Of a stretch of DNA of 64,000 nucleotides, positions 1-64,000 are shown in pieces. Within the stretch, counting starts at the first letter, position 1; the number at the start of each line of letters is the position of its first letter. The translations under genes and the position numbers were made by a program. The stretch is taken from the NCBI GenBank assembly GCA_947473305.1, contig CANJCB010000002.1:1-64000 (forward strand), written 5' to 3'. Below the pieces are notes generated by a model that saw only the letters and a program-made list of their open reading frames with translations, searched no databases and was not told the DNA's origin. This DNA comes from Rhodospirillales bacterium. Lineage in GTDB: Bacteria > Pseudomonadota > Alphaproteobacteria > ATCC43930 > CGMCC-115725.

Positions 1-165
1 ATCGAGGCCGCGCACCAATGCATGACCACCCGGGGCGTCCATAAGCCCGGCGTCTCCATGGTCACGTCCAGCATGGTCGGCGCCTTCCGCGACGACCCCA
101 CCACAAGACGCGAATTCCTCGCCATCATCGGCAATCCCGCGTCGAGCGGATTGAGCAACGTCTAG
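1..165 (+). CDS. folE: GTP cyclohydrolase I, C-terminal part (truncated by window edge)
   Basis: The first 54 codons form the C-terminus of GTP cyclohydrolase I, which converts GTP to 7,8-dihydroneopterin triphosphate, the first step of folate and pterin synthesis. The visible [11 protein letters not shown] segment matches the conserved region carrying the third zinc-ligand Cys (codon 7 here). The closing REFLAIIG segment is also typical of the family. The frame is open from base 1 and ends in TAG at 163-165. The upstream part lies outside the window, so length and start cannot be judged. Confidence 0.9.
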
Positions 166-176
166 GGCGCTTTTCG

Positions 177-554
177 CTAGTTGTAAGGCGGATTGGGCGG
201 CGCACCGGGCAGCGGCTGCATGCCTCCCGGGCCATAGCCCGTCACCGGACCGTTATTCGGCGGGCCGCCGAACTGACCGGGGGCCGGAGCCGCATAGCTT
301 GGCGGCGGCGCGGATGGTTCCGGCGTTTGCCGGGACGTGAAGGGTGACAGCGAGGGCGGGACGCCAAGCCGTGGCGGCGCCAGGGCGGGCACCCCGCCCA
401 GTACCGGCGGTTCCACCGGCTTGCGGGGTTCCGCCTGCCGCACAACGGGCGGAGCCGAGGTCAGCGGCGGCAGATCGCCGGCGCATCCCGCGGCCAGCAG
501 CGCCAGGAGAGGCCAGAGCATAGCCCCAGGAAGACCGACCTTCCGTCTCGTCAT
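177..554 (-). CDS. Proline-rich small lipoprotein
   Basis: A 125-residue predicted lipoprotein of unknown function. The start at 554 gives a charged MTRRK n-region, a hydrophobic stretch and a lipobox ending LLAAGC near residue 24, so the mature protein should be lipidated and membrane anchored. The rest is low-complexity, dominated by Pro, Gly and Ala, and looks disordered. The frame stays open upstream to 815, but that extension runs into the opposite-strand RNase gene and would bury the signal peptide. An ATG at 521 is a possible alternative start. No strong ribosome binding site is visible. It ends tail-to-tail with folE. Confidence 0.7.
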   Translation of the reverse strand: MTRRKVGLPGAMLWPLLALLAAGCAGDLPPLTSAPPVVRQAEPRKPVEPPVLGGVPALAPPRLGVPPSLSPFTSRQTPEPSAPPPSYAAPAPGQFGGPPNNGPVTGYGPGGMQPLPGAPPNPPYN

Positions 555-612
555 CGCGGAGTTTCTTCCAATTGTTGCCAGCGCGCCTGCAATTATATAG
601 GCGGTAGCCGGG

Positions 613-1116
613 ATGACCTCACGTTTCGCCACCTTCTTTTTCGCCACGGCGCTTTTGTGGCTCTGCGCCGAAGCCCCCCTGGCGGCGGCCGAGCCCTGCG
701 GAAGCACGCCGGCGGTTTCCTCGGACCAGGACGAAGCGTTGCTGCGCTTTGCGCGCCGGGAAGGCGTCGCCTTCCCGGATGCCTTCCGGAATATTGCGAA
801 CGGGCTCCATCTCACCGGACGGCTGCCGTCCTGTTACCTGACGAAGGATGCCGCCGAGAAAAAGGGGTGGCATCCCGGTCTCGACCTTTGGAGGGTAGCC
901 TCCGGCGCGGCGATCGGGGGCGACCGCTTCGGAAACCGGGAACGGGTCCTGCCCTCCCGCTGGAACGGCCGCTACGTCGAGGCCGATATCGACTATTCAG
1001 GGGGTGCGCGCGGCAGCCACAGGCTGATCTTCGTGCGCGACATGGGCGAGGAGTGGCTGGTCTTCGTCACCACCGACCACTACCGGACCTTCGCCCGCTT
1101 CGAGCCCGCGCCATGA
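613..1116 (+). CDS. Secreted barnase-family ribonuclease
   Basis: A 167-residue protein with an N-terminal signal peptide (cleavage probably near residue 26, after APLAAA) and a C-terminal barnase-type guanyl-preferring RNase domain. Catalytic landmarks align with Bacillus barnase: EADIDY carries the general base (E123), GGARGSHR carries two arginines four residues apart (R133, R137), and TTDHYRTF carries the general acid His (H156). C29 and C74 could form a disulfide after export. The stop overlaps the start of the barstar-like gene (ATGA), so enzyme and inhibitor are translationally coupled. Export target and biological role are not known from sequence. Confidence 0.9.
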   Translation: MTSRFATFFFATALLWLCAEAPLAAAEPCGSTPAVSSDQDEALLRFARREGVAFPDAFRNIANGLHLTGRLPSCYLTKDAAEKKGWHPGLDLWRVASGAAIGGDRFGNRERVLPSRWNGRYVEADIDYSGGARGSHRLIFVRDMGEEWLVFVTTDHYRTFARFEPAP

Positions 1117-1415
1117 CGTCCCGAAGCCTGCATCTGGAGGGGTCGAAGATCCGATCGGAGGGGGATTTCTATGATGCCCTCGCGTCGGCCTTCCCCGAAA
1201 TCTCGCAAAATTTCGGCCGCAATCTCGACGCGCTCTGGGATGTTCTCAGCGGCGTCATCGAGGGTCCGGTGGAAATCTCCTGGTCGGAAGCCGGCCTCTC
1301 CGCCGCGGCCATGGGGCCGCGCTTTTGGGAAATACTGGGGGTCTTGCGGGAAGCCGCCGCGTCCAGAGGGGACCTGACCTTGCGGATCGACGATCCTCAA
1401 TTGCCCTGCGAATAG
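1113..1415 (+). CDS. Barstar-family ribonuclease inhibitor
   Basis: A 100-residue cytoplasmic protein of the barstar family, expected to bind and block the RNase encoded just upstream. The NLDALWDVL helix (D39, W42, D43) matches the barstar helix whose two Asp residues enter the barnase active site. ATG 1113 overlaps the RNase stop codon as ATGA, which decides the start. A longer open frame from 657 is only a shadow of the RNase gene. The 3' end overlaps the convergent lipoprotein gene by 19 bp. Pairing a secreted RNase with a cytoplasmic inhibitor is the standard self-protection arrangement. Confidence 0.9.
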   Translation: MTSRSLHLEGSKIRSEGDFYDALASAFPEISQNFGRNLDALWDVLSGVIEGPVEISWSEAGLSAAAMGPRFWEILGVLREAAASRGDLTLRIDDPQLPCE

Positions 1416-1795
1416 CCCTTCGACTGCATGCATTGCGCGGTGATATCGCGGGCTCTGGGGCGATCCTGGGATTCCATCGTCATCTTCTTCTGGGTCATGA
1501 TCCCGTTGCGCTGCCAGTCCTGGCCCCGGGTCGACAGGATGTCGTGGTCGATGTTGTAGTCGACCGAAAGCTCGGAGGAAGCCTGGCGCTGGCAGGCGGC
1601 ATAATCCTGCTTGATCCGCTCGTCGTCCGCGCCGGCCCGCGCCCAGTTTCCCGTACCGGAGCAGGCGGCCAGGACCATCAGCGCCCCTGCCGCCTGGCAA
1701 CGGAAGATTAACCGAATTGCTTTATAAGAAAATCCAAAGCAATTCGATCCTGATCCATCACCGCTATTCCGCAATCGCGAAAGTCCGCTCAGCAT
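1397..1795 (-). CDS. Small lipoprotein, start uncertain
   Basis: The C-terminal part is clearly coding: a lipobox-like MVLAAC followed by about 90 residues with two further Cys and a polar helical character. The function is not recognised. The only ATG that includes a hydrophobic leader is at 1795. It gives 132 residues but leaves an odd polar N-terminus and puts an 11-bp inverted repeat (1713-1746) inside the gene. ATG 1678 would leave no signal peptide. An ATT at 1717 would give an ideal short lipoprotein signal (IRLIFRCQAAGALMVLAAC). The 3' end overlaps barstar tail-to-tail. Confidence 0.55.
   Translation of the reverse strand: MLSGLSRLRNSGDGSGSNCFGFSYKAIRLIFRCQAAGALMVLAACSGTGNWARAGADDERIKQDYAACQRQASSELSVDYNIDHDILSTRGQDWQRNGIMTQKKMTMESQDRPRARDITAQCMQSKGYSQGN
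1713..1746. promoter_or_regulatory. 11-bp perfect inverted repeat between two lipoprotein genes
   Basis: CGAATTGCTTT (1713-1723) is repeated inverted as AAAGCAATTCG (1736-1746) around a 12-bp AT-rich spacer. It sits between the reading frames of the divergent lipoprotein genes, in a stretch noticeably richer in A+T than its surroundings. This is typical of an operator or promoter region. A transcribed hairpin is an alternative. Confidence 0.5.
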
Positions 1796-2063
1796 GTCGC
1801 TCCGCCCTCGCCTGTCGCTTGTCGTCCCGGCCATCCTGCTCGGCACTTTGAGTGCTTGCAATGCCTGGCAGGCTACCGCCGAATTCGCGGCGCCCCAGAG
1901 CCGATGGCCGGCAACCCTGCCGTCGACCGCCCAGGCCGACGCGATGCCGACCCCGGTTCCCATGCAATATTGCTACAAGACCCTGGCGTCGGTCGATTGC
2001 TACACCGAGACGAAACCGGACCGCGTCACCGGCTTTACCGGAAGCTATCCCGGCAACAATTAA
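1794..2063 (+). CDS. Small lipoprotein
   Basis: An 89-residue predicted lipoprotein with a basic n-region (MSLRPR), a hydrophobic core and a lipobox ending TLSAC (C22). The mature part contains a Cys pair in YCYKTLASVDCYTE and ends in a Gly/Asn tail. The pattern resembles small outer-membrane lipoproteins of alphaproteobacteria, but no function is recognised. It is divergent from the previous lipoprotein gene, and the 11-bp inverted repeat lies 48-81 bp upstream of its start. No neighbour gives a functional hint. Confidence 0.75.
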   Translation: MSLRPRLSLVVPAILLGTLSACNAWQATAEFAAPQSRWPATLPSTAQADAMPTPVPMQYCYKTLASVDCYTETKPDRVTGFTGSYPGNN

Positions 2064-2068
2064 GAGCT

Positions 2069-2248
2069 TCAGGCTTGGGCATCCGGCCGGCGGCGCGCCG
2101 CCGCGGCCAGGATCGCCCGTCTTTCCTCATCGGTCCCCCGAAACCAGGCAGCGATTTCGTCCGCGCTGCGCCAGCAGCCGCGACAATATCCCGTCGCGGG
2201 ATCGAGGACGCAGACCGACTTGCAGGGCGAGAGGACAGCCGGGGTCAC
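2069..2248 (-). CDS. DUF1289 small Cys-rich protein
   Basis: A 59-residue protein of the DUF1289 family, recognised by the pattern SPCKSVCVLDPATGYCRGCWR, in which four Cys probably bind a metal, followed by EI..W and a helical tail. The GTG start at 2248 forms a GTGA overlap with the stop of the DUF4340 gene, preceded by a GAAGGG purine run. This decides the start and marks the gene as the last member of the Gld-like ABC operon. The family is widespread in proteobacteria and has no established function. Confidence 0.85.
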   Translation of the reverse strand: MTPAVLSPCKSVCVLDPATGYCRGCWRSADEIAAWFRGTDEERRAILAAAARRRPDAQA

Positions 2249-3273
2249 GAGCCCTTCGGGCTCTCCAGCAAGTCCTGAAGTTTGGCTTTCATGGACCGTG
2301 CCTTGTAGTTCGGCAGGGCGAAGACCCAGGGCGTGAGCCGGTCGTTGATCTCCTTGGCCTGCGCCTCCGCGGCGCCCGTGCCGCTGGCCTTGATGCGCGC
2401 CCAGTCGACCGTATCGACCTGGAAGAGCTCGACATGGACCTTGAGCCCGTCGAAGGTCTCGTAATCCGCGGCGTTGAAGCCTGCGTCGGGGAAGGGGAAG
2501 CTCTGGGCCTGCCGCACATCGGTCAGTTCCAGCCCGGCCAGCCCGTAGGAAGGCTCGCCCGGCGCGGATTCGGTGCGCAGCTTGATATCGGCCGGCGCGT
2601 TTTCGATGGCGAAGGAAGCCTCGGGCTTCTCGCGGCTGACGGCGAGCTTCTCGCCATTGCCTTGGGTCAGCATCACCCGCTTCAGCTTCGTGCCGTCGAT
2701 ATCGACGAGCTTCTTTTCCAGCCAGGCGGTAAGATCCGTGTTCACGTCGAGCGTGCCGCGGGCGAGCCAAGACTGGCTTTCGGTGGGGCTCCTGACATAG
2801 ATCCCGTCGTTTCCGCCGCCGAGCTGATCGACCCGCCGCCGGCCGAGGATCTCCTCGCCGATGGCCCCGCCCTTGGCGTCGCTGGCCACGACCAGGATCG
2901 ATTCGGTGCCGGCCTTGCCCGCGTCCTCGACCCGGATCCGGGAGAAGCGCTGGGGATTGGCGGTCTTGGGCTCCACATAGGTCAACTGCGACAGGCCCAG
3001 CAGAGCTTGGCGGACCTTGACCGGGTCGGCGGGATAATCGTTCTTTTCCGCGACCACCCAGGTCTCGCCCTTCTTCTGAAGGGTCATCTTGGTCTCGGCC
3101 TTGGTGAAGGTCAGCTTGGCGATATCGGCCAGCTTCTGCTCCACGGCAGGAAGCACGCGTTTGCCGGTCTGGGGATCGACCTTCTGGCGGGGCCCGGTCA
3201 GGGCGGCCGCCACGGCGCCGATCAGCATCAGCAGGGTCACGGCGACAAGGGTCAGGAGTTTACGGGATTGCAT
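2245..3273 (-). CDS. DUF4340 protein of Gld-like ABC operon
   Basis: A 342-residue protein with one N-terminal membrane anchor (about residues 6-26) and a large, presumably periplasmic, DUF4340 region. An AGGAG ribosome binding site lies 7 bases before ATG 3273. DUF4340 proteins are regularly encoded next to GldG-type ABC components, as here, and probably form part of the same envelope complex. The substrate is unknown. It follows gldG by 14 bp and overlaps the DUF1289 gene by 4 bp. Confidence 0.85.
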   Translation of the reverse strand: MQSRKLLTLVAVTLLMLIGAVAAALTGPRQKVDPQTGKRVLPAVEQKLADIAKLTFTKAETKMTLQKKGETWVVAEKNDYPADPVKVRQALLGLSQLTYVEPKTANPQRFSRIRVEDAGKAGTESILVVASDAKGGAIGEEILGRRRVDQLGGGNDGIYVRSPTESQSWLARGTLDVNTDLTAWLEKKLVDIDGTKLKRVMLTQGNGEKLAVSREKPEASFAIENAPADIKLRTESAPGEPSYGLAGLELTDVRQAQSFPFPDAGFNAADYETFDGLKVHVELFQVDTVDWARIKASGTGAAEAQAKEINDRLTPWVFALPNYKARSMKAKLQDLLESPKGS

Positions 3274-3287
3274 CTTTTCTCTCCTGC

Positions 3288-5237
3288 TCAGGCGGCGGCG
3301 CGGCGCTTGCGGCGTTGTAGCCGCACGGCGCCCAGGATGATGGCGGCGAAACCGACCAGGATCGGGATCAGGCTGATGTCGATGAATTGCAGCACCGCCT
3401 TCAGCCCGTCGATGTCCTGGCGCAGAGCCCGCTGAACGTCACGGAGCTGCTGTCGGATACGGATCATCTCGCCCCGGAAGTTCTCGATCGCGCTGGTCTG
3501 CTCGGCCGTGAGCTGGGTCCCGCCCGAGGCATCCTTGCTCTGGAGTTCCTTGATCTTGTCCTGGGCGGCTTTGAGCTTGTCCTCCAGATCCTTCTGGGTC
3601 GCCTGGTAGCGGTCCTCGGCGTCGCGCTGCATGTTGCGGATGACCGTGAAGGGCCGGGCTGAACTGCCCCGGCTCCGAAGCCCGATCATGTCGTTGCCGC
3701 CCGCCAGCACGTCGATGGCATTGGCGATGAAATCGGCGTTGTTCGCGATCGGAACGACAACCCGCTGCCCGAAGAATTCCTGGACCTGGGCCCAGTAACG
3801 CTCGTCGAGGATGTCCGTATCGGCCACCGCGACAACATTGATCGGCTGGGCGGAAGTCTTGAGCTGCGCCTCGGCGGCGGCCCTCAGGGCCACGGGATCG
3901 GGCTTCTCTTCGACCGGCTTGCCGTCGGGACCCAGTTTCACGTCGTCGTTGGGCGGCGGACCGTCCGGGAAGGCGGTGACCGCCGGACCCGAGATCCGCG
4001 CGGCGATCGCGAGCTTCTGGTTCAGAGGCTTGAAGTCGCGCAGCAGGCCCAGCACGTCCGGGAAGTTCTGGACCTTCTCCGCCTGGACTTCCATGGCGTC
4101 GGTCGAGGTGCTGAGAAGCGGCGTAAAGGTGGTCTTGGCCCCGTCCAAGGGCCTCAGCACGCCGCCGGTCGCGATATTGATCTGATCGAGATCGCCGGTG
4201 ATCGAGTCGTCCCGGTTCATATTCGCCTTTTTGAGCGACAGCCAGGCGACGTAGTCGGCGGCCTGCGGGCGGGCTTGCGTCCCGGCATTGACCCGGCGGG
4301 CCGACTGCCGGTCGGCCGCGACCTGGCCGATATCCATCTGGAAGCCCCAGGCGGCGAAAAGCTTGTTGAAATCGCTGTTGGTAGGCGAGCCCGGCGGCAT
4401 CATGCGGTTGGCATGGGCGGCCTGGGTTTCCGAATTGGGATCGACGAAGACCAGCGCCCGACCGCCGCGCAGCACGAATTGGTCGATGGCATAGAGCGTC
4501 TTCTGGGAGAGTTCCTTCGGATGGACGACCATGAGCACGTCCACATCGTCGGCGATCTTGTCGATATCGCCGCCCAGGGTGCGCATCTCGTTGAGCTGGC
4601 GAAGTTGGTCGATCACCGCATAGGGCTGCGGCGCCTGGCCCTGCATGGCGGCCATCATGTCGCCTTCCAGGGGCAGGGTGGAAATCATCGCCACCACCGT
4701 CTTCTTCGGGAAGGCCAGGTTCCGCACGAGCTTCGTCAGGTCGTATTCCAGGAACCGCTCGCGGTCCGGCTGGAAGAAGGGCACGGTCTGGGTGTCGTCG
4801 GTGGAATTGGTGGCCGCGAGGCCGAAATAGACCTGCTCACCGCCGTTATCCAGCGGCACGCCCTGAAGCCCGAAGGCCACGGCGCGGTCCTCGGCGGGCG
4901 AGAAGGGCTCCGGGTTCAGGATCTGGAGCTCGAGCTTGCCCTTGGAGAGGGCGGCATATTCTTCCAGCATCTCGCGAACGCGCTGGGCATAGACGCCATA
5001 GGACGGGATCTGGGTCCCGAGCGCCGGCGAGTAATAGAAGCGCAGGACCACCGGCTCTTCGAGCTTCGAGAGGATCGAGCGCGACCCGTCCGAGAGCGTG
5101 TAGAGCTTGCCCTGGGTCAGGTCGAGCCGGGCGGAGCGGAGCGTATTCGCCGCGATCACATTGATCGAGACGAGAAGCGCCAACAGGCAGAGGAGCGCGA
5201 CGAGCGCGGCGTTGCGGCGATTGGGTTGCTTCATCAT
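3288..5237 (-). CDS. GldG-type ABC transporter auxiliary protein
   Basis: A 649-residue protein with a TM segment near residues 12-32, a large GldG (ABC-type uncharacterised transport) domain, a coiled coil rich in Gln/Lys/Glu near residues 550-610, and a C-terminal TM segment followed by a basic tail. It is related to the gliding-motility protein GldG, but in proteobacteria the partner function is unknown and no gliding machinery is visible. The start at 5237 (tandem ATG) has GAGGAG 6 bases upstream; the open frame extends to 5288 without ribosome-binding support. Confidence 0.88.
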   Translation of the reverse strand: MMKQPNRRNAALVALLCLLALLVSINVIAANTLRSARLDLTQGKLYTLSDGSRSILSKLEEPVVLRFYYSPALGTQIPSYGVYAQRVREMLEEYAALSKGKLELQILNPEPFSPAEDRAVAFGLQGVPLDNGGEQVYFGLAATNSTDDTQTVPFFQPDRERFLEYDLTKLVRNLAFPKKTVVAMISTLPLEGDMMAAMQGQAPQPYAVIDQLRQLNEMRTLGGDIDKIADDVDVLMVVHPKELSQKTLYAIDQFVLRGGRALVFVDPNSETQAAHANRMMPPGSPTNSDFNKLFAAWGFQMDIGQVAADRQSARRVNAGTQARPQAADYVAWLSLKKANMNRDDSITGDLDQINIATGGVLRPLDGAKTTFTPLLSTSTDAMEVQAEKVQNFPDVLGLLRDFKPLNQKLAIAARISGPAVTAFPDGPPPNDDVKLGPDGKPVEEKPDPVALRAAAEAQLKTSAQPINVVAVADTDILDERYWAQVQEFFGQRVVVPIANNADFIANAIDVLAGGNDMIGLRSRGSSARPFTVIRNMQRDAEDRYQATQKDLEDKLKAAQDKIKELQSKDASGGTQLTAEQTSAIENFRGEMIRIRQQLRDVQRALRQDIDGLKAVLQFIDISLIPILVGFAAIILGAVRLQRRKRRAAA

Positions 5238-5247
5238 GGGGCGCTCC

Positions 5248-5982
5248 TCAATCGGCCTTCTTGAGATCGACGAGGATCGCATTCGCAAAGAGGAACAATC
5301 CGATCACCGAGGCGAAATAGACCGCATCGCGCAGGTCGATGACCCCGCGGACGATGGCGCTGAAATGGGTCAGGAAGCTGAAGGAGGCGATGGTGCGGAT
5401 CACCGGCTCCGGCGCCCAACCCTGCAGGAAGCCAAGCACGATGGAAGAACCCGCCACGGTGAAGAAGAAGCAGACCGCCGCCGTCAGCACGAAGGCGATC
5501 ACCTGGTTCTTGGTCAGCGCCGAGATGCAGGCCCCGACCGCCAGGAACGACCCCGCCATCAGGAAGCTGCCGATATAGCTCGCCAGCACCACGCCGTTGT
5601 CGGGACTGCCGAGGTAATTGACCGTGATCCAGAAGGGGAAGGTCAGCGCCAGCGCGATGCCCGAGAAGGCCCAAGCCGCCAGGAACTTGCCCAGGACCGC
5701 CGCCGCCATGGAAATCGGCAGGGTCAGGAAAAGCTCGATGGTCCCGCTCTTTCGCTCGTCCGACCAGAGCCGCATCGCCAGTGCCGGGATCAGCACCAGG
5801 TAGAGCCAGGGATGAAAGCTGAAGAAAGGCTGGAGATCGGCCTGGCCGCGCTCGAAGAAATTGCCGAGGAAGAAGGTGAGTGTCCCCGCCATGACCAGGA
5901 AGATCACGATGAAGACATAGGCCAGCGGGGTGGCGAAATAGCTCGCAAGCTCACGGCGGAAAATGACGGCGGTGCTGTGCAT
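5248..5982 (-). CDS. ABC-2 type permease (GldF-like)
   Basis: A 244-residue polytopic protein with about six membrane segments of the ABC-2/GldF permease type. It opens with HSTAVIFRRELASYFATPLAYVF, the usual cytoplasmic N-terminal amphipathic element before TM1. It should form the membrane channel with the ATPase encoded 13 bp upstream, with GldG and DUF4340 as accessory subunits. The order ATPase-permease-GldG-DUF4340 suggests one export or envelope-maintenance complex. Confidence 0.88.
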   Translation of the reverse strand: MHSTAVIFRRELASYFATPLAYVFIVIFLVMAGTLTFFLGNFFERGQADLQPFFSFHPWLYLVLIPALAMRLWSDERKSGTIELFLTLPISMAAAVLGKFLAAWAFSGIALALTFPFWITVNYLGSPDNGVVLASYIGSFLMAGSFLAVGACISALTKNQVIAFVLTAAVCFFFTVAGSSIVLGFLQGWAPEPVIRTIASFSFLTHFSAIVRGVIDLRDAVYFASVIGLFLFANAILVDLKKAD

Positions 5983-5995
5983 GGGAATGTTCTTC

Positions 5996-6925
5996 TCAGG
6001 CCGCGGTGGTGATATTGCGGAAGACCTCGTCGAGACGGCCGCGCTCGACGCGCAAAGCCGCGACCTCCCAACGGGCGGTGCGGACGAGATCGCTGACCTC
6101 GGCGACGATGGACTGGCCGTTGCGCGGGAAGATGAGGAGGCCGGTGCCCTCGCTGTCGGTCACGGGCTCGACGGCGACGACGCCGGGCAGGCGCAACAGG
6201 GCGGCTTCCGCATCAATCGCGCCGCCGGCCAATGCCAGCCGCACGGTATTATGATGCCGGGAGCGCGCGGCGAGCTGGGCCGGCGTGCCATCCGCGACCA
6301 CCCGCCCTTGCGCGATGATCATCGCCCGGCTGCAGACCGCGTCGACCTCTTCCAACAGATGGGTCGAGATGATGATCGCCTTCTCGGAGGCCATGGTCTG
6401 GATAAGGTTGCGGACCTCGTGCTTCTGGTTGGGATCGAGCCCATCGGTCGGCTCGTCGAGGATCAGCACCTCGGGATCGTGGAGCAGGGCCTGGGCCACG
6501 CCCACCCGACGCTTGAAACCTTTGGAGAGGGTTTCGATGGGCTGCTCCAGCACTCCTTCGAGCTGTGTCAGGGCGATGGCCTTATCCATGCGCTCCTTCG
6601 CCTTGGCGCCGCTGAAGCCGCGGATCTGGGCGATGAAATCGAGGAAGGTCCGTGGCGTCATGTCGGGATAGGCCGGCGCCCCCTCGGGCAGGTAGCCCAT
6701 GTGCCGCTTGGCCGCGATGGGCGAATTGGTCACGTCGTCGCCGCAGATCACCGCCCGTCCGGCGGTCGGCGCCAGGAAACCGGTGATCATCTTCATGGTG
6801 GTGGACTTGCCGGCGCCGTTGGGGCCCAGGAAGCCCAGAACCTCGCCGCGTTTCACCGTGAAGGAGATGTCGTCGACGGCCGTGAAGGGGCCGAACTTCT
6901 TCGTGAGGTGCTTGACCTCAATCAT
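5996..6925 (-). CDS. ABC transporter ATP-binding protein (GldA-like)
   Basis: A 309-residue ATPase with Walker A GPNGAGKS (residues 34-41), a Q-loop region near MGYLPEG, a signature-like LSKGF, Walker B VLILDEP and the switch His in ISTHLLEE. The C-terminal region of about 90 residues is typical of CcmA/GldA-type exporters. ATG 6925 is preceded by GAGAG; the frame extends nine codons further upstream without support. It is the first gene of the minus-strand operon down to 2069. Confidence 0.92.
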   Translation of the reverse strand: MIEVKHLTKKFGPFTAVDDISFTVKRGEVLGFLGPNGAGKSTTMKMITGFLAPTAGRAVICGDDVTNSPIAAKRHMGYLPEGAPAYPDMTPRTFLDFIAQIRGFSGAKAKERMDKAIALTQLEGVLEQPIETLSKGFKRRVGVAQALLHDPEVLILDEPTDGLDPNQKHEVRNLIQTMASEKAIIISTHLLEEVDAVCSRAMIIAQGRVVADGTPAQLAARSRHHNTVRLALAGGAIDAEAALLRLPGVVAVEPVTDSEGTGLLIFPRNGQSIVAEVSDLVRTARWEVAALRVERGRLDEVFRNITTAA

Positions 6926-7059
6926 GGTCTCTCGACCGCTCGTGGCGCCCAAATCTCACTCCGTCCCTGAAACGTTATCGGCTGAGGCCGAATTTTAGCC
7001 TGCCCAATTCCGGTATCCGGGCCGGATTTGCAACTAAAATCGTTGTTATCTTAGGAGCG

Positions 7060-7647
7060 CTACTTTCCCTTCGACGCAAGAAGCTGCTCGATCTCGGCCG
7101 TGACCACCTTGTCGGTCGGCTTTACCTGCGACGGCCAAGTCCCGGCAATGGAGCCGTCCGGGGCAATCAGGTACTTGTGGAAATTCCACCGTGGCAGCGC
7201 GCCTTCGCCCAATTGCTCGGCGATCCAGCGATAGAAGGAATGGGCATCCTTGCCAAGCACGTCCTGCTTTTCGGTGAGCGGGAAATCCACCGAATAATTC
7301 AATTCGCAGAATTGCTTGATCTCGGCGGCCGAGCCCGGCTCCTGCGCGCCGAAATCGTTCGAGGGCACGCCGATCACCATCAGCCCCTTGTCCCGATAGC
7401 GCTGCCAGACCGCCTCCAGATCCTGGTATTGCGGGGTGTAGCCGCAGAAGGAAGCGGTGTTCACCACCAGCACCGGCTTGCCCCGGTATTGGGAGAGCGG
7501 GAGCTTGTCCCCCTCGATCGAGGTGAATTCGAAGTCGTATCCGTCCATTTTCCCTCTCTTCGATTGCGGCGGCGAAGCGGACCAGGCGGGGCCGCTCGCC
7601 AAAGCCAGGGCGATGCCAAGGGCTGCCCGGCGGCTTAATTCAACCAT
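7060..7647 (-). CDS. Glutathione peroxidase family protein, probably exported
   Basis: A 195-residue thiol peroxidase of the glutathione peroxidase fold. The NTASFCGYT motif places a catalytic Cys (C68) where selenoenzymes have selenocysteine; FPLTEK and WNFHKYL supply the usual Trp and Asn. The N-terminus SRRAALGIALALASG resembles a Tat signal, so periplasmic action is likely. ATG 7647 has GGAGGAG upstream and overlaps the end of the molybdopterin oxidoreductase gene by 8 bp, implying co-expression. Most family members without selenocysteine use thioredoxin rather than glutathione. Confidence 0.9.
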   Translation of the reverse strand: MVELSRRAALGIALALASGPAWSASPPQSKRGKMDGYDFEFTSIEGDKLPLSQYRGKPVLVVNTASFCGYTPQYQDLEAVWQRYRDKGLMVIGVPSNDFGAQEPGSAAEIKQFCELNYSVDFPLTEKQDVLGKDAHSFYRWIAEQLGEGALPRWNFHKYLIAPDGSIAGTWPSQVKPTDKVVTAEIEQLLASKGK

Positions 7648-8308
7648 AGCGCTGCTCCTCCCAAGGATCGCCGTAATTGTGATAGCCGCGAACCTCCCAG
7701 AAGCCCGGCTGGTCCGAGGCGGCGAATTCGATCCGTTGCAACCATTTGGCACTCTTCCAGAAATAGAGCTTCGGCACGATGGCGCGCACCGGTCCGCCGT
7801 GCTCCCGGCTCAGGGGCTTGCCCTCCCAGGTATGGGCGAGCAGCACATCTTCTTCCGCAAAGGCGTCCAGCGGCAGATTGGTCGTATAGCCGTCATAGCT
7901 GTGAAAGATGACGAAGCGTGCTTCGAGCGCAGGCTTCGTCACCTCCAGGAGATGCCGCGCGCTCACGCCTTCCCAACGGTTGTCGTAGCGCGACCAGGCG
8001 GTGACGCAATGGATGTCCGAGACATCCTGAAACGCGGGCTGAGCCTGGAAATCCGCCCAGTTCCAGGTCAGGGGCTGCTCGACCAACCCGCCGACTTCCA
8101 GCTTCCAGCGGTCGGTGGGGATGGCGGGCTGCACCCCAAGATCGAGCACCGGCCAATTGTCGACCTTGCGCTGGCCGGGCGGCAGTCGCTGCTCCTCGGG
8201 GCGGACGGGTTTGCCGGTCAAGAGCCTCCCCTCCCGCGCCCAGCGTTCCTTGCTGTCGATCAACTTGGGCCTGATCTTGGCCAGGGATTTGTCCTCGTCG
8301 TCAGCCAT
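7640..8308 (-). CDS. Sulfite oxidase / YedY-family molybdopterin oxidoreductase
   Basis: A 222-residue molybdopterin-binding oxidoreductase. The DIHCVTAWSR motif holds the Mo-coordinating Cys (C101). The segments GGPVRAIVPKLYFWKSAKW and WEVRGYHNYGDPW are characteristic of this family. Unlike MsrP/YedY it has no Tat signal, so it is probably cytoplasmic; the physiological substrate is unknown. It shares an operon with the peroxidase gene downstream, which suggests a redox or repair role. A 16-bp palindrome lies 13 bp upstream of its start. Confidence 0.9.
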   Translation of the reverse strand: MADDEDKSLAKIRPKLIDSKERWAREGRLLTGKPVRPEEQRLPPGQRKVDNWPVLDLGVQPAIPTDRWKLEVGGLVEQPLTWNWADFQAQPAFQDVSDIHCVTAWSRYDNRWEGVSARHLLEVTKPALEARFVIFHSYDGYTTNLPLDAFAEEDVLLAHTWEGKPLSREHGGPVRAIVPKLYFWKSAKWLQRIEFAASDQPGFWEVRGYHNYGDPWEEQRYG

Positions 8309-8321
8309 CGTCGCCTCCGCA

Positions 8322-8337
8322 GACTATCAAGATAGTC
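8322..8337. promoter_or_regulatory. Palindrome GACTATC-AA-GATAGTC
   Basis: Perfect 7-bp half sites around a 2-bp spacer, 13 bp upstream of the molybdopterin oxidoreductase start and within the divergent region shared with the LysE gene. Size and spacing suit an operator for a dimeric repressor, but the regulator cannot be named. Confidence 0.45.
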
Positions 8338-8439
8338 GATGAGACGCCGCAGCGCAGCACCAACTGCGTGAGGGGTTGCACCGGACCAGGCCTTCGCGGA
8401 GACTGCCGCTCCTTTCACCCCGGAAAGCTTCGGACCCTC

Positions 8440-9084
8440 ATGCTGCTGGGCCTTCTCCTGAAGGGGATCATCGTCGGGTTGATCATCGCGGTCCCGGTGG
8501 GGCCGGTGGGCGTGCTCTGCGTGCGCCGGACGCTTTTCGAAGGGCCTTATTTCGGCCTGGTCTCCGGCCTTGGCGCGGCAACCGCCGACACGATCTTCGG
8601 CATCATCGCGGGCTTCGGCCTCACTTTCGTGCGGGACTGGCTGCTGGGGTGGCAGGACTGGCTTGGGGCGGCCGGCGGGATCTTCCTTCTTTATTCCGGC
8701 GGACGGGCGCTGCTGGCGGCGCGCGGCGAAGAGCCCGCCCCTCTCCAGGGCGAGGATCTGATGGCGGCTTTCGCCTCGACCTTCGCGCTCACCGTGACCA
8801 ATCCGATCACCATCCTGGCCTTCACGGCGATCTTCGCGAAAGTGGGCTTCGACGGGGGTGCGGTGAGCCCTCTCGGCGTATCCATCCTCGTGACAGGCGT
8901 GTTCCTGGGCTCGTTCATCTGGTGGCTCGGCCTGAGCTTCGGCCTCGACGCGCTTCGGCGGATCTGGGGCCATGTCAGCCTGTTGTGGATCAATCGCGCG
9001 TCGGGCGGCATCCTCTGCCTCTCCGGCGCGGGACTGTTGGTGGTCGCCAGCCTCGCGCTCGCCCGTTCCTTCAAGGTGCTATGA
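8440..9084 (+). CDS. LysE-family exporter
   Basis: A 214-residue membrane protein of the LysE/RhtB superfamily with about six TM segments. The first contains the family motif IIAVPVGPVGVLC, and a conserved TNPITILAF lies near the middle. Substrates of the family are amino acids and related small molecules; the substrate here is unknown. ATG 8440 begins directly at the first membrane segment; the frame is open to 8368 but that extension is hydrophilic and unsupported. The BtuF-like gene starts three bases after the stop, suggesting one transcript. Confidence 0.87.
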   Translation: MLLGLLLKGIIVGLIIAVPVGPVGVLCVRRTLFEGPYFGLVSGLGAATADTIFGIIAGFGLTFVRDWLLGWQDWLGAAGGIFLLYSGGRALLAARGEEPAPLQGEDLMAAFASTFALTVTNPITILAFTAIFAKVGFDGGAVSPLGVSILVTGVFLGSFIWWLGLSFGLDALRRIWGHVSLLWINRASGGILCLSGAGLLVVASLALARSFKVL

Positions 9085-9087
9085 GCG

Positions 9088-9879
9088 ATGTTTCCACCCT
9101 CCCGCATCGTCTGCCTTACCGAAGAGACCGTGGAAACCCTCTACCTCCTCGGCGAGGAAGACCGGATCGTCGGGATTTCGGGCTATGTGGTGCGGCCCGC
9201 CCGGGCGCGTCGGGAAAAGCCCCGGGTCAGCGCCTTCACCTCGGCCGATATCGGCAAGATCCTGGCATTGTCGCCGGATCTGGTTCTGACCTTCTCCGAT
9301 CTCCAGGCTGATATCGTGGCCGACCTCGTCCGGCGGGGCGTTGCGGTCCATGCCTTCAACCAGCGAACGATCGCCGGCATCCTCGACATGATCCGCCTGT
9401 TGGGCGCGATGGTCGGCGCGGCGGAAAAGGCGGCTGCCCTGGCGCAAGACCTCGCCGCCCGCCTCGATAAGGCAAGGGACCGCGCTGCCGCCCGCCCTCA
9501 TCGTCCCCGCGTCTATTTCGAGGAATGGGACGATCCGATGATTTCCGGGATCGGCTGGGTGTCGGAACTGATCGCGGCGGCGGGCGGCGACGATATCTTC
9601 GCCGACAAAGCAAAGGAGGGCGCGGCGCGGGACCGGATCGTCAGCGCCGAAGAAGTGGTGGCCCGCGCGCCGGACATCGTCATCGGGTCCTGGTGCGGGA
9701 AGAAGTTCCGGCCGGAACGCCTGGCCGCGCGGCAGGGGTTCGAGGCGATCCCCGCCGTCCGGCGCGGGGCGCTTTACGAGGTAAAATCGCCGCTCATCCT
9801 TCAGCCCGGCCCTGCGGCGCTCACGGATGGGCTCGACGCGCTGGAGGCGATCATCTCCGGCTGGAAGGCCCAAGCCTGA
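9088..9879 (+). CDS. BtuF/TroA-like cobalamin-binding protein lacking a signal peptide
   Basis: A 263-residue protein with the fold of class III periplasmic binding proteins (BtuF/FhuD type). It opens with RIVCLTEETVETLYLLGEEDRIVG, continues with ALSPDLVLT and VHAFNQRTI, and ends with GPAALTDGLDALEAII. It begins directly in the first beta-strand, with no signal peptide and no room for one, because the LysE stop lies 3 bp upstream. It should therefore be cytoplasmic. Related signal-less proteins are often annotated as cobalamin-binding. A nearby riboswitch-controlled btuB supports a corrinoid link. No btuCD is present. Confidence 0.82.
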   Translation: MFPPSRIVCLTEETVETLYLLGEEDRIVGISGYVVRPARARREKPRVSAFTSADIGKILALSPDLVLTFSDLQADIVADLVRRGVAVHAFNQRTIAGILDMIRLLGAMVGAAEKAAALAQDLAARLDKARDRAAARPHRPRVYFEEWDDPMISGIGWVSELIAAAGGDDIFADKAKEGAARDRIVSAEEVVARAPDIVIGSWCGKKFRPERLAARQGFEAIPAVRRGALYEVKSPLILQPGPAALTDGLDALEAIISGWKAQA

Positions 9880-10343
9880 TGGACCTCCTTATCCGTCCCT
9901 ATCTGGAAAGCGACTTCGACCCGGTGACGAAACTCTGGCTCGACAGCTTTCAGTCGAGCGGCGTGGCCGTCGCAGCCTCGGTCGACCTTGAAAGCCTTCA
10001 GGCTCGGTGGGCCGAAATTTCGGGAGGCTGGGCGATTCATATCGCGGCCTCTCCCTGCATCTCGGGGACCGGGCATTCTATTGTGGGCTTTGCGGCCCTG
10101 GCTGGGAACGACGAGCTTTCGCAACTCTTCGTGGGACCCGTCTTTCAGGGGAAGGGGATCGGGAAGGCACTCCTGGATTTCGTGAAGGGTCTGCATCCCT
10201 TGGGCTTCTGGCTTACCACCGCCGTCGAAAACCGGGCGGGCCGCCGCTTTTACAAACGCGAGGGCCTCGTTGAGGGTCCGCTCTCGATCAGCGCCCGGCT
10301 CGGTCATCAGCTCATCCGCTACGATTGGCGGCCCAAACCCTAG
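9879..10343 (+). CDS. GNAT-family N-acetyltransferase
   Basis: A 154-residue acetyltransferase with the GNAT acetyl-CoA loop in LFVGPVFQGKGIGKALLDF and the C-terminal ENRAGRRFYKREGL motif. The acceptor substrate is unknown. ATG 9879 overlaps the stop of the BtuF-like gene (TGATG), so the two are translationally coupled. It is the last gene before the cobalamin riboswitch, which controls downstream genes only. The frame is open far upstream (to 9525), but that part is out of phase with a credible start. Confidence 0.87.
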   Translation: MDLLIRPYLESDFDPVTKLWLDSFQSSGVAVAASVDLESLQARWAEISGGWAIHIAASPCISGTGHSIVGFAALAGNDELSQLFVGPVFQGKGIGKALLDFVKGLHPLGFWLTTAVENRAGRRFYKREGLVEGPLSISARLGHQLIRYDWRPKP

Positions 10344-10395
10344 GGGATTTAGTATCCCATTGACGGCGGATTTTTTACGAGCATCATGCGCGGCG

Positions 10396-10556
10396 ATGGT
10401 TCCCTTCGGGGATCAAAAGGGAACGTGGTGAGGGATCGGATCCCGAAACCGCGGCTGCCCCCGCAACTGTGAGCGGCGAGCCGAGCGTCACTGGCCACTG
10501 GGAAACCGGGAAGGCGACGCTTCCGGCAGCGACCCGCAAGCCAGGAGACCTGCCAT
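10396..10556 (+). ncRNA. Cobalamin (AdoCbl) riboswitch
   Basis: The 334-bp gap before btuB holds a class I cobalamin riboswitch. Recognisable blocks in order are GGTTCCC with its partner AAAAGGGAAC, the GCTGCCCCCGCAACTGTGA core, CACTGGGAAACCGGGAAGG, and the B12 box AGCCAGGAGACCTGCC (10539-10554). It senses adenosylcobalamin and should lower expression of btuB and following genes when B12 is plentiful. A possible -35 TTGACG lies at 10360, but no good -10 is visible. Confidence 0.95.
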
Positions 10557-10635
10557 CGCACGTGGTCACGCGCGAACACATTGGGCGGGGTGCACCGATG
10601 GGGACTGGAAACCGGCTCTGAACTGAGCGGCGACT

Positions 10636-10675
10636 GGACTTTGGTTCGTGGTGACGTGCTGTTGCCACGAGGTCC
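10636..10675 (+). promoter_or_regulatory. Ribosome-binding-site sequestering hairpin of the btuB riboswitch
   Basis: GGAC (10636-10639) can pair with GTCC (10672-10675), and TCGTGG (10646-10651) with CCACGA (10665-10670). The GAGG Shine-Dalgarno (10669-10672) lies in the 3' arm, six bases before ATG 10678. No U-tract follows. The layout indicates translational control by occlusion of the ribosome binding site. Confidence 0.6.
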
Positions 10676-10677
10676 AA

Positions 10678-12630
10678 ATGTCTGCACATTTCCTGAATAA
10701 ATCCGTCCTCCGTCTGTTCGCCGGCGCTTCCGCGCTGCCGTTTCTTGCCTTCGCCGCCCAGGCGGAGGAGCCCCAGACCCTGCCGCCCATGGTGGTCACG
10801 GCGACCCGCCTGCCAACGCCCAGCGACCAGATCGGCAGCAGCGTGACGGTCATCACCGCCGACGATATCGAACGCAAGCAGGCCACGACCGCGCCCGATG
10901 TTTTGGCGGATGTCCCCGGCCTCAACCTTGTCCGTAACGGCGGCATGGGCGGCGTCTCCTCGATCTTCATCCGGGGCGCCAACAACAACCACACCAAGGT
11001 GCTGATCGACGGCATCGACGCGGGCGATCCGAGCCAGTCGAGCGGCGCCTTCGATTTCGGGCATATCAGCGTCAACGAGATCGAGCGGATCGAAGTCCTG
11101 CGCGGCCCCCAGAGCGGCCTTTACGGCTCGGACGCCATCGGCGGCGTGGTCAATATCATCACCAAATCGGGCCGCGGGCCGCTCCAGCTCAAGGCGAGCG
11201 TCGAGGGCGGCTCCTTCTCGACCTTCAACCAGGCGGGCTCGATCACCGGTTCGACCGGGCCTTTCGACTACGCCTTCCATGTGACCCATCTGCGCGAGGG
11301 CGCGACGCCGGTGACACCCGACGCCTCGCTGCCCGCCGGGCAGCGGCGGAACGACGACGCCTACGACAACAAGACGATCTCGACGAAGCTCGGCTATACG
11401 GCTTCGGACAATCTGGATTTCGGTGTCGTCGCCCGTTACGTCGACACCAACATCAAGTTCACCGCCGACGATCCTCTGAGTTTTCCCCAGGTCCCGGGCG
11501 TAAACCGCAGCGAAAGCACCACCAACCAGCTCTTCACGCGGGGCACCGCTCATCTCTCGCTCTGGGACGGGCGCTTCGACCAGACCCTGGGGGCCGCCTA
11601 TACGATTTATCACCACAACGATTTTCTCTTTAACAGCGGCACTACCAACAGCCATGGCGACCGGCGCAAATTCGACTGGCAGGGCAACCTGACCCTTGCG
11701 CCAGGACAGATCCTGACACTCGGCGCCGAGACCGCGAAGGAAGGCATCGTCCAGGCCCCCACCACCGCGAGCACGACGACCGATTCCGGCTATCTGCAGC
11801 TCCAGTCCAAGCTCTGGGAGCGACTCTTCACCACGTTCAGCACAAGGCTCGACGAGAACGACCGTTTCGGCGGAGCCGTGACCTATCGGGTGGCCCCGGC
11901 CTGGCATGTCAACGACATGGGCACGATCCTCAAAGGCAGCGTCGGAACCGGCTTCAAATCGCCATCGCTCAACGAGATGTTCGTGGACTTCCCCGCCTTC
12001 GGCTTCTCCGGCAACCCGAACCTGAAGCCGGAGCAGAGCTTCGGCTACGACATCGGCTTCGACCAGCCTTTCCTGGACGGCAAAGTCGAGACGGGCGCCA
12101 CCTGGTTCCACAACGACATCAAGAACCTGATCACCTTCAACAGCACCTTCACGACCAGCATCAACATCGGTCAGGCGAAGACCTATGGCGTCGAAACCTA
12201 TGTCTCGTGGAAACCCCTGGAGAAATTGAAGTTCCGGGCGGATTACACCTATACGGTGGCGACCGACGCCACGACCGGCGCGCAGCTTTTGCGGCGGCCG
12301 CGCCACAAGGCGAGCCTGGATGCGGCCTGGAAAGCCACCGACAAGCTCACGCTGTCCAGCACGCTTCTCTATGTCGGCGACCGGATCGACGGCAACCGCG
12401 ATTTCTCGATCCAGCGCCTCACCGCACCCAGCTACACCCTGTTGAATCTGGCGGCTTCCTACGACCTCGGCCACGGCGTCACCGCTTTCGGGCGCATCGA
12501 CAACATGCTCGATAAGCGCTACGAAGATCCAACGGGTTTCCAGCGGCCGGGGATCGGCGTCTTCGCCGGGTTCAAGGTCGCCTTCGACACGGGCCTCGGT
12601 GGACCGGGAGCGAAGAAAAAGACTGAATGA
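10678..12630 (+). CDS. btuB: TonB-dependent vitamin B12 receptor
   Basis: A 650-residue outer-membrane receptor. It has a signal peptide to about residue 29, a TonB box near LPPMVVTATR, a plug domain with GGMGGVSSIFIRGANNNHTKVLIDG and RGPQSGLYGSDAIGGVVNI, then a 22-strand barrel. The cobalamin riboswitch directly upstream identifies the substrate as cobalamin or related corrinoids. The last strand is followed by a short polar tail ending GAKKKTE, unlike the aromatic terminus of many barrels. The start at 10678 is fixed by GAGG. It is followed by the membrane protein and tonB genes. Confidence 0.93.
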   Translation: MSAHFLNKSVLRLFAGASALPFLAFAAQAEEPQTLPPMVVTATRLPTPSDQIGSSVTVITADDIERKQATTAPDVLADVPGLNLVRNGGMGGVSSIFIRGANNNHTKVLIDGIDAGDPSQSSGAFDFGHISVNEIERIEVLRGPQSGLYGSDAIGGVVNIITKSGRGPLQLKASVEGGSFSTFNQAGSITGSTGPFDYAFHVTHLREGATPVTPDASLPAGQRRNDDAYDNKTISTKLGYTASDNLDFGVVARYVDTNIKFTADDPLSFPQVPGVNRSESTTNQLFTRGTAHLSLWDGRFDQTLGAAYTIYHHNDFLFNSGTTNSHGDRRKFDWQGNLTLAPGQILTLGAETAKEGIVQAPTTASTTTDSGYLQLQSKLWERLFTTFSTRLDENDRFGGAVTYRVAPAWHVNDMGTILKGSVGTGFKSPSLNEMFVDFPAFGFSGNPNLKPEQSFGYDIGFDQPFLDGKVETGATWFHNDIKNLITFNSTFTTSINIGQAKTYGVETYVSWKPLEKLKFRADYTYTVATDATTGAQLLRRPRHKASLDAAWKATDKLTLSSTLLYVGDRIDGNRDFSIQRLTAPSYTLLNLAASYDLGHGVTAFGRIDNMLDKRYEDPTGFQRPGIGVFAGFKVAFDTGLGGPGAKKKTE

Positions 12631-12725
12631 TCGACAGTCCGTCGCGGCTGGGACGAGCCGCCTCTTTCGACCGTTCCGCGGCGGCTTTCACCCTCTTGGA
12701 TTTCTCTTCGATCTGGAGATGAGAC

Positions 12726-13298
12726 ATGTATGACCAAATGACCATAACGGGCACGGACGGTACCGGCTGGCGCAAGCCGCTTTGGCTGGTGCTCTTGGTG
12801 GCGGCAAGCGTCGCCTTCACCCTGGGCTTCGCCTGCGCCACGCCCTTGCCGGCCTTCGCCGCGGCGGCAGCGGTCACCCTCGGACGCCGCGATGCGCTGC
12901 TGCTCGCGGGCGGGGTGTGGCTCGCCAACCAGGTCGTCGGCTATGGCGTGCTCGCCTATCCGGTGACCGCCGACAGCCTCGCCTGGGGCGTGATCATGGG
13001 GGTGGCCTCGCTGATCGCCGTGGAAGCCGCCCGCCCGGTGGTCGCCTGGCTCGGAACGCGGCTCGGAACGGCCCCCGGCTTCGTCGCCGCCTTCGCCGTC
13101 GCTTTCGTCGTCTACGAGGCGCTGCTTTATGTTCCGGCCGTGGCGGGTCTCAGCGGGATCGGGGAATTCGAGCCTGCGGTCGTCATCCTGATCTTCAAGA
13201 TCAATGCCGCCGCCATGGCCGGGCTCTGGGCGATCGATCGGCTGGGCCGGGTCGCGGGCATCGCGCCGGCTCCCGTCGCCAAGGCGCGTCTCGCCTGA
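12726..13298 (+). CDS. Unknown membrane protein between btuB and tonB
   Basis: A 190-residue protein with five or six predicted TM segments (about 19-36, 40-53, 57-79, 84-103, 117-140, 150-171) and an FACATPLPAF motif with one Cys (C37). I do not recognise the family with certainty. It lies in the riboswitch-controlled unit after btuB and ends one base before tonB. Its size and topology resemble S-component or BtuM-type cobalamin transporters, so a role in inner-membrane corrinoid uptake is plausible but inferred. GGAG lies about 8 bases before ATG 12726. Confidence 0.8.
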   Translation: MYDQMTITGTDGTGWRKPLWLVLLVAASVAFTLGFACATPLPAFAAAAAVTLGRRDALLLAGGVWLANQVVGYGVLAYPVTADSLAWGVIMGVASLIAVEAARPVVAWLGTRLGTAPGFVAAFAVAFVVYEALLYVPAVAGLSGIGEFEPAVVILIFKINAAAMAGLWAIDRLGRVAGIAPAPVAKARLA

Positions 13299-13299
13299 C

Positions 13300-14100
13300 A
13301 TGATCTCCGTCGTCAAGCGACGGACAAGCTGGGGGGCGGTGATCGCCGCCTCCGCGCTGCTCCATGGCGGAGTGGCCTGGGCCTTGCTGCACGCCCATTT
13401 CCGGGGCGAGGCCGAAGCGGGGCAGGAGCGGGCGATCTCGCTCGTCTTCGTCGAGGAAGCGGCGCCGGGCAACGCGCCGCCGGCGGCGGAAGCCGCCGAT
13501 GAAACGCCCTCGGCGCAGCCGGCCCGGGAGACCATCGCGACAACCGAGGAGACATCCCCGGCAAGCGAACCCGCCCCGCCGGTAACCGTGGCGGTCGCAC
13601 CCGCCGCGGCCGAACCTCCGGCGCCCGCAACCGTTCCGGCGATCCGGCAAGCCCAGAAGCCCGCCCGAAAAGCGCCGACCCGGAGCGCGCCGACGACGGC
13701 GGCCCCCGATCTGCCGGCGCCCCAGGTGGCGGCACTCGCGCCAGCTTCCCCGGGAGCGGCCGCGATGGCGGTTGCCGCCGCGCCGCCCTCGATACCCGCT
13801 CCCAGCGAGTCTCAGCCGGCCGGCGTCACCCGCGAGCCCGTTGCGATCCTGACGCCCCGCCCCGCCTATCCAGCCGCCGCCCGTCGCCGCGGCATCGAGG
13901 GAGAGGTCGTCGTCGCCATCCGCATCGACGAGGAAGGCCGCCCCGCCAGCGTTTCGGTCCAGGAAAGCAGCGGTGTCCCCGCGCTCGACGAGGCCGCGGT
14001 AAAGGCCGGCGAGGCCTGGCGCTTCGACCCCGCCCTGAAGGACGGCCAGAGAATCGCGGCCGAAATCAGGAAGCCGATCCGCTTCCGTCTCACCGATTAG
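13300..14100 (+). CDS. tonB: TonB-family energy transducer
   Basis: A 266-residue TonB-type protein with a short cytoplasmic N-terminus, one membrane anchor containing ASALLHGGVAWALL, a long Pro/Ala-rich periplasmic spacer (about residues 50-170), and a C-terminal TonB domain starting at RPAYPAAARRRGIEGEVVV and containing SSGVPALDEAAV. It should couple the proton motive force, through ExbB and ExbD encoded elsewhere, to BtuB. ATG 13300 lies two bases after the membrane-protein stop, so tonB is probably part of the B12-controlled operon and dedicated to it. Confidence 0.9.
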   Translation: MISVVKRRTSWGAVIAASALLHGGVAWALLHAHFRGEAEAGQERAISLVFVEEAAPGNAPPAAEAADETPSAQPARETIATTEETSPASEPAPPVTVAVAPAAAEPPAPATVPAIRQAQKPARKAPTRSAPTTAAPDLPAPQVAALAPASPGAAAMAVAAAPPSIPAPSESQPAGVTREPVAILTPRPAYPAAARRRGIEGEVVVAIRIDEEGRPASVSVQESSGVPALDEAAVKAGEAWRFDPALKDGQRIAAEIRKPIRFRLTD

Positions 14101-14157
14101 GCCAAAAAGCGGACCAAGGGTTGGCGCTTCCCCACCCTGCGGTTACTTTATAGGCTC

Positions 14158-16428
14158 ATGACCCTGCGGCGCCTCCTCCCCATTCTCCTGCTGTTCGCGG
14201 CTTTTGCGGCACCCCTGCGGGCGACGCTCGCCGCGGACCCCGCCCCTGCGGCCGGAGCCGGGGCCGGGGCCGTATCCATCGACGAGCTTCAGAAACTGGT
14301 CGATACGCTGCAGGACGACCAGGCGCGCGCCCATCTGGTGGACCAGCTTCGCGCCCTCATCGCCGTCCAGCGCGGGCAGCCGCAGCAGCAAGCCGAGCCC
14401 GATGTTCCGGATGCGGTCGGCCTCCTCCACGACTTCTCCACCCAGATCAATGCAATCAGCAGCGAGATCCTGGCCGCGGTGGCGGTGATCGTCGATGCAC
14501 CACGCCTTTTCGGCTGGATCCAGGGTCAGCTTTTCGATCCGGCGGGGCGCGAACGCTGGATCGAGATCGCCACCAATCTCGGGATCACCTTCGGCGCGGC
14601 CTTTCTCGCCGAATGGGTCGTCCGCCTTCTCCTGCGGCGACCGCGCCGTGCCTTGGCGGCACGGACCGGAAACCATTGGGCGGTGCGGATCCTTCTGATC
14701 CTGACCCGCGCCGCGCTCGATATCCTGCCGTTGCTGGCTTTCGCCTTCTGCGCCTATGCCATCCTGCCGACGATCCATGCGAGGCGGACGACCCAGCGGG
14801 TGGCGGAGATCCTGGCGAGCTCGGTGGTCACCGCCCGGGTCATCCTTGCGGTCGCGCGCGCTCTTCTGGTCCCGGAAGGCTCGGGCGCGGTCCAGCTCGG
14901 CATGACGGAGGAAACGCGGAACTATCTCTATATCTGGATCCGCCGCTTCACCGCCTGGGCGGTCTATGGCTACGGCCTCGCCAGCGCCTCCTGGTGGCTC
15001 GGCGTGCCGGGCGGGATCTATGCGCTGCTGCTCAAAGGCACCGCGCTCGCGCTGACCGTGCTCGCCGTCATTTTCATCCTCCAGAACCGCCTGGCGGTCG
15101 CGGCGCGGATCCGGTGCTTCCGTCTCGATCCCGACGAGGTCGAGACCGTCGCCGAAAGCAGCGCGAAGGCGGACCCCAGCGGCTGGCAGACATTGCGGGA
15201 GCGGATCGCGGATGTCTGGCATGTCCTCGCCATCGTCTATGTGGTGGGCGTCTTCGGGGTTTATGTCCTGCAGGTCGACGGCGGCTTCATCTTCGTGTTG
15301 CGCGCCACCCTCATCAGCATTTTCGTGCTGGCCATCGCAAGGCTGCTCTCGCGCCTGGTGCTGGGCATCAGCCATCGCGGCTTCGCCATCGGCGAGGACC
15401 TGAAGGGACGGTTCCCGACTCTGGAGGCGCGGGCCAACCGCTATCTTCCGGCCTTGAGCGTGATCGTCTCGGTTGGGATCTATTTTTTCGCCATGATCGC
15501 GCTGCTCCAGGCCTGGGGCGTCGGCGCCTTTGCCTGGTTCGATTCCGATTTCGGCCGGCGCGTCGCGGGAGGCCTTGTCTCGATCGGTGCGGTTCTCCTG
15601 GGCGCGCTCATCGTCTGGGAACTTTTCAGCTCGCTGATCGAACGCTATCTCTCCGGGATCGACAGCCATGGGCGGCGCATCACGCGCAGCGCCCGCGCCC
15701 GCACCCTCCTGCCCTTGCTGCGGACCACCATGCTGATCCTCATCGTGGTCATGGTCACGCTGATCACCCTGGCGGAGGTCGGGGTCAATATCGCGCCGCT
15801 GCTCGCGGGCGCCGGGGTTGTCGGCCTTGCCATCGGCTTCGGATCCCAGGCCCTGGTGAAGGACGTCATCACCGGCCTCTTCATCCTGATCGAGGACACG
15901 CTCGCGGTGGGCGACGTGGTGGATGTGGGCGGCGGCCACAGCGGCACGGTCGAGGCCCTCTCGATCCGGTCGATCCGGCTCCGGGACATGGCCGGCACGG
16001 TCCATTCCGTGCCCTTCAGCGCCGTTTCCTATGTGAACAACATGAGCCGGGACTACGCCTATGCGGTCTCGGACATCGGGGTCCAACTCGCCCAGGATCC
16101 CGACGAGGTCATCGAGATCCTGAAAGAGGTCAGCACGGGTTTGGCGGAAGACCCGGCCTGGAAGCCCTATATCATCGGCAGCCCGGAGATCATCGGCGTC
16201 GACAAGTTCACCAACGAGGCGACGATCATCCGCCTGCGCTTCAAGACCGTCGCCATGAAGCAATGGACGGTCGGCCGCGAATTCAACCGCCGCATCAAGA
16301 AGGCCTTCAACGAAAAGGGCATCCTGATGCCCGCGGCCAATCAGACCGCCTATCTGAACAATGCGGAAGCGACGACCACGTCCCAGGCGATCCTCAACGA
16401 AACCCTCACGGCAAAGCCGGCTCCCTAA
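14158..16428 (+). CDS. MscS-family mechanosensitive channel, large form
   Basis: A 756-residue inner-membrane protein with a signal peptide (to about residue 27), a periplasmic helical region, roughly ten TM segments, and a C-terminal MscS domain. The pore-lining region reads GAGVVGLAIGFGSQALVKD, followed by the beta-domain motif DTLAVGDVVDVGGGHSGTVE. Large MscS proteins release solutes under hypo-osmotic shock. The gene starts 57 bp after tonB, and its 3' end overlaps recX tail-to-tail by 4 bp. It is probably not part of the B12 unit, although no terminator is visible between them. Confidence 0.9.
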   Translation: MTLRRLLPILLLFAAFAAPLRATLAADPAPAAGAGAGAVSIDELQKLVDTLQDDQARAHLVDQLRALIAVQRGQPQQQAEPDVPDAVGLLHDFSTQINAISSEILAAVAVIVDAPRLFGWIQGQLFDPAGRERWIEIATNLGITFGAAFLAEWVVRLLLRRPRRALAARTGNHWAVRILLILTRAALDILPLLAFAFCAYAILPTIHARRTTQRVAEILASSVVTARVILAVARALLVPEGSGAVQLGMTEETRNYLYIWIRRFTAWAVYGYGLASASWWLGVPGGIYALLLKGTALALTVLAVIFILQNRLAVAARIRCFRLDPDEVETVAESSAKADPSGWQTLRERIADVWHVLAIVYVVGVFGVYVLQVDGGFIFVLRATLISIFVLAIARLLSRLVLGISHRGFAIGEDLKGRFPTLEARANRYLPALSVIVSVGIYFFAMIALLQAWGVGAFAWFDSDFGRRVAGGLVSIGAVLLGALIVWELFSSLIERYLSGIDSHGRRITRSARARTLLPLLRTTMLILIVVMVTLITLAEVGVNIAPLLAGAGVVGLAIGFGSQALVKDVITGLFILIEDTLAVGDVVDVGGGHSGTVEALSIRSIRLRDMAGTVHSVPFSAVSYVNNMSRDYAYAVSDIGVQLAQDPDEVIEILKEVSTGLAEDPAWKPYIIGSPEIIGVDKFTNEATIIRLRFKTVAMKQWTVGREFNRRIKKAFNEKGILMPAANQTAYLNNAEATTTSQAILNETLTAKPAP

Positions 16429-16985
16429 TCCTCCTCCTCCCGCAGTAGCGCCTCGAGCGCCTCGGGGTCCTCGGCATCCAATACCCGATGCGCCACCTGG
16501 GAGCCGAAACCGGCCCGGGCGAAAGTTCCCATGTCCTTGCGGCGGTTGTCCTCGCGGTCCTTGATCCGATAGGGACCGAGCCGCCGCCGCCGGGCAAGCG
16601 CGCAGGCCGCGGCCAGTTCGCTGCCGCCAGGCTCCTCGCCGAGATCGTCGAGCGCCTTGGCGACCTGCTCCCCGTTAAGCCCCTTCTGGGCGAGGCGTCC
16701 CCGGATGCCGACACGGGAGACGCCGCGCCGGTGAAGGCTGGTGGCCTTGGCCGCCGCGAAACCCTCGTCGTCGAGGAGGCCGGCGGCGAGATAGCGCGCG
16801 ATCAGCGCCTCGACCTGGGCGGTGCCCTCGGCCGGGTCCTCCTCGTGGAAGGCGGCCGACACCTGGACCTTTCGCAACAGCACCCGGCGCAGATTGGCGC
16901 TCGAGCTCGCGAAACGCTGCAGATAATGCAAGGCCGACCGCTCCAGTCGTTCCGCCGTGATCCGCTTCGGCTCCGTTCGCGCCAT
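16425..16985 (-). CDS. recX: RecX-family regulatory protein
   Basis: A 186-residue helical protein of the RecX family, which modulates RecA filaments. It shows the three-helix repeats with FASSSANLRRVLLRKV, YLAAGLLDDEGFAAAKATS and GVSRVGIRGRLAQKGL. ATG 16985 is preceded by AGGGGAG at good spacing. The frame is open upstream to 17261, but that extension covers the promoter and leader region on the other strand. recA is not adjacent. It is divergent from the leader-peptide transcript. Confidence 0.88.
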   Translation of the reverse strand: MARTEPKRITAERLERSALHYLQRFASSSANLRRVLLRKVQVSAAFHEEDPAEGTAQVEALIARYLAAGLLDDEGFAAAKATSLHRRGVSRVGIRGRLAQKGLNGEQVAKALDDLGEEPGGSELAAACALARRRRLGPYRIKDREDNRRKDMGTFARAGFGSQVAHRVLDAEDPEALEALLREEED

Positions 16986-17033
16986 TCGGCTCCCCTTCTC
17001 GCCCAGAGTGCCCCAACGGAAGGGTTTCCGCCA

Positions 17034-17063
17034 TTGACAAGAAGGCCGGCCGCTCCCTATGGT
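17034..17063 (+). promoter_or_regulatory. Promoter of the leader-peptide transcript
   Basis: A consensus -35 TTGACA (17034-17039) is followed after 18 bp by TATGGT (17058-17063). Initiation 7 bases past the -10 would start the RNA at or next to A17070, the first base of the leader ATG. The transcript is therefore predicted to be leaderless, as known for alphaproteobacterial trp leaders. Confidence 0.6.
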
Positions 17064-17069
17064 CCGGCC

Positions 17070-17150
17070 ATGAGCGAATTTCGTTTCAGCGGGATGTGGT
17101 TTAGCTATTGGAGCACCGGTCGGGGCCCCAAGGTTCAACGCATGCGCTGA
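17070..17150 (+). CDS. Aromatic-codon leader peptide
   Basis: A 26-codon reading frame beginning at the predicted transcription start, with no upstream ribosome binding site. Aromatic codons cluster in its first half: Phe at 4, 6 and 11, Trp at 10 and 14, Tyr at 13, with a tandem Met-Trp-Phe at 9-11. It ends in TGA 25 bp before a GC-rich terminator. The composition and the competing stems that follow identify it as a probable attenuator leader for aromatic amino acid (most likely Trp or Phe) starvation. The downstream gene encodes an acetyltransferase, not a known biosynthetic enzyme. Confidence 0.6.
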   Translation: MSEFRFSGMWFSYWSTGRGPKVQRMR

Positions 17151-17210
17151 GATCAGCGTAACGTCAGAAACAGAGGGCCCCGCCGGTGACGGTCGGGGCC
17201 TTCGCTTTTC
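17114..17210 (+). terminator. Attenuator: competing antiterminator and terminator stems
   Basis: Segment 2 CACCGGTCGGGGCCC (17114-17128) can pair with segment 3 GGGCCCCGCCGGTG (17175-17188) over 14 bp with one bulged T. Segment 3 can instead pair with segment 4 GGTCGGGGCC (17191-17200) to make a 9-bp terminator stem followed by TTCGCTTTTC. A ribosome stalled at leader codon 10 would leave segment 2 free for the antiterminator, while one that keeps translating would mask it. This is the classic attenuator logic. Confidence 0.65.
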
Positions 17211-17260
17211 TGAAGCTCCCTCGTCCCGGCGCCCCTCAGAGCAAAGAGGAGAATGCGCCA

Positions 17261-17767
17261 ATGCCTATCGTTCTTGGTCCCATCCGAAAACTCGCCCCCG
17301 CCGAGGTTGTGAGCTTCCGCGACATCCGCCTGGAGGCGCTGAGCCGCCATCCGGAGGCTTTCTGCGCGTCCTACAAGACGGCGGCCGCGGAACCCTGCGC
17401 CGCAACCGCCCAACGCCTGGCGGCGGGCGGCGTCTGGGGAGCCTTCATGGAAGACACCCTGGTCGGCATCGCCCAGTTCGGTGGGAGAGCCAGCGACCAT
17501 CAGCGCCATCGCGGGGAACTTTCGGGCGTCTATCTGCGGAACTGCGCGCGGGGCACGGGCCTCGCCGACCGGCTGGTCGAGACCGTACTCGATTTCGCGA
17601 AGGACCGGGTCGAATGCGTCGAGCTCAAGGTCGACACCACCAACGAGCCGGCGATCCGCCTCTATGGTCGCTGCGGCTTCCAGACCTATGGCACCGAGCC
17701 CCGCGCCTTCAAGGTCGAGGGCGGATACCGCGACGCCTTCCTGATGGCGAAGTTCCTGGGGGAGTAG
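17261..17767 (+). CDS. GNAT-family N-acetyltransferase downstream of attenuator
   Basis: A 168-residue acetyltransferase with a GNAT core: ELSGVYLRNCARGTGLADRL for the acetyl-CoA loop, then VDTTNEPAIRLYGRCGFQTYG and a C-terminal segment ending AFLMAKFLGE. The substrate is unknown. GAGGAG lies about 10 bases before ATG 17261; the frame extends upstream to 17186 into the terminator hairpin and is unsupported. The leader and attenuator directly upstream imply induction when an aromatic aminoacyl-tRNA runs short. That would fit a role in aromatic amino acid metabolism or stress, but this is inference. Confidence 0.88.
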   Translation: MPIVLGPIRKLAPAEVVSFRDIRLEALSRHPEAFCASYKTAAAEPCAATAQRLAAGGVWGAFMEDTLVGIAQFGGRASDHQRHRGELSGVYLRNCARGTGLADRLVETVLDFAKDRVECVELKVDTTNEPAIRLYGRCGFQTYGTEPRAFKVEGGYRDAFLMAKFLGE

Positions 17768-17834
17768 AGGGCGGCGATTGCATCTCCCGATAGAGCGCTG
17801 CTAGAAGAAGCGCCCTTAGGGAAGGAAACAGTCT

Positions 17835-18638
17835 TTGAAAACCTTGTCTCCGCCGGGCGTGCGCCAGTTCGGCGCCGTCAACTGGCTCGGCTTCTGGACG
17901 CTCTATCTGCGCGAGGTGCGACGCTTCCTGAAGGTCTTCACCCAGACGGTGGCGGCCCCCGTGGTCACGACGCTGCTCTATCTGGGCGTCTTCATGCTGG
18001 CCATCGGCGGGGCGCAGCGCAGCGCGGGCGGCGTGCCCTATACGGCCTTCCTGGCGCCCGGCCTCGTCATGATGGCGATGATGCAGAACGCCTTCGCCAA
18101 TACCTCCTCCTCGATCATGATCGCCAAGGTCCAGGGCACAATCGTCGATGTGCTGATGCCGCCTCTCTCGGCGACGGAACTGGCGCTCGCCATCGTGCTG
18201 GGCGGGATCACGCGGGGCGCGGTCGTCGGGATCGCCGTGGCGCTCGCCATCTGGCTGTTCGAGCCGCTGCAGATCGCGCATCCGCTGCTGGTGCTCTTCT
18301 ATGGTCTTGCCGCCTGCATGCTCCTGTCGTTGCTCGGCATGATCGCGGGCGTCTGGGCGGTGAAGTTCGACCATATGTCGGCGGTGACGAATTTCATCAT
18401 CATGCCGCTCTCCTTCCTCTCCGGGACCTTCTATTCCGTGGACCGGCTGCCGGAAGGCTGGCGCTTCGTGGCCCATGGCAACCCGTTCTTCTATCTCATC
18501 GACGGGTTCCGGGCGGGCTTCATCGGCCAGCCGGAAAGCTCGCTGGAGCTGGGCATCTGCGTGGTCGTGGCCGTCAACGCGGTGCTCCTGATCGTCTGCC
18601 ACCAGATGTTCCAGCGGGGCTACCGGCTCAAGGCCTGA
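17835..18638 (+). CDS. ABC-2 type transporter permease
   Basis: A 267-residue permease of the ABC-2 family with about six TM segments and the family signature around LSFLSGTFYSVDRLPEGWRF. Such proteins export polysaccharides, lipids or drugs together with a separate ATPase. No ATPase gene lies next to it, so the partner must be elsewhere. The start is TTG at 17835, supported by AAGGAAA about 7 bases upstream; no ATG gives a plausible N-terminus. It follows the GNAT gene by 67 bp and precedes the dioxygenase by 44 bp. Confidence 0.87.
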   Translation: MKTLSPPGVRQFGAVNWLGFWTLYLREVRRFLKVFTQTVAAPVVTTLLYLGVFMLAIGGAQRSAGGVPYTAFLAPGLVMMAMMQNAFANTSSSIMIAKVQGTIVDVLMPPLSATELALAIVLGGITRGAVVGIAVALAIWLFEPLQIAHPLLVLFYGLAACMLLSLLGMIAGVWAVKFDHMSAVTNFIIMPLSFLSGTFYSVDRLPEGWRFVAHGNPFFYLIDGFRAGFIGQPESSLELGICVVVAVNAVLLIVCHQMFQRGYRLKA

Positions 18639-18682
18639 TCGAGACGCTTGATCGAAAAACGGCGGAGGAGCACATAGGTCTC

Positions 18683-19756
18683 ATGTCGCTTTTCCCAGAC
18701 GTTCTTCCGATGCCGCCCGGTCTCCTCGAAGGCCGCGCCGCCTGGTATGGGCCGGACCTCGAACAACGGCGCGACTGGATCTACGAGTTCGACGCCCGGG
18801 ACAAGGCCGAGATCGACGACGCGGTGCGCGCCGTCAGGGCGGCGAATGTTCCCTTCGGCGAAATCTCGCCCGCCACCTTTCCCCTGCCGACTTTGGGCGC
18901 GAAGCTCGCCGCTTTCCTGGAGGAAGTGCTGCACGGCCGGGGCTTCGTGCTGATCAGAGGCTTTCCCACCGACCGCTATACCTTGGAGGAAACCGCCGCC
19001 GGCTATCTCGGCATCGGCTCCTATTTCGGGCCCTTCCGCTCGCAGAACGCCAAGGGCCATCTCCTAGGCCACGTCAAGGACCTGGGATACGACATCAAGG
19101 ATCCGACGACCCGCTATTACCAGACGACGCGACAGCTCGATTACCACACCGACAGCGCGGACTTGGTCGGTCTCATCTGCCTGAAGCCCTCGAAATCGGG
19201 GGGCGAGAGCCGGATCGTCAGCTCGGTCACGATGTATAACGAGATCCTGCGGCGACGGCCCGACCTGCTGCCCGAGCTTTTCCACCCCTTCGCCACGGAC
19301 CGGCGCGGCGAGATCCCGGCCGGCATGCTACCCTGGTTCGACGCCCCCGTGTTCCAGTGGTTCGAGGGCGAGCTGACGACGATCTATTCCGGGCAATACA
19401 TCCGCTCGGCCCAGGTGAATTTCCCCGAGCTTCCGCGCCTCACCGCCAAGGAGATCGAGGCGCTCGATTACTTCGACGCGCTGTCGGATGCGCCGGACCT
19501 GCGGCTCCAGATGGAGTTCCGGCCGGGGGACATCCAGCTCATCAACAACCACACGACGCTCCACTCCCGCACCGATTTCGAGAATTGGCCGGAGCCGGAA
19601 CGCCACCGGCATCTCTTGCGGCTGTGGATCGCGCCCTTAAACGCGCGGCCCTTGCCGGAATGGTTCGCGCCCCGTTACGGATCGACGGTCCAGGGTCAGC
19701 GCGGCGGGATCGTCACCGCGGAGACCACCCTGAAATTCGTCCTGGAAGCCGAGTGA
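18683..19756 (+). CDS. TauD/TfdA-family Fe(II)/2-oxoglutarate dioxygenase
   Basis: A 357-residue non-haem iron dioxygenase. The iron-binding facial triad is visible as H155-x-D157 in YHTDSAD and a distal His in NNHTTLHSRTDF, and RHLLRLW provides the Arg that binds 2-oxoglutarate. The N-terminal 80 residues precede the GRGFVLIRGFPTD start of the fold. Length and motif spacing fit the TauD superfamily (gamma-butyrobetaine or taurine type), but the substrate is unknown. It is probably cotranscribed with the permease gene upstream; a promoter for argD follows. Confidence 0.9.
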   Translation: MSLFPDVLPMPPGLLEGRAAWYGPDLEQRRDWIYEFDARDKAEIDDAVRAVRAANVPFGEISPATFPLPTLGAKLAAFLEEVLHGRGFVLIRGFPTDRYTLEETAAGYLGIGSYFGPFRSQNAKGHLLGHVKDLGYDIKDPTTRYYQTTRQLDYHTDSADLVGLICLKPSKSGGESRIVSSVTMYNEILRRRPDLLPELFHPFATDRRGEIPAGMLPWFDAPVFQWFEGELTTIYSGQYIRSAQVNFPELPRLTAKEIEALDYFDALSDAPDLRLQMEFRPGDIQLINNHTTLHSRTDFENWPEPERHRHLLRLWIAPLNARPLPEWFAPRYGSTVQGQRGGIVTAETTLKFVLEAE

Positions 19757-19781
19757 TCCCAAGGCCTTCTTGGCCATAAGA

Positions 19782-19810
19782 TTGACAGGGCCTGTCCGGC
19801 TCCCCATACT
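19782..19810 (+). promoter_or_regulatory. Promoter of argD-argF
   Basis: TTGACA (19782-19787), a 17-bp spacer and CATACT (19805-19810). The predicted start near 19817 leaves a 5' leader of about 170 bases, which contains an 8-bp hairpin CGTCGCCG-TCA-CGGCGACG (19910-19928). I see nothing coding in the leader. Its length invites a regulatory role, but none can be named. Confidence 0.6.
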
Positions 19811-19987
19811 CCCGCGCTTTCCCTGCCGCCGAGGCGGCCAAGGGTGGGGCCAAGGACATGATGCGCGATCCCGGCTGCGGCCGGTCTCGAAAGGAAAAAC
19901 GGAGCGACACGTCGCCGTCACGGCGACGACGATAGAATCGGTTCGGCCGCTTCTTATCGCTCTTTCCTATCGCGCAGGAGATATTCC

Positions 19988-21160
19988 GTGATTCCAGCTC
20001 TATTGCCCACTTACGCCCGGAACGAATTGACCTTCGAAAAGGGCGAGGGCGCTTATCTTTTCGCCACCAACGGGCGGAAATACCTCGATTTCGCCTCCGG
20101 CATCGCCGTCACCGCGCTGGGCCATGCCCATCCGCATCTCGTCGCGGCGCTGACCCAGCAGGCGCAGAAACTCTGGCATTGCTCCAACCTCTTCCAAATC
20201 GCGGGCCAGCAGCGGCTGGGCGAGCGGCTGGTCGAGGCGACTTTCGCCGATAGCGTCTTCTTCGCCAATTCGGGTGCGGAAGCGATGGAGCTTACCCTCA
20301 AGATCGCGCGCAAGTACCAGCATGAGGCGGGCCATCCCGAACGCTATCGGGTCATCGCCTGCAGCGGCTCTTTCCATGGCCGGACGCTCGCGACTCTGGC
20401 GGCTGCCGGCAACGAGAAATACCTGAAGGGCTTCGAGCCCACGGTCGAAGGCTTCGACCATGTGGCTTTCGGCAATCTCAACGAGATGCGCGCAGCCGTG
20501 ACGAAGCAGACCGCGGCGATCCTGGTCGAGCCCGTGCAGGGCGAAGGTGGCGTGCGTCCGCCGCCGAAGGGCTATCTCAAGGGGTTGCGGGAGATCGCCG
20601 ACGAATTCGGCCTGCTCCTGCTCTTCGACGAGGTCCAATGCGGCATGGGCCGGACGGGCAAGCTCTTCGCCCATGAATGGGAAGGCGTCACGCCCGACGT
20701 CATGGCCATCGCCAAAGGCCTGGGCGGCGGTTTCCCAGTCGGGGCCTGCCTCGCGACCGAAAAGGCGGCGGCCTGCATGACGGCGGGTTCGCATGGCTCG
20801 ACCTTCGGCGGCAATCCCTTGGCTATGGCGGTCGGCAACGCCGTTCTCGACGTGATGCTGGAAAAGGATTTCCTGCCGCATGTCGACCGGGTCGCGAGGC
20901 TCCTCAAGGCGGAACTCGACAAGCTGGTCGCTAAATATCCCAAGGTCTTCGCCGAAGCGCGGGGCGCGGGGCTTCTTCTGGGCCTGCGCTGCGTCGCCAC
21001 CAATAACGAAATCATGGACGCCCTGCGCCAAGAGGGACTGCTGACCGTCTCGGCCGGCGACAATGTCCTGCGGCTCCTGCCGCCGCTCATCCTGACCGAG
21101 GCGCAGGTCGCGGAGGCGATCGGCATCATCGACCGGGTCGCCGGAAACTGGAAGGCGTGA
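19988..21160 (+). CDS. argD: Acetylornithine aminotransferase
   Basis: A 390-residue class III PLP aminotransferase that converts N-acetylglutamate semialdehyde to N-acetylornithine in arginine synthesis. It shows [14 protein letters not shown] (phosphate-binding region), [24 protein letters not shown] (cofactor Asp) and [13 protein letters not shown] with the Schiff-base Lys. The start is GTG 19988 with AGGAG 7 bases upstream. The stop overlaps the argF start as TGATG, so the two enzymes of the pathway are translationally coupled. Activity on succinylornithine or 4-aminobutyrate cannot be excluded. Confidence 0.95.
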
Positions 21161-22071
21161 TGGCCACCCCGAAGCACTTCCTCGATCTCGACCGGGTGGA
21201 CGCGGCCGAGCTTCGACGGATTCTCGATCTCGGCCTTGCCTATAAGAAGGGGGGGCGCGGTCCCGACAGCCCGCGCCCGCTCCAGGGCAAGACCCTGGCG
21301 ATGATTTTCGAGAAGCCCTCGACCCGGACGCGCATCTCCTTCGAGGTGGCGATGCGGCAATTGGGCGGCGACGTGGTGGTTCTGACCTCCGGCGACAGCC
21401 AGATCTCGCGCGGCGAAAGCATCGCCGATACCGCGCGGGTCCTGTCGCGCTATGTGGACGCCATCATGATCCGCACGACCCGCCCGTCGAAGCTCGAGGA
21501 GCTGGCCCAGCACGCCACCGTGCCGGTGATCAACGGGCTGACGGACGCGAGCCATCCCTGCCAGCTCATGGCCGATGTCATGACCCTGGAAGAGCACAAG
21601 GGTGGTTCCGCCGGCAAGGTCGTCGCCTGGACCGGCGACGGCAACAACGTGGCGGCAAGCTGGATCCATGCGGCCGTGCGCTTCGATTTCGATCTCCGCC
21701 TCGCCTGCCCCGACGAATTGCGCCCGCCGGCGCCGCTGATCGACTGGGCCCATCGCGAGGGCGGCAAGGTTCGGGTCACCGCCAATCCCCAAGAGGCGGT
21801 CAAGGGCGCCGATTGCATCGTCACCGACACCTGGGTCTCCATGGGCGTCGAGGCGACGGTCAACCGTCACAACATGCTGGCCCCCTATCGGGTCGACGAG
21901 CGGCTGATGGCCGCGGCCAAGCCCGATGCGATCTTCATGCATTGCCTGCCCGCCAAGCGCGGGGAGGAAGTCTCGGCGGCCGTCGTCGACGGACCACAGT
22001 CCGTGGTCTGGGACGAAGCGGAAAACCGCCTTCACGCGCAAAAGGGCATCCTCGCCTGGTGCCTCGCCTGA
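21160..22071 (+). CDS. argF: Ornithine carbamoyltransferase
   Basis: A 303-residue cytosolic transcarbamylase that makes citrulline from ornithine and carbamoyl phosphate. The carbamoyl-phosphate motif STRTR lies at residues 54-58, HPCQLMAD near 130, the ornithine-binding DTWVSMG near 225 and the catalytic HCLPAKR near 262. ATG 21160 overlaps the argD stop; an adjacent GTG at 21157 is an equally possible start one codon longer. The argD-argF-hslO order is common in alphaproteobacteria. Confidence 0.96.
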
Positions 22072-22148
22072 GCCGGATCGTCTTTCTGAGATTGCTTGGC
22101 GTGAGGCGTCTTGGCTTTTGGGCGCGATTGCCTACCTAAAGCTGCATC

Positions 22149-23111
22149 ATGACCCGTTCCGTTCCCGACGATATCGTCCAGCCCTTCCAGGTCGATCCCT
22201 TCGCCTTGCGCGGCAGGCTCGTTCGCCTGGGCCCCGCGCTCGACAAAATCCTGACCCAGCATGCCTATCCCGACGCGGTCGCGGCACTTCTCGGCGAAGC
22301 GGCGACCCTCGCGGTGACGCTGGCGGGCGCGCTCAAATACGAGGGCATCTTCACCCTGCAAACCAAGGGTGACGGTCCGATCCGCCTGGTGGTCGCGGAT
22401 GTGACCAGCTCGGGCGCGCTGCGCGGCTACGCCCAGTTCGACGAGGATAAACTTGCCGCTGCCCTTGCCGCCGGTCCTGCGACCGTGCCGCGCCTTCTGG
22501 GGTCAGGCTATCTCGCCTTTACCGTCGACCAGGGCGAATTCACCGAACGCTACCAGGGTATCGTCGAGCTTCAGGGCGCGACGCTGGCGGATTGCGCCCA
22601 TCACTATTTCCGGCAATCGGAGCAGCTGGAGGCGGGCATCAAGCTCGCGGTCGGAAAGATCGAGGGACATTGGCGGGCCGGGGGCCTGATGATCCAGCGC
22701 CTGCCGGCCGAGGGCGGCGAGGACCGTCAGGCCCCGGACGATTTCCGGCCCCGGGCGCTGCTGGGCGAGGAACTGGATGAAGGCTGGCGCCGGGCGATCA
22801 TCCTGATGGGCTCCAGCACGAACCAGGAATTGCTCGACCCCGATCTGCAGCCCAAGGATTTCCTGTTCCGGCTCTTCCATGAGGATGGTGTGCGGGTCTA
22901 TCCCGAGCATGGTCTCGCCGCGCTCTGCCGCTGCTCCCGCGATCGGATCGAGACGGTGCTGCGCAACCTGCCCGAGACCGATATCGAGGAGATGAAGGTC
23001 GATCGGCGCATCGAGGTCACTTGCCAATTCTGCAACGCGACCCAGACCTTCGACGACACGGAACTCGCGACCCTGCGCGCTTCTCCGGCGGAAAACTCCC
23101 TAGCGACTTGA
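22149..23111 (+). CDS. hslO: Hsp33 redox-regulated chaperone
   Basis: A 320-residue holdase activated by oxidation. The N-terminal two thirds carry the Hsp33 fold (LGPALDKILTQHAYP, LQTKGDGPIRLVVADV, GYAQFDE, QGEFTERYQGIVEL). The C-terminal redox switch has CRCS and CQFC, the four Cys that bind zinc in the reduced state. It acts in the cytoplasm during combined oxidative and heat stress. The gene follows argF by 77 bp in the same direction and may be read from the arg promoter. Confidence 0.95.
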   Translation: MTRSVPDDIVQPFQVDPFALRGRLVRLGPALDKILTQHAYPDAVAALLGEAATLAVTLAGALKYEGIFTLQTKGDGPIRLVVADVTSSGALRGYAQFDEDKLAAALAAGPATVPRLLGSGYLAFTVDQGEFTERYQGIVELQGATLADCAHHYFRQSEQLEAGIKLAVGKIEGHWRAGGLMIQRLPAEGGEDRQAPDDFRPRALLGEELDEGWRRAIILMGSSTNQELLDPDLQPKDFLFRLFHEDGVRVYPEHGLAALCRCSRDRIETVLRNLPETDIEEMKVDRRIEVTCQFCNATQTFDDTELATLRASPAENSLAT

Positions 23112-23161
23112 TAACGACCCGGAGGCCGTGCGACTCTCCTTCCCTTGCCATCGGAGGTCTC

Positions 23162-23758
23162 ATGTCCCGCACCTTCCTGCCGCGCCTCTTCCTGCTGGGC
23201 CTTGCGCTTCTGGGCCTGGCCGCCTGCAACAGCACGCCGCCGGACCGACCGGTCTTTCCCGACATCCGCTTCACCGGCAAGCCGGCTTTTGCCCTCGCCG
23301 TCGGATCGATCCAGGTGCAGGTCACCTTCCAGCCGAGCTTCAAGCCGCCGGAAGTGGAGCATCTCTTCCCCGTGCCGCCGGCGCGCGCCATGGAGGCCTG
23401 GTCGCGCGACCGCCTTCGCATAGCGGGCGGCCCGGGCCTGGCCCGCGTCACCATCCGCAACGCCATCGTGACCGAAACCGCCCTGCCCAAGACCGGCGGG
23501 CTGACCGGCGCCGTCACGAAGGAGCCTTCCGAGCGCTATGACGCGACGCTCGAAATGTCGATCGAGATCCTCGACGAGCGGGGCTTCGCGGTTCGCACCG
23601 TCAATGGCAAGGCGAGCCGGTCCCAATCGGTGCTGGAAGGGATCACGCCCAACGACCGCGACAAGGCTCAATACGAGATGACAAGAGCCGTCATGGCGGA
23701 CCTCGACCAAACCCTGGAAACGGAGATCCGCAATAACTTCGGAACCTATCTGCGATAG
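23162..23758 (+). CDS. Lipoprotein of unknown function
   Basis: A 198-residue predicted lipoprotein with a basic n-region, a leucine-rich core and a lipobox GLAAC (C22). The mature part is a mixed alpha/beta domain of about 170 residues with alternating polar and hydrophobic stretches (FALAVGSIQVQVTFQ, RYDATLEMSIEIL) and a C-terminal helix. I do not recognise the family. GGAGG lies a few bases before ATG 23162. Only seven bases separate it from the next lipoprotein gene, so the two probably act together in the envelope. Confidence 0.82.
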   Translation: MSRTFLPRLFLLGLALLGLAACNSTPPDRPVFPDIRFTGKPAFALAVGSIQVQVTFQPSFKPPEVEHLFPVPPARAMEAWSRDRLRIAGGPGLARVTIRNAIVTETALPKTGGLTGAVTKEPSERYDATLEMSIEILDERGFAVRTVNGKASRSQSVLEGITPNDRDKAQYEMTRAVMADLDQTLETEIRNNFGTYLR

Positions 23759-23765
23759 CCGGGCG

Positions 23766-24227
23766 ATGCCCTTCTCGCGCCGCGTCTTCGCCGCCACGAT
23801 GCTCCTCGCGCTGGCGGGTTGCGGCGGTTGGCAGAAACCCGCCGCCCTGCCCGCGCCGGGCACGGTCAATGTGCGCTTCGTGCCGGGCGGCGACGTCGAC
23901 ACCATCGAGGTGACGGTCTACGACCGCTTGCCGCTGAATAGCGTGGATCTCGTGCTGCCCAGCGGCTTCATCGAAGCGGAAGAGATCGAGACCGACAAGG
24001 CGCCCGCGACGATCACCAGCCCGACCACTCCTTTCGCCGTGAATACGCCGGGCTTCGTGCAGCGGACGACCCAGAGCAACGAGACGCTCTCGACCGCGCA
24101 GATCCGCATCCCGGACCGCAACATCTATCGCCAGGAATGGCAGGAAGGCTCGATCCGCGTGCAGCTCGGCCGGTCGGGCGCTTCGCAGCGGGTCATGATC
24201 CTCGCCGCGCCCAGACCGCCTGCCTGA
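23766..24227 (+). CDS. Lipoprotein of unknown function
   Basis: A 153-residue predicted lipoprotein: SRRVF n-region, hydrophobic core and lipobox ALAGC (C19). The mature part begins with a Gly/Pro/Ala linker and continues as a beta-rich domain (TVNVRFVPGGDVDTIEVTVYD). The family is not recognised. It starts 7 bases after the previous lipoprotein gene and ends 3 bases before the FkbM gene, which supports a three-gene unit. The twin Arg near the N-terminus is probably just the Sec n-region. Confidence 0.8.
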   Translation: MPFSRRVFAATMLLALAGCGGWQKPAALPAPGTVNVRFVPGGDVDTIEVTVYDRLPLNSVDLVLPSGFIEAEEIETDKAPATITSPTTPFAVNTPGFVQRTTQSNETLSTAQIRIPDRNIYRQEWQEGSIRVQLGRSGASQRVMILAAPRPPA

Positions 24228-24230
24228 CCG

Positions 24231-25043
24231 ATGAGCCGAACCCTGGCCCGCGCGGTGGCGGGGCTCGCCAAAGGCTGCACCGCTTTCCTGAAACCCAAGC
24301 GCCGGGATCTGACCCGCGCCCTGGTGGCCGAGGCCATAACCCCCGTGGTGTCGGCGGAGACCCCCGCGGGCAAGCTCTTCTTTTCGGGTCCGACGGCGCG
24401 GTCGCTGCACGATCCCCAGGGCCTGAAGCGCGACGAGCCCGAGACCGTGGCCTGGATCGACACCCTTCCGCAGGGCGAAGTCCTTTGGGACATCGGCGCC
24501 AATGTCGGCACCTATGCGCTTTATGCCGCCAAGGCGCGGCGCTCCCGGGTCCTGGCTTTCGAGCCCAGCGCCGCGACCTATGCCGTGCTGATCAAGAATA
24601 TCGAGATCAATGGGCTGGCCGACCGCATCGATGCTTATTGCATCGCCTTTTCCGACCGGACCGCGCTCGACCACCTCTTCATGGCCAATACGGGTGCCGG
24701 CCATTCGATGCACGCCTTTGGCGGGAAGAACACCGTACAGGGCGAGATCCAGGCCGTCTTCAAGCAGGCGGTGCCGGGATTTTCGATCGATCGCTTCGTC
24801 GAGCTTTTCGACCCCCCGCCGCCCCGCCATATCAAGCTCGACGTGGACAGCATCGAGGAGCGCATCCTGCGCGGGGCCGAGACGACCTTGCGCCGGCACG
24901 TCGAGACCGTGATGGTCGAGATCGACGGCCTGACGCGGGACGCCGGTGGCGGCGGGATCCGGCCCTTTCTGGTGGATCTTGGCTTCACGGAAGAGACCCT
25001 TCCCGGAATAGCGGCCCGCCGCAACGTGCTTTTCAGAAAATAG
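24231..25043 (+). CDS. FkbM-family SAM-dependent methyltransferase
   Basis: A 270-residue methyltransferase. The SAM-binding motif is WDIGANVGTYALYAAK near residue 90, followed by VLAFEPSAATYAVL and the family signature IKLDVDSIEERILRGAETTL. Family members O-methylate sugars or polyketides; here the substrate is unknown. It is close-packed behind two lipoprotein genes, so the product may modify an envelope glycan. The 3' end faces an RhtB-type gene across a shared hairpin. Confidence 0.87.
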   Translation: MSRTLARAVAGLAKGCTAFLKPKRRDLTRALVAEAITPVVSAETPAGKLFFSGPTARSLHDPQGLKRDEPETVAWIDTLPQGEVLWDIGANVGTYALYAAKARRSRVLAFEPSAATYAVLIKNIEINGLADRIDAYCIAFSDRTALDHLFMANTGAGHSMHAFGGKNTVQGEIQAVFKQAVPGFSIDRFVELFDPPPPRHIKLDVDSIEERILRGAETTLRRHVETVMVEIDGLTRDAGGGGIRPFLVDLGFTEETLPGIAARRNVLFRK

Positions 25044-25063
25044 CCGGCTGCTCAGCGCCGGCT
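25042..25063. terminator. Bidirectional terminator hairpin
   Basis: AGCCGGC (25042-25048) and GCCGGCT (25057-25063) form a 7-bp stem between convergent genes and overlap the last codons of the RhtB-type gene. On the minus strand the stem is followed by ATTTTCTGAAAAG, so it best serves that gene. Confidence 0.55.
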
Positions 25064-25678
25064 GACCGCGGCCGCCAGCAGCCCCGCGCCGATCAGGAAG
25101 CTTCCCCCCGTCCGATTGACCGCCCGTTGCACCGCAGGCTTGCGGATCCCCTGCCGCGCCGCGGCGGCGAGCAGGGCATAGGCCATGGAATTGAACGCCG
25201 CCTGGGTGATGAAGGTCGCCTCCAGAATGGCCATCTGCGGCAGCAGCGGACGGGCGGTATCAAGGAACTGGGGCACGAAGGCCACGAAGAAGACGATGCC
25301 CTTGGGATTGAGCGCCGTGACCGTCAGCGTATGGAGAAAGATGCGGAAGGGATTGGCTTGACGGCCGGCCGCCACCGCTTCGTCCGGATTGACGACCGGC
25401 GCCCGCCAGAGTTTGACGCCCAGATAGATGAGATAGGCGGCGCCGATCCAGCGCAGGCCGAGATAAATGGTCGAGGAGGCTTCCAGCAAAAGCCCCAGCC
25501 CCGCCATCGACGCCGTCATGGCGATGAAGTCTCCGACGACCACGCCGCCAACCATGGCGGCGGCCACGCGGCGGCCATGGCCCAGCGCATAGGACACCAC
25601 GAGCAGGACGGTCGGCCCGGGGATCGCCAGCAATATTGCGGCCGCGGCCACGAAGGCCAACCAATGATCGAGGGCCAT
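25052..25678 (-). CDS. LysE/RhtB-family amino acid exporter
   Basis: A 208-residue inner-membrane exporter with six predicted TM segments. The family motif AIPGPTVLLVVSYALGHGRR lies near residues 18-37, and TALNPKGIVFFVAFVPQF occupies the middle. RhtB proteins export homoserine, threonine and similar amino acids; the substrate here is not predictable. GGAGGCGGGA directly precedes ATG 25678. It is divergent from the cold-shock gene, and the intervening 212 bp hold two inverted repeats. Confidence 0.9.
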   Translation of the reverse strand: MALDHWLAFVAAAAILLAIPGPTVLLVVSYALGHGRRVAAAMVGGVVVGDFIAMTASMAGLGLLLEASSTIYLGLRWIGAAYLIYLGVKLWRAPVVNPDEAVAAGRQANPFRIFLHTLTVTALNPKGIVFFVAFVPQFLDTARPLLPQMAILEATFITQAAFNSMAYALLAAAARQGIRKPAVQRAVNRTGGSFLIGAGLLAAAVSRR

Positions 25679-25744
25679 TCCCGCCTCCTAAAAGGTTATT
25701 TCGCCGGGGAAAATAGCCGGTCAGGATAACGGGACCCCCACCTT

Positions 25745-25812
25745 GAAGAAATAGGAGACCTATTCTTCGTCCGTGATATGATGGCCCAATCCGAGCTTTC
25801 AGGTCGGATTGG
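25745..25812. promoter_or_regulatory. Two inverted repeats upstream of the cold-shock gene
   Basis: The first repeat is AATAGG-AGA-CCTATT (25750-25764), extended by GAAG and CTTC on its flanks. The second is CCAATCCGA (25786-25794) with TCGGATTGG (25804-25812), a perfect 9-bp stem with a 9-base loop. A possible -10 TATGAT sits between them at 25777. The second may form an mRNA hairpin in the 5' untranslated region of the cold-shock gene. Confidence 0.5.
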
Positions 25813-25890
25813 AAGCGAAAAGGCAACGGTGTCCCTGCCATCCGAGCGGTTATGCGCAGGTGGGGACCAGGACGAAGGTGACGGGGATCG

Positions 25891-26583
25891 ATGGGACGGG
25901 GCAGAGATTTTCGCGAGCCGAGACGGCGCGGATTTGACGACGATGCGTTCAACTTCCGCGAGCCGGCTGGCGGCGGGGGCGGAGGCGGGAACAGCGGTGG
26001 CGCTCGGCGGCCACCGAGCAATTTCTCGCAGCCGATGCAGGCTGCGGAAGGGCCGGTCGCCGAAGCGGTCGTCAAGTGGTTCAACCCGCAGAAGGGTTTC
26101 GGCTTCGCCGAGATGAGCGACGGATCGGGGGATGCTTTCCTCCATATCGCCGTTCTGCAGGCCGCCGGACGTGAAAGCGTGGCGCCTGGCGCGACGCTCA
26201 AGGTGCAGGCCGGTCAGGGAGCCAAGGGTCGCCAGATCACGCGAGTGATCGAGGTCGACGAAAGTACGGCGACCGAGCAACCGCGCCGGAGCAGCCCCAG
26301 CGGTATGGGCGGCGGCATGGGCGGCGGCGGCGGACAGAGGTTCGAGCGCAACGCGCCGGATCCTTCGACCGCGGTAGAGGTCGGCGGGACCGTCAAGTGG
26401 TTCAACGGCGAGAAGGGCTTCGGCTTCGTTGCGACCGAAAGCGGGGGAAAGGACGTTTTCGTCCACATCTCGGTTTTGGAGCGGGGCGGCTTGAGCGGCT
26501 TGGCGGAAGGCCAGCATGTCACCATGCGCGTGGTCGATACGCCCAAGGGCCGCGAAGCGATTTCGATCTCTCCGGCCGATTGA
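25891..26583 (+). CDS. Tandem cold-shock-domain protein
   Basis: A 230-residue nucleic-acid-binding protein with two cold-shock domains. An Arg/Gly-rich disordered N-terminus (to about residue 50) precedes CSD1 (VKWFNPQKGFGFAEM, AFLHI, about residues 59-125). A Gly/Met-rich linker follows, then CSD2 (VKWFNGEKGFGFVAT, VFVHI, about residues 165-230). CSD2 is canonical; CSD1 is more divergent at RNP1 and RNP2. Double-domain Csp proteins are characteristic of alphaproteobacteria and act as RNA chaperones in cold or stationary phase. The long structured upstream region suggests post-transcriptional control. Confidence 0.92.
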   Translation: MGRGRDFREPRRRGFDDDAFNFREPAGGGGGGGNSGGARRPPSNFSQPMQAAEGPVAEAVVKWFNPQKGFGFAEMSDGSGDAFLHIAVLQAAGRESVAPGATLKVQAGQGAKGRQITRVIEVDESTATEQPRRSSPSGMGGGMGGGGGQRFERNAPDPSTAVEVGGTVKWFNGEKGFGFVATESGGKDVFVHISVLERGGLSGLAEGQHVTMRVVDTPKGREAISISPAD

Positions 26584-26633
26584 GGCCTCGCCCGAACGGG
26601 CGCGGCGTATTCTAGTTCCGGAAGGCAAGGCTT

Positions 26634-26675
26634 CACGCGGTCCTCAGGGCCGCGTGTGCCGCTTTTGCCCTCTTT
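26634..26675 (+). terminator. Putative terminator after the cold-shock gene
   Basis: CACGCGG (26634-26640) pairs with CCGCGTG (26650-26656) around a 9-base loop. T-rich segments follow (GCTTTTGCCCTCTTTT). It is the likely end of the cold-shock transcript. The rest of the 162-bp gap before the AsmA gene shows nothing else convincing. Confidence 0.5.
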
Positions 26676-26745
26676 TAAGCACATTCCTGATCGATCCTTT
26701 GTCGAGGATCGCAACGGGCGGATCGTCATCTGACGGGGGACGGGC

Positions 26746-28695
26746 ATGAAGAAGCTGATGATCGTAGTAGGCGTTTTGGTGGCCGTGCTGGTCGTGCTGG
26801 TGGTCGGCGCCGCCCTGATCGTTCCCCGCTTCATTTCGACCGACTGGGTTGTCGCCAAGGTTCAGGAAAGCGTGAAGAACGCCACAGGCCGCGATTTGAA
26901 GATCGCCGGGCCGGTGCGCATCTCCGTCCTGCCCCGGCTTGAAGTCGAGGCGGATAACGTCAGTTTCGCGAATGCCGCCGGCGCGTCCAGCCCGGAGATG
27001 GCGAAGATCGCCCGGTTGCAGGTCGCGCTGGGGATCATCCCGCTGATGTCGGGCGAACTGGCCATCGACCGCTTCGTCCTGGTCGAACCCCAGATCCATT
27101 TGGAAGTGGACCGCCAGGGCCGCCCGAATTGGGTCTTCGCGACGCCCGGGCAGCCCGCCGCCCCCGGCCGCCCAGCCCCGGCCGCACCGGCCAATGCTCC
27201 CTCGGCCGGAGGCGGGAAGATGCCTCTTTCGCAGCTTCGGCTTGGCGACATCCAGCTTGCCAACGGCCATATCGACTATCTCGACCAGCGCACCGGCGAA
27301 CGCCAGACGGTGGATGCGATCTCCATGAAGATCGCCCTTCCCAGCCTCGATTCCGCCTTCTCCGCCGAAGGCGCCGCGACCTGGAAGGGCAAGAAGGTCA
27401 GCCTCACGGTTCACGCCGCCTCGCCCCGCGCGCTGATGGAGGGCAAGAGCAGCAAGCTCGACCTGAAGGTCGCCTCCGAGACCGTCAACTTCGACTTCAA
27501 GGGCGAGGGCGGGGGCACTCCCTTCCAGCTTTCGGGGGACGTCGGTCTCGCCGTGCCCTCGATCCGGAACCTCGCGGCCTGGGCGGCCCAGCCGATCCAG
27601 GCGCCCGGCCAGGGACTGGGGCCTCTCGACATCAAGGGGCATATCGCCTTCGGCAGCGGCAAGGTCAGTTTCAGCAACGCCCAGCTGTCGGTGGACGCGA
27701 TCAAGGGCAAGGGCGATTTCGCCCTGGACACGAGCGGCGCGCGGCCCAGCCTCAAGGGACGCCTCGATCTCGATCAGCTAGACGTCAATCCCTATCTCCC
27801 GCCCGAGGAGAGCAAACCCGCCGCGCAGGCCCGCACGCAGAACAACGCGGCAGGGAGCGGCGGCGGCGCGGAGCAGGGTTGGAGCGACGCCCCCATCGAT
27901 TTCAGCGGCCTGAAGGCGGCCGACGTGGACTTCGCCTTGACGATGGCAAGCCTCAAGGTCCGGAAGATTCAGGTCGGGAAATCCGCGCTTGGCCTCCAGC
28001 TCAAGGACGGGCGCCTGACGGCCGATCTCGGCGAGCTGACGCTCTACGGCGGCAAGGGACAGGGCAAGGTTACGCTGGACGGCAACGGGGTTCCGGCGAC
28101 GACGGCGACCTTCAAGCTCACGGGTATCCAGGCCGAGCCGCTTTTGAAGGACGCGATGGATTTCGACCGCGTCTCCGGCAGCGGCAATCTCGACCTCGAC
28201 GTGACCGCCCGGGGTAAGAGCCAGCGGGAGCTGATTTCGGCGCTGGCGGGCAAAGGGGATGTCCGGCTCCTCAACGGGACGATCCGGGGCATCAACCTCG
28301 CCTCGATCCTGCGCAATCCCGCCGCTCTCGTGGGAGCGGGAAGCCAGACCTCCGAACAGACCGATTTCAGCGAGCTCACCGGCACCTATACGATCACCGC
28401 CGGCATCGTGAAGAACAGCGATCTCGCCCTGAAGTCGCCTGTCGTGCAGGCCACCGGCGATGGCACGGTCGACCTGCCGCGCCAGCGCGTCGATTACAAG
28501 GTTCACGGCCAGCTGGTGGGCGTCTCGGTGCCGGTGGGCGTCCTGGTGTCGGGTCCCTGGAACAACCTGAGCTACCGGCCGGACCTGAGCGATATCGTCA
28601 AGTCTCCCGGCAAGATCCTGGAAGGCGTCGGCGGAGGTGTCCAGGGCGGTGCGCAGGGCGGCTCGAACCTGCTGAAGGGACTTCTCGGGAAATAA
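26746..28695 (+). CDS. AsmA-family envelope protein
   Basis: A 649-residue protein with an N-terminal membrane anchor (about residues 4-26) followed by the AsmA N-terminal region (GRDLKIAGPVRISVLPRLEVEADNV, MAKIARLQVALGIIPLMSGEL). A Pro/Ala linker near residue 150 separates it from a long beta-rich repetitive domain. The C-terminal AsmA_2-like segment (ISALAGKGDVRLLNGTIRGI) is conserved. AsmA-like proteins form periplasmic beta-grooves thought to carry phospholipids between membranes. It ends directly against the convergent pseudouridine synthase gene. Confidence 0.9.
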   Translation: MKKLMIVVGVLVAVLVVLVVGAALIVPRFISTDWVVAKVQESVKNATGRDLKIAGPVRISVLPRLEVEADNVSFANAAGASSPEMAKIARLQVALGIIPLMSGELAIDRFVLVEPQIHLEVDRQGRPNWVFATPGQPAAPGRPAPAAPANAPSAGGGKMPLSQLRLGDIQLANGHIDYLDQRTGERQTVDAISMKIALPSLDSAFSAEGAATWKGKKVSLTVHAASPRALMEGKSSKLDLKVASETVNFDFKGEGGGTPFQLSGDVGLAVPSIRNLAAWAAQPIQAPGQGLGPLDIKGHIAFGSGKVSFSNAQLSVDAIKGKGDFALDTSGARPSLKGRLDLDQLDVNPYLPPEESKPAAQARTQNNAAGSGGGAEQGWSDAPIDFSGLKAADVDFALTMASLKVRKIQVGKSALGLQLKDGRLTADLGELTLYGGKGQGKVTLDGNGVPATTATFKLTGIQAEPLLKDAMDFDRVSGSGNLDLDVTARGKSQRELISALAGKGDVRLLNGTIRGINLASILRNPAALVGAGSQTSEQTDFSELTGTYTITAGIVKNSDLALKSPVVQATGDGTVDLPRQRVDYKVHGQLVGVSVPVGVLVSGPWNNLSYRPDLSDIVKSPGKILEGVGGGVQGGAQGGSNLLKGLLGK

Positions 28696-29361
28696 TCAGG
28701 CGGCGACCGGATCGGGGCGCCAGCCGCAGGCCGTCAAAGCGTCTCGCAAATGCGTGGGCGCCGGAGCCGTCGCCTCGATCGGCGCGCGGGCCGGATAGAG
28801 CGGCACGACCACATGGCGCGCATGTAGCTGAAGGATACCGTCCTTTTGCGGGGCGGGGCCATAGACCGGATCGCCGAGCACAGGCGTACCGAGCGACGCG
28901 CAGTGAACGCGGATCTGATGGGTACGGCCGGTGCGGGGATGAAGCTCCAGCCAGGCGAGGCCGTTGCCGGTTCCCAGGACGCGATAGTCGGTCACCGCCG
29001 CCTGGCCCTCGGGGTCGGGCTTCATCCACCAGCCGCGCTCGGTCGAGCGCTTGGCCAGCGCCAGGTCGATCCGCCCTTCCGGTTCGGCCGGGATCCCGGC
29101 GACGACCGCCCAATAGGTTTTCTCGACATTGCCGGCCTGAAAGAGCTTGCCCAGCCGGCTCAGCGCCTTGCGATGCCGTCCCAGGATAAGGCATCCGCTC
29201 GTGTCCCGGTCCAGCCGATGCGCAAGCGCGGGCGGATGGGGTAGGCCATAGCGCAACTCGCCGAAATATTCTTCGAGGTTCGGACCCTTGCGGGGGCCGG
29301 CATGGACGGGAAGTCCCGCCGGCTTGTCGATGATCAGCATGAGGCCGTCGCGGTGGAGCAC
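28696..29361 (-). CDS. RluA-family RNA pseudouridine synthase
   Basis: A 221-residue pseudouridine synthase that isomerises uridine in rRNA or tRNA. The catalytic motif AHRLDRDTSG places the nucleophile at D51; LHPRTGRTHQIRVH and LHARHVVVP are conserved further on. There is no S4 domain. The only standard start is GTG 29361, which lacks a ribosome binding site. The frame continues in coding style to a GGGAGG followed 5 bases later by ATT (29409), so the true start may be this rare codon, adding 16 residues. Confidence 0.87.
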   Translation of the reverse strand: MLHRDGLMLIIDKPAGLPVHAGPRKGPNLEEYFGELRYGLPHPPALAHRLDRDTSGCLILGRHRKALSRLGKLFQAGNVEKTYWAVVAGIPAEPEGRIDLALAKRSTERGWWMKPDPEGQAAVTDYRVLGTGNGLAWLELHPRTGRTHQIRVHCASLGTPVLGDPVYGPAPQKDGILQLHARHVVVPLYPARAPIEATAPAPTHLRDALTACGWRPDPVAA

Positions 29362-29482
29362 CCGCGACTGCAGATCGTCAGGCCCGAGGACCGGGGTCGG
29401 GATGGAAATGGCGGCCTCCCAAAAGTCGAGGCCACCCTTCTATAGGGTTGGCACGCCCTCGTCGATCAGCCTGGCGGCCCCG

Positions 29483-30070
29483 CTAACGACCGGTGAGGCG
29501 CTGGGCGCGCTCCCAAACCTGGGCTTCGGCGCGCTGAGCCCTCTCGCGCAGACGCTGGTAGGTCGACCAATGCATCCTTGCGGGCTTGTCCGGGAAAGGG
29601 TTCACCAGCGCGGCGTCACCGCCGAGCTTCATGCGGATCGCCTGGGCGGTGGCGAGCGCCTGGCCCCAGGGGTCCTTCTGCTGGCTGGCATAGGTCAGGC
29701 CGTGGCAGATCCGGCAGGCGAAACGCCCGTCCTTGAAATAGAGCTTCGCCACCCGGCGTTCGCATTCCTTGCCGTCGTGCAACTCGCTGCAGATGAACCA
29801 GGGGCGATGGCCGCCATATTGGCAGGCCGTCCAGTCGAGCCGGAAGCGCTGGGTGATGTCCTCGCCGGTCTCAGGGTTGCGATGCACCAGCACGAGGCCG
29901 GTTTCCTCGATCGCGATCTTGACCCCTTTGGGGCCCATCTCGCCTTCGCCGCAATGAAAGATATTGCCGGGCTCCAGGCGCTCTTCGCGTTGCCAACGCC
30001 GCACGTCGATCGCGAAAAGATCCTCGCAACGATCCCTCGCTACCGTCCGCCCGAAACCCGATCCATCCAT
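29483..30070 (-). CDS. Uncharacterised zinc-ribbon protein
   Basis: A 195-residue protein of unknown function. The central part has a zinc-ribbon-like set of four Cys: WFICSELHDGKEC (C-x8-C) and FACRICHGLTYASQ (C-x2-C), preceded by WTACQYGGHRPWF. Helices rich in Arg, Gln and Ala follow. Proteins with this GGHRPWF..C..CR.C pattern occur scattered in proteobacteria as hypothetical genes. GAGGAG about 9 bases upstream supports ATG 30070. The upstream 137 bp are strikingly AT-rich compared with the window, which could mean acquisition or a strong promoter. Confidence 0.75.
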   Translation of the reverse strand: MDGSGFGRTVARDRCEDLFAIDVRRWQREERLEPGNIFHCGEGEMGPKGVKIAIEETGLVLVHRNPETGEDITQRFRLDWTACQYGGHRPWFICSELHDGKECERRVAKLYFKDGRFACRICHGLTYASQQKDPWGQALATAQAIRMKLGGDAALVNPFPDKPARMHWSTYQRLRERAQRAEAQVWERAQRLTGR

Positions 30071-30207
30071 GCCCTAACTCTCCTCGCTCAAGATTGGCGC
30101 GATGCGCGCAACCGCTTAATCTTCAGATAAGGATCATAAGAGGGATTTTCTAAATTTTTTATGTATGTTCTCCGAGATTTTTATCGATTCAGCGAAAAAA
30201 AGAGCAA

Positions 30208-30738
30208 TCAGCTCTCCACAGGCTCGACGCTGCTTACGAGACCCAGGGTGCCTGCGGTATTGGCGACGGCCGCGAGACAGGAATTGGCGCGGTCCGGCGA
30301 CAGCCAGACGGCAAAGCGGGTGACATAGCGCCCGCCTTCGTCCTCCGGCAGCTTCTGGGCGTCGAGCCGGACGATATTGGCATCGAACTGGGCAAAGATT
30401 TCGGCGAGCCGCGCGATGAGCCCAAGCTGGTCGCCGCCGCTGACCTCCACCCGATGGGTGATGAGGCCCCTGGGACCCGGAGCGGGATCGAAACCATAGG
30501 GAATGACCCGGACCTGGGCGTCCTTCAGTTCAGGCAGGATATCGAGCGAGGCCTTGAGATCCCCGACTTCCGTGCCTTCAGGCAGTTCGCAGACCGAGGT
30601 GAATTCCGCGCCCTCGCCCAAAGCGGCGAAGGTGGTGTCGCGCAGATTGACCCCGGCTGAGAAAAGCTCGTCCGCAATCGCGGCGACCAAACCCGTTTGA
30701 TCGCGGCAGAGGATGGAGATCAAGGCTACCGACGCCAT
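30208..30738 (-). CDS. Tandem ACT-domain regulatory protein (GcvR-like)
   Basis: A 176-residue protein with two ACT domains (about residues 4-75 and 90-165). The first opens VALISILCRDQTGLVAAIADEL and the second HRVEVSGGDQLGLIARLAEIF. The architecture matches the glycine-cleavage regulator GcvR, which senses small molecules without a DNA-binding domain. ATG 30738 has AGGA 7 bases upstream; an in-frame ATG at 30759 is possible. It overlaps or abuts the SIMPL gene and is the distal gene of the sucCD cluster. A role in amino acid sensing is inferred. Confidence 0.85.
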   Translation of the reverse strand: MASVALISILCRDQTGLVAAIADELFSAGVNLRDTTFAALGEGAEFTSVCELPEGTEVGDLKASLDILPELKDAQVRVIPYGFDPAPGPRGLITHRVEVSGGDQLGLIARLAEIFAQFDANIVRLDAQKLPEDEGGRYVTRFAVWLSPDRANSCLAAVANTAGTLGLVSSVEPVES

Positions 30739-30755
30739 GGCTTTTCCTGACGCGA

Positions 30756-31499
30756 TCACTTCAGCTTCAAAAGGACGTCCGCCTCGACGGTGACGGTGAC
30801 GCGCTCCTCCCCCGCGGCCGAGACCGGCGGAGAAGCGGGTGACGGCGCGGGAGCGGAGGCCATCGCCATGCGGAAACGGGGCGGTTCGATACCCGAGGCA
30901 TTGCCGACCCGGATCTCCTTATAGCGCTCGACCGTCGTCCCGAGAGCGCCAGCGATCTTGTCCGCCCGTTGGCGCAGCCGGGCCAGGGCTTCCCCGGTCA
31001 GATCGTCCTGGATCGTCTTCGCCGTCTCGGGTGCCAATTGCCAGGTCATGCCCGACATGACGAGACCCGCCTTCTGAAGATCGCCGGCCAGTTCCAGAAG
31101 CGCTGCCGCATCCGCTCCCATCAGGGTCAAGCTCTGGCTGCCATGCCAGCGCAGCGGCTGATTGCCGGCCTGCCCGGGTTGCCGATCCTGATAAACCGAA
31201 TAGCTGCCGGTCGAGGTCTTGACGGCGGAAACCGCCTTGGCGCGCTCCAGGGCAGCCGCCATCAGCTGGTTGATCTGGCCCTGGACCTTGCCGGCATTGG
31301 CGTCGATCCCCTCGGCCCGCAGCACGACCTGGAGCCGGTCCTGGGTGAGCAGCCGATCCGCCTGTTCCGAAAGACGGAGAAGGGTTCTCCCCTCCTCTGT
31401 CGCCGGGGGAGCCGCCGTCTGTGCGGCGACCGGCCCCGTCGCGAGCAGGGCGACCGCCAGAAGAGAAAGCCTTAAGCCTGCGCTTGCAGCGGTCGCCAT
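30756..31499 (-). CDS. SIMPL (DUF541) domain periplasmic protein
   Basis: A 247-residue exported protein with a signal peptide (cleavage near VAAQ, residue 27) and a SIMPL/DUF541 domain: ISVLG-like opening TLLRLSEQADRLL, AVSAVKTSTGSYSVYQDRQ, GATT-region RADKIAGALGTTVERYKEI, and a C-terminal RVTVTVEADVLLKL. Family members are periplasmic or outer-membrane associated, form oligomers and are linked to stress, but a biochemical activity is not established. It follows sucD by 4 bp. Confidence 0.88.
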   Translation of the reverse strand: MATAASAGLRLSLLAVALLATGPVAAQTAAPPATEEGRTLLRLSEQADRLLTQDRLQVVLRAEGIDANAGKVQGQINQLMAAALERAKAVSAVKTSTGSYSVYQDRQPGQAGNQPLRWHGSQSLTLMGADAAALLELAGDLQKAGLVMSGMTWQLAPETAKTIQDDLTGEALARLRQRADKIAGALGTTVERYKEIRVGNASGIEPPRFRMAMASAPAPSPASPPVSAAGEERVTVTVEADVLLKLK

Positions 31500-31503
31500 C
31501 CGC

Positions 31504-32379
31504 TTATCCCTTCAGAATTTTCACCATGGTGCTGCCGAGCGAGGCCGGCGATTCGGCGATCGCGATGCCCGCGCTCTTCATGGCTTCGAACTTGTCGGCA
31601 GCCGTGCCGGTTCCGCCGGAAATGATGGCGCCCGCATGACCCATCCGCCGGCCGGGAGGTGCCGTGACCCCGGCGATGAAGCCCACCATCGGCTTCTTCA
31701 CCTTGTTCGATTTCACGAAGTCGGCCGCCTCTTCTTCCGCCGAGCCGCCGATCTCACCGATCATGATGATCGAATGGGTGTCGTCGTCCCGCAGGAACAT
31801 GTCGAGGCAGTCGATGAAATTGGTCCCATTGACCGGATCGCCGCCGATGCCGATGCAGGTGGATTGCCCCAAGCCTGCCGCACTGGTCTGGGCCACCGCC
31901 TCATAGGTCAAGGTGCCGGAGCGCGACACGATTCCCACATGGCCCTTCTGGTGGATATGGCCCGGCATGATGCCGATCTTGCAGGCGTCGGGGGTGATGA
32001 CGCCGGGGCAATTGGGGCCGATGAGCCGGCTTTTGGAGCCCGCGAGCGCCCGCTTCACCCGCACCATGTCCAGCACCGGAATGCCCTCGGTGATGCAGAC
32101 GATCAGCGGCACTTCCGCGTCGATTGCTTCCAGGATCGCATCGGCCGCGAAGGGCGGCGGCACATAGATGACCGAGGCATCGACCCCGGTCTTGGCAACC
32201 GCTTCCGCCACCGTGTCGTAGACCGGCAGGTCGAGATGGGTGGTGCCGCCCTTACCGGGCGTCACGCCGCCGACCATCTTGGTGCCATAGGCGATCGCCT
32301 GCTCGGAATGGAAGGTGCCTTGAGCGCCGGTGAAACCCTGGCAGATGACTCGCGTATTCTTATTGACCAGGACCGACAT
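31504..32379 (-). CDS. sucD: Succinyl-CoA ligase, alpha subunit
   Basis: A 291-residue alpha subunit of the TCA-cycle enzyme that converts succinyl-CoA to succinate with formation of a nucleoside triphosphate. It has the CoA-binding fold ([19 protein letters not shown]), [11 protein letters not shown] and the phosphohistidine loop [17 protein letters not shown]. It starts directly after the sucC stop, so the two subunits are coupled. The window carries no other TCA operon genes next to it. Confidence 0.97.
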
Positions 32380-33576
32380 CTAAGCGGCCTCCTTCACTGC
32401 CTTGACGATTTTTTCCGCCGCATCCGCGAGATTGTCGGCGGACAGGATGGGCAGCCCGGACTCGGCCATGATCTTCTTGCCGAGCTTCACATTGGTGCCT
32501 TCCAGCCGCACCACCAGCGGCACATGGAGGCTGACCTCCCGCGCCGCCGCGACGATGCCCTCGGCGATCACGTCGCAGCGCATGATCCCGCCGAAGATAT
32601 TGACCAGGATGCCCTCCACATTGGGATCGCTCATGATGAGCTTGAAGGCCGTGGTCACCCGCTCCTTGGTCGCCCCGCCGCCGACATCGAGGAAATTGGC
32701 CGGCGCGCTGCCATAGAGCTTGATGATGTCCATGGTCGCCATGGCAAGGCCCGCGCCGTTCACCATGCAGCCGATATTGCCGTCGAGCTTCACATAGTTG
32801 AGCGCATGCTTGGCAGCCTCGACCTCGGTCGGGTCTTCTTCCGCCTCGTCGCGCATCTCCTCGACGTCCTTGTGGCGGAAGAGCGCGTTGTCGTCGAAGT
32901 TCATCTTGGCGTCGAGCGCCAGCACATCGCCGGCACTCGTCACGACCAGGGGATTGATTTCGACCACCGAGGCGTCGAGCGCGATGAAAGCCTCATACAT
33001 CGCCAGCATGAACTTGGTCGCCGTGCCGATCTGCTTGCCTTCCAGGCCGAGACCGAAGGCGATGCGGCGGGCGTGGAAGCCCTGCATGCCGGTGGCGGGG
33101 TCGATCGCGACCCGAAGGATCTTCTCGGGATGGCTATGCGCCACCTCCTCGATCTCCATGCCGCCTTCCGTCGAGGCCATGACCGTGACCCGCGAGGTTG
33201 CCCGGTCGATCAGCAGGCTGAGATAAAGCTCCCGCTTGATATCGCAGCCTTCCTCGATATAGAGCCGCTTCACCGCGCGGCCGGCCGGACCGGTCTGCTT
33301 GGTGACGAGGACATGGCCCAGCATCTCCTTGGCATTGGAAGCGACGTCGTCGAGCGACTTCACCACCCGCACGCCGCCCTTGCCCTCGGGCTTGTCCTGG
33401 AAACGGCCCGCGCCGCGCCCGCCCGCGTGGATCTGGGATTTGACGACCCAGAGGGATCCGCCCAGCTCGCGCGCCACGGCGGCGGCTTCTTCGGGGGTAT
33501 AGGCGACGCCGCCGCGCGGGACCGCGACGCCGAATTTCTTCAACAGGCTCTTGGCCTGATATTCATGGATGTTCAT
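32380..33576 (-). CDS. sucC: Succinyl-CoA ligase, beta subunit
   Basis: A 398-residue ATP-grasp subunit of succinyl-CoA synthetase. It opens [17 protein letters not shown], followed by [21 protein letters not shown] and [16 protein letters not shown], all standard for SucC. It pairs with SucD to phosphorylate ADP or GDP. It is the first gene of the sucC-sucD-SIMPL-ACT cluster. The 230 bp between it and homospermidine synthase form a divergent promoter region. Confidence 0.97.
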
Positions 33577-33700
33577 TGCGAACGGCTCGCCTCATGGGTG
33601 CCTTGGGATTGCGGCGCGGATCATAGAGATATTCGCGCCAGGTCTCCACCATCCATCGCCATAACGCGGAGGAAGTTTTCGGCGTTTTTACAGAGCGTTC

Positions 33701-33729
33701 TTGACAAGAGAGCGGACGGACCCTTAGGC
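33701..33729 (+). promoter_or_regulatory. Promoter of homospermidine synthase
   Basis: TTGACA (33701-33706), a 17-bp spacer and the weak -10 TTAGGC (33724-33729). This places transcription start near 33736, about 70 bases before the gene. Confidence 0.5.
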
Positions 33730-33806
33730 CTAGCGACACCTTGGACCTCGGCTTCCCGCTGGCGGGACGGGGAACTCCTTAACAACAACTCGGGTCTGAA
33801 GGCGCG

Positions 33807-35222
33807 ATGTCCGCAGCGTATAAGCATGTCAAGTTCGAAGGCCGGTTGGTCATGGTGGGTTTCGGCGCCATCGGTCAGGGCGTTTTGCCGCTTCTGCTGC
33901 GTCACATCGACATTCCCCGGGACCGGATCACCATCATCACCGCCGAGGAACGCGGCCATCAGGAAGCGGCCGAGCTGGGCGTGAAATTCGTGCTCGATCC
34001 CTTGACCCGCGAGAACATGAAGGGCGTGCTCGACCAGTATCTGACGGCGGGGGATTTCCTCCTCAACCTGTCGATCGACGTCGGCAGCGTGGACCTGATC
34101 CGCTACTGCGGCCCGCGCGGAATCCTCTACCTCGACACCTGCATCGAGCCCTGGGCCGGCGGCTATACCGACGCGTCGATATCGCCCGCGCTGCGGTCGA
34201 ACTATGCGCTGCGGGAAGCCGCGCTGGCACTCCGCGAGGGGCATGGGCCGACGACGGCCGTCCTGACCCATGGGGCCAATCCGGGCCTCGTCTCCCATTT
34301 CGTCAAGCAGGCCCTGCTCGATATCGCCCGCGATACCGGCTCGCCAGCCGCCCCCCCCACCGACCGCGAAGGCTGGGCGGCGCTGGCCCAGCGGCTCGGG
34401 GTCAAAACGATCCATATCGCCGAGCGCGACACCCAGGTTTCCGAAACCCCGAAACGGCGCGGGGAATTCGTGAATACCTGGTCGGTCGACGGTTTCATCG
34501 GCGAGGGCATGCAGCCCACGGAACTCGGCTGGGGCACCCACGAGCGGCATTGGCCGGTCGATGGCAAGCACCACGATTACGGCTGCCGGGCCGCGATCTA
34601 TCTCGACCGGCCGGGCGCTTCGACCCGGGTGCGCACCTGGGCGCCCCATGAGGGTCCCTTCCTGGGTTTCCTGATCACCCATGGCGAATCGATCTCGATC
34701 GCCGATCACCTGACCGTGCAGGAGAACGGCAAGGCGGTCTACCGCCCGACCGTCCATTACGCCTATCACCCCTGCGACGACGCCATCCTGTCGCTCCACG
34801 AGCTGGCCGGAAAAAATTGGGCGCCGCAGAAGCACAAGCGGCTGCTCATGGGCGAAATCAGCAAGGGCATCGACGAGCTGGGCGTGCTGCTGATGGGGCA
34901 TGCCAAGGGCATCTATTGGTACGGCACGCATCTCTCGGTCGGAGATGCGCGGTCGCTGGCCCCTTACAACAACGCCACCAGCCTCCAGGTGACTTCCTCG
35001 GTCATGGCGGCGGTGATCTGGGCGATGGAAAATCCCAAGGTGGGCATCGTCGAGCCCGACGATCTCAATTACCAGCGGATCATCGAGCTTGCGCTACCCT
35101 ATCTCGGCGAAGTCGGCGGGACCTACGGGGATTGGACCCCGATCCAGGGTCGCGGCGAGCTTTACGACGAGGATATCGACCGCGACGACCCCTGGCAGTT
35201 CAAGAACTTCCGAGTCGTTTAG
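33807..35222 (+). CDS. hss: Homospermidine synthase
   Basis: A 471-residue NAD-dependent enzyme that makes sym-homospermidine from putrescine, the characteristic polyamine of many alphaproteobacteria. The Rossmann motif VMVGFGAIGQGVLPLLLRH opens the protein. The conserved YLDTCIEPWAGGY, THGANPGLVSHFVKQAL and MGHAKGIYWYGTHLS blocks match the bacterial HSS family at full length. The last 23 bp overlap the convergent Rieske gene. It appears to be a single-gene unit driven by its own promoter. Confidence 0.95.
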   Translation: MSAAYKHVKFEGRLVMVGFGAIGQGVLPLLLRHIDIPRDRITIITAEERGHQEAAELGVKFVLDPLTRENMKGVLDQYLTAGDFLLNLSIDVGSVDLIRYCGPRGILYLDTCIEPWAGGYTDASISPALRSNYALREAALALREGHGPTTAVLTHGANPGLVSHFVKQALLDIARDTGSPAAPPTDREGWAALAQRLGVKTIHIAERDTQVSETPKRRGEFVNTWSVDGFIGEGMQPTELGWGTHERHWPVDGKHHDYGCRAAIYLDRPGASTRVRTWAPHEGPFLGFLITHGESISIADHLTVQENGKAVYRPTVHYAYHPCDDAILSLHELAGKNWAPQKHKRLLMGEISKGIDELGVLLMGHAKGIYWYGTHLSVGDARSLAPYNNATSLQVTSSVMAAVIWAMENPKVGIVEPDDLNYQRIIELALPYLGEVGGTYGDWTPIQGRGELYDEDIDRDDPWQFKNFRVV

Positions 35223-35604
35223 CGACCCTCGCCAGTCGTTCCTGCCGTTCCTTCTCCAGTTCCTCGTCGGTCGGCGCTTCCGTGAGATAGACGTCGCCGT
35301 CGCGGACCTCGATGGTCATCGGCCAGAGCTTGTCCCCGACGCAGGGACCGGAGACGCAGACCCCATCCTCGACCTGGAACAGCGCCGCATGGGTGGCGCA
35401 TTGAAGCCATTTGCCCGAGGCGTCGAAGAACTGGTCCGGACGCCAGTCGAGCGGCGTGCCCGCATGGGGGCAGACATTCTCATATGCCAAGAGCGTCTCG
35501 CCCCGCTTGATGACGATGGCGGCCCGCTGGCTGATCCCCCGGCCCCATTCGAAGCCGCGGGCGGCCCCTTCCGCGATCTCGTCGAGCGCACAGATCCGTC
35601 GCAT
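35200..35604 (-). CDS. Rieske [2Fe-2S] protein
   Basis: A 134-residue soluble Rieske ferredoxin-type protein. Cluster ligands are C45 and H47 in VCPHAGTPLDW, and C69 and H72 in QCATHAALF. The C-terminus is a charged helix. It could transfer electrons to an oxygenase or reductase that is not encoded nearby. ATG 35604 overlaps the EVE-gene stop (TGATG), which fixes the start; an open frame to 35643 is unsupported. It runs 23 bp into the end of the homospermidine synthase gene on the other strand. Confidence 0.9.
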   Translation of the reverse strand: MRRICALDEIAEGAARGFEWGRGISQRAAIVIKRGETLLAYENVCPHAGTPLDWRPDQFFDASGKWLQCATHAALFQVEDGVCVSGPCVGDKLWPMTIEVRDGDVYLTEAPTDEELEKERQERLARVAKRLGSS

Positions 35605-36017
35605 CAGTCCTTCACTCCGCCCATCTTGCAGAGAAGCTTCCATTCCGGCTCGCCCACCGGCACCACGGAAAGACGCGACTGGCGAACGAGCGCCAGGTTC
35701 GCGAGCTTCGGTTCGGCCTTGATCTCGGCCAGCGAGACCGGATTGGGCACGGGCTTCACCGGCGCCACGTCCACCATGCCGAAGCGGCCGCTCTCGTCGG
35801 TATGGTCGGGGTAATATTCCTTCACGATCTCGACGATTCCGACGATGTTGAGCCCATCGTTGGAATGATAGAAGAAAGCGTGCTCGCCCACCTTCATGGC
35901 CTTCAGGTTATTAGACGCCTGATAGTTGCGGACCCCGTCCCAGAAGGTCCGGCCGTCCTTGACCATCTGCTCCCAGGAATATTTGAAGGGCTCCGATTTC
36001 ACGAGCCAATGTGCCAT
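35604..36017 (-). CDS. EVE domain protein
   Basis: A 137-residue EVE-domain protein (MAHWLVKSEPFKYSWEQM, WDGVRNYQASNNLKAMK, AFFYHSND). EVE domains are PUA-like and bind modified bases in DNA or RNA. The start at 36017 has GGGAG at good spacing; an ATG two codons upstream touches that sequence and is less likely. It is translationally coupled to the Rieske gene downstream. No restriction or modification gene is near. Confidence 0.9.
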   Translation of the reverse strand: MAHWLVKSEPFKYSWEQMVKDGRTFWDGVRNYQASNNLKAMKVGEHAFFYHSNDGLNIVGIVEIVKEYYPDHTDESGRFGMVDVAPVKPVPNPVSLAEIKAEPKLANLALVRQSRLSVVPVGEPEWKLLCKMGGVKD

Positions 36018-36068
36018 TCGCATCTCCCGATCCCAAGGCTCAAGACCCTACAAGAAGCATCGGTCCCG

Positions 36069-36836
36069 TCAAGCTTGGGCGATCAGGAAAAGCCGCCGGA
36101 AAGGGAAAAGCGTCCGCCCGTCGGGGCGTTTGGGATAGGCCTCACGCAGCTGCGCTGCGAGCCGGTCGCTGAAAGCCTCGCCTTCGCCAGGTTCGAGCGC
36201 GTCGAGCAGCGGCCGCAGCGCCGTGCCGCGGATCCAGTTGAGGGCCGCGTCGTCGCCCTGGAGAAGGTGCAAATATTCCGTCTCCCAGAGGTCGATGCCG
36301 CCCTTGGCGACGCCTGAGAGGAGATCGTAGTAGAAGGCGGGCGGCTGGGTCGGCTCCTCGCGCAGGATGGGCAGGAGCCGGCTCGCCCAGACCTTCTCCC
36401 GCGCCATTTCCGCCATGAGCGTATGAGAGGGCGCGCCGTGGTTGCGTGGCATCTGGACCGCCAGTACTCCGCCCGGCGTCAACTGCCGCAGCAGATGCGG
36501 GAAGAGCCGCTCATGGCCGTTGAGCCAGTGAAGCGTCGCATTGGAGAAGATGAGCGCCAGGGGCTCCGGCGCGGACCAGGTCGCGATATCCGCCCGCATC
36601 CATTGGACGGACGAGGGCTCGACCGAGGCCTTGGCCAGCATTTCCGCCGAACTGTCGATGGCGGTGAGGGACCGTTCCGGCCAGCGGGCGGCGATTGCCC
36701 GGGCATGGGCCCCCGTGCCGCAGCCAAGCTCGCAGATCGGGCCCGGCGGCAATTCACCCACCCGGGCCAGGAGATCGAAGCCCGGCCGAAGCCGTTCGTC
36801 GCCGAATTTCAGATATTGGGCGGGATTCCAGGCCAT
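36069..36836 (-). CDS. tam: Trans-aconitate 2-methyltransferase-like SAM enzyme
   Basis: A 255-residue class I methyltransferase resembling Escherichia coli Tam: it opens WNPAQYLKFGDERLRPGFDLLARV, then has the SAM motif CELGCGTGAHARAIAARWP, and continues with IFSNATLHWLNGHERLFPHL and FYYDLLSG. Tam methylates trans-aconitate, a by-product that inhibits aconitase. Substrate identity rests on similarity only. It lies 51 bp upstream of the EVE gene in the same direction. Confidence 0.85.
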   Translation of the reverse strand: MAWNPAQYLKFGDERLRPGFDLLARVGELPPGPICELGCGTGAHARAIAARWPERSLTAIDSSAEMLAKASVEPSSVQWMRADIATWSAPEPLALIFSNATLHWLNGHERLFPHLLRQLTPGGVLAVQMPRNHGAPSHTLMAEMAREKVWASRLLPILREEPTQPPAFYYDLLSGVAKGGIDLWETEYLHLLQGDDAALNWIRGTALRPLLDALEPGEGEAFSDRLAAQLREAYPKRPDGRTLFPFRRLFLIAQA

Positions 36837-37003
36837 TCGCAGGTACTCCCCAGGAAAATCGCATGAAGTATGGCCGAAAACCTGACTTTCGACTCAGACG
36901 TTTTCCTGCAATAGTTTTCGGTACAAACTGCCTCTGGTGGAGCGGCACTCGCGCCGCCACATCAAGCACCTTGAGCGGTAAACGCTCGCGAATGGAGGAA
37001 TGA

Positions 37004-37642
37004 ATGTCTCTCAAGCTTGGCGATATCGCCCCGGATTTCACCCAGGAGTCCACCGAAGGCCCGATCCATCTGCACCAATGGGCCGGCAATTCCTGGGTCG
37101 TGCTTTTCTCGCATCCCAAAGATTTCACGCCCGTCTGCACGACCGAACTCGGCGCGGTCGCAAAGCTCAAGGGCGAGTTCGACAAGCGCCATGTGAAGGC
37201 CATCGGCCTCAGCGTCGATGCCCTCAAGGACCACAAGGCCTGGGTCGGCGACATCGAGGAGACGCAAGGGACCGCGATCAACTTCCCGCTGCTCGCCGAT
37301 AGCGACCGCAAGGTCTCGAACCTCTATGGCATGATCCACGAGAACGCCAACGACACCATGACCGTGCGTTCGGTCTTCGTGATCGACCCGAACAAGAAGG
37401 TTCGGCTGATGATCACCTATCCCGCCAGCACCGGCCGCAACTTCGACGAGATCCTGCGGGTGATCGATTCGCTGCAGCTGACCGACAACCACAAGGTTGC
37501 CACCCCGGTGAACTGGAAGCAGGGCGACGACGTGATCATCGTCCCGGCGCTCCAGGACCCCGAAGAGCTGAAGCAGCGCTTCCCCAAGGGCTTCAAGACC
37601 GTGAAGCCCTATCTGCGCATCACGCCGCAACCCGGCCGCTAA
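37004..37642 (+). CDS. 1-Cys peroxiredoxin (Prx6 type)
   Basis: A 212-residue thiol peroxidase that reduces hydrogen and organic peroxides. The peroxidatic Cys is C45 in DFTPVCTTEL. There is no conserved resolving Cys and the C-terminal domain is long (GWKQ-like NWKQGDDVIIVPALQDPEE), which places it in the Prx6/1-Cys class. GGAGG lies 6 bases before ATG 37004. A small inverted repeat GAGCG-GTAAA-CGCTC lies just upstream of the ribosome binding site. A palindromic repeat follows the stop. Confidence 0.93.
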   Translation: MSLKLGDIAPDFTQESTEGPIHLHQWAGNSWVVLFSHPKDFTPVCTTELGAVAKLKGEFDKRHVKAIGLSVDALKDHKAWVGDIEETQGTAINFPLLADSDRKVSNLYGMIHENANDTMTVRSVFVIDPNKKVRLMITYPASTGRNFDEILRVIDSLQLTDNHKVATPVNWKQGDDVIIVPALQDPEELKQRFPKGFKTVKPYLRITPQPGR

Positions 37643-37657
37643 TCCGGTTTTATTGCC

Positions 37658-37732
37658 GTCATCGTGAGCCAAAGGCGAAGCGATCCAGCCTGTCACCACA
37701 TCCTGAATCGCTTCGCTCACGCTCGCGATGAC
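37658..37732. repeat. Palindromic intergenic repeat (REP-like)
   Basis: GTCATCGTGAGC...GGCGAAGCGATCC (left arm) and GAATCGCTTCGCTCAC...GCGATGAC (right arm) form a long imperfect inverted repeat of about 75 bp between convergent genes. This arrangement is typical of dispersed REP-like elements of alphaproteobacteria. The right arm extends into thpR and provides its last codons and stop. It may also terminate both transcripts. Confidence 0.6.
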
Positions 37733-38262
37733 AACCCGTACTCCAGCGGATAATCAGCCTGATCCTCATAGATCGAGCCGCTCTTGGTGAGATAGCTCGC
37801 GATCAGGCTGAAGTGGTCGACCAGGAGCGGCGGCTCGCGGAACAGCGCGTGTTCGGCCAGGAATTCGGCCAGCTTCGGCCCCGGATCCCGGTTGAAGCGC
37901 GCCAGGGTCACATGAGGCGCATAGCGCCGCGTCTCGGGCGGCAAGCCTAGCCGGACCAATACCGACTCGATCCTGTCCCTGAGTCGCACCAGCTCCGGCG
38001 TCTTCTCGACCCCGACCCAGAGCATATTCGCGCCGAAATGGCCCGTGCCCGCAAGCTGCAGCCCGAAGCGCGGTGCGCGGAGCTTCATCAAAGCTTCGTC
38101 GATATCGGCGGCCGTTCCCTCGTCGACCTCGCCGATGAAGCGCAGGGTGACGTGAAAATTTCCGGGATCGACCCAGCGCGCGCCCGGCACGCCCGAGCAG
38201 AGGAGCGAGAGACGCAGCTTCAACTCGGGCGGCAGCCCGATCCCGACAAACAATCGCAGCAT
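37717..38262 (-). CDS. thpR: RNA 2',3'-cyclic phosphodiesterase
   Basis: A 181-residue 2H-phosphoesterase. The two catalytic motifs are FHVTLRF (H37) and APHVTLARF (near residue 125). ThpR/LigT opens 2',3'-cyclic phosphates on RNA ends and can ligate tRNA halves in vitro. The C-terminus (YGLSSRA) is encoded by the right arm of the palindromic repeat, so the natural end may have been altered by that element. It follows the FIST gene by 3 bp. Confidence 0.9.
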   Translation of the reverse strand: MLRLFVGIGLPPELKLRLSLLCSGVPGARWVDPGNFHVTLRFIGEVDEGTAADIDEALMKLRAPRFGLQLAGTGHFGANMLWVGVEKTPELVRLRDRIESVLVRLGLPPETRRYAPHVTLARFNRDPGPKLAEFLAEHALFREPPLLVDHFSLIASYLTKSGSIYEDQADYPLEYGLSSRA

Positions 38263-38265
38263 GGG

Positions 38266-39384
38266 TCAGACGAAGAGGGCCAACACACCCGTATAGCCAT
38301 AGAGACGGTCGTGGGAAATCTCGCCGTTGCCGAAGAAGCCCACCAGGGGGAAATCTCCCAGAATCTCCCGGATCATCCCCAATTCTCCCGAATTCTCCCC
38401 GAAAATATTGGGTCCCCGGGCGACGCAGGTGAAATAGAGCCCCGCCTTGGGCGGCCCCCCTGCCCGGCGCTTCAGGTCGGTCAGCATCCGCTCCATGTCG
38501 ATGGTGGCGCTGCGCGGATCGCGGCGGCAGAACAGCACCGGATCGCCCGGCGCCAGATCGTCGGCGATCCGGACCCAACCGCGCTCCACATCGATCGAGA
38601 CGAGATTGCGGACCATATAGTCGCCGGTATCCGAGCCGCGCACCGGACGGCCGGCGAAGATCAGCCCCCCGATCTTGCGCAGGTCCCGCGACAGCAATTC
38701 ACCGATATCCTCCTTGAAGCAGTCGAGCGCCGGCCGGCCATCGAGCTCCATCAGCACGCCGTCGCGCGTCGAGGTCGCCCGCCGCACCGGCCCGATCGGC
38801 GAACAGCCCTGGGTCAGCCCCGTCACCATCTCGATCTGCGGCGCGAGCAGCACACCGGAGAGGCCGCCTTCGACGATCCCGCCCGCCACCTGCTTCAAGC
38901 CGCCTCGCGCAGAGGAAAGGCCGCCCATGAAGAAGAGCGAGGCTTCGCGGCTCAGGCTTTCGACCGTCTCGGGCAAACTGGGCTGGCGCGGATCGCCATG
39001 GACGATGCCGACCATCGGCTGGACGCGCTCCAGCCATTGGCCATTGGCCTCCGCGAGTTTCGTCGATGTAGTCACCTCCGGCCCGAAGATCCGGTAGCTG
39101 TCCTCGGGCAGCGCTACCACCAGGACGACGAGCGCCGGCTCGTCGTAATATTCCTGGCCCGTGGCGCAGACCCCGAGCGCCACGCTGCCGACCCAATCGG
39201 CGACGCCCGAGCCCTCGCGCAGCACGTCGAGGATGCGCGGCAGTTCGGTCGCCAGGGGCTCCGTCGCATAGACGAAGCCAAGATTCGCCCCCGCCGGGAG
39301 CGGACTGAGTTGGGCGAGGCAGGCGTCCGCCGCCGCCTTCCAGTCGGAGCCGCGCACCTGGGCGGCGCGAAAAGCGGGCTCCAT
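38266..39384 (-). CDS. FIST domain sensory protein
   Basis: A 372-residue protein with FIST-N (about residues 20-210; GFVYATEPLATELPRIL, GSVALGVCATGQEYYDEPA) and FIST-C (about 215-355; GGLIFAGRPVRGSDTGDYMVRN, GLYFTCVARGPNIFGENSGE). FIST domains bind small ligands and occur in signalling proteins; this one has no output domain. ATG 39384 overlaps the arylesterase stop (TGATG). Function is not predictable beyond ligand sensing. Confidence 0.88.
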   Translation of the reverse strand: MEPAFRAAQVRGSDWKAAADACLAQLSPLPAGANLGFVYATEPLATELPRILDVLREGSGVADWVGSVALGVCATGQEYYDEPALVVLVVALPEDSYRIFGPEVTTSTKLAEANGQWLERVQPMVGIVHGDPRQPSLPETVESLSREASLFFMGGLSSARGGLKQVAGGIVEGGLSGVLLAPQIEMVTGLTQGCSPIGPVRRATSTRDGVLMELDGRPALDCFKEDIGELLSRDLRKIGGLIFAGRPVRGSDTGDYMVRNLVSIDVERGWVRIADDLAPGDPVLFCRRDPRSATIDMERMLTDLKRRAGGPPKAGLYFTCVARGPNIFGENSGELGMIREILGDFPLVGFFGNGEISHDRLYGYTGVLALFV

Positions 39385-40133
39385 CAGCCTTGCTCCTTCT
39401 GGCCGGCAACGAGCCGTTCCACATAGGGCGCGATCCGATCAACGATGACCGCCACGCCCTTGGGGTTGGGATGCAGCATGTCCGGCTGATTGAGTTCCGG
39501 GGCCATGGCGACCCCCTCCAGGAAGAAGGGATAGAGCGGCATGCCGTATTTATCCGCGAGCTTCGGAAAGATCGCCGCGAAATCCCGCTGGTAGTCCTTG
39601 CCCCAATTGGCCGGCGCCAGCATGCCCAGGATCAGGGTCGGGATCCCCTTGTCCTTCAATCGCGCCAGGATCTTGTCGAGATTGTCATAGGCGCTCTTGG
39701 GGTCGAGCCCGCGCAGCGAATCATTGGCGCCCAGTTCCACCAGCGCGAAATCGGGCTTGTCCGCCAGCGCCCAGTCGAGCCGCGCCAGTCCGCCGGCCGT
39801 GGTATCGCCGGAAACCCCTGCGTTGGTGATCGTCACATCAAGGCCCCGCTCCTTGAGCTTGCGCTGAAGCTGCGCCGGAAAGGCCTCATTGGCCGCCACG
39901 CCAAGACCCGCCGTGAGGCTGTCGCCCAGGGCCAGGATCCGCGGCACGGGGGTCGCGGCGGCCAGATCGGCAATTCCCGTGGCGAAAAAGCCCGCGATCA
40001 GGACAATCAATGCGTTGAAAAGCCGGCGGGCGGGTCCATATCCGGAGCGTCCCTCCCGGCCGCGCGAGACGATCGGGGCCTCTCCCGCCAGCCGTCCCCT
40101 GTCTTTCCAATCCGTAGCAGCATGAGGAAGCAT
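39384..40133 (-). CDS. SGNH/GDSL arylesterase (TesA-like)
   Basis: A 249-residue esterase or lysophospholipase of the TesA type. Block I is LALGDSLTAGLG with the nucleophile Ser; block III is ELGANDSLRGLDP; block V is DMLHPNPKG with Asp and His. An internal hydrophobic segment (ALIVLIAGFFATGIADLAAA) looks like a signal peptide, but the only standard start leaves a polar tail of about 40 residues before it. The start codon overlaps that of the divergent ABC gene by two bases. TesA next to YbbA/YbbP-type genes is a known arrangement. Confidence 0.87.
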   Translation of the reverse strand: MLPHAATDWKDRGRLAGEAPIVSRGREGRSGYGPARRLFNALIVLIAGFFATGIADLAAATPVPRILALGDSLTAGLGVAANEAFPAQLQRKLKERGLDVTITNAGVSGDTTAGGLARLDWALADKPDFALVELGANDSLRGLDPKSAYDNLDKILARLKDKGIPTLILGMLAPANWGKDYQRDFAAIFPKLADKYGMPLYPFFLEGVAMAPELNQPDMLHPNPKGVAVIVDRIAPYVERLVAGQKEQG

Positions 40134-40860
40134 GGCAAGCGTGCCCCGATCCGATGAGACGATGATCCGGCTCGACGATGTCCACCTAACACTGGCGAGC
40201 GCGGCAGGCGCCGTCAATGTGTTGCGCGGCGTCTCCCTGACCGTGAGTGCCGGCGAGACCGTGAGCGTTGTCGGCCCCTCCGGTTCCGGCAAATCGACCA
40301 TGATGATGCTGATCGGCGGTCTGGAAAGGCCGAGCCTCGGCCGCATCGTCATCGACGGCACCGATCTCTCGACCCTCGACGAAGACGGTCTCGCCCGCTT
40401 CCGCCGCCGGTCCGTCGGCATCGTCTTCCAGAATTTCCACTTGGTCCCGACCATGACCGCGCTGGAAAACGTGGCGATCCCCCTGGAACTCGCTGGCCGG
40501 CGCGACGCCTTCGAGGCAGCGGAGGTCGGGCTTGGCGCGGTCGGGCTCGATCATCGCCTGCTCCATTACCCCGGCCAGCTTTCCGGCGGCGAGCAGCAGC
40601 GCGTGGCCCTTGCCCGCGCCTTCGCCGCCAGCCCCAGGCTCCTCTTGGCTGACGAGCCCACCGGCAATCTCGATGGGGCGACAGGCCAATTGGTGATCGA
40701 CCTGCTCTTCAAGCTCCAGGCGGAACACGGCACAACGCTTCTTCTCATCACCCATGATGTGGGGCTGGCCGAGCGCTGCGGGCGGACGATCCGCATCAAG
40801 GACGGCCTCATCGCCCACGATGGCGTGACGGCCTCGCTCCCCATCACCGCGCAAGGCTGA
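40132..40860 (+). CDS. ABC transporter ATP-binding protein (YbbA/LolD-like)
   Basis: A 242-residue ATPase of the LolD/MacB family with Walker A VVGPSGSGKST (residues 47-57), FQNFHLVPTMTALENV, signature LSGGEQQR and Walker B LLLADEPTGNLDG. AGGAAG five bases upstream supports ATG 40132; the alternative 40162 has a weak site. The permease gene follows after 4 bp. YbbA-YbbP systems are thought to extract or move lipophilic molecules in the envelope, with the divergent arylesterase as probable partner. Confidence 0.92.
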   Translation: MASVPRSDETMIRLDDVHLTLASAAGAVNVLRGVSLTVSAGETVSVVGPSGSGKSTMMMLIGGLERPSLGRIVIDGTDLSTLDEDGLARFRRRSVGIVFQNFHLVPTMTALENVAIPLELAGRRDAFEAAEVGLGAVGLDHRLLHYPGQLSGGEQQRVALARAFAASPRLLLADEPTGNLDGATGQLVIDLLFKLQAEHGTTLLLITHDVGLAERCGRTIRIKDGLIAHDGVTASLPITAQG

Positions 40861-40864
40861 CCCG

Positions 40865-43375
40865 ATGCTGGCCTTCCGCCTCGCAAGGCGCGAATTGCGC
40901 GTGGGCCTCAAGGGTTTTGCGATATTCCTCGTCTGCTTGGCGCTCGGCGTCGCCGTCATCGCGGGCGTGGGGTCGCTTGCTACAGCGGTGACGACCGGCA
41001 TGGAGCGCGATGCCCGGGAGATGCTGGGTGGCGATCTCGACGTCACCCTGGCCTATCGGGCCGCCACGCCGGAGCAGCAGGCCTATCTCGGCAAAAGCGG
41101 CGACCTCTCGGAAATCGCCAGCATGCGCGGCATGGCACGGACGATCTCCGGCGAGAGCCGCAGCCTCATCGAGCTCAAGGGCGTCGATAAGGCCTATCCG
41201 CTCTACGGAGAAGTGACCCTCGACCCGCCGCAGGACCTTGCCACCGCGCTGGCCAAGCGGGACGGCAAATGGGGTGCGGTCGTCGCGCCCGAACTCATCT
41301 CGCGCCTGGGGCTGAAAGTCGGCGACCCGATCAGGATCGGCGAGATCGACCTCGAGATCCGCGCCGCCATCGTCCATGAGCCCGATGCGGTGACGGGCTT
41401 CGTGATCCTGGGACCCCGGGTGCTGACATCGCTGGACGCGCTCCGCGATACGGGGCTGGTCATTCCCGGCAGCCTCATCAGCTATGGCTATCGCCTGCGT
41501 TTTCCCGAGGCGACCGACACCCGCGCCTGGGCCGACCGGGCCAAGGTGGCCTTCCCGGATGCCGGCTGGCGCATCCGCGACTTCAACAATGCCGCGCCAA
41601 GCCTGCAGCGTCTCCTCGACCGGGTGACCGTCTTCCTGACGCTCGTTGGACTGACCGCCCTGCTGATCGGCGGTGTCGGGGTCGGCAATGCGGTGGAAGG
41701 CTATCTCGCGGGCAAGCGCGAGACCATCGCCACATTGAAATGCCTGGGAGCTTCGGGAAGGCTCATTTTCGCCGTCTATTTCATGCAGATCCTGGCGATC
41801 GCGGCCCTCGGCATCGCGGTGGGATTGGCCATCGGCGCGGCCTCACCCTTCGCGGCGGTGCATTTCCTGCCGAGCGCGCTCCCGGTCACCGCGCGGGTCG
41901 GGTTCTATCCCGCGCCGCTCCTGCTCGCGACGGTCTTCGGCGTGCTGACGACCCTGCTCTTCTCGCTCTGGCCCCTGGGCGTCGCCCGCGAGGTCCAGGC
42001 GGCGAGCCTCTTCCGTTCCGCGAGCCTGCCGCTCGACCGCCGTCCCCGCTGGAGCCTCGTCGTCGTCACCGGCTTGACCGCACTGGCGCTGGCGGGGCTC
42101 GCCATCGCGACGGCGGCAGATCGGACGGTGGCTTTCTGGTTCGTTCTCGGGGCGGGAGGGGCGCTGATCGGCTTCCGCCTCGCGGCGGCGCTGGTCATGA
42201 ACCTCGCAAAACGCGCGGGCCGACCGCGCATTCCGACGCTGAGGCTGGCGCTCGCCAATCTCTATCGTCCCGGAGCACCGACCGGCAGCGTCGTCGCCTC
42301 GCTCGGCCTGGGCCTTACCGTGTTGGTGGCGCTGGCGCTGGTCCAAGGCAATGTACAGCGCGAAATCCAGCAGCGCCTGCCGGGATCGGCCCCGTCCTTC
42401 TTCTTCATCGACATCCAGCCGGATCAAGTCGCACCCTTCGACCAGCTCCTCGCCGCGACGCCGGGCGTCACCAGCGTCTCCCGCGTCCCGAGCCTGCGCG
42501 GCCGGATCACCAAGCTCAACGGCGTTCCGGTCGAAGAAGCATCGGTCGCGCCCGAAGCCCGCTGGGCGATCAATAGCGAACGCGGGCTCACCTATGCCGC
42601 GACGCCGCCCGCCGGGACCCGGATCGTGGCGGGCCCCTGGTGGCCGGCGGATTATAGCGGCCCGCCGCTCCTCTCTTTCGACGCGGAACTGGCGCGGGGC
42701 ATGGGCCTGAAGATCGGCGACACCATCAGCGTCAATCTCCTGGGCCGGGAGATCACCGCCACCATCGCCAATCTTAGGGAGATCGACTGGACGAACTTGG
42801 GCATTAATTTCGTCCTCGTCTTCGCGCCGGGCACCCTCGAAGGCGCGCCGCAGACCCATATCGCCACCGCCCGCGCCACGCCCGAGGCGGAATCGGGCCT
42901 GGAGCGCGCGGTCACCGACCGTTTCCCCAATGTCTCCGCCATCCGCGTCAGGGACGCGCTCGAAGCGCTGTCGAAAATCATCGAGGCCATCGGCATCGCC
43001 GTCAGGGTGACCGCCGCCGTGACGCTTTTCGCGGGCGCGCTTGTGCTGGCCGGAGCGGTCGCCGCCAATCATCGCCGCCGGGTCTATGAAGCCGTCGTGC
43101 TCAAGGTACTGGGCGCCACCCGGGCCGATGTGACGAAGGCTTTCCTCATCGAATACGGTCTGCTCGGCCTGGTCGCCGCCGTGCTGGCCGCCGGCCTCGG
43201 CACCCTCGCCTCCTATCTGGTGCTGACCCGGGTCATGCACACCGACTGGGTTTTCCTGCCCTGGGGCGTCGTCGTGACGGCGCTGGCCGCCACGGCAGCG
43301 ACACTTATCTTCGGCTATGCCGGGACCTGGCGGGCGCTGGGCGCCAAGGCGGCCCCCCTGCTCCGCAACGAATGA
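40865..43375 (+). CDS. FtsX-like ABC permease (YbbP-like)
   Basis: An 836-residue membrane protein with ten or so TM segments and two FtsX permease domains (about residues 255-380 and 705-830). Large periplasmic regions follow the first TM (residues 20-36). Segments AFRLARRELRVGLKGFAIFLV and YLAGKRETIATLKCLGASG are typical of YbbP. It pairs with the ATPase encoded immediately upstream. Length and architecture agree with the family. The physiological substrate is unknown. Confidence 0.92.
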   Translation: MLAFRLARRELRVGLKGFAIFLVCLALGVAVIAGVGSLATAVTTGMERDAREMLGGDLDVTLAYRAATPEQQAYLGKSGDLSEIASMRGMARTISGESRSLIELKGVDKAYPLYGEVTLDPPQDLATALAKRDGKWGAVVAPELISRLGLKVGDPIRIGEIDLEIRAAIVHEPDAVTGFVILGPRVLTSLDALRDTGLVIPGSLISYGYRLRFPEATDTRAWADRAKVAFPDAGWRIRDFNNAAPSLQRLLDRVTVFLTLVGLTALLIGGVGVGNAVEGYLAGKRETIATLKCLGASGRLIFAVYFMQILAIAALGIAVGLAIGAASPFAAVHFLPSALPVTARVGFYPAPLLLATVFGVLTTLLFSLWPLGVAREVQAASLFRSASLPLDRRPRWSLVVVTGLTALALAGLAIATAADRTVAFWFVLGAGGALIGFRLAAALVMNLAKRAGRPRIPTLRLALANLYRPGAPTGSVVASLGLGLTVLVALALVQGNVQREIQQRLPGSAPSFFFIDIQPDQVAPFDQLLAATPGVTSVSRVPSLRGRITKLNGVPVEEASVAPEARWAINSERGLTYAATPPAGTRIVAGPWWPADYSGPPLLSFDAELARGMGLKIGDTISVNLLGREITATIANLREIDWTNLGINFVLVFAPGTLEGAPQTHIATARATPEAESGLERAVTDRFPNVSAIRVRDALEALSKIIEAIGIAVRVTAAVTLFAGALVLAGAVAANHRRRVYEAVVLKVLGATRADVTKAFLIEYGLLGLVAAVLAAGLGTLASYLVLTRVMHTDWVFLPWGVVVTALAATAATLIFGYAGTWRALGAKAAPLLRNE

Positions 43376-43469
43376 GCGAAGGCTCGATTCAGCAGCGATA
43401 TTGAATCCACGCGGGGATGTGCCAATATCTTCCTCATTAAAAATAACGTCCGTCCTCACAGGGGGTCAC

Positions 43470-44189
43470 ATGGCTTTCGGATCGGAAAATCGGTGGACAA
43501 CGACGCAGAGTTTTGCGTCGCAGGCCGAAATGGATATGGGTCTGCGGCGCTACATGCTGCGGGTCTACAACTATATGGGCGGCGCGCTCGCGCTGACCGG
43601 CATCGTCGCCTACTTCGCCGCCTCCTCGGGCTTCTACGCCTCGATCGCCAATACGCCGTTGGTCTGGGTCGTAATGCTCGCGCCAGTGGGCTTGGCGTTG
43701 CTCCTGGGTTTCGGCATTCAGAAAATGAGCCTGGGCACGGCTCAGGCAGCCTTCTGGGCCTATGCGGGATTGATGGGGCTGTCGCTCGCCGGCATCTTCA
43801 TGATCTACACGGGCACCAGCATCGCCCGGGTGTTCTTCATCACGGCGGGCACCTTCGGCGCGATGAGCCTCTATGGCTATACGACCAACCGCGACTTGAG
43901 CGGCATGGGCTCATTCCTGATGATGGGCCTGATCGGCGTCATGATCGCCGGGCTGGTGAACATGTTCCTTCAGTCCGCCATGATGCAGTTCGTGATCTCG
44001 GTGGTCGGTGTACTCGTCTTCGTAGGCCTCACCGCCTATGACACCCAGCGCATCAAGGAGATGTATTGGGAAGGCGACGGCGACGTGATCGCCGGCAAGA
44101 AGGCCGTGATGGGAGCCCTCCAGCTCTATCTCGACTTCGTCAATCTCTTCGTGATGCTGCTGCAGCTTTTCGGCCAGCGTCGCGACTGA
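43470..44189 (+). CDS. Bax inhibitor-1 family membrane protein
   Basis: A 239-residue protein with seven predicted TM segments, belonging to the BI-1/YccA/YbhL (TMBIM) family. Conserved parts are YNYMGGALALTGIVAYF near the start and TAYDTQRIKEMYWEGDGD with the pair of acidic residues near the last segment. Members conduct or regulate Ca2+ or protons; bacterial roles are unclear. ATG 43470 has GGGGGTCAC directly upstream; the frame extends to 43317 inside the preceding gene. A strong terminator follows. Confidence 0.92.
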   Translation: MAFGSENRWTTTQSFASQAEMDMGLRRYMLRVYNYMGGALALTGIVAYFAASSGFYASIANTPLVWVVMLAPVGLALLLGFGIQKMSLGTAQAAFWAYAGLMGLSLAGIFMIYTGTSIARVFFITAGTFGAMSLYGYTTNRDLSGMGSFLMMGLIGVMIAGLVNMFLQSAMMQFVISVVGVLVFVGLTAYDTQRIKEMYWEGDGDVIAGKKAVMGALQLYLDFVNLFVMLLQLFGQRRD

Positions 44190-44209
44190 CAGTCAGACGA
44201 CTAATACGA

Positions 44210-44244
44210 AAGGCCCGCGGCGAGCGCTGCGGGCCTTTTTGTTT
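44210..44244. terminator. Rho-independent terminator, probably bidirectional
   Basis: AAGGCCCGC (44210-44218) pairs with GCGGGCCTT (44229-44237), followed by TTTGTTT. It lies between the convergent Bax-inhibitor and SdhAF4-like genes, five bases from the end of the latter. It is the clearest terminator in the window. Confidence 0.9.
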
Positions 44245-44249
44245 GGATC

Positions 44250-44429
44250 TCAGAAGTCGCTGCAGCGGCCGTTGCGTTCCCAGTCGCCATAGCGCGTCGG
44301 CTCCGGTCCCTTGGGACCGCCGATCTCGCGTTTTTCCGGCTCGGAGGTCGTTTGCGGGGGGACGGCGGGTTGAACCGAGGGCTGGGATTTCGGGGTCTTG
44401 GACCCTGTGACTTCGCTCATTCCGTTCAT
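44250..44429 (-). CDS. Succinate dehydrogenase assembly factor 4-like protein (DUF1674)
   Basis: A 59-residue protein. The C-terminal half carries the family signature GGPKGPEPTRYGDWE and ends CSDF; the N-terminal half is polar and Pro/Gln-rich. SdhAF4 (DUF1674) protects flavinylated SdhA and promotes assembly of succinate dehydrogenase. GGAG just before ATG 44429 supports that start; an in-frame ATG at 44420 would give 56 residues. No sdh genes are near. The gene is easily missed because of its size, and ends at the bidirectional terminator. Confidence 0.88.
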   Translation of the reverse strand: MNGMSEVTGSKTPKSQPSVQPAVPPQTTSEPEKREIGGPKGPEPTRYGDWERNGRCSDF

Positions 44430-44611
44430 ATGCTCCAGGCTTAGGACTTTGCCAAGCCTTGACGAAGTCCATTCCAGAACCAGCTTAAGAAGGACCCGGC
44501 GAGGGCGTCGCGCATGACATGCGGCGGCCTCCGGTGGAAATTGAGAGCGCGGCGTGACGAGCCCCCCCCTTCCTCCCCTCTTGCAGCGGCGGCATAGGCA
44601 GTACGTTTCGG

Positions 44612-45907
44612 ATGATGGCGAACAGTCCCTCGGCCCGCAGTGTGGCCATCGATCTCATCGGAGCCGTGCTGCGACGCAAGCGCTCGCTCGACGACGCCAT
44701 CGAAGACAATACCGAGATGAACGAGTTGCCGGCGCGGGACCGGGCCTTCGCCCGCCTGCTCGTCGCCACCGTGCTGCGGCGCCTCGGGCAGATCGACGCG
44801 CTCATTTCCCATTGCCTGGAGACCCCGTTGCCCGCGCGGGTCGCCATGGTTCACGACATGCTGCGGCTCGGCATCGCCCAGCTCCTCTTCCTCCGCACGC
44901 CGCCCCATGCCGCCGTGGCCACCACCGTCGATCTGGCGGCCGCGCGGGCCTTTCCCTCCCATAAAGGCTTGGTCAACGCCGTTCTGCGGCGGCTTTCCCA
45001 GGAGGGTCCTGGGCTCGTGGAGCAGCAGGACGCCTCCCGCCTCAACACGCCCGACTGGCTCTGGGAAGCCTGGACCGAGGCCTATGGCGAGGATTCCTGC
45101 CGGTCCATCGCGACGGCGCATCTGACCGAAGCGCCGCTGGACCTGACGATCAGGAGCGACCCCGACGCCTGGATCGGGCCTCTCGACGCGACGCTTCTGC
45201 CCACGGGCTCGTTGCGGCGCAACGCCGGCGGCCCGATCGCGAGCCTGCCCGGCTATGACGAGGGCGCCTGGTGGGTCCAGGACGCCGCCGCCGCCATTCC
45301 CGCCAAGCTCCTGGGCGATATCGCCGGGCAAAGGGTCGTCGATCTCTGCGCCGCTCCGGGCGGCAAGACCGCCCAGCTCGCCTCGGCCGGCGGCATCGTA
45401 ACGGCTATCGACCGTTCGCCGCGCCGGCTGAAACGGCTCGAATCCAACCTGTTGCGGCTCGGCCTTAAGGCGGAAACCCTGGCGGCGGACGGCTCGACCT
45501 GGCGACCGGCGGAGCCGATGCCCTTTATCCTCCTCGACGCGCCCTGCACCGCGACCGGCGCCATTCGCCGCCATCCCGACGTGCCGCGCCTCAAGACGCC
45601 GGAGGACGTCTCGCGCCTCGCCATCGTGCAGGAACGCCTTCTCGCCTCGGCGGTCGAGATGCTGGCCCCAGGCGGCACCCTGGTCTATTGCACCTGCTCG
45701 CTGGAGCCCGAGGAAGGCCCGCAGCAGATCGAACGCCTGCTGGGCCAGGGAGCGCCGGTCGAGCGCCGTCCCATCGACGCAAGCGAGATCGGCGGGCTGG
45801 CGGAATGCGTGACCCCGCAAGGCGATCTGCGCACCCTGCCGTGTCATCTTTCGGAGCTCGACGGAATCGACGGGTTCTTTGCGGCCCGTCTCGTCCGGAA
45901 AGCCTGA
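44612..45907 (+). CDS. rsmB: 16S rRNA (cytosine-967-C5)-methyltransferase
   Basis: A 431-residue enzyme with an N-terminal NusB-like RNA-binding domain (about residues 8-130) and a C-terminal Rossmann methyltransferase. SAM motif I is [16 protein letters not shown]. The two functional Cys are in LDAPCTATG (motif IV) and [11 protein letters not shown] (motif VI, nucleophile). It methylates C967 of 16S rRNA. Tandem ATG starts at 44612; no clear ribosome binding site is visible. I see nothing definite in the 180 bp upstream. Confidence 0.93.
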
Positions 45908-45986
45908 GCCCCGGCCCGTTTCGGGAAACATCGTCCTGGAGCGGCGCGACGCTTGCGGAATGCCGTTATCCTTGTTACCAGAACCC

Positions 45987-46670
45987 ATGCAGCAAGCGAC
46001 CCGGATTGCTCCGTCGATCCTGTCGGCGGACTTCGCCAGACTCGGTGAGGAAGTCCGCGACGTGACCGCGGCTGGCGCGGATTTCATCCATGTCGATGTG
46101 ATGGACGGGCACTTCGTGCCGAACCTCACCATCGGCCCCCTGGTGGTGAAGGCGCTCAGGTCCCATTCGGCGCTGCCCTTCGACGTTCACCTGATGATTT
46201 CTCCGGTCGATCCCTATATCGCCGAATTCGCCGAGGCGGGCGCCGACATCCTGACGGTCCATCCCGAAGCGGGTCCCCACCTCCACCGGACGATCCAGCT
46301 CATCAAGTCGCTCGGCAAGCGGGCGGGTGTCGCGCTCAACCCCGCAACGCCCGTGGAAGCGGTGGAGACCGTGCTCGACGCCGTCGACCTCATCCTGGTG
46401 ATGAGCGTCAACCCCGGCTTCGGAGGCCAGAGCTTCATCGAGTCGCAATTGGCCAAGATCGAGCGGATCCGCAAGCTGATCGACCAATCGGGCCGGGCCA
46501 TCGACCTGGAGGTGGACGGCGGCATCAATCCCGAGACCGCGCGTCGCGCCGTCGCGGCCGGGGCCGATGTCCTCGTCGCCGGGACCGCAACCTTCAAAGG
46601 TGGCCCCCGAGCTTATGCGGCGAATATCCGCAGTCTGCGCGCGCCGGCACCGTCCGATGCCGCGCGATGA
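45987..46670 (+). CDS. rpe: Ribulose-phosphate 3-epimerase
   Basis: A 227-residue TIM-barrel enzyme that interconverts ribulose-5-phosphate and xylulose-5-phosphate. It shows [36 protein letters not shown] with metal-binding His and Asp, [13 protein letters not shown] and [11 protein letters not shown]. The start at 45987 directly precedes the conserved N-terminus; an in-frame ATG at 45960 is possible. It follows rsmB by 79 bp, and the order rsmB-rpe-heparinase-purH is conserved in alphaproteobacteria. Confidence 0.95.
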
Positions 46671-46683
46671 GGCCGGGGGATAC

Positions 46684-48348
46684 ATGAAAGCCTCGGCCGG
46701 ACTGGAACCGGCCGAGGATCCGCGGCCGTCCATCCGCTTCATGCGGCTCCTTTGCGGCAGCCCGCTTTACGGGCTCCTGCTCTCGAGCCGGGCGCCCAAG
46801 GACCTCGCCGCCCGGCTCAGCGAGCGTTGGGCCGGAACACCGCTCAAAGGCGCCGCCCTTCTTTCGGGGGAATATCGTTTCGGTGGCGAGCTTGTCCGCA
46901 GCGACGGCGCGGCACCCTGGTCGCCCGCGGATGCGAGTGCCGCCTGGCTGGCGGAAATGCACAGCTTCGCCTGGCTGCCCGACATCCTGGCCGCCGGCGG
47001 CGACGCGCTGCTGCAAGGCCGGCGACTCATCGAGAGCTGGATTTATCAGGAGGAACGCTGGCACCCGGTGACCTGGCGGTCGGATGTTCTCGCGCAACGG
47101 CTCGTCACCTGGCTGCTTCACTACGGCGATCTCGTGGCGCCGCCGGTCGGCGATTCCCTGCGCGAGCCGCTGCTCCGCTCGATGACCCGCCAGATGCGCC
47201 ATCTCTCGCGCGTCGCCGGTTGGGAAATGGCGGGCGAGAGCCGGCTTCGCGCCTTGACCGGCCTTGTCATCGCGGCCGCGTCGCTGGGCGACGACCGGCG
47301 ATTGGACCGTGCCCTGCGGCGGCTCGACAAGGAATTGCCCCTGCAAATCCTCCCCGATGGCGGCCACATATCGCGCAGCCCCTCGGTTCAGATGGCGGTG
47401 CTGCGCTATCTTGTCGAGGCGCGGGCCGCCTTGAGAGCGGCCCAGGTCGAACTGCCGGCCTCGCTCCAGATGGCGATCGACCGCGCGGCCCCCTTGCTGC
47501 GCTTCTTCCGGCACGCCGACGGGCGGCTCGCGCTCTTCAACGGCTCCACCGAAGAAGACGCGGCCCGGATCGACAGCATCCTCACCCGCGCCGAGGCGAA
47601 GGGCCGCCCCCCCGCCAGCGCGCCGCATCTCGGGTTCCAGAGGCTCCAGGCCGGCAAGGTTCTGGTGATCGTCGATGGCGGAAGGGCGCCGGACGACAAC
47701 CGGCGCGCCCATGCGGGGGCCTTGTCCTTCGAGATGAGCCAGGGACGCGAGCGCCTCATCGTCAATTGCGGCGCCTATCGCGGACCGAGCGCGGCCTGGC
47801 GGCAAAGCACGCGGGCGACCGCCGCCCATTCGACCCTGGTCGTCGCCGACACCAATTCGGCGGAGATCCTGCCGGACGGCACGCTGGGCCGGCAGCCGCG
47901 GCAGGTGACCTGCGAGCGGACCCAAGACGAGAACGGCCAATGGATCGCCATGAGCCATGACGGCTATCAGCCGGCCTTCGGCGTGACCCATGCCCGCCAG
48001 CTTTTCCTCGACGCCGACGGCGACGACCTGCGCGGCGAGGATCGGCTCACCGGAAACGCCGGAGAGAGCTTCACCATCCGCTTCCATATCCATCCTTCCG
48101 TCCAGGTCTCGCTGACCCAGAACAATGCCGGCGCGCTCTTGCGGCTCCCCGGCGGTGTCGGCTGGCGTCTGCGGGCGCAGGGCGCGGTCATGAACCTCGC
48201 CGAAAGCGTCTACCTCGGATCGGGAGAGCTCAAGAAGGCGCAGCAGATCCTGCTCGAAGGACGCGTCGCCCAGGCCGGGACGACCGTCAAATGGGCCATC
48301 CGCCGCGAGGCCCGAAAAGCCCCCGACGAAGGCAGCGGATCGGCTTGA
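46684..48348 (+). CDS. Heparinase II/III-like protein
   Basis: A 554-residue protein with an N-terminal helical alpha/alpha-toroid region and a C-terminal heparinase II/III domain (from about residue 320; HAGALSFEMSQGRERLIVNCG, ATAAHSTLVVADTNSAEI). Family members are polysaccharide lyases acting on uronate-containing glycans. No signal peptide is visible at the chosen start, so location is unclear. GGGGGA lies three bases before ATG 46684. It is conserved between rpe and purH in alphaproteobacteria, but its substrate is unknown. Confidence 0.88.
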   Translation: MKASAGLEPAEDPRPSIRFMRLLCGSPLYGLLLSSRAPKDLAARLSERWAGTPLKGAALLSGEYRFGGELVRSDGAAPWSPADASAAWLAEMHSFAWLPDILAAGGDALLQGRRLIESWIYQEERWHPVTWRSDVLAQRLVTWLLHYGDLVAPPVGDSLREPLLRSMTRQMRHLSRVAGWEMAGESRLRALTGLVIAAASLGDDRRLDRALRRLDKELPLQILPDGGHISRSPSVQMAVLRYLVEARAALRAAQVELPASLQMAIDRAAPLLRFFRHADGRLALFNGSTEEDAARIDSILTRAEAKGRPPASAPHLGFQRLQAGKVLVIVDGGRAPDDNRRAHAGALSFEMSQGRERLIVNCGAYRGPSAAWRQSTRATAAHSTLVVADTNSAEILPDGTLGRQPRQVTCERTQDENGQWIAMSHDGYQPAFGVTHARQLFLDADGDDLRGEDRLTGNAGESFTIRFHIHPSVQVSLTQNNAGALLRLPGGVGWRLRAQGAVMNLAESVYLGSGELKKAQQILLEGRVAQAGTTVKWAIRREARKAPDEGSGSA

Positions 48349-48416
48349 TCCCGATGCCCGGGACGCCTATCGTCCGCCCGCCGTTTTTCCATCCCTGACC
48401 TGCCGGGAACCCGCCA

Positions 48417-50003
48417 ATGTCCGACGCTTCGCTCCGCCCCATCACCCGGGCGCTTCTTTCCGTTCACGACAAGGCGGGGCTCGTTCCCCTCGCCCAGGCG
48501 CTGGTGAAGCGCGGCGTCGAGCTCGTCTCCACCGGAGGAACATCCAAGGCGATCCAGGAGGCGGGCCTTTCCGTCACCGATGTCGCCACCGTGACCGGTT
48601 TCCCCGAGATGCTGGACGGCCGGGTCAAGACGCTGCATCCCGCGATCCATGGCGGCATCCTGGCCCGCCGCGACGCGCCGGAGCATCTCGCCGCGATCAA
48701 CAAATACGGCATCCGGCCGATCGATCTCGTGGTCTCGAACCTCTATCCCTTCGCTGCGACCGTGGCGCGGGGCGCCAGCTTCGAGGACTGCATCGAGAAT
48801 ATCGATATCGGCGGCCCCTCGCTGATCCGGGCCGCCGCCAAGAACCACGAGGGCGTCGCGATCATCACAGATCCCAGCGACTACGCCTCCTTCCTGGAAG
48901 AGCTGGAGGCAAACAACGGCGCGACCACGTTGGCCCTGCGCCGCCGTCTCGCAGGGATCGCCTTTGCGCGCACCGCCGCCTATGACGCCGCCATCGCCCA
49001 ATGGATGGCGGGCGAGCGCGGGGAAACTTTCCCGGAGACGATCGCCGTCGGCGCGAAGCTCAAGCAGACCCTGCGCTATGGCGAGAACCCGCATCAGAAG
49101 GCCGCCTTCTACCTCGACGGCAGCAGCCGCCCCGGCGTCGCGACCGCCCGCATGGTGCAGGGCAAGGAGCTTTCCTACAACAATATCAACGACACCGAGG
49201 CCGCCTATGAATGCGTGGCCGAGTTCAAGGAGCCCGCGGTCGTCGTCATCAAGCACGCCAATCCCTGCGGCGTCGCCGTCTCGCACGACCAGTTCAGCGC
49301 CTATAAGAAGGCCTATGAATGCGATCCCGTGTCGATCTTCGGCGGCATCGTCGCCGTCAACACGACGCTGGAGGCCCAAACCGCGGAAGAACTGGCCAAG
49401 CTTTTCCTGGAAGTGGTGATCGCCCCCGACGCGACGCCCGAGGCTCTCGAAATCCTGGCAAAGCGCAAGAACGTGCGCGTTCTCCTGGCCGGCAGCCTGC
49501 CCGATCCGGGGAGCACCGGCATGACCTTGAAGAGCGTCGCGGGCGGCTATCTCTTCCAGACCCGCGACAACGGCCATATCGGCAAGGCGGACCTCAAGGT
49601 CGTCACCAAGCGCGGGCCGACCGCAAAGGAAATCGACGACATGCTCTTCGCCTTCACCGTGTGCAAGCACGTGAAGAGCAACGCCATCGTCTATGCCAAG
49701 GATCTCGCCACGGTGGGCGTGGGCGCGGGCCAGATGAACCGCCGCGACAGCTCGCGCATCGCCGCGTTGCGCGCCGGAGAGGCGGGCGAGGCGGCAGGGC
49801 TCAAGGACAGCCCGGCCAAGGGCAGTGTCGTCGCCTCGGACGCCTTCTTCCCCTTTGCCGATGGTCTGCTGGCCGCTGCCGAAGCCGGCGCCACGGCCGT
49901 GATCCAGCCGGGTGGCTCGATGCGCGACCAGGAAGTAATCGACGCGGCCGACAAGGCGGGGCTCGCCATGGTCTTCACGGGAATGCGTCACTTCCGCCAC
50001 TGA
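48417..50003 (+). CDS. purH: Bifunctional AICAR formyltransferase / IMP cyclohydrolase
   Basis: A 528-residue enzyme for the last two steps of purine synthesis. The N-terminal MGS-like cyclohydrolase domain opens [18 protein letters not shown] with [10 protein letters not shown], followed by [19 protein letters not shown]. The C-terminal transformylase carries [11 protein letters not shown] with the catalytic Lys-His pair, and ends [14 protein letters not shown] and GMRHFRH. Full length and all motifs intact. It ends 9 bp from the convergent unknown gene. Confidence 0.97.
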
Positions 50004-50012
50004 GGCGAAGGG

Positions 50013-51476
50013 TCAGATATCGCTCGGCGAGTCGGTGATCTGCAGGGCGTTGCGCAGCCGGCGCGCCATGATGTCCGCCCGGCCATCCTCGAAAAGCGCG
50101 CTCGCCACGGTCACGGCCCCTTCGAGCTGAGCCGCGATAACCGGATCGTTGGGGTCGTTGCGCAACCGCCCGAAAAGCGGATCGGATCGCTGCTCCAGCG
50201 CCAGGCCCACGACCTCAAGAGCGTCCCGCGCCGCATTGGCATAGCCGGGCCGGGCTCCCCGCTGAAGCACCAGCGCGAGATGGCGCGCGGCGCTCGCGGC
50301 CCTGGCGATATCGCTTTCCGAAGGGGTTTCTGAAAGGTCGGGCTCCTCGGTGACCTGACGGCCCGATTGCCGGCGCAGGACTGGCAAAACGCTCAGGATT
50401 TCTTCCTGGACCATCTCCATATGCTCTTCGCCCAGGGCATTGGCGAGGGTGGAACGGCTCTGCAGGATGGCCTCGCCCCAGGGCGATTCGCGGCGGAAGC
50501 CGAATTCGGCGGTCAGGCCCGCCGCCAGATCCCCATAAAGTCCCAGAAGCTCCCCGATCCGCTCGTAATCGACGCCTTCGGGCCGAAGGCCACGCCTTTT
50601 CCAGGCGAGCCGCTCAACCCCCTCGGCATAGCCCTGGAGCTGAGTCAGCAAGCGGTCGCCGATGATGCCGAATTCGGTGTCGCGTACCATCGCATCAGTC
50701 AGCTTCCAGGAGAAGGCGCGGGCGAGGCGCAGGATATGCCAGGGCGCAGCCATCCGGTTCATGAGGCCGAGCGCGAGATAGGCGCTGTCCAGGCCGAATT
50801 CGTCGTGGAATTCGCGGTAAAGGGTCCTAGCCTCGTTGACGCTCGCTTCGCCGAAGTCGATCAGCCGGCGGCCGATGGCCTCGTTGTTCCGAACGGCGGT
50901 CGCCAGCACCTTGTCGATCGCCTGACGAAGGGGCTCGGCCATGCGCAGGACGGTCGTCATCTCCTGCAGATCCTGATGCAGCTCGGCGTGGCCGAAGTGT
51001 TTCCGGATCTCAGGATCGGCGTTCTTGCCCTTTTGCAGCGTGGCGACCAGCTCCTGCGTCCATTGCAGCGCCAGCGCCCGCGCCTTGACGCCCAGGGCCG
51101 CGATCCCCTCGCCATCGTCCTTCTCGATAAACTGGCGCAATTCCGCGCTCAGGACGCCGATTTCCGGAGCCGCGACCTTTTGGACGGCCTCCCACCAGGG
51201 ACCGATCACGGCGCGGCTGACGAAACCGGAGGGCCGCCGCCCCTCCGAAAAATCCGTCAGGAAGTCTTCGAAACCCGTGCAGATGAGGCGGCAGAGGGTC
51301 GGCGTGCGCTCTGGCCGAAGCTCGCGCAGCCAGGGCCGCAATCCCGCGAGGACGAGCGCGGTCGGCAGCGTTTCCTGGCCGAGCGCGCGATCCCGCTCGA
51401 CCTTACGGGCCAAGACAAGAGCCTCGCTCGCCGATAATTTGGCAAGCATCGCTGTGAGCTGGTCATCCTGAGCCAT
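50013..51476 (-). CDS. Uncharacterised 487-residue protein
   Basis: A long, mostly helical soluble protein that I do not recognise. It has no signal peptide or TM segment. Features are repeated amphipathic helices, LRPWLRELRPERTPTLCRLIC near residue 45, a Trp pair in GPWWEAVQ near 92, and an acidic C-terminus ending ITDSPSDI. The coding style matches its neighbours. It is transcribed towards purH and starts 65 bp from the PmtA-like gene end. Possibly a lineage-specific Rhodospirillales protein. Confidence 0.8.
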   Translation of the reverse strand: MAQDDQLTAMLAKLSASEALVLARKVERDRALGQETLPTALVLAGLRPWLRELRPERTPTLCRLICTGFEDFLTDFSEGRRPSGFVSRAVIGPWWEAVQKVAAPEIGVLSAELRQFIEKDDGEGIAALGVKARALALQWTQELVATLQKGKNADPEIRKHFGHAELHQDLQEMTTVLRMAEPLRQAIDKVLATAVRNNEAIGRRLIDFGEASVNEARTLYREFHDEFGLDSAYLALGLMNRMAAPWHILRLARAFSWKLTDAMVRDTEFGIIGDRLLTQLQGYAEGVERLAWKRRGLRPEGVDYERIGELLGLYGDLAAGLTAEFGFRRESPWGEAILQSRSTLANALGEEHMEMVQEEILSVLPVLRRQSGRQVTEEPDLSETPSESDIARAASAARHLALVLQRGARPGYANAARDALEVVGLALEQRSDPLFGRLRNDPNDPVIAAQLEGAVTVASALFEDGRADIMARRLRNALQITDSPSDI

Positions 51477-51541
51477 GCTTTATGGTAAACGATGGCGCTG
51501 AAGGAAGCATTAACCCTAAAGCGAGGCTCAAACCGGCCCGC

Positions 51542-52192
51542 TTATTTCCTTCGGTAGCGCCAGACCGTCGCCGGCGGGAGGTTCCGCCAGACCCGGCCGC
51601 GAAGTTCGCCGGTCAATCCATGGATGTCGCGCTGTACGGGCGAGCGCAGGCCATAGGTATATTGCACCATCGTCCCGGCCGAACCGAGGAGCGCGAAGGC
51701 TTCGTCCACGATCGCGCGGCGGAGCTGCCCGGTCATCGAGAGCAGCGGCAGGCTCGAGACGACGGAAACCGCCTTCTCCACGCCGTTCCGCCGCATCAGG
51801 GCGGCGAGTTCGCGCGCATCGCCCCGGACCACGCGGACTTCGGGGAAGCGGTCGCGCAGCACGCGGCACATCTCATGATCGCGTTCCACGATGATGAGCC
51901 GGTTTGGCGGCAAGCCTGTGGCCAGCAAGGCCCGGGTAATCGCGCCGGTGCCACCGCCGAGTTCGACGACCACACCCTCCGCGCCGGGATCGATTTCCTT
52001 CGCCATGGCCCGCGCCAGATGCCGGCTCGCGGGCGCCACGGCGGCGATCCGATGGGGGGCCCGGATCCAGCGCCCCAGGAAGAAAGCGGCTTCCCGATAG
52101 GCGGGCCCCAGCACGAGGGCGCGCTTCTTCGCGCGAAGCCTCTCCCCGGCCGAGCGGATCGGCCGCCCCATCGACATGTCCTTCATTTTCAT
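51542..52192 (-). CDS. PmtA-like SAM-dependent phospholipid methyltransferase
   Basis: A 216-residue methyltransferase. It has a basic N-terminus (about 45 residues), APASRHLARAM, the SAM motif VVELGGGTGAITRALLATG, and VVSSLPLLSM as the post-II region. These match the soluble rhizobial-type PmtA family, which methylates phosphatidylethanolamine towards phosphatidylcholine, and related rRNA dimethyltransferase-like enzymes. Substrate assignment is by resemblance only. Several Met codons crowd the N-terminus, so the exact start is uncertain. It is divergent from the glutamate dehydrogenase gene. Confidence 0.82.
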   Translation of the reverse strand: MKMKDMSMGRPIRSAGERLRAKKRALVLGPAYREAAFFLGRWIRAPHRIAAVAPASRHLARAMAKEIDPGAEGVVVELGGGTGAITRALLATGLPPNRLIIVERDHEMCRVLRDRFPEVRVVRGDARELAALMRRNGVEKAVSVVSSLPLLSMTGQLRRAIVDEAFALLGSAGTMVQYTYGLRSPVQRDIHGLTGELRGRVWRNLPPATVWRYRRK

Positions 52193-52378
52193 TTAGCCCC
52201 GATGGGAAACTGAACTCCGCGCCACTAATTCCCCTTAGACCCAAACCGCCGATCCCGCCAGCGCAAATTCGAGGGGCAGCCAACCGATTGAAAGACGAGG
52301 CAGGGGGCTCGCCGGGGGAAATTCCTGCTATAAATGAAGAAGCCTGAAAATAATCGGGACCGCGGAGGAAATGAGACC

Positions 52379-55300
52379 ATGCCGAGCCGCGACGAAGACC
52401 TGAAGATCAAGAAGATCGAAGCCGTGGCGCGCCTGGCCGAGACAAAGGGCGCCAACCTCCAGGGCTTCATCCGCGATTTCTATTCCCATGTGCCGTCGAG
52501 CGACATCCTGCCGCGCCCGGCAAAAGACCTCTACGGCGCGGCGCTCTCGCTCTGGCAATTCGCGCAGCAGCGGGAGCCGGGCCGGGCGAAATTGCGCATC
52601 GTCGATGCCGCCACCTGGAAGGGAACGGGCGCGGTCGTGGAAATCGTCAATGACGACATGCCTTTCCTGGTCGATTCGATCACCGCCGCGCTTGCGGGAC
52701 AAGGCATCGCGGTCAATCTCGTGATCCATCCAATCCTGGGCGTAAGGCGGGGATCCAAAGGGAAACTTCTCGATCTCGCCGAGACGGGGGCGGATCGGGC
52801 GGGGGCGGGTCGGAACGAATCCTTCATGCATGTGGAGATCGCCGAGCCCCGCAAGCGCCTCGGCGAGATCGCCCCCCTGCTCGAAGCCGCGCTCGTCGAC
52901 GTGCGCGCGGCCGTCGAGGACTGGCGCAAGATGCGCGACCGGCTCGCCGCCATCGCCGACGACCTCCGACGCGAGCCGCCCGCGCTGCCGGCGGAAGAGA
53001 TCGAGGAAGACGCGGCCTTTCTCACCTGGCTCGACGACGACAATTTCACCTTCCTGGGATATCGCGAATATCGTTTCGCCCCGCCCAAGGCCCGCAGCCG
53101 GAAAAATGCCGATCTGACCCTCACGGACGGCTTGGGCATCCTGCGGGATCCGGCCTATTCGGTCTTCGACGGCCTGCGCGACTTCGCGGCGCTCCCGCCC
53201 GATGTCCAGGATTTCCTGCGCCATCCCCGGCTTCTGGTCATCACCAAGTCGAACCGCCGCTCGACCGTCCACCGCAGCGCCTATATGGACGCCATCGGGG
53301 TGAAGACCTATGGAGCGGACGGCACGGTGACGGGCCTCAAGCTCTTCGTCGGGCTTTTCACCTCGGTCGCCTATAGCCGCTATCCCCGCTCGATCCCGCT
53401 CCTTCGGCGAAAGGTCGCCCGGGTGATAGAGCGCGCCGGTTTCCCGCCCGCAAGCCATGACGGCAAGGCCCTCCTTCATATCCTCGACACCTATCCCCGG
53501 GACGAGCTGTTCCAGATTTCCGAAGACGCGCTCCTCGAAATCGCCTTGGGGGTCCTGAACCTCCAGGAACGCCAAAGGATCGCGCTCTTCGTGCGGCGCG
53601 ACGCCTTCGACCGCTTCGTCTCCTGCTTCGTCTATGTGCCGCGCGAGCGTTACAACACCGCGCTGCGCCAGCGCTTCGGCGTCATTCTGGAACAAGCCTA
53701 TGGGGGAAAGATCGCGAGTTTTTCCACTCAGCTCGACGATTCCGTCCTGGCCCGCGTCCATTTCCTCATCCGTATCCAGCCCGGCAAGGCCGCCGATCCC
53801 GATGCATCGGCGGTGGAGCGCGATCTTGTCGAGGCCGCCCGGACCTGGGCCGACCGTTTCGACGAAGCGCTGATCGCGGCGGAGGGCCTGGAAAAGGGCG
53901 TTGAGCTTCTCAACCGCTACGGCGAGGCTTTCCCGACCTCCTATCGCGAGACTTTTCCGGCGGCGACGGCGGTCGAGGACATCGAGCATATCGAGGCGGT
54001 GCGCAAAGGCGCGCCCCTTGCCCTGGCGCTTTATGGCGGAGGCGGCGCGGGGCTTGGTCTCAAGCTCTACCATCCCGGCCATCCGATCCCGCTTTCCGAT
54101 ATCCTGCCGATGCTGGAGCATCTGGGCCTCCAGGCGATCACGGAGGTGCCGCATGAGATCGTCTCCGGCAACCAGACCGTCTGGATGCAGGATTTCAGCC
54201 TGTCGAGCCGGGGCGGCATCGAGATCGACGTGGCGCGGGACCGGACACGGTTCGAGGAGGCCTTCGCCCGGATCAGGGCGGACGAGGCGGAAAGCGACGG
54301 GTTCAACCGCCTGATCCTGGGCGCGGGCCTCGGCTGGCGGCAGGTGGTCGTGCTGCGGCTTTACGCCAAGGTGCTGCGCCAGGCCGGAAACGCCTTCAGC
54401 CAAGCCTATATGGAGGACACCCTCTCCCGCTACCCGGCCATCGCCGCCCAGCTCGTCGGCCTCTTCGAGACAAAGTTCGATCCGACGCTGAAGGACCGGG
54501 ATCGCGCCCTGGCTGCGGCGGAGAAAAAGCTCGAAGCGGCGCTCGACCGGGTGGAGAACCTTGACGAGGACCGGATCATCCGGAGCTTCCTGACGCTGAT
54601 CCGGAAATCGCTGCGCACCAATTACTACCAGAAGGGGGCCGACCGCCGCGCCAAGCCCTATCTGTCTGTGAAGCTGGCGAGCCGGGAAATCGAGCTGCTG
54701 CCGCTGCCGCGTCCGCTCGTTGAGATCTATGTCTATAGCCCGCGCATGGAGGGCTGCCACCTCCGGGGCGGCAAGGTCGCGCGCGGCGGCATCCGCTGGT
54801 CCGACCGCAAGGAGGATTTCCGCACCGAGATCCTGGGCCTGATGAAGGCGCAGATGGTCAAGAACGCGGTCATCGTCCCGGTGGGATCGAAGGGCGGCTT
54901 CGTGGTAAAGCGCCCGCCGGCCCCGCGCGACGCGCTCATGGCCGAGGTCGTCGAATGCTACAAGACCCTGATGCGGGGCTTGCTCGACCTCACCGACAAT
55001 ATCGTCGGCGCGAAGGTGGTTCCGCCCAAGAACACCGTCCGCCATGACGGCGACGATCCCTATCTCGTGGTGGCGGCGGACAAGGGCACCGCCACCTTCT
55101 CGGATATCGCCAACGGGATTTCCGCCGATTACGGCTTCTGGCTCGACGACGCCTTCGCCTCCGGCGGATCGGCGGGCTACGACCACAAGGCCATGGGGAT
55201 CACCGCGCGCGGCGCCTGGGAGGCGGTAAAGCGTCATTTCCGCGAGATCGGCACGGATATCCAGACGACCGATTTCACGGTGGTCGGCGTCGGCGACATG

Positions 55301-57154
55301 TCGGGCGACGTCTTCGGCAACGGCATGCTGCTCTCGCGGCATATCGAGCTTCTCGGCGCCTTCAACCACCTCCATATCTTCCTCGACCCCAATCCCGACC
55401 CGGCCAAGGCCTGGGCGGAGCGGAAACGGCTCTTCGACCTGCCGCGCTCGAGCTGGGGCGATTACGACCGGGGTCTCATCTCCAAAGGCGGCGGCATCTT
55501 CGAGCGCAGCCTGAAATCGATCCCCCTCTCGCCGGAAATGAGGGCGAGGCTCGGCACGGAGGCGAGCCAGATGGCACCGCCGGATCTCATCCAGGCCCTG
55601 CTCAAGGCGCCCGTGGACCTGCTCTGGTTCGGCGGGATCGGGACCTATATCAAGGCCTCCGCCGAAACCAACGCGGATGCGGGCGACCGGGCCAATGACG
55701 CGCTGCGCATCGACGCCTCGGCCATCGGCGCCAAGGTCGTCGGCGAGGGCGCCAATCTCGCCGTCACCCAGCGGGCCCGGATCGAATACGCGCTCGGCGG
55801 CGGCCGGATCAATTCCGACGCCATCGACAATTCCGCCGGCGTCGATACCTCGGACCACGAGGTCAATATCAAGATCCTGCTCAATGGGGTGGTCGCCTCG
55901 GGAAGCATGAGCCTCAAGCAGCGCGACAAGCTTCTGGGCGACATGACCGACGAAGTCGGGCAGCTCGTGCTGCGGGACAATTACCTCCAGACCCTGGCGC
56001 TGACCCTGGCCGAATCCCAGGGCGCCGACCGCCTCGACGAACAGTCCCGGCTGATGCGGGAGATGGAGCGCGACGGCCGGCTGGATCGCGCCGTCGAATA
56101 TCTTCCCGACGACAAGGCTTTGGCGGCGCGGGCCGCCTCCGGCAAGTCGCTGACGCGGCCGGAGCTGGCGGTGCTGCTGGCCTATGTGAAGAACAACCTC
56201 GCCCATGATCTCGTCGAGACGGACCTGCCGGACGACCCCCGGCTCGAGGCCGATCTCATCGCCTATTTCCCGAAAGCCCTGGTGAAGCGCCAGAAACCGG
56301 AGATCGAGCGCCACCGGCTGCGGCGGGAGATCATCGCGACTGTCGCGGCCAACGATCTCGTCAATCATTGCGGCATCACCTTCGTCGAGGAGATGCGCGA
56401 GCGCAGCGGCCGAGGTCCCGGCGACGTGGTCCGCGCCTATACCATCGTGCGGGGCGTCTTCGACCTGGAGGCCGTTTGGGCCGCTATCGACATGCTCGAC
56501 AACAAGGTCCCGGCCGCCTTGCAGACCGAGCTGCATCGCGCGTCGGAACGGCTGATCGCCCGCGCCGTGGGCTGGTTCCTGCGGGCGGGCAAGCCGCTCG
56601 ACATCAAGGCGCGGATCGACGAATTCCATGCGGGCATTGCAAAACTCGCCGAGCAGATTCCGGCCCTGCTGCCCGCCGAAGAGCGCATCCAGCTCGATCG
56701 CCGCATCGCCGCCCTCGTCGAGAAGGGCGCGCCTAAATCCCTTGCGCTGAAGGCTACTCGCCTCAATTTCCTGATCTCGTCGGTCGATATCGTCCGGTTG
56801 AGCCTCGACAGCGGGCTCGATCTCATCGAGCTGGCGCGCGGCTTTTACGAGATCGGCGACCGCTTCTCGCTCGATACGATGCGGCACGCGGCGAGAAGCC
56901 TTCGGGCGGATACGACCTGGCGGAAGCTCGCCATCGAAGCCCTATTGGAAGACCTCTACGGCCATCAGGCGAAACTCACCGCCCAGGCTTTCGCGGAAGG
57001 TGGATCGAAGAATTTGAACAAGTGGATCGAGAGCCGCGGCCGCGACCTCGATCATCTCGCCGGCGTGGTGCAGGAGATCAAGGCGGCGGCCAATCCGGAT
57101 CTCGCGAAGCTGACGGTGGCGAACCGCCAGCTTCGCGCCATGACGGGCTCATAA
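52379..57154 (+). CDS. gdhB: NAD-specific glutamate dehydrogenase, large (180-kDa) type
   Basis: A 1591-residue enzyme that oxidatively deaminates glutamate to 2-oxoglutarate. The N-terminal third contains regulatory ACT-like regions (DMPFLVDSITAALAGQGIAVN). The catalytic core shows RGGIRWSDRKEDFRTEILGL, KNAVIVPVGSKGGFV, GVGDMSGDVFGNGMLLS and the NAD-binding KVVGEGANLAVTQ, followed by a helical C-terminal region. Length is usual for the family. The start at 52379 has GGAGG about 10 bases upstream; an ATG at 52334 has no such support. The enzyme supports growth on glutamate and related amino acids. Confidence 0.95.
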   Translation: MPSRDEDLKIKKIEAVARLAETKGANLQGFIRDFYSHVPSSDILPRPAKDLYGAALSLWQFAQQREPGRAKLRIVDAATWKGTGAVVEIVNDDMPFLVDSITAALAGQGIAVNLVIHPILGVRRGSKGKLLDLAETGADRAGAGRNESFMHVEIAEPRKRLGEIAPLLEAALVDVRAAVEDWRKMRDRLAAIADDLRREPPALPAEEIEEDAAFLTWLDDDNFTFLGYREYRFAPPKARSRKNADLTLTDGLGILRDPAYSVFDGLRDFAALPPDVQDFLRHPRLLVITKSNRRSTVHRSAYMDAIGVKTYGADGTVTGLKLFVGLFTSVAYSRYPRSIPLLRRKVARVIERAGFPPASHDGKALLHILDTYPRDELFQISEDALLEIALGVLNLQERQRIALFVRRDAFDRFVSCFVYVPRERYNTALRQRFGVILEQAYGGKIASFSTQLDDSVLARVHFLIRIQPGKAADPDASAVERDLVEAARTWADRFDEALIAAEGLEKGVELLNRYGEAFPTSYRETFPAATAVEDIEHIEAVRKGAPLALALYGGGGAGLGLKLYHPGHPIPLSDILPMLEHLGLQAITEVPHEIVSGNQTVWMQDFSLSSRGGIEIDVARDRTRFEEAFARIRADEAESDGFNRLILGAGLGWRQVVVLRLYAKVLRQAGNAFSQAYMEDTLSRYPAIAAQLVGLFETKFDPTLKDRDRALAAAEKKLEAALDRVENLDEDRIIRSFLTLIRKSLRTNYYQKGADRRAKPYLSVKLASREIELLPLPRPLVEIYVYSPRMEGCHLRGGKVARGGIRWSDRKEDFRTEILGLMKAQMVKNAVIVPVGSKGGFVVKRPPAPRDALMAEVVECYKTLMRGLLDLTDNIVGAKVVPPKNTVRHDGDDPYLVVAADKGTATFSDIANGISADYGFWLDDAFASGGSAGYDHKAMGITARGAWEAVKRHFREIGTDIQTTDFTVVGVGDMSGDVFGNGMLLSRHIELLGAFNHLHIFLDPNPDPAKAWAERKRLFDLPRSSWGDYDRGLISKGGGIFERSLKSIPLSPEMRARLGTEASQMAPPDLIQALLKAPVDLLWFGGIGTYIKASAETNADAGDRANDALRIDASAIGAKVVGEGANLAVTQRARIEYALGGGRINSDAIDNSAGVDTSDHEVNIKILLNGVVASGSMSLKQRDKLLGDMTDEVGQLVLRDNYLQTLALTLAESQGADRLDEQSRLMREMERDGRLDRAVEYLPDDKALAARAASGKSLTRPELAVLLAYVKNNLAHDLVETDLPDDPRLEADLIAYFPKALVKRQKPEIERHRLRREIIATVAANDLVNHCGITFVEEMRERSGRGPGDVVRAYTIVRGVFDLEAVWAAIDMLDNKVPAALQTELHRASERLIARAVGWFLRAGKPLDIKARIDEFHAGIAKLAEQIPALLPAEERIQLDRRIAALVEKGAPKSLALKATRLNFLISSVDIVRLSLDSGLDLIELARGFYEIGDRFSLDTMRHAARSLRADTTWRKLAIEALLEDLYGHQAKLTAQAFAEGGSKNLNKWIESRGRDLDHLAGVVQEIKAAANPDLAKLTVANRQLRAMTGS

Positions 57155-57159
57155 GCACC

Positions 57160-57174
57160 GGGCTGATCTAGCCC
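57160..57174. terminator. Small hairpin between glutamate dehydrogenase and acs
   Basis: GGGCT (57160-57164) and AGCCC (57170-57174) flank a 5-base loop and overlap the acs stop codon. TTGTTC follows on the plus strand. It is a weak candidate for a shared terminator. Confidence 0.35.
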
Positions 57175-59108
57175 TTGTTCATCCGGTTGCCGACCAGGTC
57201 GGTCACCACCGCCGGATCGGCGAGGGTCGAGGTGTCGCCGAGCTGATCGTGCTCGTTGGCGGCGATCTTGCGCAGGATGCGGCGCATGATCTTGCCCGAC
57301 CGGGTCTTCGGCAGGCCCGGCGCCCATTGGATGAGATCCGGGGTAGCGATAGGCCCGATCTCCTTGCGGACCCAGGCGACCAGTTCCTTGCGCAGCGCCT
57401 CGTCCGCCTCGATGCCCAGCTTCAGCGTCACATAGGCATAGATGCCCTGGCCCTTGATGTCGTGGGGATAGCCGACGACCGCCGATTCCGCGACATGGGG
57501 ATGGGCGACCAGCGCGCTTTCGACTTCCGCCGTACCGAGCCTATGGCCCGCGACGTTGATCACGTCGTCCACCCGGCCGGTGATCCAGTAATAGCCATCC
57601 TCGTCGCGGCGGGCGCCGTCGCCGGTGAAATACCGGCCGGGGAAGGTCGCGAAATAGGTTTCGATGAAACGCTTGTGGTCGCCGTAGACCGTTCGCATCT
57701 GGCCCGGCCAGCTATCCGCAAGACAGAGGTTCCCCTCCGTCGCGCCATGAAGTTCCTTGCCTTCGCCGTCCACGATGATCGGCTTCACCCCGAAGAAGGG
57801 CCGGGTGGCCGATCCCGGCTTCAAGGCGGTGGCCCCTGGAAGCGGCGTAATCAGGATGCCGCCTGTCTCCGTCTGCCACCAGGTATCGACGATGGGCCGC
57901 TTCCCGTCGCCGACCACATTGTAATACCAGAGCCAGGCTTCGGGATTGATCGGCTCGCCGACCGAGCCCAGAACCCGCAGCGAGGCGCGGGAGGTCTTCT
58001 TGACGAAATCGTCGCCATCGCGCATCAGGGCGCGGACGGCGGTCGGCGCCGTGTAGAAGATATTGACCTTATGCTTGTCGACGACCTGCCAGAACCGTGA
58101 GCTGTCCGGGTAATTCGGCACACCCTCGAACATCAGCGTCGTCGCCCCATTGGCGAGCGGACCGTAGAGGATATAGCTGTGGCCCGTCACCCAGCCCACG
58201 TCGGCCGTGCACCAATAGATGTCGCCGTCGTGGTGATCGAAGACATATTGATGGGTCATCGAGACATAGACGAGATAGCCGCCCGTCGTATGAAGCACGC
58301 CCTTGGGTTTCCCCGTCGAGCCCGAAGTGTAGAGGATGAAAAGCGGATCTTCCGCGCTCATCTCCTCAGGTGGGCAATCGCGGGACGCCGCGCCGCAGGC
58401 CTCGTGATACCAGACGTCGCGCCCCTCGACCCAGCCGATAGCGCCGCCGGTGCGGCGCACCACGATGACCGTATCGACATCGGGGCAATGCTTCAGCGCC
58501 TCGTCCGTATTAGCCTTGAGCGGCACCTTCTTGGAGCCGCGCAGACCCTCGTCGGCCGTAATCACGACCCGTGACGCGCAATCGAGGATGCGGCCGCTGA
58601 GACTGTCCGGCGAGAAACCGCCGAAGACCACGGAATGGACCGCCCCGATCCGCGCGCAGGCGAGCATGGCGAAGGCCGCCTCGGGGATCATTGGCATATA
58701 GATCGTGACCCGGTCGCCCTTCTTTACGCCGCGCGACTTCAGCACATTGGCGAGCCGGCAGACCGCCTCGTGCATCTCGGCGTAACTGACATGGCGCTGC
58801 TCGTCGGGGCTGTCGCCCTCCCAGAGGATCGCGGTCTGGTCCGCCCGGGTCGCCAGGTGCCGATCGATGCAATTGGCGCTGGCGTTGAGGGTTCCGTCCT
58901 CGTACCAGCGGATGCTGACATCGCCCTCGAAGCTGGTGTTCTTGATCTTGGTATAGGGCTTGATCCAGGTGATCCGCTTGCCCTGGTCGCGCCAGAAAGC
59001 CTCAGGATCCGATACCGACTCCTGATAAAGCCTCCAATAGGCGGTTTCGTCGACCCAGGCATCCTGAGCTTGCTGCTGGGATACCGGAATGAGGGTCGGG
59101 CTGGACAT
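57168..59108 (-). CDS. acs: Acetyl-CoA synthetase
   Basis: A 646-residue AMP-forming enzyme that activates acetate. It has the P-loop-like [56 protein letters not shown], and the C-terminal [11 protein letters not shown] with the Lys that is reversibly acetylated in this family. The length is standard. A perfect -10 TATAAT lies upstream at 59188-59183, with several palindromes around it. The LuxR-type regulator gene lies directly upstream in the same direction and is a candidate controller. Confidence 0.97.
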
Positions 59109-59142
59109 GTCGGTTCGCTCCCTTGCGCGTTTATGGACGAAG

Positions 59143-59261
59143 GGCGCCGACCCTGAAAGGAGCGGCGCCCTCGGTTCAACCGATTATATCCATCTTCATG
59201 CGCCTAGAAACAAGGCGCACGGGGTCCGACCGGATCAGGCAGCAATCGTCGGTCGGACCCC
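59143..59261 (-). promoter_or_regulatory. acs promoter region with three inverted repeats
   Basis: A consensus -10 TATAAT (59188-59183, minus strand) has a poor -35 TTGTTT 19 bp upstream. This -35 lies in the loop of GCGCCT/AGGCGC (59200-59205 and 59213-59218), a likely operator. A perfect 12-bp repeat GGGGTCCGACCG/CGGTCGGACCCC (59221-59232 and 59250-59261) lies upstream. GGCGCCG/CGGCGCC (59143-59149 and 59163-59169) lies in the predicted 5' leader. The 12-bp repeat may terminate the regulator transcript. Confidence 0.6.
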
Positions 59262-59285
59262 ACGTCGCGGGGGGACGCGACGGCG

Positions 59286-60095
59286 CTACTTTGCGAGCCC
59301 GTAGCTCGACATGGCGTGGTTGACGGCCGGAGCCATGGCCGGCGCACGGGCCGGCATATGGGTCGGCGTGGAAATCGTGTGCGGCGAGACGAAGCCGGCA
59401 CTTCCTGTGGCGAGGAGAGCCGCCTGGGTGCGGTTCGCCACATGAAGCCGCTTGATGATCTGCTTCACATGCGCCTTGACGGTGCTTTCCGACATGGTGA
59501 GCGCATCGGCGATCAGCTTGTTGGACTTGCCCTGGGAGATGAGGCTCAACACATCGCGCTGGCGGCGGGTCAGTTCGGACCAGGGCTCGGAGGGACGCGA
59601 GGGCGTCTGCCAGGCGCCGGCACGGGCGGGACCGGGCTCGATCAGCGACGATGGGACATAGACCCCACCGGCAAGCACGAGATCGAGGGCGCCCATCAGG
59701 ACCTTGAGGCTCAGGGAAGCGGGCAGGAAACCCCGGGTCCCGGCGTTGAGGATGGCGCGGGCGCGCGGCGGATTGTCGTTCTCGGCCACGACCACGATCG
59801 GAACGTCGGGCAAGGCGGAGCGCAGAAGCTCGATCTGCTGCAGGTCGATATGGTCGGAGGTGGCGGCGCCCAGCAGGAGAAGATCGAAATTCTCGCCGGA
59901 ATGGGCCAGATGGACGACGTCCTCGGCGCTGCCGACATCGGTCACATGCCAGCCCGGGTTGTGCTCGGTCAGGGCGAGCTTCAGGCATTCGCGGCGAAGT
60001 CGGCCATGATCGATCAGCGCGACCGCGCTTTCGCGGGTCATCAGGTGCTGGTTGTCACCACGGCTGTTGACGGTGCGGGTCTCGAAGCTTTCCAT
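59286..60095 (-). CDS. LuxR-family response regulator with degenerate receiver
   Basis: A 269-residue regulator: N-terminal receiver-like domain and C-terminal LuxR helix-turn-helix (LTRRQRDVLSLISQGKSNKLIA, TVKAHVKQIIKRLHV). Where receivers have the phosphorylated Asp, this one reads DLLLLGAATSD, with Gly at residue 76 (numbered from ATG 60095), so ordinary phosphorylation is unlikely. A low-complexity Ala/Pro tail follows the DNA-binding domain. It is encoded upstream of acs in the same direction. The start is uncertain: ATG 60128 is in frame and adds 11 residues; neither has a good ribosome binding site. Confidence 0.85.
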   Translation of the reverse strand: MESFETRTVNSRGDNQHLMTRESAVALIDHGRLRRECLKLALTEHNPGWHVTDVGSAEDVVHLAHSGENFDLLLLGAATSDHIDLQQIELLRSALPDVPIVVVAENDNPPRARAILNAGTRGFLPASLSLKVLMGALDLVLAGGVYVPSSLIEPGPARAGAWQTPSRPSEPWSELTRRQRDVLSLISQGKSNKLIADALTMSESTVKAHVKQIIKRLHVANRTQAALLATGSAGFVSPHTISTPTHMPARAPAMAPAVNHAMSSYGLAK

Positions 60096-60194
60096 GTTCC
60101 AATCCAATCTTCCCAACTTAACCTCCATCCGCTCTGGCCGACCTAAAGACTGCTGTCGATCGAACCGGAGATGCTTCTCAACGAGTTTCCCGTG

Positions 60195-60206
60195 TCACCC
60201 GGGTGA
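60195..60206. promoter_or_regulatory. Perfect 12-bp palindrome TCACCCGGGTGA
   Basis: A self-complementary 12-mer in the 206-bp AT-rich gap between the regulator gene and the small membrane-protein gene. The size suits an operator for a dimeric regulator, possibly autoregulatory. On the plus side a candidate promoter for the next gene is TTGAAG (60266) with TGTATC 18 bp on. Confidence 0.4.
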
Positions 60207-60334
60207 AGGCCCGCATCTCGAATTGCCCTGTTGGCCGATACAAGATTGCTGGTTATCTGACCCCTTTGAAGTAATGATTTGTAATTCTGTGTATCAATTT
60301 GTATCGGGCCTTGCGGGGGCCGCTTGAGGCAAAG

Positions 60335-60541
60335 ATGGGACAATCGAGCAGGCGGATGCGATGGCTCATCTGGATTTACATCGCCGGGATCGTGCTGGAT
60401 CTGGCTTTGCACCTTGTCCTCGACCTCCAAACGGGCGACCGGCGCATATCTCTCGGTGAGCTGGCGGTCGGCTGGCAAGCCAGTCTTTTTTGGCCGGTAG
60501 ACCTCGTCTTTAGGTTGTTCCTCCTTATGCGCCCAGGGTGA
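60335..60541 (+). CDS. Small membrane protein
   Basis: A 68-residue protein with an Arg-rich N-terminus and two hydrophobic helices (WLIWIYIAGIVLDLALHLVL and SLFWPVDLVFRLFLLM) joined by a polar loop with DLQTGDRR. It is probably an inner-membrane hairpin. GAGGCAAAG precedes ATG 60335, and an extension to 60299 is unsupported. The family is not recognised. A plausible promoter lies about 65 bases upstream. Confidence 0.6.
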   Translation: MGQSSRRMRWLIWIYIAGIVLDLALHLVLDLQTGDRRISLGELAVGWQASLFWPVDLVFRLFLLMRPG

Positions 60542-60663
60542 TGTCGGAATAGTTTACGACTAGGCATTTTTTTCCGCTTGGCGCCCGTTATTAAGAACTT
60601 ATTCACGGCCTTCTCCATAAATTTGCCCAGTTTTCGGCCTATCGCGGCCAAACGGGGCGGGTC

Positions 60664-60864
60664 ATGGATATTTCTTCGCAAAGAGCCGGTTTTTCCTCCG
60701 CTTCGCTCAATCTGTTACAGACGCGATCCGCGACCGCGGCCTTTGCTGCGCGACAGCCAACCGCCGTTTCGACCGATCCCTCCAACGCCGCGCAGCGCGG
60801 GAAGACCGACCCCTCCCAGGCCCGCAACCAGCCCCGGGGCCGGCTTCTCGACATTCTCGTCTGA
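60664..60864 (+). CDS. Small hypothetical protein
   Basis: A 66-residue polar, low-complexity protein rich in Ser, Ala, Gln and Arg, ending RGRLLDILV. Third codon positions are strongly GC-biased, especially in the second half, as in real genes of this genome. A purine-rich GGGGCGGGTC precedes ATG 60664. No domain is recognised and no homologue is evident to me. It lies between a small membrane protein and the S10 peptidase. Confidence 0.45.
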   Translation: MDISSQRAGFSSASLNLLQTRSATAAFAARQPTAVSTDPSNAAQRGKTDPSQARNQPRGRLLDILV

Positions 60865-60899
60865 GGAAAGCGGCCTTCTTGAACCGCTTGGGCCGGGCT

Positions 60900-60934
60900 T
60901 CCGACCAAGGCAGAATGACTGCCCCTGGTCGGAG
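60900..60934 (+). promoter_or_regulatory. Hairpin covering the S10 peptidase ribosome binding site
   Basis: TCCGACCA (60900-60907) pairs with TGGTCGGA (60926-60933), and GGCAG (60909-60913) with CTGCC (60919-60923), around a 5-base loop. The GGAG Shine-Dalgarno (60931-60934) lies in the 3' arm, 7 bases before ATG 60942. Folding would hide the ribosome binding site. No U-tract follows, so a terminator is less likely. Confidence 0.55.
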
Positions 60935-60941
60935 TAGGTTC

Positions 60942-62510
60942 ATGCCGCATCGTCTTCTCGCCTGCCTCGCGGCTTTCGCGATCGTCCTTGTGCCCCTGCC
61001 GCTCTCCGCCCAGGGTCGCGGCGCCGGGCGGACGGCGCCCACCGAACAGGCCACGCCTCCCGCCGCAAACCCGTCGGCAACGGATGGCGCCGCTGTCACG
61101 GCCGATGCGGTCACCCGCCATTCGATCGAAGTCGGCGGCAAGCCCCTCGCCTATACCGCCACGGCGGGGTCGCTTCCCCTGCGCGACGGAGAAGGCAAGC
61201 ACCTCGGCGACATGTTTTACGTCGCTTACGTCCAGGAAGGCGGGCAGGAAGGCGGGGCGGCCGCCGAACGGCCGATCACCTTCGCCTTCAACGGCGGTCC
61301 CGGAGCGGCCTCCGCCTATCTCCAGCTCGGCGCGATGGGTCCCCGCGTCATTGTCTTTCCGCCCGGCGGCGGAATGCCGGCTTCGGCGGTGAAGCTCGCC
61401 GACAATCCCGATACCTGGCTGCCTTTCACAGACCTCGTCTTCGTCGATCCGATCGGTACGGGATTCAGTCGAGGCGTCGGCTCCCAGGGCGATATCGCGA
61501 AGAATTTCTGGGGCGTGCGCCAGGACGTGAACGCCATGGCCGCCTTCATCCGGCTCTACCTCACGCGGAACGGCCGGATGCTCTCGCCGAAATTCCTGGT
61601 CGGCGAGAGCTACGGGGGCTTTCGCGCCGCCCGGCTCGCCAAGCAATTGCGCAACGAGCGCGGCATCGCGCTGTTCGGCATCGTCATGGTTTCGCCCGCG
61701 CTCGAATTCTCGCTGACCTGGGCCAATCCATACGATCCCCTGCCCTGGAGTTTCCTGCTCGCGGCCTATTCGGCCACGAGGCTCGCCGTCGAAACCGGGG
61801 ACCCGCCGTCCTCCGCCTCGCTCGCCGAGACGGAGCGTTTCGCACTGGGCGACTATCTCACCGGCATCGTTTCCGGCCCGAAAGATCCGGCCGCCGCCGA
61901 CAGGCTCTATCGGGAGACCGCCCGGCTCACCGGGCTTCCCGTGGAAACGGTGGCGCATTACCGGGGCCGCGTGCCGGTCGACGCCTTCATCCGCGCCGCC
62001 GCCCCGGGCGAGGGCAAGATCGCGAGCCGCTACGACGCGACCGTGGCCGGGCTCGATCCCTATCCCGAAAGCGCCCGGCCGCGCGGCGCCGATCCCATTC
62101 TCACCGCCTCGATCGCGCCTTTCACGACCGCTTTCACGGCCTATGCGCGGGACGAACTCAACTATCGCAGCGAGCAGTCCTACGGCCTCCTCGAAGGCGA
62201 GGTCTCCGGTCACTGGCAATGGCGCGAGGGCGAGCGGGGGCAAGGCTATGCGGGCTCGATGGAGGCCCTACACGAAGCGAGGGCGGCGGATCCCGCGCTC
62301 AAGGTGATGATCGCCCATGGGGTCTCCGACATGGTGACGCCCTACCTCGCCTCGCGCTATCTGATCGATGCGATGCCGCCCCTGGCGGACGCGCGGCCGA
62401 TCGACCTGAAGCTCTATCGCGGCGGCCATATGATGTACACGCGCCCCGACGCCAGGGCCGCCCTGGCCGCGGACGCCAAAGCGCTCTACGAGCCCGCGCC
62501 GCCCCGCTAG
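60942..62510 (+). CDS. S10 family serine carboxypeptidase-like protein
   Basis: A 522-residue exported peptidase with a signal peptide (cleavage near LSAQG, residue 25) and an alpha/beta-hydrolase domain of the S10 type. Family blocks are FNGGPGAASAYLQLGAMGPR (oxyanion region), VDPIGTGFSRG, the nucleophile elbow GESYGGFRA, and the acid and base in AHGVSDMVTP and GGHMMYTRPD. Bacterial S10 proteins are poorly studied. It probably acts in the periplasm on peptides. The start is decided by the ribosome binding site at 60931. Its end overlaps the convergent phosphoesterase gene by 4 bp. Confidence 0.9.
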   Translation: MPHRLLACLAAFAIVLVPLPLSAQGRGAGRTAPTEQATPPAANPSATDGAAVTADAVTRHSIEVGGKPLAYTATAGSLPLRDGEGKHLGDMFYVAYVQEGGQEGGAAAERPITFAFNGGPGAASAYLQLGAMGPRVIVFPPGGGMPASAVKLADNPDTWLPFTDLVFVDPIGTGFSRGVGSQGDIAKNFWGVRQDVNAMAAFIRLYLTRNGRMLSPKFLVGESYGGFRAARLAKQLRNERGIALFGIVMVSPALEFSLTWANPYDPLPWSFLLAAYSATRLAVETGDPPSSASLAETERFALGDYLTGIVSGPKDPAAADRLYRETARLTGLPVETVAHYRGRVPVDAFIRAAAPGEGKIASRYDATVAGLDPYPESARPRGADPILTASIAPFTTAFTAYARDELNYRSEQSYGLLEGEVSGHWQWREGERGQGYAGSMEALHEARAADPALKVMIAHGVSDMVTPYLASRYLIDAMPPLADARPIDLKLYRGGHMMYTRPDARAALAADAKALYEPAPPR

Positions 62511-63019
62511 GCCCTGCGCCGCGCCGCCGCCCTCTCTAAAACCTCGTCAAGGCTCGCCGGGCGGAAGTTCCAGGCGTCCACCCCGACATCCACCTGCCGG
62601 AGAAGCGGCTTCATCGTTCCATGGCTATGTCCATGAAGATCGATGGCGCCCTTCGCCATGCGGTTCCAGGACCGGAAGGGGAAGTGGCACATCACGAGGA
62701 GCCGCCCCCCGATCTCCATCTCGGCATAGGGCGACACCGAGGCCCAACCCGGAAGAGCCCGCGCCTCGGGGCTGTCGTTGTTGCCCGCGACGAGATGCTT
62801 GCGGCCGTTGAGCGAGCGGAAAAGTTCGGCGAGCGCCGCCCCCTTCGGTCCGATCGCGAAATCGCCGAGATGCCAGACCTCGTCCTCCGGGCCCACCGTC
62901 TCGTTCCAGCCTTCGACCATCGCCCGGTTCATCTCCACCACGGAATCGAAGGGTCGCTTGAAGAGACCCAAGGCCCCGCCATGACCGAAATGCGTGTCGC
63001 TGGTGAAGAAGAGAGTCAT
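62507..63019 (-). CDS. Calcineurin-like metallophosphoesterase
   Basis: A 170-residue phosphoesterase with all metal-binding motifs: SDTHFGHGG, HLGDFA, GNND, CHFP and HGHSHG. Short single-domain members of this group are often hydrolases of unknown substrate. ATG 63019 directly precedes the first motif; the frame is open to 63079. No good ribosome binding site is visible. It is convergent with the S10 peptidase gene. Confidence 0.9.
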   Translation of the reverse strand: MTLFFTSDTHFGHGGALGLFKRPFDSVVEMNRAMVEGWNETVGPEDEVWHLGDFAIGPKGAALAELFRSLNGRKHLVAGNNDSPEARALPGWASVSPYAEMEIGGRLLVMCHFPFRSWNRMAKGAIDLHGHSHGTMKPLLRQVDVGVDAWNFRPASLDEVLERAAARRRA

Positions 63020-63112
63020 GGGGAGATGGACGGACTCACTTTGCGTCGAGGAAATCGACCTGGAATGCTGCCGCCGCAAAGCTAGCCGAAAAACCGGGCT
63101 TTGGAGAAGGCG

Positions 63113-63205
63113 ATGGTAAGGATCGGGGTGGTGGACGCCAGCGAAAGGCCGGTGTTCGCCGGCAGCTATAGGCTGCGGGTCCTGCCGGAGGCGGAACTGC
63201 CATGA
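63113..63205 (+). CDS. Short coupled reading frame before the epimerase gene
   Basis: A 30-codon frame with an excellent ribosome binding site (GGAGAAGG, 3 bases before ATG 63113) and a stop overlapping the epimerase start (ATGA at 63202). The peptide begins MVRIGVVDASERPVFAG and has no membrane segment. It may be a small protein, a translational-coupling leader, or the remnant of a longer gene. I cannot assign a family. Confidence 0.4.
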   Translation: MVRIGVVDASERPVFAGSYRLRVLPEAELP

Positions 63206-64000
63206 GCGCCGCGCGGATATTGGTCACCGGCGGATTGGGCTTCATCGGTGCGGCGCTCGTCAAGGGCCTGTTGCGCGCGGGACATGCCGTCCGGGTGCTG
63301 GACGATGCGTCGCGGGGCGCTCACCGCCGGCTTCGAGACGTCCAGGCCTCCATCGAGTTCATGGCAGGCGATATACGCGATCCCGCCCTGGTCTGCGCCG
63401 CCCTCAAGGGCATGGACGAGGTCCATCATCTCGCCTTCGTCAACGGTACCCAATTCTTCTACAGCGCCCCCGATCTGGTGCTCGATGTCGGTGTCCGGGG
63501 GATGCTGAACGTGATCGACGGCTGCCGGACCCAGGGAGTGGGCCGGCTGATCCTGGCCTCCAGTTCCGAGGTCTACCACGATCCGCCGCGCCTCCCGGCC
63601 GACGAGACCGTGCCTCTGGTTGTGCCCGACCCCTTGAACCCCCGCTTTTCCTATAGCGGCGGCAAGATCGTCAGCGAATTGCTGGCGCTTAATTTCGGCC
63701 GCCGGCATTTCGAGCGGGTGATCGTTTTCCGGCCGCATAACATCTATGGGCAGGACATGGGCTGGGAACATGTGGTGCCGCAATTCGCGCTCCGCCTGAT
63801 GCGCGGGATCGGGGACCATCCTTCAGGACCTCTGCCCTTTCCCATCCAGGGCTCCGGCCAGGAAACGCGGGCCTTCTGCCATGTGGAGGACCTGGTGGCG
63901 GGCGTGCTGGTCCTGCGCGAGCGGGGCGAGCATCTGGGCATCTATCACATCGGCACGACCGAGGAGGTCACGATCGCCGATCTTGCCCATCGGATGGCGA
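63202..64000 (+). CDS. NAD-dependent sugar-nucleotide epimerase/dehydratase, truncated by window edge
   Basis: The first 266 residues of an extended short-chain dehydrogenase. The Rossmann motif VTGGLGFIGAALV opens the protein, ASSSEVY provides the conserved Ser/Thr region and YSGGK the catalytic Tyr-x-x-x-Lys. FRPHNIYGQDMGWEHVVPQ is typical of UDP-sugar enzymes. The gene is open to the last base. The product likely modifies a nucleotide sugar for surface polysaccharide, but the exact substrate needs the missing part. Translation is coupled to the short frame upstream. Confidence 0.9.
   Translation, partial: MSAARILVTGGLGFIGAALVKGLLRAGHAVRVLDDASRGAHRRLRDVQASIEFMAGDIRDPALVCAALKGMDEVHHLAFVNGTQFFYSAPDLVLDVGVRGMLNVIDGCRTQGVGRLILASSSEVYHDPPRLPADETVPLVVPDPLNPRFSYSGGKIVSELLALNFGRRHFERVIVFRPHNIYGQDMGWEHVVPQFALRLMRGIGDHPSGPLPFPIQGSGQETRAFCHVEDLVAGVLVLRERGEHLGIYHIGTTEEVTIADLAHRMA

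Follow-up and report, generated by a model that had tools for sequence, protein, structure and literature searches.

A candidate leaderless attenuator with aromatic control codons ahead of a GNAT acetyltransferase gene in a Rhodospirillales bacterium

RESULTS

Organization of the locus

The window, a contiguous stretch of 64,000 nucleotides from a Rhodospirillales genome, carries a GNAT acetyltransferase gene between recX and an ABC-2 permease gene. The region upstream of the acetyltransferase gene contains a promoter, a short open frame, and a set of predicted RNA stems. The features of the locus are as follows:

16425-16986, minus strand: recX, the divergent neighbor that marks the insertion site (start at 16986 placed by comparison with relatives)
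17034-17063, plus strand: sigma-70-type promoter, TTGACA-18-TATGGT (sequence and promoter scan; expected start at ~17070)
17070-17150, plus strand: putatively leaderless leader frame of 26 aa, MSEFRFSGMWFSYWSTGRGPKVQRMR, with computed control codons Trp10 (17097-17099) and Phe11 (17100-17102)
17084-17152, plus strand: predicted 1:2 protector stem, -27.7 kcal/mol, with an inner hairpin at 17108-17131 (computed folding)
17114-17128, plus strand: segment 2, predicted 5' arm of the antiterminator (folding, shuffles, repeat)
17173-17203, plus strand: predicted 3:4 terminator hairpin, -27.7 kcal/mol, and, behind it, a U-rich tail with interruptions (folding; tail from sequence)
17175-17188, plus strand: segment 3, common to antiterminator and terminator (folding, shuffles)
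17261-17767, plus strand: GNAT acetyltransferase gene, 168 aa, with a good ribosome-binding site (RBS), AGGAG, at 17247-17251 (profile match, alignment)
17835-18638, plus strand: ABC-2 permease gene, which adjoins recX in relatives; possibly cotranscribed
18683-19756, plus strand: TauD-family dioxygenase gene; possibly cotranscribed

Between 16425 and 18638, no partner ATPase gene was seen beside the permease gene. Elsewhere in the window, positions 10381-10571 (plus strand) hold a cobalamin riboswitch, a member of a well-known family that was matched over its full length with 117.6 bits. A 706-codon open frame on the minus strand (14143-16263) runs antisense to a 756-codon frame (14158-16428), and by its composition it looks like a spurious shadow frame.

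Promoter and leader frame

The promoter consists of a -35 element, TTGACA (17034-17039), an 18-base spacer, and a -10 element, TATGGT (17058-17063); it is the sole promoter-like match between 16000 and 18500 (0.3 in shuffles). The leader ATG at 17070 lies 7 bases past the -10 element, a spacing that fits a leaderless mRNA, and we infer that transcription starts at the A of this ATG. In the whole genome, TTGACA, TANNNT, and ATG occur together at leaderless spacing four times, compared with 0 in the reversed control.

A sequence-only reading of this DNA had claimed such a promoter ahead of a 26-codon frame with an aromatic-rich first half, and both are present. The aromatic residues are F4, F6, W10, F11, Y13, and W14. 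At the composition of the neighboring genes, the probability of at least six aromatic residues in codons 2 to 14 is 4e-4, and this frame is the only one (1/1,360) among the ATG frames of the window staying open for 14 codons that has at least six aromatics in its first 14. Phe4 and Phe11 are both encoded by TTT, which accounts for 6 of the 103 Phe codons of the neighboring genes. Attenuator sensitivity is said to depend on which of the synonymous control codons are chosen (PMC1183508). As a separate matter, an origin of the leader peptide as a remnant of the permease N terminus (WFSYWS versus WLGFWT) was rejected: shuffled peptides score equally in 6 to 8% of cases.

Predicted RNA structures

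Computed folding of the leader gives three alternative stems (1:2, 2:3, and 3:4), not two. The 1:2 protector sequesters segment 2 and has the control codons on its 5' side, and the 2:3 and 3:4 stems are mutually exclusive. An antiterminator pairing 17114-17128 with 17175-17188, as previously claimed, was recovered in the computed structures; the duplex formed by segment 3 with the leader reaches -33.4 kcal/mol. The terminator stem, first placed at 17176-17200, was likewise reproduced with a computed extent of 17173-17203, and an A/U outer stem (17164-17170/17207-17213) lengthens it. Among 2,000 shuffled leaders, 0 equaled the pairing of segment 3; among 7,988 overlapping windows taken elsewhere, 11 did. 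A perfect 11-base repeat, CGGTCGGGGCC, occurs in both segment 2 and segment 4 and is the sole direct repeat of at least 11 bases within 911 bases. The U-tract of the terminator is broken up (TTCGCTTTTC) and weak; because of this interruption, a simple terminator scan omits the 3:4 hairpin from its list. Rfam models, including T-box and riboswitches, gave no family match to the leader.

Modeling of ribosome stalling

To model the switch, a ribosome footprint was masked at each codon in turn, using a crude mask, equilibrium folding, and six footprints. Without a ribosome, the terminator is the computed stable state. With a footprint of -15/+14, the antiterminator replaces it only when codon 9, 10, or 11 is in the A site. 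All six footprints place Trp10 inside the switching window, and four of the six do so for Phe11; equilibrium folding thereby favors the antiterminator upon a stall at the control codons and not elsewhere. As modeled, Trp10 (with Phe11) reads as the control position, and the leader as Trp or Trp/Phe sensing. Only two of the six aromatic codons lie in the computed window, and 6 of the 24 three-codon windows of the frame hold two aromatic codons. Phe4, Phe6, Tyr13, and Trp14 would come into play only under kinetic control of folding.

As long as segment 4 has yet to be transcribed, a ribosome at the start or the stop codon also gives the antiterminator as the computed minimum; therefore, the switch depends on folding kinetics, and in the cell the folding order must decide. 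The same is true of attenuators of the trp/his kind generally. Since 11 of 400 shuffled leaders (~3%) also switch at some stall position, the model result alone is moderate evidence; combined with the promoter and the aromatic frame, it is strong evidence.

The GNAT gene product

The acetyltransferase matches PF00583 with 57.6 bits (gathering score, 20.7). Its homologues form a loose group with 35 to 49% identity and with members in the same family, in Azospirillum, and elsewhere; a tree of these proteins gave no resolved position for the one in the window. No function-specific family scored above its cut-off. The closest solved structures are generic GNATs (E ~1e-6), single-sequence structure prediction gave a pLDDT of 36, and a scan of genome contigs with the protein found no relative. 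At 17498-17515, the group motif K-x-R-H-K-G appears as H-Q-R-H-R-G; the loss of these conserved lysines may alter a substrate or CoA contact. On Azospirillum plasmids, homologous genes are preceded directly by a VapC toxin gene, or by a pseudouridine synthase gene and another GNAT gene.

The weak family matches include drug acetyltransferases, which bears on a different kind of sensor. A drug-bound ribosome could arrest near codon 9 or 10, through the drug or the nascent chain, and switch on a drug-modifying GNAT in the manner of erm-, mef-, and cat-type leaders. In the computed window, the ribosome has made 9 residues and has codon 10 in the A site, and known drug-arrest peptides, such as ErmCL, are in the same length range. 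Yet the matches to resistance families are far below the cut-offs, so no resistance role is indicated; no known arrest motif was recognized in the leader peptide, and six aromatic codons would be superfluous for such a device. Drug-inducible transcription attenuators are documented (PMC4335068). We consider drug sensing unlikely at this locus.

Distribution of the leader

Searching the leader DNA against 146 relatives returned mainly generic GC-rich hairpins, and a search of plasmids gave no match. The leader peptide gave only weak matches in 385 genomes of the class, none of them with a plausible leader frame. A degenerate pattern, FRFxxxWFxYW (Ser allowed for Arg), was found in 98 stretches among ~85,000 species; the 80 of these stretches that were retrieved as loci are unrelated frames, mostly from AT-rich genomes. 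Upstream of the GNAT homologues, the aromatic leader is absent at more than 30 loci, and the idea that orthologues of the gene carry it was rejected. For the Azospirillum, Caballeronia, and Sinorhizobium plasmid copies, this absence was judged from annotated neighbors only; on Azospirillum and Sinorhizobium replicons, other genes closely precede the copies.

The sequence-only reading had stated that a lack of conservation of the peptide or stems in relatives would refute it, and such a lack is what we found in the genomes searched. Absence is to be expected to some degree, since these genomes included none of the same genus. Leaders diverge fast.

With the predicted leaderless start and terminator, one would expect a short translatable RNA to be set free, as happens with rnTrpL (PMC7298713, PMC10117765). 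The locus could thus be a dual-function small RNA or small-protein gene acting in trans like rnTrpL/peTrpL, with the acetyltransferase gene as a mere neighbor. However, neither a target nor conservation was found, and the GNAT gene, 110 bases downstream, has an RBS of its own and no other evident promoter. We regard a trans-acting product as highly improbable, and the comparison with the RNA and peptide of Sinorhizobium is an analogy alone.

Genomic neighborhood and the probable insertion site

Most relatives have recX and the permease gene as divergent direct neighbors, with ~30 to 300 bases between the matched stretches. This gap contains neither the leader nor the GNAT gene in the relatives; therefore, both probably represent a lineage-specific insertion, gained together or stepwise. 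The recX/permease pair is widely kept, and the permease promoter behind recX appears short in the relatives and sometimes near-leaderless. The leader promoter occupies the site of the relatives' permease promoter, and several local alignments register on the -10 region. Similarity to the best relative reached a score of 32, attained by ~2% of control segments, and the sum over all relatives was not significant (14%); the resemblance in position and -10 region is suggestive only.

This resemblance, together with the downstream, same-strand position of the permease and dioxygenase genes, would be in line with a broader proposal, namely, that aromatic starvation controls the GNAT, permease, and dioxygenase genes along with further genes outside biosynthesis. 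No strong terminator was seen behind the GNAT gene. Nevertheless, the relatives transcribe the permease gene without the leader, and a weak TTGCAT-18-TAGAAG site, read from the sequence, lies ahead of it in the window. At three other loci of the source genome, no further aromatic leader was found: trpE comes immediately after another open frame, and the DAHP synthase and prephenate dehydratase genes are preceded by no leader with clustered aromatic codons. The regulon, which the sequence-only reading had put forward, is not supported by these results and appears decidedly unlikely.

An insertion could also have left no live regulation at all. In that case, the promoter, aromatic frame, and terminator would be relics or a chance outcome of the arrival of the GNAT gene, which would be expressed by constitutive readthrough or from an internal promoter. 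Confinement to a single lineage without conservation is consistent with this scenario, as are the shuffled leaders that give a switch-like result. Against it, the promoter, the aromatic frame, and the 1:2, 2:3, and 3:4 stems are jointly improbable, and the whole leader folds at z = -4.0. We find the absence of live regulation rather unlikely.

DISCUSSION

A probable attenuator of the trp/his type

The anatomy of the leader is complete, with its parts in the right order and at the right spacing, beginning with a short frame rich in control codons right behind the promoter. Weighing against an attenuator are the lack of conservation in the genomes searched and a target enzyme without a known link to aromatic amino acids. 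On balance, the region ahead of the GNAT gene is probably a ribosome-mediated transcription attenuator of the trp/his type, and as modeled it qualifies as one on anatomy. It would most likely sense the charging of Trp-tRNA (with Phe-tRNA) and control at least the GNAT gene. The original proposal of a leaderless attenuator at this site is supported by the anatomy and the modeling; the aromatic-starvation regulon is not supported.

In the mechanism that we envisage, transcription would begin at the A of the leader ATG. When Trp-tRNA, and probably also Phe-tRNA, is charged, the ribosome would pass codons 10 to 14 and either cover segment 2 or let the 1:2 stem close; the 3:4 terminator would then form, and a short RNA of ~140 bases would presumably be released. 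In silico, when the ribosome pauses with Trp10 or Phe11 in the A site, it covers the 5' arm of the 1:2 stem, and segment 2 stays unpaired. Free segment 2 would pair with segment 3, allowing RNA polymerase to read into the GNAT gene.

As for the role of the enzyme, it is a mere guess that its function might be to detoxify a compound that inhibits aromatic tRNA charging; we make this guess because acetylating aromatic amino acids when they are scarce would make little sense. A more elaborate scenario, to which we give little credence, is that a leaderless sensor of Trp/Phe-tRNA charging and the GNAT gene were inserted between the ancestral permease promoter and its genes. The acetyltransferase, perhaps with the permease and dioxygenase, would then be made when aromatic charging fails, for example, as self-protection against an aminoacyl-tRNA-synthetase inhibitor.

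If the attenuator works as modeled, a textbook device can arise anew before a gene outside amino acid biosynthesis and can be built by insertion at a defined site, and a leaderless frame can carry a mixed aromatic code. For the orphan GNAT, the device would also provide a testable physiological setting (a failure to charge Trp or Phe) that cannot be had from the sequence alone. The attenuator by itself reveals no regulon.

Comparison with known systems

What the locus offers is a known device before an unusual target gene in one lineage, with no regulon demonstrated. No attenuator on a GNAT gene was found in the part of the literature covered. Leaderless attenuators are already known (PMC7298713, PMC10117765). 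The rnTrpL/peTrpL leader of Sinorhizobium meliloti trpE(G) has a leaderless frame at the 5' end, as predicted here, along with Trp codons and an exclusive antiterminator and terminator, and a short RNA is expected (PMC7298713). In the window, the promoter spacing fits the leaderless trait, and the 5' end is predicted from the sequence. In contrast to trpL, which has 14 codons with consecutive Trp codons and lies ahead of trpE, the leader described here has 26 codons, with two nonadjacent Trp codons interspersed among Phe and Tyr codons, and lies ahead of a GNAT gene. It is not a trpL, because it lacks both the consecutive Trp codons and trpE; the trpE gene of the source genome has no trpL-like leader.

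The enterobacterial trp, his, and pheA leaders are led by a Shine-Dalgarno sequence and control the pathway of the amino acid that they sense. Attenuators of trp or phe biosynthesis act on the synthesis of the amino acid that they sense, or on its charging, whereas here the target is a GNAT gene. The likeness to the enterobacterial attenuators lies in segments 1 to 4, in the control codons within segment 1, and in a stall that frees segment 2 (PMC1183508). The drug-inducible mef/mel and erm leaders also permit expression of a resistance gene through a ribosome stall in a short frame (PMC4335068); their stall needs a drug and a nascent chain, whereas the frame in the window is rich in codons for amino acids of a single chemical class. 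The mgtP attenuator of Salmonella mgtCBR differs in sensing proline, in its long leader mRNA with tandem attenuators, and in having been shown experimentally, whereas the present switch is computed; as the leader described here would, it places genes outside an amino acid's own pathway under the control of codons for that amino acid (PMC3641672).
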